A stretch of DNA of 64,000 nucleotides, taken from Flavobacterium tiangeerense (GTDB lineage: Bacteria > Bacteroidota > Bacteroidia > Flavobacteriales > Flavobacteriaceae). How positions within the stretch are numbered: the first letter of the stretch is position 1; each line of letters opens with the position of its first letter. Location of the stretch: positions 1 through 64,000 of the forward strand of contig NZ_VLKO01000012.1 in assembly GCF_007830355.1 (NCBI RefSeq), given 5' to 3'. Below are positions 1 to 64,000 of this stretch, one piece after another. The translations under genes were made by a program, and so were the position numbers. Below the pieces are notes generated by a model, which saw nothing but the letters and a program-made list of their open reading frames with translations, made no database searches and was not told the origin of the DNA.

Positions 1-40
1 ATTAGTTCAAAGTTTAAACAATAACTCCTCATAAAATCTA

Positions 41-314
41 TTCGGAAAAACCGCCCTTAAATTAAAAGCATAGAAAACAACGATAAAGCAAAGTGTCAGC
101 AGTCCGCGAGATGAGGCTAAAAGCCGAACAGCTCGGGCTGCGGAGCGACGCTTTGAGGTAGTTTTTGCGCTTTTGATTTTCAGGCTTGAAATCGAAGATT
201 CATGAACACAAAAAAATCAATATTAACCCGTGAATAATTTTTGTTTCTTTTGAAATGTCAATTCACGAACACCAATAAATCAATAACTCGTGAGTAATCA
301 AGACAAAAGAAAAG
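41..314. repeat. Structured intergenic repeat, copy 1 (expanded)
   Basis: First of nine related elements in 1-5200. It starts TTCGGAAAAACCGCCC, carries the GC-rich core CAGTCCGCGAG...GGCTAAAAGCC...CTCGGGCTGCGG, then an AT-rich tail ending in the arms TTTCTTTTG and CAAGACAAAAGAAAAG. This copy is longer than the others because two related segments of about 45 bp (about 198-243 and 259-303) sit in its tail. Both have the form TTCAyGAACAC...CGTGArTAAT. No coding capacity is credible; the short open frames through it are by-products of the repeat. Confidence 0.85.
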
Positions 315-503
315 AATGAACCTGAAAAATGAAATGTAAAGAGATTGAAAAATAACTCCTCCAGAAATAAAATCAAAATCAACCTCACAACACACTTTAC
401 AAACTTCACTTCTCTTCCAAACCACTATACAATCTATAAACAAACACCACTTATTTTAATATTAAATTTATGGAAAACACCGCCACATATTGAAACTTTT
501 CGC
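315..503. other. Gene-free AT-rich spacer
   Basis: Nothing convincing here. A 61-codon minus-strand open frame across 258-443 starts inside repeat copy 1, has no family resemblance and an odd Phe/Val/Cys-rich composition, so I do not call it a gene. Confidence 0.5.
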
Positions 504-511
504 TACATTTG
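504..511 (+). promoter_or_regulatory. Candidate -7 box TACATTTG
   Basis: A perfect match to the Bacteroidetes TAnnTTTG box with no gene downstream. Instead, two hairpins follow, the second with a T-run, within about 100 bases. I see no -33 TTTG at normal spacing, so the promoter call is tentative. A start near 517 would give a transcript of roughly 93 bases. Confidence 0.35.
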
Positions 512-516
512 AACTC

Positions 517-609
517 TGATTTAACGAATAACTGGAATTATTCGAGGTCTTAAATTCACTCCATTGCTCAAAAAAACAGGGTTCTAGTCCGTATTTTTGA
601 GCTTTTTTT
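517..609 (+). ncRNA. Candidate small RNA with intrinsic terminator
   Basis: Predicted from three elements in order: the TAnnTTTG box at 504-511, a perfect 7-bp hairpin (CGAATAA at 525-531 with TTATTCG at 538-544), and a terminator made of GCTCAAAAA (566-574) and TTTTTGAGC (594-602) followed by seven T. There is no ORF inside. Parts of it (TTCGAGGTCTTAAA and CAGGGTTCTAG) recur at 893-936 around the 3' end of the HU-like gene, so it may instead be the leftover tail of a lost paralogue. The architecture is seen; that it is transcribed is inference. Confidence 0.3.
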
Positions 610-782
610 ATGGCTAAAGACCATCCATTTGACCTTATTTAAATTAATAATCTCACATAAAATCTTCCTGTTTAACAAGATACAGCCGAAATACACACAC
701 TATTAAGCGTTTTTTTAATCCAAAAAGACCAAAAAAGGATTTCAAACACTTTTTAAAAAATCAACTTGACGGTATTTTTACA

Positions 783-825
783 TCGTCTTGATGAACTTTT
801 TACTTCATCAAGACGAATTTTTTTT
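783..825 (+). terminator. Strong intrinsic terminator-like hairpin
   Basis: Perfect 13-bp inverted repeat TCGTCTTGATGAA (783-795) and TTCATCAAGACGA (804-816) with an 8-base loop, followed by a run of T on the plus strand. No plus-strand gene precedes it. A third copy of the arm, GCATCAAGACGA, follows at about 826-837, so these could also be protein-binding sites. Confidence 0.5.
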
Positions 826-867
826 TGCATCAAGACGATTTGAACGCTATTTTGACATTATTGGGCA

Positions 868-899
868 TAAAAAAACCTCGAATACTGGAATATTCGAGG
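868..899 (-). terminator. Terminator of the HU-like gene
   Basis: Perfect 9-bp stem CCTCGAATA (876-884) and TATTCGAGG (891-899) with loop CTGGAA. The A-run at 868-875 reads as a T-run on the minus strand. It lies about 35 bases past the HU-like stop codon. Confidence 0.75.
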
Positions 900-933
900 T
901 CTTAAACTCAGTCTTTTACTACTGAACAGGGTT

Positions 934-1317
934 CTAGCCCACTTTTCTAAAAGATAAATCCTTTAGCATGCTGCGCATTTTCTTGCCTGGACGGAAGAGC
1001 ACACGCGTTTTTTTGATGGCTGCTGTTGATACCTCATCAGCAACATCCTTTCCTTCGGAGCTAATGCCCACTTGAAAATTGCCCAAACGGCCTAACTTCA
1101 CAATGCGACCTTGACCCAGTTCGCCAATGATGTTGTGTTCTAGAGAAGCGAGTACGGCGTAACAATCAGAAGCCGTCAAGGTACTCTGATACGAAATCAA
1201 CTCTGCTAGTCTTTCGAAATCAACATCGCCATCTGCAACTGCAGCGGCATAAAATTTTTCCGGAGCCACTAAGTCTCTCGGGTTCTTCCTTGGAAGAATT
1301 TTGTATTTAATAGCCAT
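934..1317 (-). CDS. HU-related DNA-binding protein (Bacteroidetes type)
   Basis: A 127-residue basic protein beginning MAIKYKILPRKNPRDL, which I recognise as the Bacteroidetes HU-related family: a short N-terminal extension, a helical dimerisation part (about residues 20-70, with the pattern FERLAELIS...LTASDCYAVL), then the beta-arm region (VKLGRLGNFQVGISSEG and KKTRVLFRPGKKMRSML). Such proteins bind and bend DNA; the target here is unknown. The open frame extends 25 codons further upstream, but that part overlaps the predicted promoter at 1386-1393, so I place the start at 1317. It stands alone among repeats, oriented like the upxY gene and the polysaccharide cluster. Confidence 0.85.
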   Translation of the reverse strand: MAIKYKILPRKNPRDLVAPEKFYAAAVADGDVDFERLAELISYQSTLTASDCYAVLASLEHNIIGELGQGRIVKLGRLGNFQVGISSEGKDVADEVSTAAIKKTRVLFRPGKKMRSMLKDLSFRKVG

Positions 1318-1385
1318 AATTTTTGGTATTAAATTAATAAATAAGTTTGTCTTAGTATACGTACTAAAGTATCTAACTGACTTTA

Positions 1386-1422
1386 CAAACATAATATACT
1401 TTTACTGTAAGTAAAAGCCAAA
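1386..1422 (-). promoter_or_regulatory. Promoter of the HU-like gene with an internal inverted repeat
   Basis: On the minus strand the -7 box reads TATGTTTG (1386-1393) and a TTTG lies at 1419-1422. The spacer is 25 bases, slightly longer than usual. Between the two boxes is a perfect 8-bp inverted repeat CTTTTACT-GTA-AGTAAAAG (1399-1417), well placed for an operator. A second small dyad, TTAGTA-TACG-TACTAA (1352-1367), lies in the leader. The boxes and dyads are seen; repressor binding is inference. Confidence 0.5.
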
Positions 1423-1847
1423 CTTATTCACAATTGAGGCTTGTTTTTAACAACAAAAAGAAAAGTGTAAATAAATACAAAACCCTCAACGACAGTATTT
1501 TAATTTTACAAAAAACTCGTTAAGCCCTATAAAACATAGGTTTTCCCGCAAAGACGATTAAGAAAAGTATTTGAGGCAGCTTAATAACATTAGCACTTGC
1601 AGCATAAAAAATCTAGAGCATTTTAAGTTACTTGCATCAAAAGTATTCAAATACACTGAAAACCTGCTACAGGAACTTTAGCGACCCCACCGGAACCACG
1701 TGATGATTCTTGTAAAATACTTGTACGTTTCAAATATTACATAAAAAAACAATAGCTTTTATACGTTTTTACACCACGATTTCTAAATGTCCCAAATGTC
1801 ATTTATCAATCACCATTTAGAGCGTGTTTACTAGATTAGTCCTAAGT
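1423..1847. other. Intergenic stretch without recognised gene
   Basis: No ORF of useful length and no clear hairpin-plus-T-run. A short patch at about 1681-1705 (CGACCCCACCGGAACCACGTG) is visibly richer in G+C than its surroundings, which hints at a decayed or inserted fragment. I cannot identify it. Confidence 0.4.
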
Positions 1848-1980
1848 GCAGCGTGTTCAGTTTCAAGTTTCAGTTCACAGTATACAGTTGACAGCTGACA
1901 GTTTGCAACTTACAGTTCACAATTTACAATTTACGAATAGAACTGCTACTTATACGAATAGAACTGCTACTTATACGAAT
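1848..1980. repeat. Degenerate CAGTTnACA tract and element leader
   Basis: Runs of imperfect units like CAGTTCACAGT, ACAGTTGACAG and ACAATTTAC form a low-complexity tract at about 1856-1936. It is followed by two tandem copies of GAACTGCTACTTATACGAAT, the leader that precedes most copies of the structured repeat. Similar tracts recur at about 2985-3050, 3310-3385, 3660-3728, 4667-4797 and 4880-4994. Confidence 0.7.
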
Positions 1981-2207
1981 TCGAAAAAACGCCCTTAAAT
2001 TAAAAACGTAAAAAAACAACGAAAAAATGCAGTGGCAGCAGTCCGCAAGTTGAGGCTGAAAGCCGAGCGGCTCGGGCTGCGGAGCGGAGTTTTAGAGGTA
2101 GTTTTTGAGCTTTTAATTTTCAGGCTTGATCTTTTGTTCATTTTGAAATGTCAATTCACGAACACCCATAAATTAATAACTCGTGAGTAATCAAGGTAAA
2201 AGAAAAG
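1981..2207. repeat. Structured intergenic repeat, copy 2
   Basis: Core with CAGTCCGCAAG, inner hairpin GGCT-GAA-AGCC and CTCGGGCTGCGG, then the AT-rich tail. The tail carries the roughly 45-bp loop insert (TTCACGAACACCC...ACTCGTGAGTAAT) also seen in copies 1 and 7. Confidence 0.85.
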
Positions 2208-2356
2208 ATTAGGCATAAAAAAAAGGCCGTCTGCTACAATGAAAGCGTGTTGGTGGGATTCTTCTTTCGTCAAAATGACAAAATTGGAGGTGAATCGTAA
2301 AGAATGAATAGCGCATTGCGTTTAGTAAAAATTAACCTCCTGTGATTAACAATACG

Positions 2357-2558
2357 TAAAACCGCCCTTAAATAAAAAGCATAAAAAACAACGAAAAAGC
2401 AAAGCGGCAGCAGTCCGCGAGTTGAGGCTGAAAGCCGAACGGCTCGGGCTGCGGAACGTAGTTTTAGCGGTAGTTTTTGCGCTTTTGATTTTCAGGCTTG
2501 ATCTTTTGTTCGTCAGATCCTGAGCGCAGTCGAAGGGGTGATCAAGGTAAAAGAAAAG
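2357..2558. repeat. Structured intergenic repeat, copy 3
   Basis: Same core (CAGTCCGCGAG, GGCT-GAA-AGCC, CTCGGGCTGCGG). The distal hairpin loop is replaced by a different segment containing TGAGCGCAGTCGAAGG (2521-2536). From memory, this word, read as CCTTCGACTGCGCTCA, is dispersed in many Bacteroidetes genomes; I could not check that. Confidence 0.85.
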
Positions 2559-2708
2559 AATAGGCATGAAAAAAAAGGCCGTCTGCTACAATGAAAGCGT
2601 GTTGATGGGATTCTTCCTTCGTCAGAATGACAAAATTGGGGGCGAATCGTAAAGAATGAATAGCGCATTGCGTTTAGTAAAAACTAACCTCCTGTGATTA
2701 ACAATACG

Positions 2709-2887
2709 TAAAACCTCCCTTAAATAAAAAGCATAAAAAACAACGAAAAAGCAAAGTGGCAGCAGTCCGCAAGTTGAGGACGTAGTCCGAACGGCTCGGG
2801 CTGTGGAGCGGCGCTTTGAGGTAGTTTTTGCGCTTTTGATTTTCAGGCTTGATCTTTTGTTTCTTTTGTATCAAGACAAAAGAAAAG
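2709..2887. repeat. Structured intergenic repeat, copy 4
   Basis: Compact form. The inner hairpin is GGAC-GTA-GTCC instead of GGCT-GAA-AGCC, so both middle pairs changed together. The outer arm is CTCGGGCTGTGG. The tail ends in the perfect 10-bp stem TTTCTTTTGT-ATCAAG-ACAAAAGAAA. Confidence 0.85.
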
Positions 2888-3047
2888 AGTAACCTAGAAA
2901 AACGAAATCGTCTGCTAAAATGAAAAATATGTGGAGATGCTTCGTACATCAGCATGACAGAATGGAGAGTTGATAGCCGAAAGTCATCAGTATTCAGTTT
3001 AGAGTTTACGTTCACAATTTATAAAAAGAACTACTACGTATACGAAT

Positions 3048-3230
3048 TCGGAAAAACCGCCCTTAAATTAAAAGCATAAAAAACAACGATAAAGCAAAGT
3101 GGCAGCAGTCCGCAAGTTGAGGACGCAGTCCGAGCGGCTCGGGCTGTGGAGCGGCGCTTTGAGGTAGTTTTTGCGCTTTTGATTTTCAGGCTTGATCTTT
3201 TGTTTCTTTTGCATCAAGGCAAAAGAAAAG
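3048..3230. repeat. Structured intergenic repeat, copy 5
   Basis: Compact form preceded by the leader CTACTACGTATACGAATTCG. Inner hairpin GGAC-GCA-GTCC; tail hairpin TTTCTTTTGCATCAAGGCAA followed by AAGAAAAG, with one arm base altered on each side so that pairing is kept (T to C-side change matched by A to G). Confidence 0.85.
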
Positions 3231-3382
3231 AGTAACTTAGAAAAACGAAATCGTCTGCTAAAATGAAGGACATGTGGAGATGCTTCGTACCTCAGCATGA
3301 CAGAATGGAGAGTTAATAGTCATCAGTATTCAGTTTAGAGTTTACGTTCACAATTTATAAATAGAACTGCTACGTATACGAA

Positions 3383-3566
3383 TTCGAAAAAACGCCCTTA
3401 AATTAAAAACGTAAAAAAACAACGAAAAAGCAAAGTGGCAGCAGTCCGCAAGTTGAGGACGTAGTCCGAACGGCTCGGGCTGTGGTGCGGCGCTTTGAGG
3501 TAGTTTTTGCGCTTTTGATTTTCAGGCTTGATCTTTTGTTTCTTTTGTATCAAGACAAAAGAAAAG
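3383..3566. repeat. Structured intergenic repeat, copy 6
   Basis: Compact form, nearly identical to copy 4 over its whole length (inner hairpin GGAC-GTA-GTCC, CTGTGG arm), preceded by the CTGCTACGTATACGAATTCG leader. Confidence 0.85.
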
Positions 3567-3725
3567 AGTAACCTAGAAAAACGAAATCGTCTGCTAAAAT
3601 GAAAAATATGTGGAGATGCTTCGTACATCAGCATGACAGAATGGAGAGTTGATAGCCGAAAGTCATCAGTATTCAGTTTAGAGTTTACGTTCACAATTTA
3701 TAAATAGAACTGCTACGTATACGAA

Positions 3726-3953
3726 TTCGAAAAAACGCCCATAAATTAAAAACGTAAAAAAACAACGAAAAAACGGAGTGGCAGCAGTCCGCGAGTTGAG
3801 GAGGAAGCACAAACGGCTCGGGCTGCGGAACGTAGTTTTGAGGTAGTTTTTAAGTTTTTAATTTTTAGGCTTGATCTTTTGTTTCTTTTGAAATGTCAAT
3901 TCACGAACACCAATAAATCAATAACTCGTGAGTAATCAAGACAAAAGAAAAGA
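3726..3953. repeat. Structured intergenic repeat, copy 7 (diverged)
   Basis: The inner hairpin has decayed (GGAG-GAA-GCAC no longer pairs fully). The tail carries the 45-bp loop insert (TTCACGAACACCA...ACTCGTGAGTAAT). It is the copy nearest the 3' end of upxY. Confidence 0.8.
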
Positions 3954-4058
3954 ACAAACATAAAGAGATACTTCGTCCCTCAGCACTACATAATAAAGAA
4001 TTGCATGTCAAATGCTACAAGTGATTAGTCTTATGTTGTTGTCATTTAATTAAGAAAG

Positions 4059-4541
4059 TTATTTCTTCTCTACTTTTAGCACACAACCCAAAGATTCCAA
4101 CACCAGCAAATAATGGTTTTGTTTGACTTCTTGAACAGTAGCCTCTTGATCTATAAATGGCCCAGATTCTAAAATAACTTTATCTCCTTTTCTCCACGTG
4201 TCAATAACAACATCAAATGTATCTGGGGCTGAAAGCCACTTCTGAATCGTTTCAATCTCTTTGTCTTTAACAATAGCAGGTTTCCCTAACCAGAACAAGT
4301 AGCGCACAACACCTGGAACATCAAAAACACTATTTCGCTCTTTTTCTGTAAGTCGAACAAAAATATAGGAATTGAACAAGGGTAGCTGTACCTTTTTTTT
4401 TCGATCAGACCATTGCGTAATTTTAGTAATTATTGGACAATAGGCATTAACTCCCATTTCCGTCAAACGTTCTGCTACTTTTTTTTCCGATTTTGGTTTG
4501 GTATACAGTACATACCAATTCATCATTACATCCATATCCAT
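4059..4541 (-). CDS. UpxY-family transcription antiterminator (NusG-like)
   Basis: A NusG paralogue of the UpxY/RfaH-like class. The N-terminal NGN domain begins MNWYVLYTKPKSEKKVAERL and continues through YIFVRLTEKERNSVFDVPGV (about residues 7-110 from the first start proposed here). A KOW-like C-terminal domain follows (WRKGDKVILESGPF). UpxY proteins in Bacteroides bind RNA polymerase at the start of capsule operons and prevent early termination. The open frame begins at 4577, but the -7 box TATATTTG lies at 4561-4568, so translation must start at 4541, 4535, 4526 or 4523. The last two give the usual NusG-like start, MMNWYVLY or MNWYVLY. It lies downstream of a terminated polysaccharide cluster and between repeat copies, so its target operon may be outside the window to the left. 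Confidence 0.88.
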   Translation of the reverse strand: MDMDVMMNWYVLYTKPKSEKKVAERLTEMGVNAYCPIITKITQWSDRKKKVQLPLFNSYIFVRLTEKERNSVFDVPGVVRYLFWLGKPAIVKDKEIETIQKWLSAPDTFDVVIDTWRKGDKVILESGPFIDQEATVQEVKQNHYLLVLESLGCVLKVEKK

Positions 4542-4560
4542 TGTACAATTCAAGAATGGA

Positions 4561-4568
4561 CAAATATA
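4561..4568 (-). promoter_or_regulatory. -7 box of the upxY gene
   Basis: Reads TATATTTG on the minus strand, a perfect TAnnTTTG match. The transcript would begin near 4556, leaving a short leader. I see no good -33 TTTG at the expected distance. This site decides against the most upstream ATG of the frame. Confidence 0.6.
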
Positions 4569-4666
4569 ATACTCCAATTGCGATAATACAGCAGTTGTAG
4601 TTGTTTTTTAAGATGAAAATACTGGGATTATGAACACCTCTTTACACATCTGGGGTTTAAGTAAAA

Positions 4667-4797
4667 AGTTTTCAGTTTTCAGTTTTCAGTAATTAGTCCT
4701 AAGTGCAGCGTGTTCAGTTTCAGGTTTAAAGTTTAAAGTTTCAGTTCACAGTTTACAGTTCACAACTTATAAATAGAACTGCTACATATACGAATTC
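4667..4797. repeat. Degenerate CAGTT tract and element leader
   Basis: Low-complexity run of TTCAGTTT, GTTTAAAGTTT and CAGTTCACAG-like units, ending in GAACTGCTACATATACGAAT before repeat copy 8. TAGTCCTAAGTGCAGCGTGT here also occurs at 1838-1857, so the two tracts share more than composition. Confidence 0.7.
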
Positions 4798-4871
4798 GCA
4801 AAAACCGCCCTTAATTAAAAACGTAAAAAAACAACGAAAAAAACGCAGTGGCTGCAGTCCGCGAGTTGAGG
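4795..4871. repeat. Structured intergenic repeat, copy 8 (truncated)
   Basis: Begins like the others (TTCGCAAAAACCGCCCTTAA) but stops after GCAGTCCGCGAGTTGAGG, exactly where the inner hairpin would start. A new CAGT-rich tract replaces the second half. Confidence 0.8.
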
Positions 4872-4991
4872 GGAGAAAAGTGTTCCGTATTCAGTGCACA
4901 GTATTCAGTATTTGTCCTTATTTAAGAATTTTCAGTTTAAAGTTTAAGGTTTCAGGTCACAATTTATAAATAGAACTGCTACGTATACGAA

Positions 4992-5175
4992 TTCGGGAAA
5001 AGCGCCCTTAAATAGAAAGTATAAAAAACAACGATAAAGCAAAGTGGCAGCAGTCCGCGAGTTGAGGCTGAAAGCCGAACGGCTCGGGCTGCGGAGCGAC
5101 GCTTTGAGGTAGTTTTTGCGCTTTTGATTTTCAGGCTTGATCTTTTGTTTCTTTTGTATCAAGACAAAAGAAAAG
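4992..5175. repeat. Structured intergenic repeat, copy 9
   Basis: Compact form with inner hairpin GGCT-GAA-AGCC (5066-5076), arms CCGCG and TGCGG, and the 10-bp tail stem TTTCTTTTGT-ATCAAG-ACAAAAGAAA. It is the copy nearest the polysaccharide cluster. Confidence 0.85.
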
Positions 5176-5323
5176 AATAAACTCGAAAAACGAAATCGTC
5201 TGCTACAATGAAGAATATGTAGAGATGCTTCGTCCCTCAGCATGACAAAAGCTCTCCATAACTAAACAACCCCACAATCAAAACGAAAAATTTAATCGCT
5301 TGATTATTCCATAAACATGCATT

Positions 5324-5374
5324 AAAAAAATGTACCGAAAACAACTTCTTAAAAAAGTCTTTTCGGTACATTTT
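5324..5374 (-). terminator. Terminator of the polysaccharide cluster
   Basis: Perfect 15-bp stem AAAATGTACCGAAAA (5327-5341) and TTTTCGGTACATTTT (5360-5374), with A residues at 5324-5330 that become a T-run on the minus strand. It lies 17 bases past the manC stop and should separate wza-manC from upxY. Confidence 0.85.
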
Positions 5375-5390
5375 GATAAAGAGAAAACTA

Positions 5391-6398
5391 TTACTCTAAT
5401 AAATCAGAATTGCTTTTTTCTAATTCTGTATAAATATTTTTTACTTCTTGCGAGCTTTCTTTTTGTAAAATCAAATTGGCATTCTCTGTATGTACAAAAA
5501 TTGCATTCTTCAACCCCACAAAAGCCGTATATACATCAGTTCCAATAACCATATTCCCATTACTATCAACAACCTGTCCTTTTGAAACCAAATAATCATA
5601 AACAGATTCAAAAGACCCTAAATCAGACCATTTAAACTCAGACGAAACCACTTTAATTTTCTTACTGCGTTCCATCACCGCATAATCCACACTAATAGAA
5701 GGAATAGCCATTGACAATTCTAAATCCAATTGCCCTGCTTTGTTGGCTTCCCAAACTTGCTTGGATTTTTCATATACTTCTGCATTATACAATTTCAACT
5801 CTTCTAAAAATACAGCAGCTTTAAAACAAAACATTCCACTGTTCCATAAAAAGTTACCATTCTTGATGAAATCTTTAGCAGACACTTTATTGGGTTTTTC
5901 TCTAAACGAAATTACATCATCTCCAGAGCGCTCTATATAGCCGTAACCTGTTTCGGGTTTAGTAGGAACAATTCCAAAAGTAACAATATATCCCTGTGAT
6001 GCTTTTTCTACTGCTTCATTAATAGATTTTTCATAAGCTGTAGTGCCATCAATAATATGATCAGAGGGTGTAACGATTAAAATCGTATCTGGATCTGAAG
6101 CAAAGGCTGCAAAAGCAATTGCGGCAGAAGTATTTCTTGGAGTAGCTTCAATAATATCTACATAAGCTGTACCTGATTTATCTAAAACTTTTTTACTTAA
6201 ATGACAATTATCTGTGTTTCCAACGACCATCACGGTGTCAGCCAAAGACCGGTTTCGATCTACGGTCATTTCAAACAAAGACTTACCATCAAACAAATCC
6301 AAATATTGTTTGGGTTGGCTTTTACGTGATAAAGGCCATAGCCTGCTTCCCACTCCTCCTGTAAGGATTACATGTGTAACTGAATTTGCATTTTTCAT
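5391..6398 (-). CDS. manC: Mannose-1-phosphate guanylyltransferase
   Basis: Makes GDP-mannose from mannose 1-phosphate and GTP in the cytoplasm, for surface polysaccharide. The N-terminal nucleotidyltransferase signature is clear (LTGGVGSRLWPLSRKSQPKQ, about residues 12-31), followed by TPSDHII (about 110) and FREKPN (about 166). At 335 residues it is the single-domain form: the C-terminal cupin phosphomannose-isomerase domain of two-domain ManC/AlgA enzymes is absent. It is the last gene of the wza cluster, 96 bases after the TviB-like gene and directly before a strong terminator. Confidence 0.92.
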   Translation of the reverse strand: MKNANSVTHVILTGGVGSRLWPLSRKSQPKQYLDLFDGKSLFEMTVDRNRSLADTVMVVGNTDNCHLSKKVLDKSGTAYVDIIEATPRNTSAAIAFAAFASDPDTILIVTPSDHIIDGTTAYEKSINEAVEKASQGYIVTFGIVPTKPETGYGYIERSGDDVISFREKPNKVSAKDFIKNGNFLWNSGMFCFKAAVFLEELKLYNAEVYEKSKQVWEANKAGQLDLELSMAIPSISVDYAVMERSKKIKVVSSEFKWSDLGSFESVYDYLVSKGQVVDSNGNMVIGTDVYTAFVGLKNAIFVHTENANLILQKESSQEVKNIYTELEKSNSDLLE

Positions 6399-6494
6399 AG
6401 TTAAAGTATATTTAATTGGTAATCTTTATTTTTTTTCGAATAATACTAAACTTTATTCTTTCAAACACCTCACATTTACAGCGATTTTTAACCC

Positions 6495-7778
6495 TTACAA
6501 ACGTCCATCAGCTCGCTCTCCTAAAATGCCTTTCACATCATATAGCAAACTTTTTTCACATTGCAAAGAAGAAAAATCCAGATCTATAAAAACAGTATGT
6601 GCTACCCCCAATACCACAGCATCAAAACGTTCTGTTGGTAAAGTAGTTGTAGTGGTTAAATTGTATTCTCTTGCCACCTCAACAGGGTTTGCCCATGGAT
6701 CATAAATTGTAATTTGAATGCCATAATCAGCTAAAGCCTTTATAACATCCACAATCTTAGTATTGCGTACATCAGGACAATTCTCTTTAAAAGTAATGCC
6801 TAACATCAATAATCTAGCGCCATTGACAATAACTCCTTTTTTAATCATGAGCTTCACCACTTGCGAGGCCACATAATCTCCCATACTGTCATTCAAGCGG
6901 CGTCCTGCCAAAATAATTTCGGGATGGTAGCCAAACTCTTGTGCGCGTTGTGCCAAATAATACGGATCAACACCAATGCAATGCCCGCCTACCAATCCAG
7001 GTTTGAAAGGTAGAAAATTCCATTTGGTTCCTGCTGCTTCTAGCACTGCTTGAGTATCTATTTGCATCAAGTTGAAAATTTTTGCCAACTCATTTACAAA
7101 TGCAATGTTGATATCCCGCTGGGAATTCTCGATTACTTTTGCCGCCTCAGCCACTTTTATGGATGGGGCCAAGTGTGTGCCTGCAGTTATCACCGATTGA
7201 TACAATTCATTTACTTTCTGACCAATGACAGGAGTCGAACCTGATGTCACTTTCAGAATTTTTTCAACCGTATGCTCTTTGTCGCCTGGATTAATTCGTT
7301 CTGGAGAATACCCCGCAAAAAAGTCCACATTGAATTTCAATCCAGACTTTTTTTCCAATACAGGAACACATTCCTCCTCGGTCACACCAGGATATACCGT
7401 TGATTCATAAATGACAATATCTCCTTTTTTTAAAACTGAACCTACCGTTTCGCTGGACTTAAACAAAGGTGTTAAATCAGGTCTATTATTCTTATCTACG
7501 GGAGTTGGCACGGTAATGATAAAATAATTACAATCGGCTATAGCTGCTATATCCGCTGTGCAATACAGTCCGTTTTCATCACTTGGTGCGGTTCGCAAAA
7601 CCTGTTGCAATGTAGTATCATCTATTTCTAAAGTACTATCAGTGCCCGCAGACAGACTTGCTATACGTGACTGATTGATATCAAAACCTACAACAGAGTA
7701 CTGGGTAGCAAACAATCTTGCCAAAGGAAGACCGACATACCCCAAACCAATAACCGCTATTTTTATATGTTCGCTCAA
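6495..7778 (-). CDS. UDP-N-acetylhexosamine 6-dehydrogenase, TviB/WbpO-like
   Basis: A UDP-sugar dehydrogenase that oxidises C6 of a UDP-HexNAc to a uronate using NAD. Domains in order: Rossmann fold (IKIAVIGLGYVGLPLA, residues 5-20), central helical domain, then the C-terminal UDP-binding domain. The catalytic cysteine is in GGHCIGVDPYY. The Vi-antigen TviB/WbpO subgroup is my best match (residues GYSPERINPGD), and the neighbouring WbpP/TviC-like epimerase supports UDP-GalNAcA as the product. The start codon is TTG: the only frame-consistent start before the Rossmann glycines is TTG at 7778, with an in-frame stop a few codons upstream and no ATG between. Confidence 0.88.
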   Translation of the reverse strand: MSEHIKIAVIGLGYVGLPLARLFATQYSVVGFDINQSRIASLSAGTDSTLEIDDTTLQQVLRTAPSDENGLYCTADIAAIADCNYFIITVPTPVDKNNRPDLTPLFKSSETVGSVLKKGDIVIYESTVYPGVTEEECVPVLEKKSGLKFNVDFFAGYSPERINPGDKEHTVEKILKVTSGSTPVIGQKVNELYQSVITAGTHLAPSIKVAEAAKVIENSQRDINIAFVNELAKIFNLMQIDTQAVLEAAGTKWNFLPFKPGLVGGHCIGVDPYYLAQRAQEFGYHPEIILAGRRLNDSMGDYVASQVVKLMIKKGVIVNGARLLMLGITFKENCPDVRNTKIVDVIKALADYGIQITIYDPWANPVEVAREYNLTTTTTLPTERFDAVVLGVAHTVFIDLDFSSLQCEKSLLYDVKGILGERADGRL

Positions 7779-8058
7779 CTTATTCTTAACTATTTATTAT
7801 TTAAAAGTACGCTTTTTAGCGTTGCCATACTCGGCTTTATGTTTTTTTAGGGTTGCGCTTTCGCATCATTCATTGCTTTTCCTTTAAGAAAAAACTCAAA
7901 AGGCAGTTCCCTTTTATTATTACTTTCGAAAAAAAAGCCTTAAAAACTATTTCAATTTAGTTTCTTGGTACACAAATGTAGCTAAAATAAGGTCTATTTC
8001 TGATACCGTTCAACGATGCTTTATGCTGCTTGGTGTCTACAAAAGAACAAACAACCGT
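7779..8058 (-). promoter_or_regulatory. Intergenic region with internal promoter before the TviB-like gene
   Basis: A 280-base gap inside an otherwise compact cluster. On the minus strand a perfect -7 box TACATTTG (7973-7980) could start a leader of about 190 bases. A 5-bp hairpin ACGCT-TTTT-AGCGT (7809-7822) sits about 30 bases before the TTG start. The leader contains two tiny open frames (MNDAKAQP and MATLKSVLLNNK) that could be upstream ORFs, though chance is as likely. The 13-base word CTTGGTACACAAA near 7965 recurs in the 3' end of the ugd gene. Confidence 0.45.
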
Positions 8059-9450
8059 TTAGGAGCCGATTCCTTGGTACACAAATCCAATGGCACGAAG
8101 TTGTGCTGCATCCAGCACATTACGTCCATCAAAAATAAATGCTGGTTTCTGCATCCCGTCAAATATTTTTTGCCAATCATAATTCGCAAATTCATCCCAC
8201 TCGGTAAGAATAGCTATCGCATGGGCATTTGCACAAGCCTCATAAGGATTTGAAAAAGTAGTCACACACTCGGTATTTTGCTCAGGACTGCGTGTTTCTA
8301 AATAATTAAGATCCTCTAGTATCTTTTTAGAGGATACTTTTGGATCGTACACTGCTATTTTTGCATGCTCATTGATCAAATCATCGGCTACAAATATCGC
8401 TGCCGATTCTCTAGTATCATTGGTGTCTTTCTTGAAAGCCCAACCCAAAAAAGTAATTTTTTTATCAGAAACCGTATTGTACAGTGTTTGTACAATACCA
8501 TTAGAGAAACGTCTTTTTTGATGATCGTTCATGATGATTACTTGTTCCCAATAATCGGCTACCTCATGCAATCCGTATGATTTAGCAATGTATACTAAAT
8601 TCAAAATGTCTTTTTGAAAACAAGAACCGCCAAAACCAACTGAAGCTTTTAAGAATTTAGGTCCAATCCTACTGTCCATTCCTATTGCTTTAGCCACTTC
8701 ATTAATATCAGCACCTGTTTTCTCACAGAGTTCAGACATGGCATTTACAGATGATATTCGCTGTGCCAAAAATGCATTGGCAGTAAGCTTAGATAACTCA
8801 GAAGACCATACATTTGTAGTTAATATTTTTTCTAAAGGGACCCAATTAGAGTAAACTTGAACCAGTGCCTCCATTGCCTTTTTCCCTTCTGGAGTAGCGT
8901 CACCACCAATTAAGATACGATCTGGCTGCAATAAATCAGTTACGGCCGTACCTTCCGCTAAAAACTCAGGGTTGGAAAGAATTTGAAACTGAACCCCGTT
9001 TCCGGTATGATCTAAAATACTTTTGATAGCCTCTGCCGTTCGAACCGGAAGTGTTGATTTTTCGACAACAATTTTATTATCTTTAGCTACGCGTGCAATT
9101 TGTCGTGCACACAATTCTATGTATTTCAAATCAGCCGCCATTCCCTTCCCTTTACCATAGGTTTTGGTAGGGGTGTTTACAGAGATAAATATGATTTGTG
9201 CTTCATCAATAGCTTGTTCCACTGCCGTAGAAAAAAATAAATTTCTACCTCGAGCGGTAGCAACTATTTCGCTCAAACCAGGTTCGTAAATAGGTATATT
9301 ATCCGTATTGGGGTCGTTCCAAGCGGCAATTCGCTCTTCATTCAAATCCACAACGGTTACTTGTATATGGGGACATTTTTGTGCAATTACAGCCATGGTA
9401 GGACCACCTACATACCCTGCTCCAATGCAACAAATTTTTGTAATTTCCAT
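8059..9450 (-). CDS. ugd: UDP-glucose 6-dehydrogenase
   Basis: Oxidises UDP-glucose to UDP-glucuronate with two NAD. It has an N-terminal Rossmann motif ([17 protein letters not shown], about residues 7-23), the catalytic cysteine in [10 protein letters not shown] (about residue 276), and a C-terminal UDP-binding domain ([13 protein letters not shown]). At 463 residues and with this extended motif set it resembles the long, animal-like class of UDP-glucose dehydrogenases rather than the shorter E. coli class. It lies 82 bases after the 4-epimerase gene in the polysaccharide cluster. UDP-glucuronate would be a donor for the exported polymer. Confidence 0.92.
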
Positions 9451-9532
9451 TCTTTATCTATTAAGCGCTTATTTTAATTTTCTTTTTTATTTTTTTTGAA
9501 GTTTGAGAAGATTCTATTTTCTCTACTCCATC

Positions 9533-10516
9533 TTATTTTAGATGCTCCCAATACCACCCCACTGCCTCTTGCAAGCCTTTTTGCAATGAAAATTGCGGAT
9601 TGTAGTGCAATAATCGTTGTGCTTTTTCAATGCTAGCCAAAGAGTGCGGAATATCTCCTGCGCGGTTAGGACCATATTCCACTGCTATATTCTCGATTTC
9701 AGGATCATACACCGATAAATACTGTTTTAAATAAGTGACCAAATTATTCAACGTATTCCTATCCCCGAAAGCAGTATTGTATACCGTATTAACGGCTTCT
9801 GGATTTTGTGTGAGCATGGCCAACTCATTCATTTGTATCACATTATCAATATACGTGAAATCTCTAGAATAGTTACCATCTCCATTTATTTTAGGACTTT
9901 CGTGTTGCATCAACTGCATAACAAACTTAGGAATCACAGCAGCATAAGCGCCATTAGGGTCTTGTTTCCTCCCAAAAACATTGAAATAACGCAAGCCTAT
10001 CGTTTCTAAACCGTATGATTTGCTAAATATTTCGGCATACAATTCGTTGACATATTTAGTAATAGCATAAGGTGACAAAGGCTTTCCGATAGTTCCCTCT
10101 ACTTTTGGAAGGCCTTCTGAGTCTCCATAGGTAGACGAGCTGGCTGCATACACAAAACGTTTTACTTTATGATCTCGAGCAGCGACTAACATATTCAAAA
10201 AACCAGAAACATTTACTTCATTACTGGTAACAGGATCGTTTAATGATCTTGGTACCGAGCCTAAAGCAGCTTGGTGCAACACATAATCCACTCCGTTTAC
10301 GGCTTCCATACAAGTGATTGCGTTACGAATATCACCTTCTATCAATTGAAAACTAGGATTATTCAAACAGTTTTTTAAATTATGCAGGTGTCCCGTGGCA
10401 AAATTGTCCAAACATACTACTTGGTACTTTTTATCTAAAAAATACTCGCATAAGTTAGATCCAATAAAACCCGCTCCACCGGTAACCAATATCTTTTTTT
10501 GCACTTCGTTTGCCAT
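9533..10516 (-). CDS. UDP-N-acetylglucosamine 4-epimerase, WbpP/TviC-like
   Basis: An extended short-chain dehydrogenase. NAD-binding GGAGFIGSNL lies near the N-terminus, the active-site SSS...YxxxK appears as ASSSTYGDS and SPYAITKY, and RYFNVFGRKQDP marks the sugar-nucleotide site. Best match is the WbpP/TviC group interconverting UDP-GlcNAc and UDP-GalNAc (or the uronates), which fits the TviB-like dehydrogenase two genes on. The open frame can be extended to 10561, overlapping the wzc stop by 23 bases. I prefer the ATG at 10516 (MANEVQKKILVTGG), which gives the normal spacing to the Rossmann motif and avoids overlap. Confidence 0.88.
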   Translation of the reverse strand: MANEVQKKILVTGGAGFIGSNLCEYFLDKKYQVVCLDNFATGHLHNLKNCLNNPSFQLIEGDIRNAITCMEAVNGVDYVLHQAALGSVPRSLNDPVTSNEVNVSGFLNMLVAARDHKVKRFVYAASSSTYGDSEGLPKVEGTIGKPLSPYAITKYVNELYAEIFSKSYGLETIGLRYFNVFGRKQDPNGAYAAVIPKFVMQLMQHESPKINGDGNYSRDFTYIDNVIQMNELAMLTQNPEAVNTVYNTAFGDRNTLNNLVTYLKQYLSVYDPEIENIAVEYGPNRAGDIPHSLASIEKAQRLLHYNPQFSLQKGLQEAVGWYWEHLK

Positions 10517-10538
10517 GCTATATTTTATTTCACTGCTA

Positions 10539-12986
10539 TTATACGTTGTTCTTTTTGGCAATGTCTTTTATTTTTTGGAACCAACTTTTTGGCTTTTCCT
10601 CTTCATAATAAGATTTATCATAAGAGCCATAACCGTAGCCATAGCCTGTTCCGTATTTAGCTTTGTTTTCTTGACCGTTTAAGATGATACTTGTATTGTT
10701 CAATTCCCCGCGCTTAATGCGGTTATTCAATAAAGAAATCATGTCTTTTTTAGTGTAATTTTGACGAACGATATATAAAGTCACATCACAATATTGTGCC
10801 AATTCAAGCGCATCAGAAACCAATCCTACTGGTGGCGTATCCAATATTATATAATCGTATTCTTGCTTTAAAGCGTTAATCAATTCCTCCATACCCTGAC
10901 TTATGATCATTTCTGAGGGGTTGGGTGGTATTGGTCCGGATAATATTACGTCTAAATAGGGTATGTGCGTTTTATTGACAATCTCTTGAATTGATTTTTG
11001 CTTGATAATATAATTCACTACACCTACTTCATTTGACAAATTAAACTCTACTGCGAGTCTAGGTTTACGTAAATCTAACCCAATTATAACAGTCTTTTTT
11101 TCGCTCAAGGCAAAAACCGTGGCGATGTTTATGGAACAAAACGTTTTTCCTTCACCACTTATTGAAGAGGTAATCATCAACGTTTTAGCACCATCGACAT
11201 TTTGTTGTTTGTACAAAAACTGCAAGGAAGATCGAATGGCTCTAAAGGATTCTGACAATGCTGATTTTGGTTTGTCGAAAACTGCCAAGTTAGATTTCTC
11301 TTTATTGACCCCAACCACTCCTATCAATGGAATCTTGGTCATCTTATTAACATCATCGCTATTTTGAATAGCGTCATTAATAAAGAAAATAAAAAAAACG
11401 GCTATTAACGGAATCAAGATTCCAAGGAAAAGTGCCAAAATATAATTTACAGATGTTTTAGGCCCCACTAATCCACCACCCACATCTTTAGCAGGATCTA
11501 TAAAATGGATGTCTGATAAATTGGCTGCTTTCACAATATCAGCCTCCGAGCGTTTTTGTAGAAAAGTATTGTATATGTTGTCACTCAAGTCATACTTTCT
11601 TTTTATTTTTATAAGTTCTTGTTGGTCATCGGGTAGTTTTTTAATAGTACCTTCTGTAGCATTGATCTTACTGCTTACTAAAGCCAAATCATACTGTAAA
11701 GAAGATTTAGCTGTGATGATATTTTCGAGCAACACCCTTTTTACAGCGTCCATTTGGCTATCAAACTCTTGAAAAATCTTTTCGCTTTTGACCGCATAGG
11801 CCATTTCAGACCTTTGCGTAGACAATGCAATTAATTTGGAAACATTTACTACTATGTTAGGATCATCAATTCCTGCCACAGATGGTGCTGGTAGTTTTGC
11901 GTAATTCACACTGTTATTTAAATAAGATTTAAGAGAATTGTAATAAACAATCTTACGATTGATTTCATCTTTCTTAACATCATATCCCAGGATTTGTTCC
12001 GAGAATTTAGTACCACCATCCTCAACATCGTAAATATTTTTTCCTTTTCGAAACGACTTTAGTTCATTACCCGTTTCTTTAAGTTGAGACTCCATGGCTA
12101 TCAAGATACTGTCTATAAAAGCAATAGTATTTGTTGCAAATTTATTTTTACTATCCAACTGTCTTTTAATTAACATCTTGACTGTAGCATTCAAATATTC
12201 AACCAAGCGGGCTTTATTAGTTCCTTGCATGCTCAAAGTAATAATTGACCCTGCTTTTTCATTGGTTTGAACGTTAATTCCTTTGTATGCGGAAACTGTT
12301 CCGTCAAAATCATTGAATTGAACAAAATATTCATTTCCCTTGTACATTCCTGGATTTTCGTTTAGTTCCAATTGCCAGTTGAGGAAAGGCAAAACTACTT
12401 TTTGTCCTACTTTATATCGCTTTACAAACTCACCAGCAACTACATTAGTATTGCCATACGTGTGGGTATCGTATTGAATAACCCCTACGCTTGTGTTTTC
12501 AAAAGGAATTTTGATTTCATATTCATTCTCAGTCAAAAATTTAATACTGATTCGTTGACCTGCCAGTTGACCTTTGGTTTTGTCAATACGTACAAAAAAA
12601 GGAACCACTCCATAGGCATCTGTAAAATTATATTCCCCTTGAACTAAATAACTAATGTAGTACTGCAATTGATCTACTACGAGCTCATTGTGAGATCTGG
12701 ATTGTAATGTAGTGGCAATGGTTTGTACTTGATCTGAGGTGCCTCCCCAATTGAAGACCAAACTCGTATTTGAGGTAAACAGAGGATTACTTTCTTCTTT
12801 AATGGCAATCATGGTTTCCATGCCATAGATTTTCTCTTTTCGGATGTTGACTTGATAAGCAATAGTCAATGCGATAGCTAAACTGATTAAAAACCAACGC
12901 CAATAGCTGCCAATTTTTATCAGAAAGCCTTTAAAATCAAAACTGACTTGGTTTTCGAAAATTGAAAAATCCTTAATGTCTAACAT
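10539..12986 (-). CDS. wzc: Polysaccharide co-polymerase and BY-kinase (Wzc-like)
   Basis: Inner-membrane protein controlling chain length and export of surface polysaccharide. An N-terminal Wzz domain has a membrane segment near residues 30-47, followed by a long periplasmic coiled-coil region and a second membrane segment at about 515-540. The cytoplasmic tyrosine kinase carries Walker A (SSISGEGKTFCSINIA, about 600-615), Walker A' (GLDLRKPR, about 635) and Walker B (IILDTPPVG, about 715). The tail is tyrosine-rich (GTGYGYGYGSYDKSYYEEE), the autophosphorylation cluster typical of BY-kinases. It is 15 bases after wza, so the two are co-transcribed. At 815 residues it is the fused kinase form. 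Confidence 0.93.
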   Translation of the reverse strand: MLDIKDFSIFENQVSFDFKGFLIKIGSYWRWFLISLAIALTIAYQVNIRKEKIYGMETMIAIKEESNPLFTSNTSLVFNWGGTSDQVQTIATTLQSRSHNELVVDQLQYYISYLVQGEYNFTDAYGVVPFFVRIDKTKGQLAGQRISIKFLTENEYEIKIPFENTSVGVIQYDTHTYGNTNVVAGEFVKRYKVGQKVVLPFLNWQLELNENPGMYKGNEYFVQFNDFDGTVSAYKGINVQTNEKAGSIITLSMQGTNKARLVEYLNATVKMLIKRQLDSKNKFATNTIAFIDSILIAMESQLKETGNELKSFRKGKNIYDVEDGGTKFSEQILGYDVKKDEINRKIVYYNSLKSYLNNSVNYAKLPAPSVAGIDDPNIVVNVSKLIALSTQRSEMAYAVKSEKIFQEFDSQMDAVKRVLLENIITAKSSLQYDLALVSSKINATEGTIKKLPDDQQELIKIKRKYDLSDNIYNTFLQKRSEADIVKAANLSDIHFIDPAKDVGGGLVGPKTSVNYILALFLGILIPLIAVFFIFFINDAIQNSDDVNKMTKIPLIGVVGVNKEKSNLAVFDKPKSALSESFRAIRSSLQFLYKQQNVDGAKTLMITSSISGEGKTFCSINIATVFALSEKKTVIIGLDLRKPRLAVEFNLSNEVGVVNYIIKQKSIQEIVNKTHIPYLDVILSGPIPPNPSEMIISQGMEELINALKQEYDYIILDTPPVGLVSDALELAQYCDVTLYIVRQNYTKKDMISLLNNRIKRGELNNTSIILNGQENKAKYGTGYGYGYGSYDKSYYEEEKPKSWFQKIKDIAKKNNV

Positions 12987-13001
12987 GTATCTTGTGCCTA
13001 A

Positions 13002-13790
13002 TTAATTTCTTAACAATAAAAAAGTAGTTGTTGCTAATGACAACAAAGTGATAATCGTTCCTAAAGATTCTATACCCGTTTTCCCGGTTCCCCACGTTTT
13101 CTGTTTGAGCGGTTTGACATAAATATAGTCATTGGGTTGCAAATAAAAATAAGGAGATTGCATGACATTAATATCAGTAAGATCAATATCAGCCATTTGT
13201 ACTCCGGTAGGCGTTTTTCGGATTACAGTAACAGCCTTCCTGTCTCCTGTTATGGTAATATCTCCTGCATTAGCAATGGCTTCCATAATATTTACCTGCT
13301 CTTGGAATAATATTTTGGTACCTGGAGCACCTATTTCTCCATTCATAGTAAAACGCAAACCTGCTAATTTAACGGTTACAAAAACATTGGCTTCTTTAGT
13401 AAAATAGTCGGATAAAAGTTGTTTCTCTATTCGAAGTCGAATGTCATCAAGGGTGTGCCCAATAACATTTAGCTCTCCCAAAACCGGAATGCGAATGTTT
13501 CCATGGTCATCTACCGTAAATCCATCAAAATACAAGCCTGCATCAGACTGACTTGGTTTTCCCCCATCATTTGCAATCGTAAAAATAGATGCTAGCTTTG
13601 GATCAATGGTTTTTATAGAAATGCTCAACACATCATTTACTTGCAAACGGTAAGGCTTTGAAGCCACCATAGCAATAGGAACTTCTACTGATCTATCTTT
13701 TTTTTGCAAATAAATTAAATCCTGCGTAGAAATGCATGACGTCATCAAAACACTGACTAACAATATTAAACAGCCTACAAATTTGTTCAT
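13002..13790 (-). CDS. wza: Polysaccharide export outer-membrane lipoprotein (Wza-like)
   Basis: Forms the outer-membrane or periplasmic export conduit working with Wzc. It starts MNKFVGCLILLVSVLMTSCI: a lipoprotein signal with the lipobox cysteine at about residue 19. A poly-export domain follows (YRLQVNDVLSISIKTIDP), then an SLBB-like segment (FTMNGEIGAPGTKI) and a C-terminal hydrophobic stretch (LGTIITLLSLATTTFLLL). I use the ATG at 13790 because the seven extra codons upstream would disturb the signal peptide. First gene of the cluster, behind a TAnnTTTG box at 13809-13816. Confidence 0.92.
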   Translation of the reverse strand: MNKFVGCLILLVSVLMTSCISTQDLIYLQKKDRSVEVPIAMVASKPYRLQVNDVLSISIKTIDPKLASIFTIANDGGKPSQSDAGLYFDGFTVDDHGNIRIPVLGELNVIGHTLDDIRLRIEKQLLSDYFTKEANVFVTVKLAGLRFTMNGEIGAPGTKILFQEQVNIMEAIANAGDITITGDRKAVTVIRKTPTGVQMADIDLTDINVMQSPYFYLQPNDYIYVKPLKQKTWGTGKTGIESLGTIITLLSLATTTFLLLRN

Positions 13791-13808
13791 TATTACTATT
13801 TTTATCCA

Positions 13809-13816
13809 CAAATATA
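13809..13816 (-). promoter_or_regulatory. -7 box of the wza-wzc cluster
   Basis: TATATTTG on the minus strand, about 18 bases before the wza ATG. No clear -33 TTTG at standard spacing. Confidence 0.6.
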
Positions 13817-13862
13817 GCTTTTCATTTACGATATAAAAAGCCTCCTTATGGGATTGCGTTTA

Positions 13863-14483
13863 TTAATTATTTTTTAATGATTTCTCAAAAGGTACACGAT
13901 GTAAAATACTGCGTCCCAACGTCACTTCATCAGCATATTCTAATTCATCACCCACAGCTATCCCTCTAGCAATAGTAGAAACTATGATGTTGCTCGATGC
14001 AATTTGCTTGAAAATATAAAAATTGGTTGTATCCCCTTCCATAGTAGAGCTCAAGGCAAATATAATTTCCTGCACGGCGCCCGATTTGACCTTTTCAACC
14101 AATGCTGTAATATGCAACTGGCTGGGACCAACACCGTCAATAGGAGAGATTTTCCCCCCCAAAACATGGTAAATACCTCTAAACTGATTGGTATTTTCAA
14201 TAGCCATAACATCTCTAATATCCTCTACCACACAAATCACCTCATGGTTTCTACTAGTATTAGAGCAAATCTCACACAGATCACTATCCGAAATGTTATT
14301 ACAACTCACACAGTATTTGATATCGCCTCTCATGGATACTAGGGCTTGCGCCAAAAATCCAGTTTGCTCTTTAGGCTGTTTTAACAAATGCAAGACCAAT
14401 CGCAATGCCGTTCGCTTCCCAATACCTGGAAGTTGCGACATTTCGTTGACTGCCTTTTCTAAAAGTTTTGATGAAAATTCCAT
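13863..14483 (-). CDS. recR: Recombination mediator RecR
   Basis: Acts with RecO/RecF to load RecA at gaps. The order is a helix-hairpin-helix ([20 protein letters not shown], about 14-33), a four-cysteine zinc finger (C58, C61, C70, C73), a Toprim domain ([15 protein letters not shown], about 82-96) and a C-terminal wrapping segment. 206 residues is normal. The start ATG is only 5 bases after a perfect TAnnTTTG box, which suggests a leaderless or nearly leaderless mRNA. Confidence 0.95.
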
Positions 14484-14488
14484 ACCTG

Positions 14489-14496
14489 CAAATGTA
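14489..14496 (-). promoter_or_regulatory. -7 box of recR, abutting the start codon
   Basis: TACATTTG on the minus strand, followed by CAGGT and then ATG. The expected transcription start falls at or next to the start codon. Confidence 0.6.
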
Positions 14497-14541
14497 GCAA
14501 TTTGTTTATTTGTTCCGCGCCATTATTCCCGATTCCTAAAC

Positions 14542-14574
14542 TTTGGCCAAGCTATAATCGTGGTTTTATTTTTG
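14542..14574 (+). promoter_or_regulatory. Orphan promoter, TTTG-N21-TATTTTTG
   Basis: A full two-box Bacteroidetes promoter: TTTG at 14542-14545 and TATTTTTG at 14567-14574, spacer 21. The next plus-strand gene (marC) begins over 800 bases on. The only nearby plus-strand ORF is 14 codons (MTLSHWLKAKKRIT, from about 14658). It may drive a non-coding transcript, or be fortuitous. Confidence 0.4.
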
Positions 14575-14890
14575 CATCAATACACAGCGAAAAAATAAAA
14601 AAATACAAGAGCTTGCTTTACACTCCATTTGTCAATATCCAACTATTTAAAGTTTAATGACATTGTCTCATTGGCTTAAAGCCAAAAAAAGAATTACATA
14701 GTAAGTGGTTATTTCATACTTTTCACGCAAATAGTATTCTTTTAACCGTCTTAATTGCGGATCGTATCGAGAGACAAACCTGAAGCGGACAATCTTTAAG
14801 CTATCAAAGGCGTATTAAGAATCTATTTTTTTGATTAAAAGCGGTTTAATAACCGATTAGGGAAATCAAAATCAATAAAACTTACGGATA
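14575..14890. other. Intergenic stretch with an orphan 47-codon minus-strand frame
   Basis: No complete gene. On the minus strand a stop-to-stop frame (14668-14814) reads YAFDSLKIVRFRFVSRYDPQ and ends LKEYYLREKYEITTYYV...LALSQ-stop. It looks more protein-like than chance AT-rich sequence, yet has no ATG and begins right after a stop codon, so it may be the tail of a decayed gene. A small dyad TTGGCT-TAA-AGCCAA lies at its end. I do not recognise the family. Confidence 0.35.
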
Positions 14891-15256
14891 TTAATACTGA
14901 TTGGTAGCCAATAAAACTAGTGTACAAGCCACTTCTACCTTAATATTGTTCAATTGTAACAACTGGTAAAACTCGGGATTCTCTGTTCCTGGATTAAAAA
15001 TGACACGTTTGGGTTGTGCCTCAACTATATAATTGTAATAATCGCGTTGACGTGTTGGGTTAAGATATAACGTAACAGTGTCTATGTTTTTAAGTGGAAT
15101 TGCTTTCGTTTGGATTTTAATTCCAGCTACTTCTCCTGCATTTTGTCCTACTGCTAGTACTGAATGTCCTTTTTCAACTAACTGCTGTACTGCTTTGAAC
15201 GCGTAACGATCCGTTTTTGTCGTGGCACCCAGTACCAATGTTTTTTTATTCTTCAT
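14891..15256 (-). CDS. CoA-binding-domain protein (YccU-like)
   Basis: A 121-residue single-domain Rossmann protein of the CoA_binding_2 type: KTLVLGATTKTDRYAFKAVQ at the N-terminus, GHSVLAVG in the middle and VIFNPGTENPEFYQLL near the end. It probably binds CoA or an acyl-CoA; the cellular role is unknown. The frame extends to 15292, but a -7 box TACTTTTG lies at 15280-15287, so I take the ATG at 15256, which starts MKNKKTLVLG. Confidence 0.85.
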   Translation of the reverse strand: MKNKKTLVLGATTKTDRYAFKAVQQLVEKGHSVLAVGQNAGEVAGIKIQTKAIPLKNIDTVTLYLNPTRQRDYYNYIVEAQPKRVIFNPGTENPEFYQLLQLNNIKVEVACTLVLLATNQY

Positions 15257-15279
15257 CCTTATCATCCTTTTATGAGTGA

Positions 15280-15287
15280 CAAAAGTA
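15280..15287 (-). promoter_or_regulatory. -7 box of the CoA-binding protein gene
   Basis: TACTTTTG on the minus strand, 23 bases before the preferred ATG. It rules out the upstream ATG at 15292. Confidence 0.55.
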
Positions 15288-15377
15288 AGCAAAAAGGTTC
15301 ACCTTATGTAGTGATTATGGTAATTGTTACGTTGCAATAAAAAAACATTACGCTAACAGTCCCAAACAAAAAATGAG

Positions 15378-15385
15378 TATTTTTG
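15378..15385 (+). promoter_or_regulatory. -7 box of marC
   Basis: TATTTTTG, with a leader of roughly 13 bases to the marC ATG at 15404. No clear -33 element. Confidence 0.5.
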
Positions 15386-15403
15386 TAGTATTAAATAACA
15401 ATT

Positions 15404-16033
15404 ATGGATCTCTTTATTTATCTTTTTGTCGCGCTTTTCTCTGTATTGAACCCTATAGGTACCGTTCCTATTTTTGTGGGCCTGACTCAAAATGATCCCA
15501 AAAAAGAACGGTCGCGCATTTCTTTATGGACAGCCATATACGTTTTCATTATCTTGATAGTTTCCTTTTTTATAGGACAATATGTTTTGCTTTTTTTTGG
15601 AATCAGCATTGATGCCCTTCGCATTGCAGGAGGCCTTATCATTGTAAGTTCTGGATTTTCGTTGCTCTCTGGTAAGTTTACCAAAAAAAGAGGAATCAAC
15701 AAAAAAGCCGAAACGGAAGCGCAACAGCGAAACGATATTGCCCTAACCCCACTTGCCATCCCAATGCTGGCTGGCCCAGGATCCATATCGCTCCTGATTG
15801 CTTTTTATCAAGAACACAACAGCACCACAGAAATCATCATTTCTACGCTAGCTATTTTAGCCATTGCAGTAACTATTTTTATCATTTTACGCAGCGCCCA
15901 TTACCTTGCCAAAATATTAGGTGCTTCTGGGATTATTGCTATTTCCAGAATTGTAGGCTTTATTGTAATCGCCATTGGAATACAATACATTGTAAGCGCT
16001 ATCATAAACATCATTAAAGTGAATCTTTCATAA
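15404..16033 (+). CDS. MarC/YchE family integral membrane protein
   Basis: A 209-residue inner-membrane protein with about six hydrophobic segments: LFIYLFVALFSVLNPIGTVP at the start, then IYVFIILIVSFFIGQYVLLF, LRIAGGLIIVSSGFSLL, LAGPGSISLLIAFYQ and two C-terminal ones. The NPIGTVPIFV and TPLAIPMLAGPGSI motifs are diagnostic for MarC. The family was once linked to antibiotic resistance, but that was not upheld and the transported substrate is unknown. It is a single plus-strand gene with its own -7 box and a bidirectional terminator. Confidence 0.9.
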   Translation: MDLFIYLFVALFSVLNPIGTVPIFVGLTQNDPKKERSRISLWTAIYVFIILIVSFFIGQYVLLFFGISIDALRIAGGLIIVSSGFSLLSGKFTKKRGINKKAETEAQQRNDIALTPLAIPMLAGPGSISLLIAFYQEHNSTTEIIISTLAILAIAVTIFIILRSAHYLAKILGASGIIAISRIVGFIVIAIGIQYIVSAIINIIKVNLS

Positions 16034-16038
16034 AAAAA

Positions 16039-16077
16039 AGAAGCGGATCATTCAGTGAATGATCCGCTTCTTTTTTA
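16039..16077. terminator. Bidirectional terminator between marC and ctlX
   Basis: Long near-perfect stem AAGAAGCGGATCATTCA and TGAATGATCCGCTTCTT around 16041-16074, with A-run before and T-run after. It serves both convergent genes. Confidence 0.85.
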
Positions 16078-16087
16078 AAGAATTTTT

Positions 16088-17023
16088 TTAGCTTCTTGGC
16101 AAGAAAATCTCAGCCATCATACATCGGGCGCTTCCGCCACCACAAGCTTCAATGGTATCTAGACTTGAACTCAGTATTGTAGCATGCTTTTCTAGTTGCG
16201 CCACTTGCTTCTCTGTAAGCGCTTGATGAGCAGCAGCACTCATTATCAAGAATCTTTTACCAGCAGCTCCTTGCACTTCAAGCATGTTTCCTGCAAAACT
16301 ATTCATTTGGTCTTCGGTTATTAAGACAACCTCTTTATTGTTTTCTTTTAAATTATCCAGAACCATTTTGCGCTCTTTTTTGTCGTCTATACAATCCGCA
16401 CAAATTACTGCGAAGGTTTCGCCCAAACACATCATGACATTGGTATGGTAAATCAATTTTCTTTCGCCATCAACCGTTTGAAACGCTTCAAAAAGAACTG
16501 GAGCATAATCAAAATCTTCACAGAACTCAATAAACAATTCCTCATCTGCACGAGGAGATAAAGCACAATACGCTTTAGAATTGGTTCTATCCAAAAGAAT
16601 ACTACCCGTACCTTCTAAGAAAAAACCATCCTCTTCTGCTGATGTGTAATCTACTATATTTTGTATGACAAAACCTTTATCTTCTAACAAATCTAATAGG
16701 TCCTCACGGCGTTCTTGACGTCTGTTCTCTGCAAACATTGGATACAAAGCTACATCTCCATTTTCATGAAAAGAAATCCAGTTGTTTGGAAAAATACTAT
16801 CTGGCGTATCTGGATCTAGCGTATCGTTGACTACGGTAACATCTATACCTACAGCAACCAATTTGGCTACAAAATCATCAAATTCTTGCTGTGCTTTCGC
16901 ATTTACTGTTGCCGGTAATAAGCCATCTAGAACTTTTTGATAGTAATTATTCACAGCCGTTTGCTCGTTCATTCTAAAAGCTACGGGCCTAATCATCAAG
17001 ATGGAATTGGTAGTTTGTTTCAT
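16088..17023 (-). CDS. Citrulline hydrolase-like protein, CtlX family
   Basis: Arginine-deiminase superfamily, beta/alpha-propeller fold. It begins TNSILMIRPVAFRMNEQTAV. It has the substrate-carboxylate and guanidino-site motif FPNNWISFHENG (about 92-103), EEDGFFLEGTGSILLDR, a catalytic His in IYHTNVMMCLGE (about 190) and the catalytic Cys301 near the C-terminus in CGGGSARCMMAEI. It matches the group named CtlX (citrulline utilisation hydrolase) better than amidinotransferases. The substrate is inferred only. It follows the other superfamily member by 76 bases on the same strand and ends at a bidirectional terminator; the pair is probably one transcript. Confidence 0.8.
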   Translation of the reverse strand: MKQTTNSILMIRPVAFRMNEQTAVNNYYQKVLDGLLPATVNAKAQQEFDDFVAKLVAVGIDVTVVNDTLDPDTPDSIFPNNWISFHENGDVALYPMFAENRRQERREDLLDLLEDKGFVIQNIVDYTSAEEDGFFLEGTGSILLDRTNSKAYCALSPRADEELFIEFCEDFDYAPVLFEAFQTVDGERKLIYHTNVMMCLGETFAVICADCIDDKKERKMVLDNLKENNKEVVLITEDQMNSFAGNMLEVQGAAGKRFLIMSAAAHQALTEKQVAQLEKHATILSSSLDTIEACGGGSARCMMAEIFLPRS

Positions 17024-17099
17024 GTATTTTTAGTTTAAAGTTGAGTTGTTTAAAGTTGAATATTACATTCTGTTCCACTTTAAACTTCTAAACAAATAT

Positions 17100-18014
17100 T
17101 TATTCTCTAATTAAAGGTAAGGTAGAACATCGCAACAAGCCTTCTTGTTTTGCAATCTCGGCATACGGAATTTCTTCTACTGTAAAGCCGTTTTCTCGAA
17201 GCCAATTGTTGAGTCTCGTAAAATTTCGTTCCGAAACTACAACACGAGTATCAATTGAAAAAACATTGGAGTTCATGTGGTACATTTCTTCTCGGGTTAA
17301 ATGAAAAAGATTTTCTTTACCAAAAAGATCTACAAGAAACATATAATCGGCTTCTTCTCTAAACCCGTTTTTGTAGATAATTCCTTTATTATTTCCCAAA
17401 GGCTGAAAACAACAATCCAAATGTAAAGCATTGTCTCGAGCTTCAATTTTTGATTTTACCAAATCAAAAGCTTTCACCTTTTTATGCGGAAATAACTCTG
17501 TGATGTATTGCACCCCTAACAAATTAGTACGCGCCGTAATATAATCTTTGTAATCACTACCCTTGTATGTCCCAATGAAAATATAGTCATCCCATAACAC
17601 AACGTCTCCGCCTTCGATATGCACTTCTTCTGGTGGTCGTACTACGTTTTCTGGATTTATTTGATCAATAATATATTGAATTGCATCGAGCTCTCGCTCC
17701 CTGTCTGGTAAAATATTAGATTTGATAAAGGTGTTTTCAATTACAAAACCAATATCTCTAGAAAAAATTTGGTTGTAATTCTCAATCATTTCAGGTCGAT
17801 ATACTTGCACGTCATACTTCTCCAACACCTGCTTGAAAGCATCCATTTCCTGTACCATATCTTGCTCTAGTGGATACGTACCTGCTAGAATATGCTCTAG
17901 TGATTTTGGATCATAAGCCTCGTCTGCTGTTGGCGTTGGTCCATTGTGAAGTGCTGATCCCAGTACTACAGCACGGAGTCTTGCTGTTTCATTTGTAACA
18001 TTAATTGGTAACAT
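17100..18014 (-). CDS. Arginine deiminase / dimethylarginine hydrolase family protein
   Basis: A second member of the guanidine-modifying superfamily, 304 residues. Visible motifs are FSRDIGFVIEN (about 88-98), HIEGGDVVLWDDYIFIG (about 134-150), LHLDCCFQPLGNNKGI and the C-terminal catalytic Cys296 in LLRCSTLPLIRE. These fit a deiminase or DDAH-type hydrolase acting on arginine or a methylated arginine; the exact substrate cannot be read from the sequence. It is preceded by a TAnnTTTG box overlapping the gltA terminator and followed by the CtlX-like gene. Two non-identical superfamily enzymes in tandem suggest successive steps of arginine/citrulline breakdown. Confidence 0.82.
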   Translation of the reverse strand: MLPINVTNETARLRAVVLGSALHNGPTPTADEAYDPKSLEHILAGTYPLEQDMVQEMDAFKQVLEKYDVQVYRPEMIENYNQIFSRDIGFVIENTFIKSNILPDRERELDAIQYIIDQINPENVVRPPEEVHIEGGDVVLWDDYIFIGTYKGSDYKDYITARTNLLGVQYITELFPHKKVKAFDLVKSKIEARDNALHLDCCFQPLGNNKGIIYKNGFREEADYMFLVDLFGKENLFHLTREEMYHMNSNVFSIDTRVVVSERNFTRLNNWLRENGFTVEEIPYAEIAKQEGLLRCSTLPLIRE

Positions 18015-18033
18015 GTGTGTTTTCCCTTTTTAG

Positions 18034-18041
18034 CAAATATA
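18034..18041 (-). promoter_or_regulatory. -7 box of the deiminase-family gene
   Basis: TATATTTG on the minus strand, 19 bases before the ATG. Its upstream edge touches the T-run of the gltA terminator, so the terminator and promoter are fused. Confidence 0.55.
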
Positions 18042-18070
18042 AAAAAAGCTTCACTAAATAGTGAAGCTTT
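18041..18070 (-). terminator. Terminator of gltA
   Basis: Perfect 11-bp stem AAAGCTTCACT (18045-18055) and AGTGAAGCTTT (18060-18070), loop AAAT, with an A-run at 18041-18047 that is a T-run on the minus strand. Confidence 0.85.
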
Positions 18071-18080
18071 TAAAGTGTTT

Positions 18081-19364
18081 TTATCTTTTATCTGCGGTAA
18101 CAAAATCGCGTAATGGATGACCTGTATATACTTGTCTTGGTCTACCTATAGGCTCTTTATTTTCACGCATTTCTTTCCATTGTGCAATCCATCCTGGCAA
18201 ACGTCCTATGGCAAACATTACCGTGAACATATCTGTAGGAATGCCTAAAGCTCTGTAAATAATTCCAGAATAAAAATCTACGTTAGGGTATAAATTTCTA
18301 GATTTGAAATACTCGTCTTCTAGAGCTGACTCTTCCAGTTTTTTAGCAATAGCTAGAATTGGATCTTCAACTCCTAAAGTTGCTAAAACTTCATTGGCTG
18401 CTTTTTTGATGATTTTGGCTCTTGGATCAAAGTTTTTATACACTCTGTGACCAAATCCCATCAAACGGAATGGATCATTTTTGTCTTTGGCTTTAGCCAT
18501 ATACTTATCTGCATCACCACCTGTCGCATGAATTTCTTCTAGCATTTCAAGTACTGCTTGATTAGCCCCTCCATGTAACGGACCCCATAATGCTGATACT
18601 CCAGCTGAGATAGAAGCAAACAATCCTGCATGAGAAGAACCTACCATTCTTACCGTAGAAGTTGAACAATTTTGCTCGTGATCTCCGTGAAGAATAAATA
18701 ATTTGTCTAACGCATCAATAACAATTGGATTTGCTTTGAAAGGCTCTGTAGGCAATTCAAACATCAAACGCATGAAATTCTCTACATATCCTTTTGTATT
18801 ATCATAATAATTCAAAGGATAACCCATGCTTTTTCTGTACGTCCAAGTTGCAATCACAAGGAATTTACCCATGGTTTTGCAAACTGCCTCATACATTTCT
18901 TTTTCATTATCAACATTAACCGATTTAGGGTTAAATGCTGTCAAAGCACTAGTTAAAGCAGATAAAACGCCCATTGGGTGAGCTGTTTTTGGAAAACCGT
19001 CGATGATGTTTTTCATCTCTTCGTTTACCAAGGTATATTTTCTAATATCCGTTTCAAACTGAGCCAACTGTTCTTTACTTGGTAATTCTCCAAAAATTAA
19101 AAGATAAGATACCTCTAGAAAATCAGCTTTATCTGCAAGATCTTCAATGGCATATCCTCTATAACGAAGAATTCCTAATTCTCCATCAAGAAAAGTAATT
19201 TCACTTTTACAAGATCCTGAATTTTTGTACCCTGGATCAATAGTAATGATACCAGATAAATCACGTAATTTGTTAATATCAATGGCTACTTCATTCTCAC
19301 TTCCAACTACAACAGGAAGTTCAAACTTTTTTCCATCAATTTCTAATGTGGCTATTTTTGACAT
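18081..19364 (-). CDS. gltA: Citrate synthase
   Basis: Condenses oxaloacetate with acetyl-CoA, the entry step of the TCA cycle. 427 residues, the length of the hexameric type II enzyme. The N-terminal small beta domain (KFELPVVVGSENEVAIDINK) is typical of that type. Active-site segments are LHGDHEQNCSTSTVRMVGSS, WGPLHGGANQAVLEM and the signature GFGHRVYKNFDPRAK (about residue 305). Single gene with its own -7 box (19403-19410) and terminator. Confidence 0.97.
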   Translation of the reverse strand: MSKIATLEIDGKKFELPVVVGSENEVAIDINKLRDLSGIITIDPGYKNSGSCKSEITFLDGELGILRYRGYAIEDLADKADFLEVSYLLIFGELPSKEQLAQFETDIRKYTLVNEEMKNIIDGFPKTAHPMGVLSALTSALTAFNPKSVNVDNEKEMYEAVCKTMGKFLVIATWTYRKSMGYPLNYYDNTKGYVENFMRLMFELPTEPFKANPIVIDALDKLFILHGDHEQNCSTSTVRMVGSSHAGLFASISAGVSALWGPLHGGANQAVLEMLEEIHATGGDADKYMAKAKDKNDPFRLMGFGHRVYKNFDPRAKIIKKAANEVLATLGVEDPILAIAKKLEESALEDEYFKSRNLYPNVDFYSGIIYRALGIPTDMFTVMFAIGRLPGWIAQWKEMRENKEPIGRPRQVYTGHPLRDFVTADKR

Positions 19365-19402
19365 AATATAATTGGAAATAAACTTTTAAAATAATAATTT
19401 CC

Positions 19403-19410
19403 CAAATCTA
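19403..19410 (-). promoter_or_regulatory. -7 box of gltA
   Basis: TAGATTTG on the minus strand, about 38 bases before the ATG. Confidence 0.55.
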
Positions 19411-19468
19411 TGAAATTTAACACTAATTAAAAAGAGAATACCAGAATGAAATTGTTAAATATTATACA

Positions 19469-19498
19469 AAAAGCCACTCACAAAAAGTGAATGGCTTT
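19469..19498 (-). terminator. Terminator of eno
   Basis: Stem AAAGCCACTCAC and GTGAATGGCTTT around an AAAAA loop, one mismatch, with A-rich sequence on the left edge giving T's on the minus strand. Confidence 0.75.
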
Positions 19499-19520
19499 CC
19501 ATCATTTAGCAAAAAAGCTA

Positions 19521-20825
<1,305 letters not shown>

Positions 20826-20840
20826 TTAAATTTTACATTA

Positions 20841-20848
20841 CAAATATA
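20841..20848 (-). promoter_or_regulatory. -7 box of eno
   Basis: TATATTTG on the minus strand, 28 bases before the ATG; no good -33 seen. Confidence 0.55.
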
Positions 20849-21000
20849 TTCTAAGTTTTGGAATGATTTTATGAAAATAATGAATGTTATTAACGAAAAC
20901 GTTATAATTTGATTTCCAAAGAATCAATTTAACAACTTAAACAGCATGTCAAGTCAATTGCTTGTATTTTTAATCTCTCACTGAAAGTACGAAACAAGAA

Positions 21001-21036
21001 ACGGGTTTGACTTTATAAATGTCAAACCCGTTTTTT
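21001..21036 (-). terminator. Terminator of carA
   Basis: Perfect 11-bp stem ACGGGTTTGAC and GTCAAACCCGT with loop TTTATAAAT. It lies about 26 bases past the carA stop; T-rich on both sides, so it may work in both directions. Confidence 0.8.
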
Positions 21037-21056
21037 AATTCGAAATAAAAATAAAT

Positions 21057-22157
21057 TTATCCCTTTAAGCTATCAATAAATTGATCAAATAAATAAGAAG
21101 AATCATGTGGTCCCGGGCTAGCCTCAGGATGGTATTGAACTGAAAAACAATTTTTGTTTCTCATACGCATTCCTGCAACTGTTCCGTCGTTAAGATGTAC
21201 ATGTGTAATTTCAAGCGCATCGTTAGCATCAAGATCTTCTTTACTAACTGCAAAACCATGATTTTGCGAAGTAATTTCACCTTTTCCAGTAACTAAGTTT
21301 TTAACAGGATGATTGATCCCTCTATGCCCATTAAACATTTTATAAGTCGAAATCCCATTCGCTAAACCAATTATTTGGTGTCCCAAACATATCCCGAATA
21401 ATGGAGCATTTGCCTCCAAAATATCTTTCGCAACTTTAATAGCACTTGCTAATGGTTCCGGATCTCCAGGTCCATTAGAAAGGAAATAACCGTCAGGATT
21501 GAAAGACTTTAAATCCTCAAAAGTGGCATCATATGGAAACACTTTGATATAGCAATCTCTTTTAGCAAAATTGCGTAGAATATTTTTCTTAATACCTAAA
21601 TCTAAAGCAGCAATTTTATATTTTGAATTTTCGTCTCCATAAAAGTAAGGGACAGTAGTAGACACTCTAGAAGCCAACTCTAATCCTTTCATATCAGGGA
21701 CATTAGCCAAAGCTACTTTTAAATCTTCAACCGCTGTTCCATCTGTACAAATGACAGCATTCATGGCACCATTATCTCTGATATAGTTAACTAAAGCTCT
21801 TGTATCCACATCCGAAATACAAATCAGGTTTTGCTTCTTGAAATAATCTTCCAAACTTTCTGAAGCATCTGCTCGAGAATAGTTGAAACTGAAATTCTTG
21901 CAAATCAAACCAGATATTTTAATAGATTCTGATTCTACTTCGTTTTCATTTACACCATAATTACCAATGTGAGCATTGGTAGTAACCATTAACTGTCCAA
22001 AATATGATGGATCAGTAAAAATCTCTTGATATCCAGTCATGCCCGTATTAAAGCAAACTTCTCCAAAAGTAGTTCCGCTAATCCCGATTGATTTCCCATG
22101 AAAAATAGTTCCATCACTTAGTAAAAGGATTGCAGATTGTCGTGTTGTGTATTTCAT
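21057..22157 (-). CDS. carA: Carbamoyl-phosphate synthase small subunit
   Basis: Glutamine amidotransferase subunit that feeds ammonia to CarB for carbamoyl phosphate, a precursor of pyrimidines and arginine. The N-terminal CPSase small-chain domain includes GEVCFNTGMTGYQEIFTDPS. The class I glutaminase domain carries the nucleophile C257 in FGICLGHQIIGLA and the later His/Glu in FSVQYHPEASPGP. 366 residues is normal. carB is not adjacent. It lies between the rplQ terminator and eno; I see no perfect TAnnTTTG box in the 180-base gap upstream. Confidence 0.96.
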   Translation of the reverse strand: MKYTTRQSAILLLSDGTIFHGKSIGISGTTFGEVCFNTGMTGYQEIFTDPSYFGQLMVTTNAHIGNYGVNENEVESESIKISGLICKNFSFNYSRADASESLEDYFKKQNLICISDVDTRALVNYIRDNGAMNAVICTDGTAVEDLKVALANVPDMKGLELASRVSTTVPYFYGDENSKYKIAALDLGIKKNILRNFAKRDCYIKVFPYDATFEDLKSFNPDGYFLSNGPGDPEPLASAIKVAKDILEANAPLFGICLGHQIIGLANGISTYKMFNGHRGINHPVKNLVTGKGEITSQNHGFAVSKEDLDANDALEITHVHLNDGTVAGMRMRNKNCFSVQYHPEASPGPHDSSYLFDQFIDSLKG

Positions 22158-22283
22158 TAGTATAGTGTTTGTGTAATATACTAACCTAAGTTAGCATGTA
22201 TTGATAATAAATACTTCATGAAGAAGTACAACTATTCACCCCTTTATAACATCAATTATAAAATTATAAAAAGGATAAAAAAA

Positions 22284-22311
22284 AAGGATAAACTATAAAT
22301 AGTTTATCCTT
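22284..22311 (-). terminator. Terminator of the S10/spc/alpha ribosomal run
   Basis: Perfect 12-bp stem AAGGATAAACTA (22284-22295) and TAGTTTATCCTT (22300-22311), loop TAAA, with an A-run to the left (T-run on the minus strand). First strong terminator after rplC, about 14 kb upstream. Confidence 0.88.
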
Positions 22312-22338
22312 GATTTTATTGAATCATTATTTTCATAA

Positions 22339-22827
22339 TTACTCAGCAGTATCAGTAGTAGAATCCGTTTCAGCAACAGGAGCTTCAGTAGCCTCATCAG
22401 CTTTTTTAGCTTTTCCACCACGACGGCTTTTAGCTTTTTTCACTTCTTTTTTACCACCATTGTAAAGTTCATTAAAATCAACAAGCTCGATCATTGCCAT
22501 ATCAGCATTATCTCCCAAACGATTTCCAACTTTAATGATACGTGTGTATCCACCTGGACGGTCTCCTACCTTAGCAGCTACATCTCTGAATAAATCAGTT
22601 ACAGCATATTTACTACGTAAGTAAGCAAAAACAATACGACGATTGTGAGTCGTATCCGCTTTAGATTTTGTTATTAATGGCTCAACAAATTGTTTAAGCG
22701 CTTTTGCTTTAGCAACAGTAGTATTAATACGTTTGTGCTCAATAAGAGAACAAGCCATATTAGCTAACATAGATTTTCTATGAGCTGTCTGTCTGCTTAA
22801 GTGATTGAATTTTTTTCCGTGTCTCAT
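22339..22827 (-). CDS. rplQ: Ribosomal protein L17
   Basis: Large-subunit protein near the exit tunnel. Begins [20 protein letters not shown]. At 162 residues it is longer than the usual 116-127: a Lys-rich stretch and then an acidic Glu/Thr/Ala tail occupy about residues 128-162, an extension common in Bacteroidetes as far as I recall. Last gene of the operon, 64 bases after rpoA. Confidence 0.96.
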
Positions 22828-22891
22828 GACGTGTTTTTTTTAAACCTTCATCTTGCTACAATCCTCTTTGGAGAGCAAAATACGAAGTGGT

Positions 22892-23884
22892 TTATTCTTT
22901 ATCTAATTTGTATTTTGCTAAGTCCATACCGAAGTTCAAATTTTTAACTGCAACAAGTTCATCAAGTTCAGTTAAAGATTTTTTACCAAAATTTCGGAAT
23001 TTCATTAAATCATTTTTATTGAAAGATACTAAATCACCAAGTGTATCAACTTCAGCCGCTTTCAAGCAATTTAATGCTCTAACAGAAAGATCCATATCAA
23101 CAAGCTTAGTTTTAAGCAACTGTCTCATGTGTAATGACTCTTCATCATAAGATTCTGTTTGTGCAATTTCGTCAGCCTCGAGTGTAATTCTTTCATCAGA
23201 AAACAACATAAAGTGATGAATCAAAACTTTAGCTGCTTCAGTAAGCGCATCTTTAGGATTAATAGAACCATCAGTTTTAATTTCAAAAACTAATTTTTCG
23301 TAATCCGTTTTTTGCTCTACACGGAAGTTTTCAATAGCATACTTAACATTTTTAACAGGCGTAAAAATGGAGTCTGTAAAAATAGTACCTATTGCAGCAT
23401 TCTGCTTCTTGTTTTCTTCAGCTGGAACATAGCCTCTACCTTTTTCAATAGTTAAATCGAAATTAAGTTTGATTTTGCTATCTAAATTACAAATTACAAG
23501 ATCTGGATTTAGAACTTGAAAACCTGAAATAAATTTTTGAAAATCACCAGCAGTTAACTGATCTTTACCTGAAACAGAAATAGTAACTGATTCATTATCT
23601 ATATCTTCTATTTGACGTTTGAAACGTACTTGCTTAAGATTAAGTATAATTTCGGTAACGTCTTCAACAACTCCTGAAATAGTAGAAAACTCATGATCTA
23701 CACCTTCAATGCGAACAGATGTAATTGCATAACCTTCTAATGCAGAAAGCAAAACTCTTCTAAGTGCATTACCAACGGTCAATCCGTATCCTGGTTCTAA
23801 AGGTCTAAATTCAAATTTACCTTCAAAATCGGTTGAATCGATCATGATAACTTTATCGGGCTTCTGAAAATTAAATATTGCCAT
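22892..23884 (-). CDS. rpoA: RNA polymerase alpha subunit
   Basis: Two domains: the N-terminal dimerisation domain ([20 protein letters not shown], about 25-44) and the C-terminal DNA/activator-binding domain ([20 protein letters not shown] and [16 protein letters not shown], about 265-315). 330 residues. Usual place between rpsD and rplQ. Confidence 0.98.
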
Positions 23885-23905
23885 AAATTTCGACTAAGTC
23901 AATTA

Positions 23906-24511
23906 TTATTTGTTGTACAACTCTACGATTAATTGTTCTTTAATGTTTTCTGGAATTTGAAGTCTTGCAGGAACAGATACAAAAGTACCTTCTTTAAGAT
24001 CACTATTCCATGTAATCCATTCATAAACATGACTTGAATTAGATAAAGAACGTTCGATAGCCTCTAATGATTTAGATTTTTCACGAACAGCAACTTTATC
24101 ACCAGGCTTAAGGTGGTAAGAAGGAATATTTACAACTTCACCATTTACAGTAACGTGTCTGTGAGAAACTATTTGACGAGCACCTCTTCTAGAAGGAGCA
24201 ATACCCATTCTAAAAACAACGTTATCTAATCTTGCTTCACATAATTGTAATAAAACTTCACCAGTAACTCCTTTAGTAGCTGATGCTTTTTCGAATAAGT
24301 TTCTGAATTGTTTTTCTAAAATTCCATAAGAATATTTAGCTTTTTGCTTTTCCATTAACTGAACAGCATACTCAGACTTTTTTCCTCTTTTTTTAGCCAT
24401 CCCGTGTTGTCCAGGAGGGTAATTTCTTTTTTCGAATGCTTTATCATCACCGAAAATTGCTTCGCCAAATTTACGAGCTATTCTTGTACTAGGACCAGTA
24501 TATCTTGCCAT
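23906..24511 (-). CDS. rpsD: Ribosomal protein S4
   Basis: Small-subunit assembly initiator, 201 residues, with the S4 RNA-binding domain [20 protein letters not shown] and [20 protein letters not shown] (about 92-135). In other bacteria S4 represses its own operon. The 93-base gap before it holds a small hairpin TTCGA-TAA-TCGAA near 24556-24568, a possible site for such control. Confidence 0.97.
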
Positions 24512-24604
24512 TTTAAATTGTTTAAGATTGAGATTATGAATTCAGGTCAAATCCTTCGATAATCGAAATTCAATCTAGGTTATACTATAATTATTATTTG
24601 AGTA

Positions 24605-24988
24605 TTATACTCTACGTCTTTTAGGAGGACGACATCCGTTGTGAGGCATTGGAGTAACATCAATAATTTCAGTAACTTCAATACCACCATTGTGTAAAGA
24701 ACGAATAGCAGACTCACGTCCGTTTCCTGGTCCTTTTACATAAACTTTAACTTTTTTAAGTCCAGCTTCAAGAGCTACTTTACTACAATCTTCTGCTGCC
24801 ATTTGAGCTGCGTACGGAGTGTTCTTTTTAGAACCTCTGAAACCCATTTTACCAGCTGAAGACCATGAAATAACTTCACCTTTTTTATTAGTCAAAGAAA
24901 TGATAATGTTATTGAAGGTAGCAGAAATATGAGCTTCACCCGTTGATTCAACGATAACTTTACGTTTTTTTGCTGTTGCTTTAGCCAT
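24605..24988 (-). CDS. rpsK: Ribosomal protein S11
   Basis: 127 residues, part of the 30S platform. Motifs [20 protein letters not shown] and [20 protein letters not shown], and the conserved end [12 protein letters not shown]. 8 bases after rpsM. Confidence 0.97.
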
Positions 24989-24996
24989 ATTACTTA

Positions 24997-25371
24997 TTAT
25001 TTAGTTGCTTTTTTCTTGTTAGCAACAGTTTTTCTTTTACCTTTTCTTGTTCTAGAGTTGTTCTTAGTTCTTTGTCCTCTTAAGGGAAGACCAGTTCTAT
25101 GACGAATACCTCTATAACATCCAATATCCATTAAACGTTTGATGTTTAAAGAAACTTCTGAACGCAATTCACCCTCAATTTTGAAAGAAGATACAGCATC
25201 ACGAATTGCTCCGATCTCGTCATCATTCCAATCTTGAACTTTTTTGTCCTGGCTAACTTGAGCTTTTTCTAAAATCTCAACAGCTCTACTTCTACCTAAT
25301 CCAAAGATATAGGTTAGTGCAATAACACCTCTCTTATTTTTTGGGATATCTACCCCTGCTATTCTTGCCAT
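24997..25371 (-). CDS. rpsM: Ribosomal protein S13
   Basis: 124 residues, head of the 30S, contacts the P-site tRNA. Starts [40 protein letters not shown] is the diagnostic segment. 2 bases after rpmJ. Confidence 0.97.
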
Positions 25372-25373
25372 AA

Positions 25374-25490
25374 TTATCCTTGTCTTTGTTTAAATCTAGG
25401 ATTCTTTTTGTTTATTACGTACAATCTCCCTTTTCTTCGTACAATTTTGCACTCGGGACTTCTCTTTTTTACTGAAGCTCTAACTTTCAT
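25374..25490 (-). CDS. rpmJ: Ribosomal protein L36
   Basis: Only 38 residues: [20 protein letters not shown], then [18 protein letters not shown]. The usual zinc ligands at positions 11, 27 and 33 are Ser, Asn and Phe here and only Cys14 remains, so this is the zinc-free form. Found by reading between rpsM and infA; it sits 2 bases before rpsM and 13 bases after infA. Confidence 0.96.
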
Positions 25491-25503
25491 TTTTGAATAT
25501 CCT

Positions 25504-25719
25504 TTAATATCTATAAGTAATTCTCGCTTTTGACAAATCGTAAGGGCTCATTTCTAGTTTAACCTTATCACCAGGTAATAATTTAATGTAATGCATACGC
25601 ATTTTACCAGAAATATGTGCAATTACAATATGTCCATTCTCTAACTCTACACGGAACATTGCATTTGATAATGCTTCAATGATTGAACCGTCTTGTTCTA
25701 TTGCTGATTGTTTTGCCAT
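25504..25719 (-). CDS. infA: Translation initiation factor IF-1
   Basis: 71-residue S1/OB-fold protein: [40 protein letters not shown] and [14 protein letters not shown]. Occupies the 30S A-site during initiation. It lies 3 bases after secY; the map gene that sits between the two in many bacteria is absent. Confidence 0.97.
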
Positions 25720-25722
25720 AAA

Positions 25723-27069
25723 TTAAGCTACTGCTTTTCTATTTTTACCACTTTTCATTAATCCATCATAATGCTTATTCAACAGGTATGAATTGATTTG
25801 TTGAACAGTGTCAATGGCAACACCAACCATAATAATTAATGAAGTACCTCCAAAAAACATTGCCCATGATTGTTGAACATCCATCAAGCTTACAACTATC
25901 GCAGGGAACACAGCGATCAAAGCAAGAAATATTGATCCAGGGAATGTAATTAAAGACATCACTTTATCAAGGTAGTCAGAAGTTTCAACACCAGGCTTAA
26001 CACCAGGAATAAAACCACCACTTCTCTTTAAATCATCAGACATTTTATTTGTTGGAACTGTAATAGCAGTGTAAAAAAATGTAAATACAATGATTAAAGT
26101 TGCAAATACAAAATTATACCAAAAACCAAACATATTACTGAATGCTCCAACTATTGACTGTGAAGTATCTGAATCTGATAAACCAGCTAGTGCTGCAGGA
26201 ATAAACATAATTGCTTGCGCAAAAATAATTGGCATAACCCCAGAAGCATTAAGCTTTAAAGGAATCCACTGTCTATTACCATTCATCATATCTTGTTCAA
26301 AATCTCCAGACGTTGTACGCCTAGCATATTGAACAGGGATTCTTCTTACGGCCATAACCAAAAGTACACAGCTAATAATCACCAACAACCAAAGAATAAT
26401 TTCAATAACCAATAACATTGGTCCTCCATTGTTATTTGAAACTCTTGAAGTGAATTCTTGCATAAAAGCTTGAGGCAATCTAGCAAGTATTCCTACCATA
26501 ATCAATAATGAAATACCATTTCCAATTCCTTTGTCAGTAATTTTTTCACCAAGCCACATTGCAAAAATGGTACCGGTAACAAGAATTACAACAGAAGAGA
26601 ATAAAAACTCAAAAGAATTAAAACCTAATAAAAAAGCATTACCAGGAAGAGTTCTGTATAAGTTATAGATGTAGGTAGGTCCTTGAACTAAAGTAATTCC
26701 AATTGTCAACCAACGTGTGATTTGATTTATTTTTTTTCTACCACTCTCTCCATCACTTTGAAGCTTTTGCAAATAAGGAATAGCAATTCCCATAAGCTGC
26801 ACTACAATAGATGCAGAAATGTATGGCATAATCCCAAGTGCAAAAACAGAAGCTTGAGAAAATGCACCACCAGTAAACATGTCAAGAATTGAACCAATTC
26901 CTTCTTTGGTCTGTCCGGCTAAATTAGCCAATTGAGTTGCATCAATACCTGGTAAGGTCACTTGAGCACCAAAACGATAAACTAAAAGAAGACCGAAAGT
27001 AATTAGAATTCTATTTTTTAGTTCTTCAATTTTCCAAACATTACCTATTGATTCAATAAATTTCTTCAT
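25723..27069 (-). CDS. secY: Protein translocase subunit SecY
   Basis: Core channel of the Sec translocase, 448 residues with ten hydrophobic segments. The amphipathic N-terminus leads into NRILITFGLLLVYRFGAQVT; the plug region and GIMPYISASIVVQLM are typical, and the cytoplasmic loop RRIPVQYARR is the ribosome/SecA contact. 13 bases after rplO. Confidence 0.97.
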   Translation of the reverse strand: MKKFIESIGNVWKIEELKNRILITFGLLLVYRFGAQVTLPGIDATQLANLAGQTKEGIGSILDMFTGGAFSQASVFALGIMPYISASIVVQLMGIAIPYLQKLQSDGESGRKKINQITRWLTIGITLVQGPTYIYNLYRTLPGNAFLLGFNSFEFLFSSVVILVTGTIFAMWLGEKITDKGIGNGISLLIMVGILARLPQAFMQEFTSRVSNNNGGPMLLVIEIILWLLVIISCVLLVMAVRRIPVQYARRTTSGDFEQDMMNGNRQWIPLKLNASGVMPIIFAQAIMFIPAALAGLSDSDTSQSIVGAFSNMFGFWYNFVFATLIIVFTFFYTAITVPTNKMSDDLKRSGGFIPGVKPGVETSDYLDKVMSLITFPGSIFLALIAVFPAIVVSLMDVQQSWAMFFGGTSLIIMVGVAIDTVQQINSYLLNKHYDGLMKSGKNRKAVA

Positions 27070-27082
27070 ATTATACAGAAAA

Positions 27083-27535
27083 TTACATTACTATAGCTTC
27101 TCCACCAGCAGCTTCGATAGCAGCTTTTGCAGTAGCAGTAAATTTGTGAGCGGTTACTTTTAATTTTGCTTTCAATTCACCTCTACCTAAAATCTTAACG
27201 ATTTCATTTTTGGTAGCCAAACGGTTAGCAACATAAACTGACATATCAACAGTATCTTGAACAATACCATTTTCAACTAAAAGTTGAAGAGTATCAAGAT
27301 TGACACCTTCGTAATCTTTACGATTGATGTTTGTAAAACCAAACTTAGGTACACGTCTTTGAAGTGGCATTTGCCCTCCTTCAAAACCAATCTTTTTAGA
27401 ATAACCAGAACGAGATTTTGCTCCTTTATGTCCTCTTGCAGAGGTACCACCTTTTCCAGAACCTTCTCCTCTACCTAATCTTTTATTTTGATTGTGCGTA
27501 GAACCTTCAGCAGGTTGTAAGTTACTTAAATTCAT
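27083..27535 (-). CDS. rplO: Ribosomal protein L15
   Basis: 150 residues, with the glycine-rich N-terminus [20 protein letters not shown] and [20 protein letters not shown]. Confidence 0.97.
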
Positions 27536-27546
27536 AACAGTATTTG

Positions 27547-27729
27547 TTATTTAGCTTCTTCAACAGAAACTAAGTGTTTAACTTTATTTATCATACCAAG
27601 GATTGTAGGATTTGAATCATGCGCTACAACTTGTCCCATTTTACGTAGACCTAAAGCTTCCAATCCTCTTTTTTGTGAAAGTGGACAGTTGATTTTGCTT
27701 CTAACTTGTTTTACTAATAATTTAGCCAT
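27547..27729 (-). CDS. rpmD: Ribosomal protein L30
   Basis: 60 residues: [20 protein letters not shown], then [10 protein letters not shown]. Normal size; 11 bases from rplO and 12 from rpsE. Confidence 0.96.
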
Positions 27730-27741
27730 AATTTCCTTGTA

Positions 27742-28269
27742 TTAACCTTTAAAAACTTTCTCTAAAGAAACACCTCTTTGTTTTGCAACAGTATAAGCAC
27801 TTCTCATTTGTAATAAAGCATCAAAAGTTGCTTTTACCACGTTGTGTGGATTTGAAGATCCTTGTGATTTTGAAAGTACATCATGTATACCAACTGATTC
27901 TAAAACTGAACGAACAGCTCCACCAGCAATAACTCCAGTACCATGAGATGCAGGAATTAAAAATACGCGTGCACCACCAAATTTACCTTTTTGTTCGTGA
28001 GGTACAGATTGACCATTTAAAGGGATCTTTACTAGATTTTTCTTAGCATCTTCTACTGCTTTAGCAATAGCCTCAGAAACATCTTTAGACTTACCTAAAC
28101 CGTGACCAACAACACCGTTTTCATCACCTACAACTACAATAGCAGAAAAACCAAAAGCTCTACCACCCTTTGTAACTTTAGTAACACGATTTACACTCAC
28201 CAAACGATCTTTTAATTCAAGACCACTAGGTTTTACCAACTCTACATTTTTGTATTTACTATTAGACAT
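27742..28269 (-). CDS. rpsE: Ribosomal protein S5
   Basis: 175 residues. Double-stranded-RNA-binding N-terminal domain ([20 protein letters not shown]) and C-terminal domain ([20 protein letters not shown]). Helps decoding accuracy. Confidence 0.97.
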
Positions 28270-28275
28270 ACTATA

Positions 28276-28626
28276 TTAGAATTTAAGTCCAGCCGCTCTC
28301 GCGCCTTCTGCTAATGATTTAATACGCCCGTGATATAAGTAACCTCCTCTATCAAAAGTTACAACTTCTATCCCAGCTTTTAAAGCTTTTTCAGCAACCA
28401 ATTTCCCAACTGCTGTAGCAACTTCAATATTCGTACCCTTACCTATTTCTTTTTCTCTTGAAGAAGCTGCTAGCAAAGTAACTCCGTTTACGTCATCAAT
28501 TAATTGAGCGTAAATTTCTTTATTACTTCTAAAAACAGATAGTCTTGGATTAGTAGCAGTACCACTAATTGTCTTTCTAATTCTGAATCTAATTCTTTGT
28601 CTTCTTTCAGGTTTTGTTAATGACAT
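28276..28626 (-). CDS. rplR: Ribosomal protein L18
   Basis: 116 residues, binds 5S rRNA. Motifs [18 protein letters not shown] and [20 protein letters not shown]. Confidence 0.97.
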
Positions 28627-28637
28627 AATCTTATTTT

Positions 28638-29180
28638 TTAAGCTGATTTACCTGCTTTTCTTCTTAATACTTCACCCACGAATTTAACTCCTTTTCCTTT
28701 GTATGGCTCTGGCTTACGGAAACCTCTAATTTTCGCAGCTACTTGACCTAAAAGTTGTTTATCAAATGATGTTAACTTTACAATTGGGTTTTTACCTTTC
28801 TCAGATATAGTTTCTAAAGTAACTTCAGGAGCAATCTCTAAAATAATATTGTGTGAAAAACCAAGAGCTAAATCTAATTTTTGACCTTGATTTGAAGCTC
28901 TATAACCAACTCCAACAAGTTCTAACGATTTAGTAAAACCATCTGTAACACCAACTATCATGTTGTTGATAAGTGAACGATACAAACCATGTTTTGCTCT
29001 TTGATCTTTATGATCAGATGACCTGTCAACTTGAACTTGACCATCTTCAACTGTTACAGTAACGTCCGAAAACTCCTGAGTTAGTTGACCGTTTTTTCCC
29101 TTAACTGTAATAATTCCGTTTGCTACTTCAACAGTAACACCTGCAGGAACTATTATAGGATTTTTACCTATTCTTGACAT
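28638..29180 (-). CDS. rplF: Ribosomal protein L6
   Basis: 180 residues, two repeated domains. [20 protein letters not shown] at the start and [20 protein letters not shown] at the end. Confidence 0.97.
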
Positions 29181-29198
29181 CTTATTATAGTCTTTAAA

Positions 29199-29597
29199 TT
29201 AGTATACGTAACAAATTACTTCACCACCTACATTCAATTGCTTTGCTTGTTTACCAGTCATCAAACCTTTTGAAGTAGAAACAATAGCAATACCTAAACC
29301 ATTTAAGATTCTTGGTATATTAGCAGAACTTGAATATTTACGTAAACCTGGTTTACTAATTCTCTGAATATCTTTGATTACAGACTCTTTAGTATCTTTA
29401 TCATACTTCAAAGCGATTTTGATAGACCCCTGAACAGCGTTGTCTTCAAATTTGTAACTCAAAATATAACCTTGATCAAATAAGATCTTAGTTATTTCTT
29501 TTTTTAGATTAGATGCAGGAATTTCAACAACTTTGTGGTTTGCGGCCACAGCGTTACGAACTCTTGTCAAATAATCAGCAATAGGATCTGTATACAT
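29199..29597 (-). CDS. rpsH: Ribosomal protein S8
   Basis: 132 residues: [20 protein letters not shown] and the C-terminal [20 protein letters not shown]. In E. coli S8 represses the spc operon through an mRNA hairpin; here two hairpins lie in the unusually long gap just upstream. Confidence 0.97.
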
Positions 29598-29621
29598 GTG
29601 TATTAATTTGCGGTCTTGGTT

Positions 29622-29700
29622 TTCAACAAACGATTTGTTGAACCTAAAACCAATTTATAAATATTAAAGATACAGACTAAACAAATGTTAAGTCTGTATC
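29622..29700 (-). promoter_or_regulatory. Two hairpins in the rpsN-rpsH gap
   Basis: Hairpin one is a perfect 9-bp stem TTCAACAAA-CGA-TTTGTTGAA (29622-29642). Hairpin two is a perfect 10-bp stem GATACAGACT (29669-29678) and AGTCTGTATC (29691-29700). The gap of 122 bases is the longest inside the rplC-rplQ run, where most gaps are under 20. A role in attenuation or in S8 feedback is inference. Confidence 0.45.
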
Positions 29701-29719
29701 TGAAAGCAAAACTATGCTA

Positions 29720-29989
29720 TTACCAAGATGCTTTTTTCACACCAGGAATTAATCCGTTATTTGCCATTTCACGAAATGTAACACGTGAAATACCAAATTG
29801 ACGCATATAACCTCTTGGTCTTCCAGTTAATTTACAACGATTGTGTAAACGAACAGGTGAAGCATTTTTTGGTAACTTTTGCAAACCTACGAAATCTCCA
29901 GCTTCTAACAAAGCTTTTCTTTTCTCTGCATACTTTGCAACCGTTTTTTCTCTCTTAACCTCACGGGCTTTCATTGATTCTTTAGCCAT
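29720..29989 (-). CDS. rpsN: Ribosomal protein S14
   Basis: 89 residues, the longer zinc-free form (one Cys only, in [20 protein letters not shown]), ending [13 protein letters not shown]. 3 bases after rplE. Confidence 0.97.
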
Positions 29990-29992
29990 GTC

Positions 29993-30544
29993 TTAGTTCT
30001 TTTTAAAAGGTAAACCTAATTCTGTTAATAACGACTTAGCTTCTTTGTCAGTCTTTGCGGTAGTTACGAAGGTAATATCCATACCAGAGATTTTATTAAC
30101 TTTGTCAATATCAATTTCTGGAAAAATAATTTGTTCTAAAACACCAAGGTTATAATTTCCTCTACCATCAAAACCTGTAGCCTTAATTCCGCTGAAATCT
30201 CTTACGCGAGGTAATGCAGAAGTAATAAGTCTATCAAGAAACTCATACATTCTTTCTCCACGCAAAGTAACTTTAGCACCAATTGGCATTCCTTTTCTCA
30301 ATTTAAAAGACGCAACGTCTTTCTTAGAGATAGTTGAAACTGCTTTCTGTCCAGTGATCTTTGTCAACTCATCAACTGCATAGTCAATAAGTTTTTTATC
30401 AGATACAGCTGCACCAACTCCTTTACTTAAAACGATTTTGTCCAATTTAGGAACTTGCATTACGTTTACGTATCCGAATTCCTCTTTAAGAGCAGCAATT
30501 ACTCTGCTCTTATATTCTTCTTTTAGTCTAGGTATATACGCCAT
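29993..30544 (-). CDS. rplE: Ribosomal protein L5
   Basis: 183 residues, binds 5S rRNA and contacts the P-site t[21 protein letters not shown] and [20 protein letters not shown] are characteristic. Confidence 0.97.
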
Positions 30545-30546
30545 TA

Positions 30547-30861
30547 CTATAGTACTTGATTAGATTTTTTTGAAAATCTTACTTTCTTATCTCCTTCTAC
30601 TCTAATACCTACTCTTGTTGCTTCCTTAGTTTTAGGATCAATTAAAGAGATGTTAGATATTTGTATTGGAGCTTCTTTCTTTACAATACCACCTTGAGGG
30701 CTTTTTGCACTTGGTTTCGTATGCTTAGAAACCATATTAACACCTTCAACAATTGCTTTGTTCTTTTCACGATCAACGCTTACTACTTTACCTTCAGCAC
30801 CTTTATGGTCTCCAGCAATTACTCTAACGATGTCACCTGATTTTATTTTTAGCTTTATCAT
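30547..30861 (-). CDS. rplX: Ribosomal protein L24
   Basis: 104 residues with an N-terminal KOW motif ([20 protein letters not shown]). Assembly initiator of the 50S. 2 bases before rplE. Confidence 0.97.
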
Positions 30862-30872
30862 CTTAAAACGAA

Positions 30873-31241
30873 TTAAAGCACTTCTGGTGCTAATGATACA
30901 ATTTTCATGAATTGTTTTTCACGAAGTTCTCTTGCTACCGGACCAAAAACACGAGTTCCTCTCATTTCACCAGCAGCATTCAATAATACGCAAGCGTTAT
31001 CATCAAATCTAATGTATGAACCATCGGCTCTTCTTACTTCTTTTTTGGTACGTACAACAACTGCAGTTGAAACAGCTCCTTTTTTAACGCTTCCGTTTGG
31101 AGCAGTATCTTTGATAGAAACTACAATCTTGTCACCAACAGAGGCATACCTTCTTTTGGTACCTCCTAAAACACGGATAGTTAAAACTTCCTTTGCTCCA
31201 GTGTTATCTGCTACTTTTAGTCTTGATTCTTGTTGTACCAT
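30873..31241 (-). CDS. rplN: Ribosomal protein L14
   Basis: 122 residues: [20 protein letters not shown] and [20 protein letters not shown], both diagnostic. Confidence 0.97.
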
Positions 31242-31243
31242 AA

Positions 31244-31504
31244 TTATTTAGCTCTTTCTAAGATTTCAACTAACCTCCAACATTTTGTTTTACTTAAAGG
31301 ACGAGTCTCGCTTATCCTTACAGTATCTCCAACGTTACAGTCGTTCATTTCGTCGTGTGCGTGATACTTTTTAGTTTTCAACACGAACTTACCGTATAAT
31401 GGGTGTTTTACTTTACGAACTTCAGCAACAACAATAGATTTATCCATTTTGTCTGAAGTTACTACACCAATTCTCTCTTTTCTTAAATTTCTTTTTTCTT
31501 CCAT
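31244..31504 (-). CDS. rpsQ: Ribosomal protein S17
   Basis: 86 residues, OB fold: [20 protein letters not shown] and the conserved segment [20 protein letters not shown]. Confidence 0.97.
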
Positions 31505-31521
31505 CTTTCAGCAGACTACAG

Positions 31522-31707
31522 TTATTGTCTTTTAGTAAGTTCAGTAGCTAATCTTGCAACAGTTCTTCTCACACCTCTAATTTGAAGTGGATTCTCAATT
31601 GGTGAAATAGCGTGAGCCATTTTAAGATCAGCATATGTTTTCTTAGCCTGGCTAAGTTTCTCTTGCAACTCAGCTGCAGAAAGATTTTTTATTTCTGATT
31701 GTTTCAT
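31522..31707 (-). CDS. rpmC: Ribosomal protein L29
   Basis: 61 residues from MKQSEIKNLSAAELQEKL. The frame extends to 31749, but that would overlap rplP by 29 bases and add a non-conserved segment, so the ATG at 31707 is chosen. Two-helix protein at the exit tunnel. Confidence 0.95.
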   Translation of the reverse strand: MKQSEIKNLSAAELQEKLSQAKKTYADLKMAHAISPIENPLQIRGVRRTVARLATELTKRQ

Positions 31708-31720
31708 AATATAGTATAAA

Positions 31721-32146
31721 TTATGCTTCGAAATCTCTTGCAACAACAAATTTAGTTTTTACTGGAAGCTTTTGTGCTGCTAGACGTAACGCCTCTTTAG
31801 CAACTGACAAAGGTACTCCTCCAACTTCAAACATAATTCTTCCGGGTTTAACAACGGCTGCCCAGTATTCAACTGCACCTTTACCTTTACCCATACGTAC
31901 CTCAAGAGGTTTCTTTGTGATTGGTTTGTCTGGAAATATTTTGATCCATAATTGTCCCTCTCTTTTCATGAAACGAGTGGCAGCAATACGAGCCGCTTCT
32001 ATTTGACGAGAAGTTAAAAACATTCCATCTTCATGTACAGATTTAATACCAAACATTCCATTAGAAAGTTCATGCCCTCTTTGAGAGTTCCCTTTCATTT
32101 TACCTTTCTGTACCTTACGGTATTTTGTTCTTTTAGGCTGTAACAT
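31721..32146 (-). CDS. rplP: Ribosomal protein L16
   Basis: 141 residues: [20 protein letters not shown] and the signature [20 protein letters not shown]. Sits near the A-site tRNA elbow. Confidence 0.97.
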
Positions 32147-32164
32147 TTTTCTTTAATTTAAAAA

Positions 32165-32923
32165 TTACTTTCGTTTACGAGCGTCTGGTTTTCCACCTTT
32201 GTTAAAAGGTTTTCTATCTCCTCTTGGAGAATCACCACCTTTACCTCCAGCACCAGATTGTTTTTTGTCCATTCCGGCTAGTGGAGAAAGATCTCTCTTT
32301 CCATAAACTTCACCTTTCATGATCCATACTTTGATACCCATTCTACCATAAGTAGTATGAGCTTCAGCCAAAGCATAATCAATATCAGCTCTGAAAGTTG
32401 ATAGAGGAATTCTACCTTCTTTGAAACCCTCTGAACGAGCCATCTCAGCACCATTCAAACGACCAGAAATCAAAACTTTGATACCTTCTGCGTTCATACG
32501 CATAGAAGCAGCAATAGCCATTTTGATTGCACGTCTGTAAGAAATTCTGCTTTCGATTTGACGACAGATGCTTGTAGCAACTAGATACGCGTCAAGCTCA
32601 GGTCTTTTAATTTCAAAAATGTTAATTTGAACCTCTTTGTCAGTAATTTTCTTAAGTTCTTCTTTCAACTTGTCTACCTCTTGTCCACCTTTACCGATAA
32701 TAATACCAGGTCTAGCAGTAGTGATAGTAACGGTTACAAGTTTTAAAGTTCTCTCGATTATTACTTTAGATACACTAGCTTTTGATAAACGAGCATGGAT
32801 ATACTTTCTGATTTTGTGATCTTCGGCAAGTTTATCACCGTAATCATTTCCACCATACCAGTTTGAGTCCCATCCTCTGATGATACCAAGTCTGTTTCCA
32901 ATTGGATTTGTCTTTTGTCCCAT
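32165..32923 (-). CDS. rpsC: Ribosomal protein S3
   Basis: 252 residues. KH domain with [20 protein letters not shown] (about 74-93), and a C-terminal domain with [21 protein letters not shown] Gly/Lys/Arg-rich tail from about residue 225 extends beyond the conserved core. Confidence 0.97.
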
Positions 32924-32928
32924 GCTGC

Positions 32929-33342
32929 TTAAGAATTGCTTTGTGTGTTATTGATAGCCCCTAACACGATTGTAACGTGATTAGAACGTTTTCTTATTCT
33001 ATGTGCTCTTCCTTGTGGAGCTGGACGAAGTCTTTTCAACATCATTCCACCATCTACACGGATTTCCTTAACAAATAAACCAGCTTCTTCCATATTAGCT
33101 TCAGGGTTTTTTGCTTGCCAGTTAGCAATTACAGATAAAACCAATTTTTCTAATTTTCTTGAAGCTTCTTTAGAACTAAATCTTAGTATGTTAAGTGCTC
33201 TTTCTACCTTCTGACCTCTTACTAGATCTGCTACTAAGCGCATTTTTCTAGGTGAAGTAGGGCAGTTATTTAACTTTGCGAAGGCCAAAGACTTATTTGC
33301 CTCTTTTCTTGCATCTGCTGTTTCTCTTTTACGAACTCCCAT
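32929..33342 (-). CDS. rplV: Ribosomal protein L22
   Basis: 137 residues. The tunnel-lining hairpin loop ([20 protein letters not shown]) is present. The N-terminal extension of about 20 residues is longer than in E. coli. Confidence 0.97.
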
Positions 33343-33348
33343 TGCTTC

Positions 33349-33627
33349 TTATTTTTTACCTTTATTTTTTGCTCCAGCATGACCTCTAAAAGATCTAGTT
33401 GGTGAAAATTCTCCTAATTTGTGACCTACCATGTTTTCAGTTACATAAACCGGTACAAATTGACGACCGTTGTGAACTGCGATAGTTTGTCCAACAAAAT
33501 CTGGAGTAATCATAGAAGCTCTCGACCAAGTCTTAACCACTCCTTTATTTCCACCTGCAATATTTTCTTGAACTTTCTTGTCTAATTTATAATGAACAAA
33601 AGGTCCTTTTTTTAATGAACGTGCCAT
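33349..33627 (-). CDS. rpsS: Ribosomal protein S19
   Basis: 92 residues: [20 protein letters not shown] and [20 protein letters not shown]. Confidence 0.97.
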
Positions 33628-33633
33628 ATCTTA

Positions 33634-34458
33634 TTATTTCTTTCTACGTTCTACGATATACTTGTTACTCGGGTTTTTCTTAGAACGTGTTCTATAACCT
33701 TTTGCTGGTATTCCATTTCTTGAACGTGGATGTCCACCAGAAGAACGTCCTTCACCACCTCCCATTGGGTGATCTACAGGGTTCATTGCTACAGGTCTTG
33801 TTCTAGGTCTTCTACCTAACCATCTAGTTCTACCAGCTTTACCAGAAACAACTAATTGATGATCAGAGTTAGATACAGCTCCAATAGTTGCAGAACACGT
33901 TAACAAGATCAATCTTGTTTCACCTGAAGGCATTTTGATTGTAGCGTACTTACCATCTCTTGCCATTAATTGAGCAAAAGTTCCAGCAGAACGTGCAATA
34001 ACTGCACCTTGACCTGGTCTCAATTCAATACAAGAAATTACAGTCCCTAGTGGAACTCTACTTAAAGGTAAAGTATTACCAATCTCAGGTTGAGATTCTG
34101 GACCAGAAACAAGTTTCTGACCAACTTTCAATCCGTTTTGAGCGATAATATAAGTTTTCTCACCATCAGCATAAGCTAATAAAGCGATAAATGCAGTTCT
34201 GTTTGGATCATATTCGATTGATTTAACCGTAGCAGGAATTCCTTCTTTAGTACGTTTAAAATCAATAATACGATATCTCTGCTTGTGACCACCACCCGTA
34301 TAACGCATGGTCATCTTTCCTTGACTATTTCTACCACCAGAGTTTTTTATCGGCGCTATCAAAGAGCGTTCCGGCTTATCAGTTGTAATGGCGTCATAAC
34401 CATTCACAACTCTAAATCGCTGACCTGGGGTAATAGGTTTTAATTTTCTTACTGACAT
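33634..34458 (-). CDS. rplB: Ribosomal protein L2
   Basis: 274 residues, essential for subunit joining and peptidyl transfer. [20 protein letters not shown] contains the conserved histidine of the L2 signature. Confidence 0.98.
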
Positions 34459-34464
34459 TTTATC

Positions 34465-34755
34465 TTAGATATTGTTGTAAAAATCAATTGTTTCTCCTTC
34501 TTGTACTTGAACAATCGCTTTTTTAATTGCATTTGTCTTTCCACTGATTAAACCACTTTTAGTGTATTTAGTAGTTCTATCTGGTCTCACATTCATTGTG
34601 TTAACACTAACAATAGTTACACCATAAGCAGCCTCAACAGCTTTCTTAATTTGAACTTTGTTTGCTTTTCTGTCAACAACGAATCCGAAGCGGTTTAAAA
34701 CTTCACTTTCTTTGGTTACTTTTTCCGTTACTATAGGCTTAATAATGATGCTCAT
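34465..34755 (-). CDS. rplW: Ribosomal protein L23
   Basis: 96 residues, docking site for trigger factor and SRP at the tunnel exit. IIKPIVTEKVTKESEVLNRF and VSVNTMNVRPDRTTKYTKSG. Confidence 0.96.
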   Translation of the reverse strand: MSIIIKPIVTEKVTKESEVLNRFGFVVDRKANKVQIKKAVEAAYGVTIVSVNTMNVRPDRTTKYTKSGLISGKTNAIKKAIVQVQEGETIDFYNNI

Positions 34756-34761
34756 ATCCTA

Positions 34762-35391
34762 TTATTTACTTAAATTTTCTTCAATTATCTCCAAAGAACT
34801 CTCTAAAAGCACTAAATTATTAGCGTTTAATATAGCGTAAGTACTTAATTCTAAGCTACTTACAACGCTAGAGCTTTTTAAATTACGTGACGACAAATAT
34901 ACATTTTTATTTGAATCACCCAATACAAAAAGGGATTTTTTATTCTCTAACTCTAAAGCTTTCAAAACGTTGATGAAATTTTTAGTGTTTGGAGTTTCAA
35001 AATTAAAGTCTTCAAGAACGATAATGTTTGACTCTTTAGCTTTAATAGAAAAAGCAGATTTTCTTGCTAAACGCTTTAAGTTTTTATTCAATTTGAAAGA
35101 ATAACTTCTTGGTCTTGGACCAAAAACAGTTCCTCCACCTTTAAATAAAGGGTTTTTTGCACTACCAGCACGGGCTGTACCTGTACCTTTTTGCTTTTTT
35201 ATCTTACGAGTACTTCCCGCAACTTCAGCTCTTTCTTTAGCTTTGTGCGTTCCTTGTCTTTGATTAGCAAGATATTGCTTTACATCAAGATATACTGCGT
35301 GATTGTTTGGCTCTATACCAAATACTGAATCAGAAAGTTGCACTTTTCTTCCAGTATCTTTTCCGTTGAAATCTAATACTTTTGCTTCCAT
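34762..35391 (-). CDS. rplD: Ribosomal protein L4
   Basis: 209 residues. The tunnel loop KKQKGTGTARAGSAKNPLFK is clear. Its ATG overlaps the rplC stop codon by one base (TAATG), pointing to translational coupling. In E. coli L4 represses the S10 operon; whether it does here is unknown. Confidence 0.97.
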   Translation of the reverse strand: MEAKVLDFNGKDTGRKVQLSDSVFGIEPNNHAVYLDVKQYLANQRQGTHKAKERAEVAGSTRKIKKQKGTGTARAGSAKNPLFKGGGTVFGPRPRSYSFKLNKNLKRLARKSAFSIKAKESNIIVLEDFNFETPNTKNFINVLKALELENKKSLFVLGDSNKNVYLSSRNLKSSSVVSSLELSTYAILNANNLVLLESSLEIIEENLSK

Positions 35392-36008
35392 TACTTCTGA
35401 ATGATTACATAAGAGTTGTTATGACCAGGAACACATCCTTTAATAACAAGTAGGTTCTTTTCAGCCACCACTTTTAAAACTCTAAGGTTTTGAACTTTTA
35501 CATTGTCTCCTCCCATACGTCCAGCCATACGCATTCCTTTGAATACTCTAGATGGATAAGAAGAAGCTCCCACAGAACCTGGCGCTCTTAAACGGTTGTG
35601 TTGACCGTGAGTTGCTTGACCAACACCACCAAAACCGTGACGTTTTACAACCCCTTGGAAACCTTTACCTTTAGATACACCTTGTACATCTACAAATTCA
35701 CCTTCAGCAAAAATAGAAACATCAATAAGATCTCCTAATTTTTGTTCAGTTGCAAAATCTTGGAATTCAACGACTTTTTTCTTAGCTACAGTTCCAGCTT
35801 TTTTAAAGTGACCTAAAGCCGCTTTTGTGGAATGTTTCTCGTTTTTGTCATCGAAACCTAGTTGCAACGCTTCATACCCGTCAACACCTTTGGTTCTGAC
35901 TTGGGTAACAACACATGGACCCGCTTCGATTACCGTACAAGGAATATTCTTCCCGTTTTCGTCGAAAATACTAGTCATGCCGATTTTTCTACCAATTAAC
36001 CCAGACAT
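35391..36008 (-). CDS. rplC: Ribosomal protein L3
   Basis: 205 residues: [20 protein letters not shown] and the glycine-rich [20 protein letters not shown] near the peptidyl-transferase centre. First gene of this transcript, 70 bases after a two-box promoter. Confidence 0.97.
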
Positions 36009-36077
36009 AAATATTAATTATTAATTACTAAAACTCCCTTCAATTTAAAAACAACAGCTGTTCTCAAACAGGGAGTG

Positions 36078-36109
36078 CAAAAGTATACATTAAAATCGAA
36101 TATACCAAA
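36078..36109 (-). promoter_or_regulatory. Promoter of the rplC-rplQ operon
   Basis: Minus-strand TTTG (36106-36109), spacer of 20, TACTTTTG (36078-36085): a complete Bacteroidetes promoter. The leader of about 60 bases contains a small hairpin CTGTT-CTCA-AACAG near 36054-36067, a possible control site. Confidence 0.75.
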
Positions 36110-36328
36110 CAGTTACAAAAATTAAATCCCTCATTATCACAATTAAAGAAAGCTAAAAACAGAAAACAAAAAATTTTACAATAAAAAATCAAGTGTAAAA
36201 AGCAGTATTTGTCAGTCAAAAGAAACACACAATCAATGACAGAAAACAAATGAAAACACCCGAATAACAAGGTATTACGAAATTTAATGCCAAAAGAAAT
36301 ATAATAAAAAAAAACATAATTAAACATA
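36110..36328. other. AT-rich gap between rpsJ and rplC
   Basis: Beyond the rplC promoter and the rpsJ terminator I see nothing. An 87-codon Phe-rich minus-strand frame (36064-36327) overlaps the promoter and has AT-driven composition, so it is not called. Confidence 0.6.
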
Positions 36329-36329
36329 A

Positions 36330-36361
36330 AAAAAGCGAAACATTTCTGTTTCGCTTTTTTT
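36330..36361 (-). terminator. Terminator of the rpsL-rpsG-fusA-rpsJ operon
   Basis: Perfect 14-bp stem AAAAAAGCGAAACA and TGTTTCGCTTTTTT with loop TTTC, T-rich on both strands, 18 bases past the rpsJ stop. Confidence 0.88.
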
Positions 36362-36378
36362 GTTAAAATATAAAATAA

Positions 36379-36684
36379 TTATACTTTTATCTCTACTTCT
36401 ACTCCACTTGGCAATTCAAGTTTCATTAAAGCATCAATAGTTTTTGATGAAGAAGAGTAAATATCAATCAATCTCTTGTAAGACATTACTTCAAACTGCT
36501 CTCTAGCTTTTTTGTTTACGTGCGGTGAACGCAATACTGTAAACAATTTTTTGTGAGTTGGCAACGGAATAGGACCAGTTACAACAGCACCAGTAGTTTT
36601 TACTGTTTTTACAATCTTTTCAGCAGACTTGTCTACCAACATGTGATCGTAAGATTTTAATTTTATTCTGATTTTTTGACTCAT
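36379..36684 (-). CDS. rpsJ: Ribosomal protein S10
   Basis: 101 residues, also the NusE partner of NusB in antitermination. [20 protein letters not shown] and [20 protein letters not shown]. It ends the fusA operon and is cut off from rplC by a strong terminator and a new promoter, unlike the classical S10 operon. Confidence 0.97.
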
Positions 36685-36695
36685 TTTCTTAAAGA

Positions 36696-38852
36696 TTAAG
36701 CGTTTCCTTTTGCTTTTTTAATTACTGCTTCTGAAATATTAGAAGGTGTCTCTGCATAATGAGAGAATTCCATTGTAGAAGTTGCTCTACCAGAAGATAA
36801 TGTTCTTAATGTTGTAACATATCCAAACATCTCTGATAAAGGCACATCAGCCTTAATAGTTTTAGCACCATTTCTATCTCCCATGTCACTCACCTGACCT
36901 CTACGACGGTTAATATCACCAACGATATCTCCCATGTTTTCTTCTGGTGTAATAACCTCCATTTTCATGATTGGCTCTAAAATTACAGCACCAGCAGCTT
37001 TCGCTACCTCTCTATAACCCATTCTTGCTGCTAACTCAAAAGAAAGCGCATCAGAATCCACAGGGTGGAAAGATCCGTCTAATAAAGTAACCTTTAAACT
37101 ATCAACTTGATATCCTGCTAAAGGACCAGTTTTCATTGCCTCACGGAAACCTTTTTCAACTGAAGGTATATACTCTTTTGGAACGTTACCACCTTTCACA
37201 GCATTAACAAACTGTAATCCAACTGGAGCTTTACCATCAACTTCATCAGCAGGCTCAAGAATAAATACGATATCACCGAATTTACCACGACCTCCAGATT
37301 GTTTTTTGTAAGTCTCTCTGTGTTGTGCTTTTTTAGTAAACGCTTCTTTGTATTCAACTTGAGGCTCACCTTGGTTTACTTCAACTTTAAATTCACGTTT
37401 CATACGATCTACCAAGATATCTAAGTGAAGCTCACCCATACCAGAAATAATCGTTTGCCCAGAAGCTTCATCAGTTCTAACAGTAAACGTTGGATCCTCT
37501 TCAGCTAATTTAGCTAAAGCCATACCCATTTTATCTACGTCAGCCTTAGTTTTAGGCTCAATAGCAATACCAATTACTGGCGCAGGAAATTTCATTGACT
37601 CAAGAATAATTGGGTGTTTTTCATCACACAATGTATCTCCAGTTTTGATATCTTTAAAGCCAACTGCCGCTCCAATATCTCCTGCCTCGATATACTCGAT
37701 TGGGTTTTGTTTGTTTGCGTGCATTTGGTAGATACGAGAAATTCTTTCCTTATTACCTGAACGCGTGTTCAAAACGTAAGAACCTGCATCTAAACGTCCT
37801 GAATAAGCACGGAAGAAAGCTAAACGACCTACGAATGGGTCAGTAGCAATTTTAAATGCTAAAGCCGCAAATGGCTCTTTAACATCTGGCTTACGCAAGA
37901 TTTTAGTTTGATCTTCTTCTAAAAGTTCAGCATCATCAGGGTGAATACCTTCAATACCTTCTTTATCCATTGGAGATGGTAAGTATTTACATACTGCATC
38001 TAACATGAATTGAACTCCTTTATTCTTGAAAGATGAACCAGCAATCATAGGGATAATCGCCATATCCATTACAGCTGCTCTTAAAGCGATGTTGATTTCT
38101 TCTTCCGTGATAGAATCTGGATCTTCCATATACTTATCAAGTAAGTTTTCATCATAATCAGCAACTGCCTCAATAAGAATGTCTCTGTACTCTTTAACTT
38201 CGTCTACCATATCAGCAGGAATATCAACAACTTCATAAGTTGCTCCCATTCCAGCATCATCCCAAACAATAGCTTGGTTTCTTACTAAATCTACAACACC
38301 TTTGAAATCATTTTCTTCACCAATTGGCAAAGTAATCGCAACAGCATTAGATTTTAACATGTCTCTTACTTGTTGACATACCATCAAAAAGTTAGATCCT
38401 TGTCTATCCATTTTATTAACAAAACCAATACGAGGAACTCTATATTGATCTGCTAATCTCCAGTTCGTTTCTGATTGAGGTTCAACACCATCAACAGCAC
38501 TAAACAAGAATACTAAACCATCAAGTACACGTAAAGAACGATTTACTTCAACTGTAAAGTCAACGTGTCCTGGGGTATCAATGATATTAAAGTGATAAGG
38601 CAAGGTCTCAGGTAAAATTTTACCTTGAGTAGTTGGAAAATTCCATTCACAAGTTGTAGCTGCAGAAGTAATAGTAATACCTCTTTCTTGCTCTTGTGCC
38701 ATCCAGTCCATTGTTGCAGCACCATCGTGTACTTCACCAATTTTGTGTGATTTTCCTGTATAGAATAATATACGCTCAGTTGTTGTTGTTTTACCAGCAT
38801 CAATATGAGCAGCAATACCTATGTTTCTTGTATATTTAAGTTCTCTAGCCAT
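36696..38852 (-). CDS. fusA: Elongation factor G
   Basis: GTPase that drives translocation, 718 residues. G1 [18 protein letters not shown] (about 14-31), the switch region [11 protein letters not shown]3 DTPGHVDF, G4 NKMD. Domain [18 protein letters not shown] and domain V follow. 11 bases from rpsJ and 10 from rpsG. Confidence 0.98.
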
Positions 38853-38862
38853 TTCTTACGGA

Positions 38863-39339
38863 TTAAAATCTAAAGTGAGAGAAAGCTTTGTTAGCTTCAG
38901 CCATTTTGTGAGTATCCATTCTTTTCTTAACAGCAGCTCCTTCTTCTTTAGCAGCAGCTAAACACTCTGATGCTAATCTTTGTGCCATTGACTTTTCGTT
39001 TCTTCTTCTTGAATAAAGAATTAACCATTTCATCGCCATAGAAATTTTTCTATCTGGACGAATTTGCATTGGAATTTGAAATGTAGCTCCACCTACTCTA
39101 CGACTACGTACTTCTACGTGAGGCATAACATTAGTTAACGCATCTTTCCAGATTTCTAATGATGGTTTTTCAGCATCTTGTTTTTTAGATTCAATAATAT
39201 CAATTGCATCATAAAATACTTTAAACGCTGTAGATTTTTTTCCATCCCACATTAAGTTGTTCACAAAACGTGTTACCAGTTGGTCATTAAACCTTGGATC
39301 TGGTAAAAGTGGTCTTTTCTTTGCCGCTCTTTTTCTCAT
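38863..39339 (-). CDS. rpsG: Ribosomal protein S7
   Basis: 158 residues: MRKRAAKKRPLLPDPRFNDQ and VMPHVEVRSRRVGGATFQIP. Organises the 30S head; in E. coli it is the feedback regulator of the str operon. Confidence 0.97.
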   Translation of the reverse strand: MRKRAAKKRPLLPDPRFNDQLVTRFVNNLMWDGKKSTAFKVFYDAIDIIESKKQDAEKPSLEIWKDALTNVMPHVEVRSRRVGGATFQIPMQIRPDRKISMAMKWLILYSRRRNEKSMAQRLASECLAAAKEEGAAVKKRMDTHKMAEANKAFSHFRF

Positions 39340-39427
39340 GTCTTTTTTTTAATTTTTTGTCATTAACACATAACTTAGATATAGAATTAAAAATTCTAAC
39401 TCAGTTACAAGCAATTAACTTTTTAAA

Positions 39428-39811
39428 TTACTTTTTTACTTCCTTTGGGCGTTTAGCTCCGTACTTAGATCTTCTTTGCGTTCTTCCTGCTACTCCTGAC
39501 GTATCAAGTGCACCACGAACGATGTGATATCTAACTCCTGGTAAATCTTTTACCCTTCCACCCCTAACTAATACTATCGAGTGCTCTTGTAAATTGTGTC
39601 CTTCACCAGGGATGTACGCATTCACTTCATTACCATTTGTCAAACGTACACGCGCTACTTTACGCATTGCAGAGTTTGGTTTTTTAGGTGTTGTAGTGTA
39701 AACACGCGTACAAACCCCTCTTCTTTGAGGACAAGAATCTAAAGCAACCGATTTACTCTTCTTAGTTATCTGAGTTCTTCCTGTTCTTACTAATTGTTGA
39801 ATTGTTGGCAT
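39428..39811 (-). CDS. rpsL: Ribosomal protein S12
   Basis: 127 residues, decoding centre. [18 protein letters not shown] keeps Lys at the classical streptomycin-resistance position (KPNS), and [17 protein letters not shown] the second site, so both look wild type. First gene of the str-type operon. Confidence 0.97.
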
Positions 39812-39864
39812 AATTAATACTAAAAATTTCTTATTATATTAAATTCCCGCTTTTTACGGGGTTG

Positions 39865-39895
39865 CAAATGTAGAAAATATTTTTTACTCTACAAA
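39865..39895 (-). promoter_or_regulatory. Promoter of the rpsL-rpsJ operon
   Basis: Minus-strand TTTG (39892-39895), spacer of 19, TACATTTG (39865-39872). Just downstream is a short dyad CCCG...CGGG (39846-39860) at the expected 5' end of the mRNA. Confidence 0.75.
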
Positions 39896-39969
39896 CGTTA
39901 AACTATTAATTTTCAATTAGATTATTTAGAACTTTGAAAATCATTACAAAGATCTCATATTTGTATCAC

Positions 39970-39977
39970 TAAATTTG
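39970..39977 (+). promoter_or_regulatory. -7 box of the Omp85-like gene, abutting the start codon
   Basis: TAAATTTG, then CACA, then ATG. A start of transcription at the usual distance would coincide with the start codon. No -33 TTTG at standard spacing. Confidence 0.5.
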
Positions 39978-39981
39978 CACA

Positions 39982-41667
39982 ATGAGCAATAAAAAAAAAA
40001 CACTTCTTTTATTTTTATTTCTAATATTAGAAAGCACATGTTACGCTCAAGAGTTTCGATTACAAATCATTGGAAATTCAAAAGAAGAAACCAAAAAAAT
40101 AGACTCCTTAAATTACCAAACCAAACATAAAAATGTAAGTTCTATAAATGATGAAGTAGAAGGCTTTCTCAAAAAAGCTTCTTTTATAGGTTATATTGAA
40201 GTAAAAACATTTCAACTAAATAAAATTAACGACTCTACTTTTCAAAATAAAATTGATTTAGGACAACAAATAAAAAAAATTATCGTCACCATTCCGGATC
40301 TAGAAACAGTGACACTATTAAAACTACAAAAAAAAACAATTGAAATACATTATTCAGAAATCGAGACGTTTCTAGATCATACACTACACCTTCTAGAAGA
40401 TACCGGATATGCTTTTGCAAAAGTAAAACTCATCAGTATAAAAAGAAAGCAATCTCTTTTACTTGCAGAATTAGACATTCAAAAAAACTCCACCCGAAAC
40501 ATCAATGCAATAGTCATAAAACAGGAAGGAAAAAATAAATTTCCAAGAGGTCATCTCACTCAAATAAACCGAAAATATAAAAACAAACTATTTAATTTAA
40601 AAAGTCTTGAACAAATCCATTCTGATTTTAATAAACTCAACTTTGTCAATCAAATAAAATACCCTGAATTTTTAGTAACCAAAGATACGACCAAGGTATA
40701 TGTGTATCTAGAAAAGAAAAATTCGAATACCTTTGATGGGTTTATCGGCTTTAGCAATAATGAAAATCGTTTTACCTTAAATGGTTACTTGGACATTCAA
40801 CTTGAAAACATTTTAACTAAGGGAGAACAAATACAAATTTTTTGGAAAAGCGACGGCAATGATCAAAAAACTTTCAAAGCGAGTTTAGCTTTACCCTATC
40901 TTTTTAATTCTCCGATAGGAATCCAAACAGACTTACAAATTTTCAGGCAAGACAGTACATTTCAAAATACAAAAACAACTTTAGGGTTAAATTATAGATT
41001 GAAAAACAATTCTGAAATAAAGTTAGGATACCATTCCACACAGTCCAGCGTAATCCAAGACGGTAACTCAAACATAGCGGGATTTAACAACAATTTCCTA
41101 ACAATAGGTTATGAAAATAAAGATCTCTTCATCAGAAAAAATAGGTTTATACCACGTTTTGGTTTTATTGCTTTACTTGGAGCAGGCAAGAGAATAGCAG
41201 AGATAGAAACAGATCCAAAACCGACCAAACAAATTCAAATAGAGATAAAAAACATTCTCCTTTTTGAAATTAACTCCAAGAACTCCTTCTATATCAACAA
41301 TCAAAATCATTACCTGGCTAGTTCTCAATATTTAGAAAATGAGTTGCATCGCTTTGGAGGATTTAATAGTGTTCGAGGTTTTCGAGAAAATAGTCTTGCT
41401 GCATTTTGGACATCTGCATTTTTAACAGAATATCGTTATGCATTGAATAGTAAATTTTATGTCCATACCATCGCGGATCTCGCTTACTTCAAAAGAACCA
41501 CCCCTAAAGCATTAAGAAACAACCAACTAATAGGCATCGGACTAGGTTTTGGTGCACAAACAAAAAACGGATTATTACGCATTGCACTGGCAAGTGGCGC
41601 TTTAAATTCTCAGAGAATTAAAACTGAAAACGGAATCCTACATTTAAATTACAACATCAAATTCTAA
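39982..41667 (+). CDS. Omp85/BamA-family outer-membrane protein
   Basis: 561 residues. The signal peptide (KKKTLLLFLFLILESTCYAQ) needs this start. Residues about 25-230 look like periplasmic POTRA-type repeats (short beta-alpha units such as HYSEIETFLDHTLHLLEDTG). From about 240 the sequence is a transmembrane barrel with alternating hydrophobic strands. The Omp85/TpsB signature appears as GGFNSVRGFREN (about 456-467), and the protein ends in Phe (NYNIKF), as outer-membrane barrels do. It is too short for the main BamA of Bacteroidetes, so probably a paralogue of the surface-antigen or FhaC/ShlB type. Substrate unknown. It precedes susC by 83 bases. Confidence 0.75.
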   Translation: MSNKKKTLLLFLFLILESTCYAQEFRLQIIGNSKEETKKIDSLNYQTKHKNVSSINDEVEGFLKKASFIGYIEVKTFQLNKINDSTFQNKIDLGQQIKKIIVTIPDLETVTLLKLQKKTIEIHYSEIETFLDHTLHLLEDTGYAFAKVKLISIKRKQSLLLAELDIQKNSTRNINAIVIKQEGKNKFPRGHLTQINRKYKNKLFNLKSLEQIHSDFNKLNFVNQIKYPEFLVTKDTTKVYVYLEKKNSNTFDGFIGFSNNENRFTLNGYLDIQLENILTKGEQIQIFWKSDGNDQKTFKASLALPYLFNSPIGIQTDLQIFRQDSTFQNTKTTLGLNYRLKNNSEIKLGYHSTQSSVIQDGNSNIAGFNNNFLTIGYENKDLFIRKNRFIPRFGFIALLGAGKRIAEIETDPKPTKQIQIEIKNILLFEINSKNSFYINNQNHYLASSQYLENELHRFGGFNSVRGFRENSLAAFWTSAFLTEYRYALNSKFYVHTIADLAYFKRTTPKALRNNQLIGIGLGFGAQTKNGLLRIALASGALNSQRIKTENGILHLNYNIKF

Positions 41668-41750
41668 ATTTAACATTTTAAAACGATTTTACATTAGGAA
41701 TGTTAAGAAAATATTAAGATGTTTGTCAAACTAATTCAAAATATTAAAAA

Positions 41751-44700
41751 ATGAAACTAAAGTTTAATGGATTACTAGTACTCCTTGTAGTATTAGTGGC
41801 GCAAATTACATTTGCCCAAGAAAGATCTGTTTCGGGAACTGTTTCTGATAATGCAGGAATGCCTTTACCAGGTGTGAGTGTATTAGTGAAAGGAACTAAA
41901 ACTGGAACGCAAACTGATTATGATGGTAAGTATTCAATCAAGGCGACACCAAGCCAAATCTTGGTATTTAGCTACATTGGAATGAAAACTCAAGAATTAT
42001 CAGCAGGTTCAACAAGTTTAAATGTAAATCTTAAAGATGACTCAGTTGAACTAGAAGGAGTAGTAGTTACGGCTCTTGGTATTACAAGAAAAAAAGAATC
42101 TTTGAGTTATGCAACTCAAGAATTAAAAGGAGCTACAATTAATGAAGGTGGTTCAAATAATGCTGTATCTGCATTATCAGGTAACGTAGCTGGTCTACAA
42201 ATTACTGCACCTTCAACAATGGGTGGGTCAACAAGAATTGTTATGAGAGGTATTGGATCTGTAACAGGAGAAAATAAACCTTTAATTGTAATTGATGGAA
42301 TCCCTTTAGATAATGGAAACTACAATACAGCAAATACAGAAAGAGGAGCTGGAGGTAGAGATTACGGAGATGCATCAGCAGACATCAACCCTGATGATAT
42401 AGAGTCTGTTACTGTCTTAAAAGGTGGACCTGCAGCAGCGCTTTACGGGAATAGAGCTGGAAACGGTGCTATTTTATACACTACAAAATCTGGCAAAAAA
42501 GGTGGAAGAGCTGAAGTTTCTTTCAACTCTGGAATAACTTTTGAGGAAGCTTACATAAGCCCAAAATTACAGAAACAATATGGTGGTGGTAGTTCATCTA
42601 CATTTGTGAAGCAAGTAATAAACGGAAAAACTTACAATTTAGCAGATTATAAAACTGACGAAAGTTGGGGACCAAAATATGATGCCAATTTACTTCACTT
42701 GCCGTGGAATGCATTTGATCCAGAATTTGCTGAAGATTATTTAGTAGAAAAACCATGGCTTTCACCAAATAATGATGTAGATTCTTTCTTTAGAACAGGA
42801 ATAACAAGAAACAACGCTATATCGTTTACAAAATCAACACAAGATACTGGTGTTAGATTTTCTTACGCAAATCAAAAAACGGAAGGTATCGTTCCAAACT
42901 CTTCATTAACAAGAAATACTTTTTCTGTTAATGCAAATACTCAACTAAGTGATAAATTAAAAGTTGAAGGTATGATGACTTACGTACAAACTAGAGGTTT
43001 TAACAGACCAGAAGTTGGATACGGAGACAATGGTCTTGCTCAAAAATTCTACCAATGGTCACAAAGACAATTGGATTATAATGATTTGAAAGACTATAAA
43101 TTACCTAACGGCCAACAAAGATCTTGGAATAGAATTGCTTGGAATAATGCAACACCAAATTATTCAGACAATCCATACTGGATCATAAACGAAAATACTT
43201 CGGGAGATAAAAGAAATAGATTTTACGGGAACGGAAAAATAACTTACAACATCACTAAAGATTTATATGCAGTAGGTAACGTTTACGGAGATACTTACTC
43301 TTTAAATATCAACGAAAGAGTGGCTATTGGATCTCAAGCTACACCAAGCTACACTACATCTACTAGAACCCTTACTGATTTTAACTACGAAGGTCGTTTG
43401 CATTATGACAAAACTTTTGGTAAATTTAGCATCAACACATTTGCTGGAGCAAACAGAAGAAGTTATAATTTCTCTAGATTAACAGGTGCTACTGTAGGTG
43501 GACTATCATTACCAAATCAGTACAACTTATCAAATAGTAAAAGTCCTGCTTTAGCTACTAATTACGATGAAAAAACATTAACAAATAGTGCTTACGGATC
43601 TGTTGTGCTAGGATATAACAATATGTTATTTATTGAAGCTACAGACAGACAAGATTGGTTTAGTACTGTTTTCGAGCCAGTAAACTACGCTTCTGTTAAT
43701 GGAAGTTTTATCTTCTCTGAATTACTTACAGATTACAAGTGGTTAAACTACGGTAAAATTCGCGGTGGATGGGCACAAGCAGGAAATGCTACAACTCCAT
43801 ACAGACTAGACAATTATGCAGATGTTTTAACTCCATTCCAAGGACAGCCAAGATACAGTCAACCAGGAACAGCTAACAATCCACTTTTAGTACCTGAATT
43901 AAAAACTACAAAAGAAATTGGTCTTGAATTGAGTTTATTCGATAGAAGAGTTGGAATTGACTTAACCTATTATGATGTTGCTACAACTGATCTTATTACC
44001 CCAGTACAAATTGACCCATCAACTGGTTTCAACTTTAAGTTATTCAATGCTGGAAAATTACAAAACAAAGGTATTGAGGCAACTGTAAATTTAAATCCTA
44101 TAAGAACTACTGATTTCAAATGGGATATTACTTGGAATTTTGCAAAAAACAACAATAAATTAGTTGAATTATTACCTGGTGTAAATGAATTAATTATTGG
44201 AACTGCTCCATTTCAAGCTACTTTATTAGCGGTTACAGGACAACAATATGGTCAAATTTACGGAACAGACTTTACTTATGACGCTAATGGAAAAAAAGTT
44301 GTAGATGCTGATGGGTACTACATACCAACAGCAAGAAAATCATTAGGGGATATAACACCTGATTACAACATGGGTATTAGAAACTCTTTCAAATATAAAG
44401 ACATAAGTTTAGGTTTCTTAATTGATATACAAAAGGGAGGAAGCTATTTTTCTACAACACACATGTGGGGTACATATTCTGGAGTATTAGAAGCTACTGC
44501 AGCTAATGGAATAAGAGAAAATGGTATTGTTGTAGATGCTGTATACGAAGACGGTACACCTAATACATCTGTTTTACCTGGACAAGCTTGGGCACAACAA
44601 CATTATGGATTAGATGCATTGAACGTATTTGATGCTAGCTACGTTAAATTAAGAGAAGTGACTTTAGGTTATAGTCTTCCTAAAAAACACAGAGGAGTAT

Positions 44701-44873
44701 TCTCTGATATTAGACTATCTCTTTTTGCAAGAAACTTATTCACTTGGGGACTTGATTGGGATGGAATGGATCCTGAGATGGCATCATACGGTAGTGGAAA
44801 CACACAAGGTCTTGAAGGAGGTTCATTACCATCGACTAGAACATACGGTATGAACCTAGAATTTAAATTCTAA
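41751..44873 (+). CDS. SusC/RagA-family TonB-dependent outer-membrane receptor
   Basis: 1040 residues. Signal peptide 1-23 ending TFAQ. A carboxypeptidase-regulatory-like domain at about 25-105 (SGTVSDNAGMPLPGVSVLVK). Then the plug at about 112-245, with the SusC pattern GGSTRIVMRGIGSVTG, PLIVIDGIPLDN and VTVLKGGPAAALYGNRAGNG. The 22-strand barrel follows, ending in NLEFKF. It imports a substrate, commonly a glycan or peptide, with its SusD lid lipoprotein. No glycoside hydrolase, peptidase or regulator lies nearby, so the substrate cannot be inferred. Paired with susD 13 bases on. Confidence 0.95.
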   Translation: MKLKFNGLLVLLVVLVAQITFAQERSVSGTVSDNAGMPLPGVSVLVKGTKTGTQTDYDGKYSIKATPSQILVFSYIGMKTQELSAGSTSLNVNLKDDSVELEGVVVTALGITRKKESLSYATQELKGATINEGGSNNAVSALSGNVAGLQITAPSTMGGSTRIVMRGIGSVTGENKPLIVIDGIPLDNGNYNTANTERGAGGRDYGDASADINPDDIESVTVLKGGPAAALYGNRAGNGAILYTTKSGKKGGRAEVSFNSGITFEEAYISPKLQKQYGGGSSSTFVKQVINGKTYNLADYKTDESWGPKYDANLLHLPWNAFDPEFAEDYLVEKPWLSPNNDVDSFFRTGITRNNAISFTKSTQDTGVRFSYANQKTEGIVPNSSLTRNTFSVNANTQLSDKLKVEGMMTYVQTRGFNRPEVGYGDNGLAQKFYQWSQRQLDYNDLKDYKLPNGQQRSWNRIAWNNATPNYSDNPYWIINENTSGDKRNRFYGNGKITYNITKDLYAVGNVYGDTYSLNINERVAIGSQATPSYTTSTRTLTDFNYEGRLHYDKTFGKFSINTFAGANRRSYNFSRLTGATVGGLSLPNQYNLSNSKSPALATNYDEKTLTNSAYGSVVLGYNNMLFIEATDRQDWFSTVFEPVNYASVNGSFIFSELLTDYKWLNYGKIRGGWAQAGNATTPYRLDNYADVLTPFQGQPRYSQPGTANNPLLVPELKTTKEIGLELSLFDRRVGIDLTYYDVATTDLITPVQIDPSTGFNFKLFNAGKLQNKGIEATVNLNPIRTTDFKWDITWNFAKNNNKLVELLPGVNELIIGTAPFQATLLAVTGQQYGQIYGTDFTYDANGKKVVDADGYYIPTARKSLGDITPDYNMGIRNSFKYKDISLGFLIDIQKGGSYFSTTHMWGTYSGVLEATAANGIRENGIVVDAVYEDGTPNTSVLPGQAWAQQHYGLDALNVFDASYVKLREVTLGYSLPKKHRGVFSDIRLSLFARNLFTWGLDWDGMDPEMASYGSGNTQGLEGGSLPSTRTYGMNLEFKF

Positions 44874-44886
44874 AACAAAAAATAAA

Positions 44887-46467
44887 ATGAAAAAAATATT
44901 TATATCATTATTATCCGTCGCTACAGTACTTACTACGACAGTAAGCTGTACTGATAATTTGGAAGAAACAAACGTTAGTCCAAACAATCCAGACATTGCT
45001 AATGTACCCGCATACGGTGTATTTAATAGTGCTGTATCCGCTTTAATGACAAATTCTCGTGGTAGTTTTTCATCAGGAAGAATGGCATTACCTTGGATTC
45101 AATACTCTGCTCAAAGAAACTATACTGAAGAGGATAGATTTCAATTTAGAGAAGGAACAAATCAAAGTTTGTATACGGATTATTACACTGCTGCAGTAGA
45201 TTTAAAAACGGTTATTGACCTCAACACCAATCCCGAAACGAAAGTCATCAATTCAGCGTATGGTAACAACAATAACCAAATTGCAGCTGCGAGAGTAATG
45301 CTAGCATATACTTTCTTACAGTTAGTAGATGCATACGGAGATGTACCATACTATTCTTATGGAAATAATGACCCTGATTTTCAAGCATTACAATTAAATG
45401 GTGGAAATATCAAACCAAAATTTGCAACTCAAGTAAAAATTTATGCTGACTTAATGAAAGAACTGAAAGAGGCTTCAGCAATGATTGTTACTTCTGAGCC
45501 AGTTTTTACACAAGGTGACAACCTGTTTAAAAGTCCAGTTAAATTGAGAAAATTTGCAAATTCATTACGTTTACGTATTGCAACTAGAGTTAAAGGTGTT
45601 GTTCCTGGAGCAGAAGCAAATGCTACAGAGGCTATAGCTGCTGGAGTTATGACTTCGAATGCTGACAACGTAGGCTTGACATTTCAAAAAGATGATATTA
45701 ATCCAAGTGCTTTTTACAGAGATTTTTATTTATCTAACAGAACTGATTTTGCTATATCTAACACTTTAGTTGATCTATTGAAAGGAAACCTAGGCACTTT
45801 TGGAGTTGACCCAAGATTACAAAAATATGCCGCTCCAATAACAGCATCTAAGACAGCTGTAAAAACTTTTAGTTATACAGAAACAGATGACTTGACTCAG
45901 TATGTTGGTATGCCTTATGGTATTACAAGTTCACTAACAGCATCACAGCAAGGAGGCACTTCTTTTTGGAGTTCAAACGTTCTAAAACAGGACTATACTG
46001 AAATTTTAATGGAATATGCAGAAGTTGAATTCTTATTAGCTGAACAAAATGGTTGGAATAACACTAACTACCAAAACGGTGTAAGAGCATCTATGGAACG
46101 TTGGGGTGTTTCTCCAGTGAAAATCACAGCTTATTTAGCAACTTTAGCTCCAGCTAATCAAGCTAATGTATTAACACAAAAATACATTGCACTCTTTATG
46201 CAACCATACGAAGCATATGCAGAGTACAGAAGAACTGGATTCCCAACTACTTTATTGCAGCCAGGACAAACTTACCCATTAAACAAACCAAATCCTGATG
46301 ATAATTCAACAACTTATAAATTTGAAGCATTAAGAGGATTAAGCGCAATGCCTTCTCGTTTTACATATCCTGCTAATTTAAGTCAACTTAACGGTGCTAA
46401 TGTATCTGAAGCTGCTCAAAGAATTGGTGGAGATTTACTTACTACTAAATTAATTTGGGATAAATAA
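44887..46467 (+). CDS. SusD/RagB-like surface lipoprotein
   Basis: 526 residues. Lipoprotein signal with Cys21 in TTTVSCTDN. The body fits the SusD-like_2 subgroup: NVSPNNPDIANVPAYGVF near the N-terminus, LAYTFLQLVDAYGDVPYYSY (about 140-160), LRKFANSLRLRIATRV, and EFLLAEQNGW near the C-terminal part. Forms the extracellular lid over the SusC channel and binds ligand. Followed by a strong terminator, so susC-susD are one transcript. Confidence 0.93.
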   Translation: MKKIFISLLSVATVLTTTVSCTDNLEETNVSPNNPDIANVPAYGVFNSAVSALMTNSRGSFSSGRMALPWIQYSAQRNYTEEDRFQFREGTNQSLYTDYYTAAVDLKTVIDLNTNPETKVINSAYGNNNNQIAAARVMLAYTFLQLVDAYGDVPYYSYGNNDPDFQALQLNGGNIKPKFATQVKIYADLMKELKEASAMIVTSEPVFTQGDNLFKSPVKLRKFANSLRLRIATRVKGVVPGAEANATEAIAAGVMTSNADNVGLTFQKDDINPSAFYRDFYLSNRTDFAISNTLVDLLKGNLGTFGVDPRLQKYAAPITASKTAVKTFSYTETDDLTQYVGMPYGITSSLTASQQGGTSFWSSNVLKQDYTEILMEYAEVEFLLAEQNGWNNTNYQNGVRASMERWGVSPVKITAYLATLAPANQANVLTQKYIALFMQPYEAYAEYRRTGFPTTLLQPGQTYPLNKPNPDDNSTTYKFEALRGLSAMPSRFTYPANLSQLNGANVSEAAQRIGGDLLTTKLIWDK

Positions 46468-46491
46468 TCTTTAAACCTAATAAATTTTACT

Positions 46492-46528
46492 AAAACCATC
46501 CCATTTTTTGGGGTGGTTTTTTTTTATA
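46492..46528 (+). terminator. Terminator of susC-susD
   Basis: Stem AAAACCATCCC (46492-46502) and GGGGTGGTTTT (46510-46520), with G-T pairing, loop ATTTTTT, then a T-run. It directly abuts the rlmB promoter. Confidence 0.82.
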
Positions 46529-46534
46529 TATTTG
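46527..46534 (+). promoter_or_regulatory. -7 box of the rlmB-like gene, abutting the start codon
   Basis: TATATTTG, then CACC, then ATG: the same geometry as at the Omp85-like gene. A TTTG at 46507-46510 is 16 bases upstream, inside the terminator loop. Confidence 0.55.
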
Positions 46535-46538
46535 CACC

Positions 46539-47273
46539 ATGGAAAAAGAACATCAAATATTTGGGATTAGAGCGATTATCGAAGCTATACAATCTGGCGC
46601 AACAGTAGACAAAGTATATATTCAAAAGGAGGCAAGTAGTGAACTGATGAAAGACTTGATGAAAGTGATGAAACGCGGAAACATCAATTTCTCCTACGTA
46701 CCCGTTGAAAAGCTAAATAGATTAACTCCAAATAATCACCAAGGAGCTGTAGCTACTATCTCTCCTATTTCATTTTTTGATTTGGAAAGTTTAATAGATA
46801 CAGTGCTTGAAAACGGTAAAAAGCCATTGTTTTTGATTCTGGATCAAATTTCAGATGCTAGAAATTTTGGTGCCATAATTAGAACTGCTGAATGTACAGG
46901 GGTAAATGGAATCATTGTTCAAAAGGCTGGATCGGCACCTGTGAATGGAGATACTGTAAAAACATCTGCGGGAGCAGTTTTTAATATTCCAATTTGTAAA
47001 GTGGAACACATCAAGGATGCTATATTTTTATTGCAAGCCAATGGAATTAAAACAGTTGCTGCCACTGAAAAGACGGAGCAAAACATATATGACATCTCTT
47101 TGAACGAACCTGTTGCAATTATTATGGGATCAGAAGACAGAGGTGTAAATCCATCTGTATTGAAAATTGTAGATGAAAAAGCAAAGCTACCAATGTTTGG
47201 AACAATTGGTTCCTTAAATGTTTCCGTAGCGTGTGGTGCCTTTTTATATGAAGCTGTTAGACAACGATCTTAA
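46539..47273 (+). CDS. rlmB: 23S rRNA (guanosine-2'-O)-methyltransferase, RlmB/TrmH family
   Basis: 244 residues. N-terminal substrate-binding domain (HQIFGIRAIIEAIQSGATVD, about 5-24) and the SPOUT methyltransferase knot: LDQISDARNFGAIIRTAECT (motif 1, about 103-122), IIMGSEDRGVNPSVL (motif 2) and IGSLNVSVACGAFLYE (motif 3). RlmB methylates G2251 in E. coli 23S rRNA; TrmH-family paralogues with other targets cannot be excluded. Confidence 0.88.
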   Translation: MEKEHQIFGIRAIIEAIQSGATVDKVYIQKEASSELMKDLMKVMKRGNINFSYVPVEKLNRLTPNNHQGAVATISPISFFDLESLIDTVLENGKKPLFLILDQISDARNFGAIIRTAECTGVNGIIVQKAGSAPVNGDTVKTSAGAVFNIPICKVEHIKDAIFLLQANGIKTVAATEKTEQNIYDISLNEPVAIIMGSEDRGVNPSVLKIVDEKAKLPMFGTIGSLNVSVACGAFLYEAVRQRS

Positions 47274-47298
47274 CGCAATAAATATTTTTAAAATTTAA

Positions 47299-47334
47299 AT
47301 GAGTTGAAACTATAGTTTTAACTCATTTTTTTTT
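47299..47334 (+). terminator. Terminator of rlmB overlapping the rhomboid gene 3' end
   Basis: Near-perfect 14-bp dyad ATGAGTTGAAACTAT and ATAGTTTTAACTCAT (47299-47326), then a run of T. Its right half lies inside the last codons of the convergent rhomboid gene (ends at 47310), so the hairpin doubles as coding sequence there. Confidence 0.75.
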
Positions 47335-48086
47335 GGAATCAACTCATATTGCACGGGTACACTAGACGTATAATACTCATAGATTGGAGATTGCTCGATA
47401 GGAACCGCAACGGGTAAATTGACAAAATTTCCTTTTTCATCAAACCGTTGCATGAATTTATCTTGCGAAGCATCATAATCCGGGTGTTCCCAATCGTATT
47501 TTATGGGCTTCTTTAACTGAGGGGTATCACAAAGGAAAGACAATACAATTCCTGAAATAAGACCACCCAAATGACCTTCCCAAGAAATTGACTTTTCAGT
47601 TACAATCTCGGGACTTGGAAAAACATACCATACTAATCCACCATAAATAACAATGACTGTAAGTGATAGGGCAACAAGTCTTTGATTTTTGGTTTGGATT
47701 CCTTTGAAAAAAATAAAACTAAACAACACGTAAATTAATCCGCTCGCACCTATGTGATAACTTTCCCTACCGATGCACCATGTTATCATTCCTGATAGAA
47801 GGATTCCAAATACAACAACAGGAACAGACTCTTTTGCATAAAAAAATTGCAAAGCTGCAAGCAAGATAAACAGCGGTATACTATTATTGTACAAATGCTC
47901 TACATCACCATGAATGAATGGACTTAAAAAGACACCTTGAAGTCCTGAAAAGGTTCGGGGATAGATACCGTTTTGATAAAAATCAAAGTCAAATTTTATT
48001 TGCAACCAATAAACAAACCACAATAGTACTACACTAAAAAATGGAAATAATAGAACTGAGTTTGTAAACTTAAAATGTTTGTCCAT
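47310..48086 (-). CDS. Rhomboid-family intramembrane serine protease
   Basis: 258 residues, six hydrophobic segments. Catalytic Ser115 in HIGASGLIYVLFSFIFF and catalytic His172 in WEGHLGGLISG give the Ser-His dyad. FLSPFIHGDVEHLYNNSIPL has the family HxxxxHLxxN-like motif. A soluble C-terminal tail of about 65 residues follows (YDWEHPDYDASQDKFMQRFD), with no recognised domain. It cleaves membrane-anchored proteins; the substrate is unknown. Confidence 0.9.
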   Translation of the reverse strand: MDKHFKFTNSVLLFPFFSVVLLWFVYWLQIKFDFDFYQNGIYPRTFSGLQGVFLSPFIHGDVEHLYNNSIPLFILLAALQFFYAKESVPVVVFGILLSGMITWCIGRESYHIGASGLIYVLFSFIFFKGIQTKNQRLVALSLTVIVIYGGLVWYVFPSPEIVTEKSISWEGHLGGLISGIVLSFLCDTPQLKKPIKYDWEHPDYDASQDKFMQRFDEKGNFVNLPVAVPIEQSPIYEYYTSSVPVQYELIPKKNELKL

Positions 48087-48209
48087 AGATGTTGACTCGA
48101 TTGATCTAAAAAGCTAATTCATATTAACGAATACGATTAAAGTACAAAAATGCAACCAAAAAACATAAGATGTAATTTTGTCATGATAAAGCTGTTATTT
48201 CATAAAGCA

Positions 48210-48305
48210 ACACGCCCTAGCCCAGATGGAAATGGCATCCTTTTATATCTTGTTTTTTACAAGATGTAAAAGATAGAATGTACAGCTGGAAAAAGCTCCA
48301 AATAA
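48210..48305 (-). repeat. Intergenic hairpin element, member 1
   Basis: Read on the minus strand: GGAGC...ATCTTTTACATCTTGT-AAAAA-ACAAGATATAAAAGGAT, then GCCATTTCCATC. The arms pair as ATC-TTTT against AAAAGGAT with one bulged C. The same layout, including the bulge, occurs at 55945-56000. The rest of 48087-48358 shows no gene or clear promoter. Confidence 0.6.
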
Positions 48306-48358
48306 AGCTGTAATTTTACACCCATAAAAAGCTAGTTACAGTCAACCAAATTAAGAAA

Positions 48359-49636
48359 ATGGAAGCACCACTTGCAGAACGAATACGCCCTCAAAAACTG
48401 GATGATTATGTGAGTCAGTCTCATCTTGTAGGGCCAAATGGATCATTGACACAGCAAATTGCTAAAGGAATAATCCCATCATTAATTTTTTGGGGACCAC
48501 CAGGCACTGGAAAAACAACCTTATCACAAATTATCGCTCAGGAATCTAAACGTCCGTTTTATATATTAAGCGCTATTAATTCTGGGGTTAAGGACATCAG
48601 AGAAGTTATTGAAAAGGCAAAACAGAGTGGCGGATTGTTTACAGCCAAAAATCCTATTTTATTTATTGACGAGATTCACCGCTTTAGTAAATCGCAGCAG
48701 GATTCCTTACTCGCTGCGGTAGAGAAAGGCTGGGTAACCCTAATAGGCGCTACAACTGAAAACCCCAGTTTTGAGGTAATTCCCGCGTTACTGTCAAGAT
48801 GTCAAGTCTATGTATTAAATCCGTTTACAAAAATAGATTTGGAGACCTTGCTGGAACGTGCCATGAAAAAAGATGTATTGATGTCTCAAAAAAATATTGA
48901 GCTCAAAGAAACCGAAGCTTTATTAAGGCTTTCGGGCGGGGATGGCAGAAAATTATTGAATGTTTTTGAACTGGTTGTGAATGCATCTCTTGATGACAAA
49001 ATTATCATTACTAACGATCGTGTATTTGAAGTTGTACAACAAAATACGGTGCTTTATGACAAAACAGGAGAACAGCACTATGATATTGTATCGGCATTTA
49101 TAAAATCGATTCGTGGTAGCGATCCTAATGGAGCTGTGTATTGGCTAGCCCGAATGATTGAAGGTGGTGAAGATGTAAAATTTATAGCCCGAAGAATGCT
49201 CATATTAAGTAGCGAAGATATTGGAAACGCAAATCCTACTGCTTTTATCATGGCCAACAACACTTTTCAAGCTGTGGCTACGATAGGTTATCCGGAAAGC
49301 CGAATCATTTTGAGTCAATGTGCAGTGTACCTTGCCACATCACCTAAAAGCAATGCATCCTACTTGGCTATAGGTACTGCACAACAACTCGTGAAACAAA
49401 CGGGAGATTTACCAGTACCTATTCATTTGCGCAATGCACCAACCAAACTCATGAAAGAACTAGGATATGGTGAAGAATACAAATATGCACATGATTACAC
49501 AAACAATTTTGCCGAACAAGAATTTCTTCCAGATACTATTACAAAAACACCTATTTATGTACCAGGGAATAATTCAAGAGAAAATACCATTAGGGAATTT
49601 TTAAAAAACCGCTGGAAAGATAAATATGGATATTAA
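48359..49636 (+). CDS. rarA: Replication-associated recombination protein A, AAA+ ATPase
   Basis: 425 residues, MgsA/WRNIP1 family acting at stalled replication forks. Walker [11 protein letters not shown] (46-55), Walker [11 protein letters not shown] (about 98-107), sensor 1 [12 protein letters not shown], and the C-terminal tetramerisation region including [20 protein letters not shown]. The N-terminus [20 protein letters not shown] is typical. Single gene with a clear terminator. Confidence 0.95.
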
Positions 49637-49643
49637 ACTTCAC

Positions 49644-49673
49644 AGAAAAGCCTTGACGAATCAAGGCTTTTCT
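49644..49673. terminator. Bidirectional terminator after rarA
   Basis: Perfect 13-bp stem AGAAAAGCCTTGA and TCAAGGCTTTTCT, loop CGAA, between convergent rarA and the radC operon. Confidence 0.85.
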
Positions 49674-49697
49674 ATGAATAGGAAGTACTTTTGTTTT

Positions 49698-50447
49698 CTA
49701 GAATTTTACATTGATTTTTTCTGAAACTAAGACATCGCTTTTATAATATTCAAAATACCATTGGTTCTCTTTTAAAATTAAAGAACCTTGAATATCACCC
49801 TTAATAGCTATAAATGAGTTCTTCTGAGAAGTTTTAAGCAATTTCATTACTACTTTTGGACTACTATCAATTAATTGAAAACCAGTTGATGTTGCTTGTG
49901 CATACAACAAATCTGCCCCTATAGATTGACTCATTGTTGTTACAACTTCATTCGTGTTTTTTTGAATCATCACACGATCTTTTGAGGCTGGCTCAACGAC
50001 TTGATCTTGAGCAATAGCTTTAGTTCCATTATACTTATATTTCAAATTAAGTATTGATACAAAAGCTTTGTTGAGTGCTTCAGCGTAGGCTACTTGATAC
50101 TCTTTCTCTCTACTAGATCCCATTACGGATTGAAAAATAATTTTATCATTGCAATCCTTTAAAACGACAACCAATTTTGTGGTTAAAAAACCATTTTCCT
50201 TAACAACATCTGCAAAGAGCAAATCACAACGATTATAATACTCTTGCGGCAGTTCCGCCTTTTTATAAAATGCTACAAAACCAGCTTTCTCAAAATTGTA
50301 CTTTGTTAGCGTATTCATTCGATATTGATTCTCCACTTTAAGAAAATCGAACTTAAGAGGTACAATTACAGCTTTGTAGTTATTAATGGACTGTGCAAAC
50401 GAAAAGTTAACAAGGAGCATAAACAAAAATAGGAGTGATTTTTTCAT
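49698..50447 (-). CDS. Secreted or periplasmic protein of unknown function
   Basis: 249 residues; I do not recognise the family. It has a clear signal peptide (MKKSLLFLFMLLVNFSFAQ) with the common Bacteroidetes cleavage before Gln. The mature part is soluble-looking with mixed alpha/beta predicted character, including LTTKLVVVLKDCNDKIIFQS and KEYQVAYAEALNKAFVSILN. The second half starts after a Lys/Val-rich linker and ends SEKINVKF. No lipobox, repeat or metal motif. It starts 2 bases after the HAD phosphatase gene, so is co-transcribed with radC and that gene. Confidence 0.75.
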   Translation of the reverse strand: MKKSLLFLFMLLVNFSFAQSINNYKAVIVPLKFDFLKVENQYRMNTLTKYNFEKAGFVAFYKKAELPQEYYNRCDLLFADVVKENGFLTTKLVVVLKDCNDKIIFQSVMGSSREKEYQVAYAEALNKAFVSILNLKYKYNGTKAIAQDQVVEPASKDRVMIQKNTNEVVTTMSQSIGADLLYAQATSTGFQLIDSSPKVVMKLLKTSQKNSFIAIKGDIQGSLILKENQWYFEYYKSDVLVSEKINVKF

Positions 50448-50449
50448 TA

Positions 50450-51136
50450 TTATAAATATTTTTTGAGTTCTAATAAATGGTTAATTTGTTTAATATCGCC
50501 GCCGACTTCCATACTATTTTCATTAAAAAAAATAGCATCTAATCCTGCATTAAGTGCCCCTTGAACATCAGCTTCAAAACTATCTCCTATCATGACACTG
50601 GATGTAACAGCAGCGTTAGCACGTTGAAGTGCAAAATTAAATATGCCTGGATTTGGTTTTTTAACACCAGCCATTTCAGAGTTTGTTACTGTTTGAAAAT
50701 AACTTTCAATTTTTGCATTGTACATTTTTCTGGATTGAACTTCTGCAAAACCGTTTGTTATGATATGCAAATTGTATTTTGGCTTTAAATACTCCAAAAT
50801 TTCAAATGTTCCGTCAAACAGATGATTACTATCTGGTAAAAGTCTGATGTATTCATCGGAGATTTTATTGATTTGAGCATCCGAAATGGAGTAATCAATA
50901 GCATCAAAAGAATGTTTCAATCTATTGTAACGCAATTCCTCATGAGTAATTTTGTCAAACTGATATAATTTCCAACAATCTTGATTTATTGGTACATATT
51001 TATCAATGAATAGCTTAGGATCAACATCAGGGTGATTGTTTTTAAAAATAGTATTGAAAGTAAGTTCTGAATTTTTATCAAAATCCCACAATGTATGGTC
51101 CAGATCAAAAAAAACATCCGTTAATTTTTGTTTCAT
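50450..51136 (-). CDS. HAD-family hydrolase, YjjG-like nucleotidase
   Basis: 228 residues. HAD motif I FFDLDHTLWDFDKNSELTF (D11 and D13), motif II IITNGFAEVQSRKMYNA, motif III KKPNPGIFNFALQRA and motif IV IGDSFEADVQGALNAGLDAI. The motif I sequence DLDHTLWDF and helical cap fit the YjjG 5'-nucleotidase group, which removes non-canonical pyrimidine nucleotides. Middle gene of the radC operon (9 bases after radC). Confidence 0.85.
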   Translation of the reverse strand: MKQKLTDVFFDLDHTLWDFDKNSELTFNTIFKNNHPDVDPKLFIDKYVPINQDCWKLYQFDKITHEELRYNRLKHSFDAIDYSISDAQINKISDEYIRLLPDSNHLFDGTFEILEYLKPKYNLHIITNGFAEVQSRKMYNAKIESYFQTVTNSEMAGVKKPNPGIFNFALQRANAAVTSSVMIGDSFEADVQGALNAGLDAIFFNENSMEVGGDIKQINHLLELKKYL

Positions 51137-51145
51137 AATTTGTAA

Positions 51146-51838
51146 TTAAATTATGCCTTCATCGGCAAAGCTAAAATAACTGTTTTCAGTCACTATAAGA
51201 TGATCTAGTACTTTTATTTCTAAACTTTCTCCGGCCTGCTTTAATTTTTTGGTGATGTGTTTATCTGCATCACTGGGCACAAGTGTTCCTGAAGGATGGT
51301 TATGGCATAAAATTAAAGCTGTTGCACCATTTTCTAAGGCTGTTTTAAAAACGATTCGCACATCAACTAGTGTCCCGGTAATACCTCCTTTACTCAGTTG
51401 AGATTTGGCAATAATTTTATTAGAGTTATTCAAAAAAATAATCCAAAACTCCTCATGTGGTAGCTCTCCTATTACGGGTTGCATGATTTCAAAAATCACT
51501 TTACTTGAGGTTACTTTTTTTAACTCCACAGTATCCTCTGCTCTACGTCGTCGACCCAATTCAAGAGCCGCAATAATTGCAATTGCTTTTGCCTCACCAA
51601 TTCCCTTAAAAGTGGTTAATTGTGCTAAGGATAATTTCCCTAATGCATTTAAATTATTGTCAACACTGGATAAAATTCGTTTGCTTAAATCAACTGCGGA
51701 CTCATTCCGACTACCCGATCCTATCAATATAGCTATCAACTCCGCATCGCTAAGAGCACTTTTACCTTTGAGCATCAATTTTTCACGTGGTCTATCATCT
51801 TCGGACCAATTTGTGATGGGAAAATTAGTTTGTTCCAA
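51146..51838 (-). CDS. radC: RadC family JAB/MPN-domain protein
   Basis: 230 residues. Starts with SEDDRPREKLMLKGKSALSD, a helix-hairpin-helix region (LTTFKGIGEAKAIAIIAALE, about 68-87), then the JAMM metal site H179-x-H181-x7-S189-xx-D192 in CHNHPSGTLVPSDADKH. Function is unsettled: the old link to DNA repair in E. coli was not upheld, and a role in recombination or transformation has been proposed. The start codon is TTG at 51838; the first in-frame ATG would remove the conserved N-terminal motif. Confidence 0.92.
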   Translation of the reverse strand: MEQTNFPITNWSEDDRPREKLMLKGKSALSDAELIAILIGSGSRNESAVDLSKRILSSVDNNLNALGKLSLAQLTTFKGIGEAKAIAIIAALELGRRRRAEDTVELKKVTSSKVIFEIMQPVIGELPHEEFWIIFLNNSNKIIAKSQLSKGGITGTLVDVRIVFKTALENGATALILCHNHPSGTLVPSDADKHITKKLKQAGESLEIKVLDHLIVTENSYFSFADEGII

Positions 51839-51867
51839 GTCGTAACTTTTTAAAATTAAGCGTAATA

Positions 51868-51875
51868 CAAAAGTA
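51868..51875 (-). promoter_or_regulatory. -7 box of the radC operon
   Basis: TACTTTTG on the minus strand, 29 bases before the TTG start, consistent with that start. Confidence 0.55.
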
Positions 51876-51907
51876 AAAATAACGTTATTTTAATTAAAGA
51901 TAAAAAT

Positions 51908-52513
51908 ATGAAAGCTATTTATTTCTTACTAATTATTAGCATTTTAATGCCTTATGAATTAAAGGCACAGTAAGGCAGACCAAATATTCCGTTTGAAACA
52001 CGACTTTCAAAAGCAGCTTTATCCATTATAAACCCCAATGTAATTTATGATCCAACGTATAAATCCATACCCTATCCTAAAGGCGATGTACCTAAAAACA
52101 AAGGAGTTTGTACGGATGTAGTCATTAGAGCCTACCGAAAATTAAATATTGATTTACAAAAAGAAGTACATGAGGATATGAAAAATCATTTTTCGAAATA
52201 TCCCAACTTAAAAAAATGGGGCATGAAGGGGACTGATACAAATATAGATCACAGAAGAGTTCCAAACTTAGAAGTTTTCTTTGAAAGAAAAGGTAGAAAG
52301 CTACTAGTATCAGATAAAGCTCAAGATTATAAAACAGGTGCTATTGTAACTTGGATAATTAACGGAAAACTTCCTCACATAGGTATTGTAACTCATAAAA
52401 AAACGAGTGACGGCATGCGTCCACTACTTGTACATAACGTAGGATCAGGTCAAGTACTAGAAGACTGTTTATTTAAATACAAAATAGTAGGACACTATCA
52501 ATATGAAAAATAA
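51908..52513 (+). pseudogene. DUF1287 (YijF-like) secreted protein gene, interrupted by one stop codon
   Basis: Reading from ATG 51908 gives a signal peptide MKAIYFLLIISILMPYELKA and Gln21, then TAA at codon 22 (51971-51973). The same frame then stays open without any shift to 52513. After the stop it reads GRPNIPFETRLSKAALSIIN, YDPTYKSIPYPKGDVPKNKG, VCTDVVIRAYRKLNIDLQKE, NIDHRRVPNLEVFFERKG, LPHIGIVTHKK and VLEDCLFKYKIVGHYQYEK, a complete DUF1287 domain. A single C-to-T change (CAA to TAA) would explain it. The next ATG (52178) would lose the conserved GVCTDVV region. It is a recent pseudogene, a sequencing error, or a read-through gene. Confidence 0.88.
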
Positions 52514-52541
52514 AAGGCACCATAATAATGGCGCCTTAAAG
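52514..52541. terminator. Terminator between the DUF1287 gene and the Mur-type ligase gene
   Basis: Stem AAGGCACC and GGCGCCTT with one mismatch around ATAATAAT, between convergent genes; weaker than the others in the window. Confidence 0.55.
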
Positions 52542-52545
52542 TTTA

Positions 52546-53955
52546 TTACTGCATTAGATTTTTGACCTCATCAAAATTTAATCCGCCATAATTACCGGAA
52601 CTCATCAACAACAACGCCGAATTGTCTAAATCAAGGTTAAACAAATAGTCTTTAAAATCTTGTGGATTGGTATAAATAATCAAATCTTCTCTGTTAAAAG
52701 CTTTGGCTATTTGATCATAAGTTACTTCTTCAAGTTGTTTGATTTTTACAGCATCAGGGGAGTAAAAAACAACTGCTACATCAGCATATTCTAATGCTCC
52801 TTCATACTCTTTTAAGAACTCAGCATTCAAGCTACTGTAGGTGTGCAATTCTAAACAAGCTACTAATTTACGATTTGGGTATTGCTCCTTTACCGCTTTA
52901 GTTGTGGCAGCTACTTTGCTAGGTGAGTGTGCAAAATCTTTGTAGGCCACTTTTCCTTTTCCTTCGGCTATTTTCTCTAGTCGTTTACTCGCACCTTTAA
53001 AACTAGCAATTGCCTCGTAAAAATCAGCTTCATCAACGCCCATGTTTTGGCAAATCCATTTGGCACCAGCCAAATTATTTAAATTGTGCGCGCCAAAAAC
53101 TTCAATTGGCATATCCCCTTCTGGAGTTTCAAGAAGTGTTACTCCATCGCTCACTGTATATTGAGGTGTAGCATAGGCTAATTTACGGATCGGATTAGTT
53201 GCAGCCTCAGCAACGCGCTTCACTTCGGCATCGTCTTCGTTGTATACTAATATGCCACCGTTAGTAATTTTATCAATAAAAATTTCAAATTGCTCTACGT
53301 AATTTTCGTAAGTCGGAAAAACATTTATGTGATCCCAAGCAATACCTGAAATTAGCGCAATATTAGGCTGATACAAATGAAATTTAGGACGCCTATCTAT
53401 AGGTGATGACAAATACTCGTCTCCTTCAAGTACCATGAAATCATTTTCTTCGGTCAGATGTACCATCGTATCAAAACCTTCGAGTTGTGCTCCTACCATA
53501 TAATCTACAGCAATGTTATGATAATGCATTACGTGTAAGATCATTGAGGTAATAGTTGTCTTTCCGTGAGAACCACCAATCACTACGCGGGTTTTGTTTT
53601 TTGACTGCTCGTATAAAAATTCTGGATAAGAATATATTTTCAACCCTAAAGCTTGCGCTTGTAGTAATTCAGGATTATCAGCTTTGGCATGCATACCCAA
53701 AATAATTGCTTCTATATCTTGGGTGATCTTTTCGGGAAACCAACCCATCTCTTGCGGAAGTAATCCTTTTTTTTCTAACCTTGATTTAGAAGGCTCAAAA
53801 ACTGCATCATCACTACCTGTAACTTTATATCCTTTGTTGTACAAAGTAAGTGCCAAGTTATGCATGGCGCTACCTCCTATTGCTATAAAATGAAGATGGT
53901 TAGATGTATTTGAACTTAATACCGATGGGTTAGAATTTGGATGTTTAGTTTCCAT
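52546..53955 (-). CDS. mpl: UDP-N-acetylmuramate ligase family protein, Mpl-like
   Basis: 469 residues, three Mur-ligase domains: an N-terminal UDP-binding domain (HFIAIGGSAMHNLALTLYNK, about 22-41), the ATP-binding loop GGSHGKTTITSMI (about 124-136), and a C-terminal domain (KDFAHSPSKVAATTKAVKEQ). GGSA rather than MurC's GxGGxGMS and the DFAHSP motif favour Mpl, which re-attaches recycled murein tripeptide to UDP-MurNAc. MurC itself would be elsewhere, in the division cluster. Single gene on the minus strand. Confidence 0.85.
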   Translation of the reverse strand: METKHPNSNPSVLSSNTSNHLHFIAIGGSAMHNLALTLYNKGYKVTGSDDAVFEPSKSRLEKKGLLPQEMGWFPEKITQDIEAIILGMHAKADNPELLQAQALGLKIYSYPEFLYEQSKNKTRVVIGGSHGKTTITSMILHVMHYHNIAVDYMVGAQLEGFDTMVHLTEENDFMVLEGDEYLSSPIDRRPKFHLYQPNIALISGIAWDHINVFPTYENYVEQFEIFIDKITNGGILVYNEDDAEVKRVAEAATNPIRKLAYATPQYTVSDGVTLLETPEGDMPIEVFGAHNLNNLAGAKWICQNMGVDEADFYEAIASFKGASKRLEKIAEGKGKVAYKDFAHSPSKVAATTKAVKEQYPNRKLVACLELHTYSSLNAEFLKEYEGALEYADVAVVFYSPDAVKIKQLEEVTYDQIAKAFNREDLIIYTNPQDFKDYLFNLDLDNSALLLMSSGNYGGLNFDEVKNLMQ

Positions 53956-54016
53956 ATTTATATTTTTCTGAATTTTATTTACTCATTGGCCACAGCCAAA
54001 TAACGGAGTGAGATTA

Positions 54017-54667
54017 TTATGTTTTCTTTAATTTATGTTTGTATAAATTGTCTAATTTTTGGGAACCTACTTTTGTACTACCCGCCTGAATGGCTTTTTT
54101 ATATTGATTTTCTGCAGCGGTGTATCTCTTAAAATATTCTTCTATATGCCCTCTTGAAAGGTAGCCGTCTACAGGTGATAATTTTGCTAATTCATTTGAA
54201 TATTTAATTGCTTTAGACTCGCTTCCGCCAACAATTCCAGGCAACTGAATATACAATTCTATCAATGCCCATCGGGAGTCAATATGCTTTGGGTTTAATA
54301 CAATGGCTTTTTCAAATGAAGATTTAACCTCATCAATCATTCCAAGCGCTTTAAACTTATTCACGGTCTTGGCTTTCATACCAAGCGCACCACCATATTT
54401 ATAATAATAATCTGCCTCTGATGGCTTTAGCACTTTGAGCTTTTTATAATATACTATAGCTTTGTCCCATGATTTAGATTGACCCGCAATATCGCCTAGG
54501 TATTCTATAACCTTAGTATCAGCAGGATTGGTTTTCAAAATGCCTTCAAAAAGAACTTCTGCCTGACTGTATTTTTCTTCCTTGAAAAGTTTCTCTGCTT
54601 TTTCAAAATTGGATTGAGACCACATCATCATTGGCAGCAATAAAAAAGAATAAAGAATTTGTTTCAT
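54017..54667 (-). CDS. Secreted TPR-repeat protein
   Basis: 216 residues. Signal peptide KQILYSFLLLPMMMWSQ, then about four tetratricopeptide repeats: NFEKAEKLFKEEKYSQAEVL, WDKAIVYYKKLKVLKPSEAD, SFEKAIVLNPKHIDSRWALI and YTAAENQYKKAIQAGSTKVG. Likely a periplasmic scaffold or assembly helper; partner unknown. The ATG lies 4 bases after a perfect -7 box. Confidence 0.85.
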   Translation of the reverse strand: MKQILYSFLLLPMMMWSQSNFEKAEKLFKEEKYSQAEVLFEGILKTNPADTKVIEYLGDIAGQSKSWDKAIVYYKKLKVLKPSEADYYYKYGGALGMKAKTVNKFKALGMIDEVKSSFEKAIVLNPKHIDSRWALIELYIQLPGIVGGSESKAIKYSNELAKLSPVDGYLSRGHIEEYFKRYTAAENQYKKAIQAGSTKVGSQKLDNLYKHKLKKT

Positions 54668-54671
54668 TTTT

Positions 54672-54679
54672 CAAAAATA
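54672..54679 (-). promoter_or_regulatory. -7 box of the TPR gene, abutting the start codon
   Basis: TATTTTTG on the minus strand, then AAAA, then ATG. Confidence 0.5.
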
Positions 54680-54910
54680 AGAAATTTATATAAGGATGTG
54701 AAAAGATTATGAGCCAACATTGCAACTAAAAGTATAATGAAATAGAAAACTTAAAAAAACTTTCCCATAACATGCTGCTCTTACTTTAGCTAGAGTTTAC
54801 ATGCAATGTTATTTACACTGCTATTTCACAAACAAAGTTCTTGCCACAAAGTCAACTTAGTATAAATGAATTAGTAAAAAGACTCTATTTTTCGCAACCA
54901 AAAAAACAAT

Positions 54911-55900
54911 ATGAAAATATTTTATGCCATTCAAGCCACAGGAAACGGCCACATTAGTAGAGCTACACAATTATATCCTTATTTACTTCAACACGGAACA
55001 GTAGATTTTTTCTTGAGCGGTAACAATGCCAGCTTAGATCTTAAAATACCTATTCGATATAAAAGCAATGGCTGCAGCTTATACTACAGCAAGTGCGGTG
55101 GACTCGATTACTGGAATATTACAAAAAATATCAAACCCCGCCAAATCTACAAAGACGCTGATGCACTACCACTTAAAGACTACGATGTGGTAATCAATGA
55201 TTTTGACGCCATCACATCTCTAGCTTGTAAAATGCAAAACGTCCATTCAGTTCAATTGGGACATCAAGCCAGTTTCCTCTCTAAAAACACTCCCAGACCC
55301 GATAAAAAAAACATCATGGGCGAACTCATTTTACAGCATTACGCTAAAGCTCCTAAGAACATTGGCTTGCACTTTGAAAACTACGACAGCTTCATAAGGC
55401 CTCCCATAATCAAGGACAAAATAATTGAAGCCAATCCCCAAAATTTACAACACATCACCGTTTACTTACCATCTTTTGACCAAGACTGTCTCGAAAAAGC
55501 GTTTCAAAAGTTACACGATGTAACATTTCATTGGTTCCTTAGTAGCGTAACTCACAAACACACCATTCAAAATATTACCTATTATCCTGTAAACCAAAAA
55601 CAATTCAATAAGAGCCTCATCACTTGTGACGGAATTATTACGGGCGGAGGTTTTGAAACTCCAGCCGAAGCACTATACCTCAAGAAGAAAGTATTGAGTA
55701 TACCAATTCGCAATCATTACGAGCAGGAATGTAACGCCGCAGCACTAAAAAAACTTGGGGTTCCGGTAGTGTATACCGTTGATAAAGAATTTGATACTAT
55801 AATTTCAAACTGGTTAAACCTCAAAATTACCTATCCCGAAATGCAGGCCAATAATATTCCTGAAACGCTTCAATACCTTTTTGATACCTATCGAGATTAA
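54911..55900 (+). CDS. GT-B glycosyltransferase-like protein (MJ1255 family)
   Basis: 329 residues. N-terminal MKIFYAIQATGNGHISRATQ is the GNGHxxR loop of family-28-like transferases. The C-terminal nucleotide-sugar side has CDGIITGGGFETPAEALYLK (about 240-259) and PIRNHYEQECNAAALKKLGV. This matches the uncharacterised MJ1255/TIGR00661-type proteins. No signal or membrane segment; probably cytoplasmic. Acceptor and donor unknown. It stands alone, unrelated to the wza cluster by position. Confidence 0.8.
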   Translation: MKIFYAIQATGNGHISRATQLYPYLLQHGTVDFFLSGNNASLDLKIPIRYKSNGCSLYYSKCGGLDYWNITKNIKPRQIYKDADALPLKDYDVVINDFDAITSLACKMQNVHSVQLGHQASFLSKNTPRPDKKNIMGELILQHYAKAPKNIGLHFENYDSFIRPPIIKDKIIEANPQNLQHITVYLPSFDQDCLEKAFQKLHDVTFHWFLSSVTHKHTIQNITYYPVNQKQFNKSLITCDGIITGGGFETPAEALYLKKKVLSIPIRNHYEQECNAAALKKLGVPVVYTVDKEFDTIISNWLNLKITYPEMQANNIPETLQYLFDTYRD

Positions 55901-55907
55901 AATTAAT

Positions 55908-56016
55908 TTTGGGGAATGCCCCGCAAAAAAAGCGGGTCGGGCTATACAGTACAATCTTTTTTGCGAAAAAAATGCAAAAAAGGATTCCCCTTTCTATCCC
56001 TCATTCAGCACTGCTT
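55908..56016 (+). repeat. Intergenic hairpin element, member 2
   Basis: GGGGAATGCCCCGC-AAAAAAA-GCGGGTCGGGC, then ACAATCTTTTTTGC...GCAAAAAAGGAT and TCCCCTTTCTATCCC. It contains a perfect 5-bp GC stem (CCCGC/GCGGG), the outer pair GGGGAAT and ATTCCCC, and the ATC-TTTT against AAAAGGAT stem with one bulged C that also defines member 1. From memory such elements are widespread between genes in Flavobacterium; not verified. Confidence 0.65.
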
Positions 56017-56107
56017 TAAATAGTTAAGTCAATCCGAAAGCTAAACTGAAAAAATAAAATATTTAAGCAAAATCTAATTTATTTATTACTTTAGTAAAAA
56101 ATAAATT

Positions 56108-56569
56108 ATGAAAACATTAGCAGAATGGTTTGAAGAATATAGCGTAAGCCACAAGAACCTGACCAATAAAAAGATTCATTATATCTGTGTACCTCTTATC
56201 TTTTTTTCGGTGGTAGGTTTGTTCATGAGCATCCCAAGTGGCGCTTTATCTCCCCTTGCCTCACTACATCCAGCACTTGCCAATTGGGCTTTTGTTATAT
56301 TGCTATTTGTTTTGTTTTTCTATTTTAGGCTTTCCTTAATAATGGGAATAAAAATGACCTTCTTTACTGCTATTTGTCTCATCGGAAATTATTTAGTATC
56401 CCAATACGTACCACTAGTTTGGTTTTCTATAAGTGTATTCACCGTAGGATGGATTGGTCAGTTTTATGGACACAAAATCGAAGGTAAAAAACCATCCTTT
56501 ATCAAGGATTTACAATTTTTATTAATTGGCCCAGCATGGGTAATACATTCGGTGTTTAGCACCAAATAA
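56108..56569 (+). CDS. Mpo1-like / DUF962 membrane protein
   Basis: 153 residues with about four hydrophobic segments. The family's conserved histidines are visible: YSVSHKNLTNKKIHYICVPL (about 11-30), GWIGQFYGHKIEGKKPSFIK (about 116-135) and VIHSVF near the end. Yeast Mpo1 is an iron-dependent dioxygenase acting on 2-hydroxy fatty acids; a similar lipid-oxidising role here is inference from the family. Followed by its own terminator. Confidence 0.85.
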   Translation: MKTLAEWFEEYSVSHKNLTNKKIHYICVPLIFFSVVGLFMSIPSGALSPLASLHPALANWAFVILLFVLFFYFRLSLIMGIKMTFFTAICLIGNYLVSQYVPLVWFSISVFTVGWIGQFYGHKIEGKKPSFIKDLQFLLIGPAWVIHSVFSTK

Positions 56570-56629
56570 AAAAGATATTTTTCTACTTCGTTTCTTTACA
56601 GCATAAATAGAAAAAAACAGTATCTCACA

Positions 56630-56669
56630 AAACAGCAACTTAAAATAAAACAGTTGCTGTTTTTTTATG
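56630..56669 (+). terminator. Terminator of the Mpo1-like gene
   Basis: Perfect 11-bp stem AAACAGCAACT (56630-56640) and AGTTGCTGTTT (56652-56662), then T-run. Confidence 0.85.
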
Positions 56670-56781
56670 CCTAGTATTCCCAAAAAAACTAGTAAAACTC
56701 TTTATAAATTGCATTCAAAAAAAGTGTAATTTGTAGCGCAATTCAACCAAGATAAAACTTCAATAGACATAGCTATTTACC

Positions 56782-59700
56782 ATGAAAAAATACATCTTAA
56801 TTTTATTTTTTATGACAGTAACCGCCTTCTCGCAGCAGTATGAAAAGAATTGGTCACAAATCCTAGTCCAAGAAAATAAAGGCAAAATAAAAACAGCAAG
56901 TAAACTTGTTGATGCGATTTACAAAAAAGCAAAAAAAGAGAATAATGAAGTTCAAATCATTAAATGTTTTTTTTACAAATCAAAATACCTGCAAGTTCTT
57001 GAAGAAGATGCACAAAGCCAAATCATTCGCAATCTTAAAGCCGAAATAAATACTGCAACTATACCTTCAAAAGCAATTTTGAACCTAGTGTATGCGAAGT
57101 GTTTAATAGCTTATAAAAATAAAAACTCCTATTTGATATACAATAGAACTAATACTACTAGTCTTGAGGATGATTTTCTGACTTGGACAGCTAAAGACTT
57201 CGAAAAAGAGATCTCTTCTTCGGTAACAAAAACACTAGCAGACGAAGCTGTTTTAAAAAAAATACCATTAACAAAATATGAAGCAGTATTTGATTTTTCA
57301 AAAAACCAAGACATAAATGAATCCTTATATGCTTATATATTGGGTGAAAACATAGACTATCTTAAAACAAATCTTAATTATTGGCAAAGCAGAAATAACA
57401 AACAACTGCAAGCCATGAAGGAGGAACTTTTTCAGGATTCAGAAAATTTCGTAAAATTAAAATTTGATTTTTTAGAAAATGACCTCATCAAACTTGTACT
57501 TCAGTTATACCAAGAACTGGAAAAAGAACACAGCACTAGTGAGAAGCAACTCACCCGCATGAAATTCATTCAGGCTTACGTAAATATTTCTCATGAATTA
57601 TATTTAAAATTCTTAAACCAAATTAAAACGAAACCCAGTGACACCATTAGCAAAGAAAAAATTCAAATAGAAAACGCAAGTATCCTTCTTGCAAATACTT
57701 CAAAAAAGAATTTCCCTGATTACAATAAAAATGCACTTGCATTACTGGATAGCATTATAAAAAACAACACACGAACAAATGCTTTTAAACAAGCTGTACA
57801 ACTGCGTCACACAACAACGTTAAAAACACTGACAGTTCAACTTCAAAAACAGTCTTATACAAATGAAAACACCAGAGCCTTTGTACAATACAAAAACATA
57901 AACAAACTCAAGGTTACATTTTATAAAATAGATCAAAAAACAAATCAAATTCTACAAAAAGCGACTTATAACAAAGACAGCTTAGTTCAAACCATTAGAG
58001 CTAAAAAAGAAATTGCAACTAGAGATTATGATTTAGAAAACAAAAAAGATTATTTTGAATACACCACAGAAATCCTCCTGCCACAACTAGAGACAGGAAC
58101 TTATTTAGTATATCTAGAAAGTGATTCCTTTAATGTAAATGAAAAAGCCTTTGCATTTAAAACTCTAACCGTTACTAATATTGCTGTATTGGCCACGCAT
58201 AAAAATAATATGCAGTGGTACCAAGTTTTAGACAGAAAGACAGGGAAACCTCTTGAAAATGTTTCTGTTAAATCACCGCGTCAAACACTAACCACTAACA
58301 AGAAGGGAATTGCTGTCGCACCAAAAGAAAACGACAATGACAATGATGAAATCTTAGAATTCTCCTTAAAGAATGACACATTAACATTAGAAAAACAATA
58401 TGTTTACAACACCTATGATTACGAAATTAAAGATGATGCACCAAAGGCAAAGGTAGAATTCTTTTTAGACCGAGCTATTTACAGACCAGGACAAACTGTT
58501 TACTACAAAGGGATTGCATTCCAAAAAAACAATAACACCTCTCAAGTTGTATCCAAAACTAGTTTTCATATTCGACTAAAAAATGCAAACTATGAAACTT
58601 TCAAAGAATTTGATGTCACTACAAATGAATTTGGTTCTTTTTCTGGAGAATTTAATATTCCAAAAACAGGTTTAACCGGTGAATTTAGAATAGAGGGTGA
58701 AGAACCAGCTGATTATGAAAAAGATGTAATTTATGACACCATAAAGGATGAACATCCATTTTGGGATGTTGTAGAATTCAACCATAGTATTGCTACATTT
58801 CAAGTTGAAGAATACAAACGTCCCAAATTTGAAGTGACTTTTGAACCGTTTACCAAAACGTATCAAGTCAATCAAAATATTTTAGCAACAGGTCAAGCCA
58901 AAGCTTTTTCAGGAAGTTCAATATCAGATGCTATCGTTAAATACGAAGTGAAATTAATTACTTTGTCTGCCAGAAATGGATACGATTTTAATTTTGACAA
59001 TGAAATAAAATCCATTTTAATTGGCGAAACTAAAACCGATGCTTCAGGCAAATTCGAAATCAATTTCATAGCCAATCCCTCAAACAACATAAGCAAAGAT
59101 AATCTTCCGCTTTTTAAATACCTCATCCATGCAACGGTTACTGACATTAATGGTGAAACACATATAACCCAAACCGAGGTGATTGTTGGATATCATACTT
59201 TAAAGTTAACGGCATCGGTACAGCCAAGTATAAAAACTAGTGATAAAAATCAAATCACATTAAACAGCACCAATCTCAACAACGCATTTATTCCCACGCA
59301 AGGAGAGATTAAACTGTATTATGTAAGTCCGTTTGCCACTAAATTTAAACCTAGGATTTTTAGTCAACCAGAAATTGTATCTATTCCTGATGAGGAATTT
59401 GAAAGACTTTTTCCTTATGAATTGAACGAAAAACAAAATGCAGTAAAGCCAACCGAAACATTAGTTTTTTCTAAAAAAGTGATTACTGAAAAGGATAAGG
59501 AATTACTTTTAGATTTTATTTCTGATTATAAATCTGGTAATTACAGAGTAGTATTTTCAGCTATGGACAACTTTAATAATCCAATAGAAACAAGTTCTAA
59601 TTTTCAAATCATTCAAAGTAAAGACAAATTTGATTCCAGCAAGTTATTTAAGGCAAAACAACTTAATGAAGATCCAAAAAAAGATGGATTTGTATTGGTA

Positions 59701-62700
59701 AAACTATCCTCTACTATACCTAATTTGTACATCAACACAACCGGAAACTACCATGGCTATATCTATTTTGAAGATGTGTTTCATTTAGAAAACAACGAAA
59801 CTATTATAAAAATTCCTCTAAAAAAGGAATTCGAAAATGAAATCTGTATTGGTTTTGAATCTGTATTTGAAAATAACACTTTCCAAGATCGTTTAGAGAT
59901 TTACTTAAAAAAGGTGGAACCTAGTTTAAATTTCTCCATAGAAAGTTTTAGAAATAAAATCCAGCCTGGAAGTAATGAAAATTGGTCTTTCCAATTAAAA
60001 TCATCAAATACCATTCAAGAAGCTGAAATTTTAGCCTCAATGTATGACAGCTCTCTTGACCAGTTTACAAAGAAAAAATGGAGTGACTTAAAAATAAATG
60101 ACTACTACTGGAATTCATTGCGCTTCAAAAATTGTTTGGGTTTTGATAAAGAATACATTACACTTTTAAATTTAAATCCCTTTTTAAATCCCATCACCTT
60201 TGATATTGAAAACACGAATTTAATGTGGTTTGGTTTTGACTTTAATGACTCCTTTACTTCAAAAAATATTGACGAATACCGCAAGCAAATCAACAATAAA
60301 AGTAAAAAACCACTGAATGCCAAAATGATTTCAGGTTATGTTTTTGATAAAAACGAACCTCTTCCTGGAGTTGTAATCCAAATTGACGGAACAAATCGAG
60401 GTACACAATCAGATTTTGATGGATATTACCAGATTGAAGCAGCACAAGGAGAAGAATTAACCTTCTCCTATATTGGTTTTGACGTAAAAAAAATTACCGT
60501 AACCACAAAGGTAATAGATGTACAGCTTGAAGAGTCAAGCTCTCGTTTAGAAGAAGTCGTCGTTAAGGGGTATGCCGGTCAAAAAAGTAAAGCGTCAACT
60601 AACGCAACAGCAGCAGTTGTTGAAGAAGCACCAGACAACGCCATTTACGCTACCCTAGGAATAGACAAACAGCTAGCCGAAACCGTAAAAGGTTTACAAG
60701 TATCAGGAGCAGCAAATAAAATAATTATTAGAGGTGCGAACAGTACATCTGCATCCATTGACGCACTTTGTATCGTTGACGGAGTACCCATGACCATGGA
60801 GCAAATAAAAGCAATTGCACCAAATGACATTATTGACATCGAAGTTTTAAAAGCCGACAAAGCCATCGCTTTATACGGAGAAAATGGCAAAAATGGTGTC
60901 ATAATCATCACCACAAAAAAAGCACTTGAAGCCTTAACACAAGTAAAAGCAAGAAAAAATCTTTCTGAAACTGCTTTCTTTTACCCAAATCTAAAAACCG
61001 ATAACAAAGGAAAACTGAGCTTCAGTTTTAGTGCACCAGAGGCTTTAACCAGTTGGAAACTCCGTTTGTTGGCTCATAACAAAGTCGCTGTTTCAGGGTA
61101 TTTAGAAAAAATGACCGTTACTCAAAAAGAACTGATGATTACTCCTAATTTTCCTCGTTTTTTTCGAGAAAGAGATTCAATCGTGATTACAGCCAAAATT
61201 GCAAACATCACCAATGGAACTAAAAAAGGAATGGCCGTTTTACAACTTTTTGATGCCACTACCATGCAAGCAGTTGATGTTAAAATGGCAAATAATAACA
61301 CCGTCAAAAACTTCACTATTGCAGCATTTGGAAACACATCTGTAAATTGGAAAATCTATATTCCTGAAGGCCTACAAGGAGTACAATATAAAATAGTAGC
61401 AAAAGCAGGAGACTTTTCAGATGGTGAAGAAAACATTGTACCAGTTTTAACGAATAGCATGCTTGTCACAGAGAGCACTCCAGTTTGGGTTAGAGACAAT
61501 TCTAAAAAAGAGTATTCACTTGAAAATTTAAAAAACAACACCTCTACTACTTTAAAAAACCATCAATTTACCTTTGAGTACACCTCAAATCCTACTTGGC
61601 TCGCCATTCAATCCTTGCCATACTTAATGGAATACGAACACGAATGTGCTGAACAAACATTTGCACGTTTCTATTCGAATGCGTTGGCGTCAGAAATCAT
61701 TTCAAGCAATCAAAAAATTGAAAATCTTTTTAAAACTTGGACAGCAAACAAAAAAATTGAGTCCAAACTGGAGGAGAACGAAGAATTGAAATCAATAATT
61801 CTAGCCGAAACACCATGGATCAATGATGTAAAAAGTGATGCCGAAAAAAAGAAAAACCTAGCTTTACTTTTTGATTTGGAGAAAATGAAAAGTTCGCAAG
61901 AAATTGCTTTTTCCAAATTAAAACAGAAACAAAAACCTTCTGGAGGCTTTGGCTGGTTTGACGGCGGAAATGAAAGCGAATATATTACAAGACATATCTT
62001 AGCAGGTCTAGGACATTTATCAAAATTAAGTACCACCACTAACAGTACTGAAAAAATAGCACAAATTGCTAAAACAGGTATTCCATTCTTAGACCAAAAG
62101 TTTTTAGAGCAACATAAGAATAGAATAACAGCAGCAACTCCATCACAAAAAATAATTTGGCACAATCCGTACTCTGAATTGCATTACCTCTATACGCGTA
62201 GTTTTTACGTAGAGCAGCAACCTCTTTCTGATACAATAAAGAAAGCCACAAAATGGTATATAGAAACTGCAAAAAAAGATTGGCTTTCCTATTCCTTGTA
62301 CGAAAAAGGTTTGGCAGCAATAACATTAAATCGATTTGGTGAAAAAGATACCGCCAAAAAAATAATCGAAAGCTTAAAAGAAACAGCCTCTAACAATGAA
62401 GATTGGGGCATGTACTGGATTGCTAACAAAGCAGGCTGGTATTGGCATCAAGCACCTATTGAAACACAAGCTTTGCTCATTGAGGCTTTCGCCGAAGTGA
62501 CAAACGACAAAAAAGCAGTAGACGAAATGAAAGTTTGGTTGCTAAAAAACAAACAAGTAAAGAATTGGCCTACCACAAAAGCAACTACCGAGGCTGTCTA
62601 CGCACTCCTAATGCAAGGAACTGATTGGTTGAGTGTAAAAGACAATACTGTGATCAAAATTGGCGACGAAAAAATACTTACCAAAAAACTCTCCGAAAAC

Positions 62701-63291
62701 GCAAAAGAGGCCGAAACTGGATATGTGAAACTCAACTGGAAATCTGATGAAATCAAAAAAGAAATGGGAACTATTAGCATTCAAAACAAATCAAATGTCC
62801 CTGGATTTGGCGGAATTTATTGGCAATATTTTGAAGAATTAGATCAAATAAAAAATCATTCTGGAGGTATTTTATCGGTTGCAAAAGAATTATTTATCAA
62901 AAAAAACACAGCTAATGGTGATGTATTACAAAAAATAAATGCAACACTTCCATTACAAATTGGTGATTTAGTTACCGTGAGGTTAATTATTACGGCGAAG
63001 GAAGACATGGAATTTGTTCATTTAAAAGACCTAAGAGCCTCTTGTTTTGAACCCGTAAATGTACTATCTGAATACCAATACAAAGGAGGATTAGGATTTT
63101 ACAACAGTACAAAAGATGCTGCTACTCATTTCTTTTTTGACTACATAAACAAAGGAACCTATGTATTAGAATATGACATTCGTGTCAATAATGCAGGATC
63201 ATTTTCAAATGGAATTACAACTATTCAAAGTATGTACGCCCCAGAATTCAGTAGTCATACCAAAGGGATTCGTATAAAAGTTAAAAAATAA
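56782..63291 (+). CDS. Alpha-2-macroglobulin-like protein with internal SusC-type N-terminal domains
   Basis: 2169 residues. Signal peptide ending AFSQ (no lipobox); a charged, probably helical N-terminal region to about 340; macroglobulin domains, with the MG2 hallmark DRAIYRPGQTVYYKGIAF (about 562-579) and the MG3 entry FQVEEYKRPKFEVTFEPF (about 673). At about 1184-1260 a carboxypeptidase-regulatory-like domain is embedded (SGYVFDKNEPLPGVVIQIDG), followed by a TonB-plug-like segment to about 1378 (NKIIIRGANSTSASIDALCI, IDIEVLKADKAIALYGENGK). The A2M domain follows (TDNKGKLSFSFSAPEALTSW, about 1399), then a thioester-type site C1622-A-E-Q1625 and a helical thioester domain. Bacterial A2Ms trap proteases in the envelope. 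The usual partner pbpC is not adjacent. Confidence 0.88.
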   Translation: MKKYILILFFMTVTAFSQQYEKNWSQILVQENKGKIKTASKLVDAIYKKAKKENNEVQIIKCFFYKSKYLQVLEEDAQSQIIRNLKAEINTATIPSKAILNLVYAKCLIAYKNKNSYLIYNRTNTTSLEDDFLTWTAKDFEKEISSSVTKTLADEAVLKKIPLTKYEAVFDFSKNQDINESLYAYILGENIDYLKTNLNYWQSRNNKQLQAMKEELFQDSENFVKLKFDFLENDLIKLVLQLYQELEKEHSTSEKQLTRMKFIQAYVNISHELYLKFLNQIKTKPSDTISKEKIQIENASILLANTSKKNFPDYNKNALALLDSIIKNNTRTNAFKQAVQLRHTTTLKTLTVQLQKQSYTNENTRAFVQYKNINKLKVTFYKIDQKTNQILQKATYNKDSLVQTIRAKKEIATRDYDLENKKDYFEYTTEILLPQLETGTYLVYLESDSFNVNEKAFAFKTLTVTNIAVLATHKNNMQWYQVLDRKTGKPLENVSVKSPRQTLTTNKKGIAVAPKENDNDNDEILEFSLKNDTLTLEKQYVYNTYDYEIKDDAPKAKVEFFLDRAIYRPGQTVYYKGIAFQKNNNTSQVVSKTSFHIRLKNANYETFKEFDVTTNEFGSFSGEFNIPKTGLTGEFRIEGEEPADYEKDVIYDTIKDEHPFWDVVEFNHSIATFQVEEYKRPKFEVTFEPFTKTYQVNQNILATGQAKAFSGSSISDAIVKYEVKLITLSARNGYDFNFDNEIKSILIGETKTDASGKFEINFIANPSNNISKDNLPLFKYLIHATVTDINGETHITQTEVIVGYHTLKLTASVQPSIKTSDKNQITLNSTNLNNAFIPTQGEIKLYYVSPFATKFKPRIFSQPEIVSIPDEEFERLFPYELNEKQNAVKPTETLVFSKKVITEKDKELLLDFISDYKSGNYRVVFSAMDNFNNPIETSSNFQIIQSKDKFDSSKLFKAKQLNEDPKKDGFVLVKLSSTIPNLYINTTGNYHGYIYFEDVFHLENNETIIKIPLKKEFENEICIGFESVFENNTFQDRLEIYLKKVEPSLNFSIESFRNKIQPGSNENWSFQLKSSNTIQEAEILASMYDSSLDQFTKKKWSDLKINDYYWNSLRFKNCLGFDKEYITLLNLNPFLNPITFDIENTNLMWFGFDFNDSFTSKNIDEYRKQINNKSKKPLNAKMISGYVFDKNEPLPGVVIQIDGTNRGTQSDFDGYYQIEAAQGEELTFSYIGFDVKKITVTTKVIDVQLEESSSRLEEVVVKGYAGQKSKASTNATAAVVEEAPDNAIYATLGIDKQLAETVKGLQVSGAANKIIIRGANSTSASIDALCIVDGVPMTMEQIKAIAPNDIIDIEVLKADKAIALYGENGKNGVIIITTKKALEALTQVKARKNLSETAFFYPNLKTDNKGKLSFSFSAPEALTSWKLRLLAHNKVAVSGYLEKMTVTQKELMITPNFPRFFRERDSIVITAKIANITNGTKKGMAVLQLFDATTMQAVDVKMANNNTVKNFTIAAFGNTSVNWKIYIPEGLQGVQYKIVAKAGDFSDGEENIVPVLTNSMLVTESTPVWVRDNSKKEYSLENLKNNTSTTLKNHQFTFEYTSNPTWLAIQSLPYLMEYEHECAEQTFARFYSNALASEIISSNQKIENLFKTWTANKKIESKLEENEELKSIILAETPWINDVKSDAEKKKNLALLFDLEKMKSSQEIAFSKLKQKQKPSGGFGWFDGGNESEYITRHILAGLGHLSKLSTTTNSTEKIAQIAKTGIPFLDQKFLEQHKNRITAATPSQKIIWHNPYSELHYLYTRSFYVEQQPLSDTIKKATKWYIETAKKDWLSYSLYEKGLAAITLNRFGEKDTAKKIIESLKETASNNEDWGMYWIANKAGWYWHQAPIETQALLIEAFAEVTNDKKAVDEMKVWLLKNKQVKNWPTTKATTEAVYALLMQGTDWLSVKDNTVIKIGDEKILTKKLSENAKEAETGYVKLNWKSDEIKKEMGTISIQNKSNVPGFGGIYWQYFEELDQIKNHSGGILSVAKELFIKKNTANGDVLQKINATLPLQIGDLVTVRLIITAKEDMEFVHLKDLRASCFEPVNVLSEYQYKGGLGFYNSTKDAATHFFFDYINKGTYVLEYDIRVNNAGSFSNGITTIQSMYAPEFSSHTKGIRIKVKK

Positions 63292-63309
63292 ATGAATAAT
63301 GCCACAAAA

Positions 63310-63339
63310 AAATCCGCTTCAATTTCTTGAAGCGGATTT
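63310..63339. terminator. Bidirectional terminator between the A2M gene and obg
   Basis: Perfect 13-bp stem AAATCCGCTTCAA and TTGAAGCGGATTT, loop TTTC, A-rich left flank; convergent genes on both sides. Confidence 0.85.
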
Positions 63340-63360
63340 ACTATTTTAAAAAGTAAAAAA

Positions 63361-63999
63361 TTAGTCGTTCAACATTTTCCACAATTTGTCTTTTAATTCT
63401 GTAAGTCCCTGTTGCGCCACAGAAGATATAAACATGTATGGAATATCTTGAAAAGATGCATCCAGTTCTGTTTTCAATTCAGCCTTTAATTCATCATCAA
63501 GCATGTCGCATTTAGAAATCACTAATAAACGCTCTTTATCTAGCATTTCTGGGTTGTACTTGGTCAACTCATTCACAAGAATATCATATTCCCCTTTGAT
63601 ATCTGGTGTATCAACGGGAACTAAAAATAACAATGTCGAGTTACGCTCAATGTGTCTTAAAAAATAATGCCCTAAACCTTTTCCTTCAGCAGCTCCTTCA
63701 ATAATTCCCGGAATATCAGCAATCACAAAAGATTGAAAATCTCTGTAAGCCACAATTCCTAAATTAGGTTTTAAAGTTGTAAAAGGATAATCCGCAATTT
63801 TTGGCTTAGCCGAAGTCAAAACAGATAATAAAGTGGACTTACCAGCATTAGGAAAACCAACTAAACCTACATCAGCAAGTACCTTCAATTCCAAAATAAC
63901 ATCCATTTCTACGCCTGGTAAACCTGGTTGAGAGTATCGTGGTGTTTGATTGGTTGAGCTTCTAAAGTGCCAGTTTCCTAAACCACCTTTTCCGCCGCG
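63361..63999 (-). CDS. obg: GTPase Obg/CgtA, 3' part only
   Basis: The gene runs off the right edge; 212 codons are visible. Before the internal Met at 63906 the frame stays open and reads [20 protein letters not shown], the end of the glycine-rich Obg domain. The G domain follows: G1 [15 protein letters not shown], the switch [10 protein letters not shown]3 [21 protein letters not shown]4 ISKCDM (Ser-Lys-Cys-Asp in place of NKxD) and G5 ISSVAQQGL. Ribosome-associated GTPase of 50S assembly and stress. It ends after the G domain, without a long C-terminal extension. Confidence 0.96.
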
Positions 64000-64000
64000 A

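Follow-up and report, generated by a model that had tools for sequence, protein, structure and literature searches.

The window analyzed here is a 64,000-nucleotide stretch of the Flavobacterium tiangeerense genome, and its forward strand contains a gene for an alpha-2-macroglobulin (A2M), whose features are collected in Table 1. The Pfam models MG2, CarbopepD_reg_2, A2M, and bMG10 all score above their curated cut-offs, and the CAEQ thioester motif reported in a first-pass annotation of this DNA is indeed present. By its domain content, the protein is a true bacterial A2M, and its N terminus is signal peptide-like, without a lipobox. The Pfam bait region model A2M_BRD was not listed for the window protein. 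An obgE-like ORF (63361-63906) comes next after the A2M gene.

Table 1. Features of the A2M gene, with residue numbers of its product and the basis of each assignment
Feature	Position	Strand	Residues	Basis or remark
Alpha-2-macroglobulin (A2M) gene	56782..63291	+	2169 residues	
Exchanged variable part	57022..60921	+	~81-1380	Inferred from relatives; left edge approximate (81-120)
MG2 domain	58459..58704	+	560-641	Pfam
CarboxypepD-reg domain (CarbD; SusC NTE-type)	60328..60564	+	1183-1261	NCBIfam, Pfam, AlphaFold, structure alignment
Disordered stretch, proposed cleavable bait	60541..60759	+	1254-1326	pLDDT <50, fastest evolving, most gaps
TonB box LEEVVV	60547..60564	+	1256-1261	By analogy with VDEVVV of Bt1763
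Half-plug (beta-alpha-beta)	60766..60915	+	1329-1378	pLDDT 63-76
Second short low-confidence stretch, proposed alternative cut site	60931..60960	+	1384-1393	AlphaFold
A2M domain (PF00207)	60970..61227	+	1397-1482	Pfam
Thioester motif CAEQ	61645..61656	+	1622-1625	Motif search
bMG10 domain	62872..63246	+	2031-2155	Pfam

Ahead of the A2M domain lies a block that the first-pass annotation had likened to the N terminus of SusC receptors, placing residue 1182 correctly at 60325. The resemblance is genuine, because NCBIfam TIGR04056 (SusC/RagA) matches residues 1182-1395 (E = 2e-50, profile positions 2-220 of 981) and the solved structures matched by the block are SusC homologues (5t3r, E = 9.2e-19); Pfam CarbopepD_reg_2 matches at residues 1183-1261 (E = 2.2e-18). 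The TIGR04056 match stops at profile position 220, in agreement with the earlier statement that there is no barrel, and its 172 bits fall short of the family cut-off (368), as a block without one should. A SusC/RagA receptor would have a barrel and a full-length TIGR04056 match above the cut-off; the window A2M has neither and is, on these profiles, not a SusC receptor. The window's own SusC (41751-44873), rightly identified at first pass as the real one, matches the entire TIGR04056 profile and the full length of the Plug model, and also has CarbD. In the A2M, the excised block matches profile positions 29-107 of the 107 in the Plug model (E = 1.6e-8), from which it appears that the first quarter of the plug was lost or has diverged. 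The Plug model was not listed for the whole A2M protein (E up to 1) and was absent from the genome profile search at E = 0.001. The block thus resembles SusC/RagA receptors (Bt1763 and the window SusC) in having CarbD (the NTE domain), a TonB box, and the second part of the plug in identical order, and differs from them in lacking the barrel, in the N-terminal shortening of its plug, and in being set midway in another protein.

We calculated two AlphaFold2 models, one of residues 1060-1500 (56 aligned sequences; mean pLDDT 65, pTM 0.33, a low overall confidence) and one of residues 455-1500 (58 sequences; mean pLDDT 79, pTM 0.60), which excludes the thioester domain. The MG domains are well predicted. 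CarbD is predicted confidently (pLDDT 83-90 in the 1060-1500 model) and superimposes on the NTE domain of the SusC BT3090 (9hfj; Z is 15.0 and r.m.s.d. is 1.2 comparing 78 residues). At residues 1254-1326 (1257-1325 in the 1060-1500 model) pLDDT drops below 50, with the TonB box at the start of this stretch, and the half-plug that follows is predicted with low-to-moderate confidence. With a limit of E = 0.001, Foldseek retrieved nothing that matches the half-plug; the best SusC chain was 8a9y (E = 0.067). The structure prediction called for at first pass therefore bears out the CarboxypepD-reg fold; in place of the proposed plug it gives this half-plug. A short low-confidence stretch after the half-plug spans residues 1384-1393 in the 455-1500 model and 1388-1394 in the smaller one, and another is found upstream of CarbD in both (residues ∼1100-1154), so that the cut site of the protein may be elsewhere.

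On either side of the block, the model aligns with residues 869-1062 of the Escherichia coli A2M (4rtd; Z is 11.1, r.m.s.d. is 6.7 comparing 141 residues), a segment that includes bait residues 923-942, which lack density in the cleaved form (PMC4498604). The 455-1500 model aligns with the same structure (Z is 22.8, r.m.s.d. is 4.0 comparing 380 residues), in keeping with a macroglobulin ring fold, and with the Salmonella A2M (4u48; Z is 21.9, r.m.s.d. is 8.5 comparing 410 residues). Because both the flanks and the larger model align with these A2Ms, we place the block at the bait position ahead of the A2M domain, where the first-pass annotation had expected it. The position of the block, its predicted disorder, and its variability would fit a cleavable bait region. 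The E. coli YfhM/ECAM and the Salmonella SaA2M share with the window A2M the MG, A2M, and bMG10 domains, the CxEQ motif, and a bait ahead of the A2M domain. In contrast to theirs, the bait of the window A2M is a composite of CarbD, TonB box, and half-plug, and in window-type A2Ms the N-terminal half appears to be exchanged together with the bait as a cassette. A lipobox is present in 1 of 85 N termini of window-type A2Ms; ECAM, by contrast, has an inner membrane anchor (PMC4498604).

A scan of the genome contigs (genome_contigs) provided relatives, of which we kept the best 80 of 144; the titles of these 80 name Flavobacterium in 75 cases and Aequorivita in one. Three loci without an ORF of 1500 codons (L077, L079, L116) were dropped and four (L073, L084, L123, L132) left out as duplicates of other rows. 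Among the 73 named A2Ms compared without duplicates, 60 have CarbD and all 73 a plug match. The block as an assembly error, or as a recent accidental fusion in a single genome, is recommended by the oddity of the architecture only and has a negligible chance of being right, as this architecture recurs across many independent genomes, which rules it out. For comparison we used 84 A2Ms, comprising scan loci and further relatives from other searches: 65 contain CarbD and a plug match, 17 a plug match only, and two neither. The thioester motif CxEQ is found in 78 of the 84; its cysteine or the entire motif is lost in the other six (L032, L068, L112, L064, L065, L066), with more than one loss within Flavobacterium. 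Flavobacterium johnsoniae CI04 has the gene (L070). Many of the A2Ms without CarbD (L131, L133, L138, L141, and others) have a segment like KDKKVGSETIKGDPDAVLTVDE in its place. At 61 of at most 80 loci, a convergent gene of one protein cluster is located no more than three ORFs downstream of the A2M (e.g. L070:14565-16706), and the tested member of this cluster is a Peptidase_S46; the window has the obgE-like ORF there instead. None of the conserved neighbors of the A2M locus that we examined explains the insert.

In receptors, the TonB box is what TonB holds on to, and is no docking site for another receptor. The window A2M has LEEVVV after CarbD, in the same place as VDEVVV (residues 81-86) in Bt1763, where deletion of the box or its replacement by alanines causes growth defects like those of a SusD deletion (PMC7782687). 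Among 64 CarbD-bearing A2Ms, the box columns hold L in 54, E in 55, and V in 60, 53, and 56 proteins, respectively, followed by G or A in 60, Y in 49, and G in 56. The box is the best conserved receptor feature of the disordered part. The strict box pattern is found in 49 of the 64 proteins, in two of them at another hydrophobic stretch, and is missing from 15, and docking on TonB thus cannot be general. The gene of a 388-residue CarbD-containing protein adjoins the A2M at five loci (L113:14511-15674, 6 bases downstream) and encodes LNEVVFI after CarbD, so that proteins other than TonB-dependent receptors can have a box-like motif as well. Of the interpretation offered at first pass, the bait position, the thioester motif, and the likeness to SusC hold. 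Docking on TonB-dependent receptors, sensing of proteases that attack these receptors, and capture through the thioester, also proposed there, are hypothetical, and the box would suggest TonB as the partner.

In the class Bacteroidia, this A2M type is present in 180 of 396 genomes, and the other Bacteroidia A2Ms share the profile of the C-terminal half with the window A2M. We surveyed 79 bait regions, which were picked for family spread so that fractions are not prevalences, and could parse 77. Eight of the 77 contain CarbD, three have a plug match, and 68 have neither; of the two unparsed ones (L187, L190), L190 shows a CarbD-like sequence and a box by eye. In 68 of the 77, the block between MYDxSLD and the ETAFF motif measures 114-172 residues, compared with 288 in L148, a relative of the window A2M. 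As most of the surveyed baits lack both domains, such an A2M can do without SusC parts. Six of the 68 domain-less baits contain the box pattern (two of them, L161 and L166, loose; shuffle mean 0.24, and never more than 3 over 500 shuffles), against two of the 68 in upstream sequence of the same proteins, which is 2.5 times as much. The plug piece GRVAG is found in four of the 68 baits (shuffle mean 0.02) and not at all upstream. Neither the IRG piece (five of 68, shuffle mean 0.56, four upstream) nor the box pattern with a small residue required next (one of 68, shuffle mean 0.10) is telling. Short SusC-like pieces, as judged from these pattern counts, recur in a minority of domain-less baits from other Bacteroidia families. 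In a tree of the CarbD piece, 24 inserts from Flavobacterium and relatives are intermixed with seven other survey inserts and 42 receptors, requiring eight changes for the first group; an AU test does not reject a single clade (p = 0.457), so that the piece may have been captured once or several times.

The SusC parts could have no role of their own: SusC N termini, being abundant repeats in these genomes, would land by recombination in a bait that tolerates nearly any sequence and then decay, leaving a working trap. Such a neutral sink would be in line with the 68 of 77 surveyed baits that lack the domains, with the many intermediate states among baits, with the many TonB-dependent receptors that a genome encodes (G000 has 34 Plug matches), and with a piece order that varies by lineage, the plug piece preceding the box in L155 and L065, and IRG preceding LQGRVAG in L191 and L189. 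We nevertheless regard it as rather unlikely. When pooled over 11 pairs picked by closeness, dN/dS peaks in the linker (0.44) and is lower in the half-plug (0.21), CarbD (0.20), the box (0.20, a rough value from 110 codons in total), the N-terminal half (0.18), and the C-terminal half (0.09). The linker also has 5.2 gap columns per 100 codons, against 0.3 or fewer in the other parts. The linker thus ranks as the fastest-evolving part, and CarbD, the box, and the half-plug appear constrained; dN/dS shows no positive selection in these 11 pairs. Such a profile, a variable stretch flanked by constrained ones, is what a bait should show and argues against a relic that is purely neutral, with purifying selection on CarbD, box, and half-plug like that on the N-terminal half and a design that is kept across the sampled Flavobacterium.

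An EEDNxVYNTAG-like motif is located within the variable linker of 38 of the 84 A2Ms, with or without CarbD (two loose; e.g. L072, L091, L133; shuffle mean 0.39), and in none of 49 receptor ORFs. Its variant in the window is VVEEAPDNAIY (∼60617-60651), and the motif could mark a cut site or serve as an anchor.

A different role for the block, as a localization or regulatory module that ties the A2M to TonB or to outer membrane assembly, with proteases cutting elsewhere, would agree with the conservation of the box, with the further low-confidence stretch ahead of CarbD, and with the CarbD-type domain in the BAM structure of F. johnsoniae (9n2d chain E, Z is 10.4). We consider this improbable: the fastest-evolving linker lies inside the block, the low-complexity bait of ordinary relatives occupies the same place, and the sequence aligned with the E. 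coli bait region is split by the block.

Between some related loci, identity changes abruptly along the gene. For Flavobacterium sp. KMS (L084) and F. hydatis (L128), base identity is 92-97% ahead of the gene and over its first 250 bases, falls to 56-85% for bases 500-4000, and recovers to 90-99% from about base 4250 past the gene end. Identity drops in the same way in L075/L082 and L103/L146 and more mildly in L131/L133 and L096/L128, compared with 83-97% along the gene and no drop in the control pair L072/L111. Across 131 pairs with C-terminal halves at least 88% identical (L066, L067, and L092 left out), median identity is 72-80% for residues 1-80, 67% for 81-120, and 41-70% by segment for 121-1380, followed by 87% for 1381-1395 and 85-92% thereafter, a sharp break in these alignments where the bait ends. 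We also compared trees of the N- and C-terminal halves of 80 proteins (without L066, L067, L092, and L140_1). CarbD presence requires 12 changes on the C-half tree, five of them forced by supported branches, versus three on the N-half tree. Thirteen CarbD-less proteins, a group named after the N-half tree was seen, form one supported clade by the N-terminal half, and this clade is rejected by the C-terminal half (p = 1.5e-48). The conflict between the trees, together with the identity drops, implies that the N-terminal half and the bait move as a block. At the sequence level, the part of the gene for residues ∼100-1380 behaves like a cassette that passes from species to species, next to a constant thioester half.

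The nearest relative of the window A2M, L067, carries the same cassette. In 30-base steps around the bait the two are 87-100% identical, except for 67% at 60541-60570 and 70% at 60601-60630, and the DNA of the box differs with the protein motif kept. The divergent tract 60541-60630 looks as if it arose by small-scale gene conversion, and no donor of it was found among the fetched loci.

We think that the protein is probably a periplasmic A2M protease trap, whose bait is built from a SusC N terminus (NTE domain, TonB box, linker, and half-plug), with the box as a key piece, and is diversified by recombination. From known A2M biology, a protease reaching the periplasm would cut the disordered stretch at residues ∼1254-1326, or the one at 1384-1393; the cut bait would be released, the molecule would close, and the CAEQ thioester would bind the protease. 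With less confidence, we infer that the SusC pieces would give the bait the look or the location of a receptor N terminus, that the box would let the trap grip TonB and so be stationed at the receptors' place of work, and that cassette exchange would diversify the trap against changing proteases. A cut within 1254-1326 would leave the half-plug on the retracting end, which would imply either that the half-plug is unfolded or degraded or that the productive cut falls at 1384-1393. A long composite bait is puzzling because human A2M with a lengthened bait had a lower native fraction (PMC9352918); folded pieces may shorten the composite bait in effect. Among possible reasons for the SusC parts, decoy action would account for the mixture of pieces, TonB docking would best explain the box, and a neutral sink would explain the shuffled orders. 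More speculatively, and in our view doubtfully, the protein could be a hypervariable, immunity-like trap stationed at TonB, offering a receptor N terminus as bait, with TonB binding its box as in a receptor, on the SusC entry route of incoming proteins. If it stayed folded, the half-plug might block retraction of the cut bait; pulling by TonB could unfold it and thus gate the trap by force, with exchange keeping the bait ahead of its targets.

Sequence databases already annotate such domain combinations. Our literature search returned no paper combining alpha-2-macroglobulin, Bacteroidetes, and plug domain, and no such architecture among the matches listed, which is weak evidence; a term search for “macroglobulin” in PMC12611786, on the F. 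johnsoniae BAM, gave no hit. New here are the linker as the fastest-evolving part, the exchanged cassette, and the SusC-like pieces in other Bacteroidia baits. Together they suggest an evolving defense against proteases. To our knowledge, the targets of bacterial macroglobulin defense are largely open. A bait with recognizable parts within an exchanged, variable cassette would point to an adversary that changes and to TonB and its receptors as the site, and both could be tested in Flavobacterium johnsoniae. If this reading is true, SusC N-terminal modules would be at work outside receptors.
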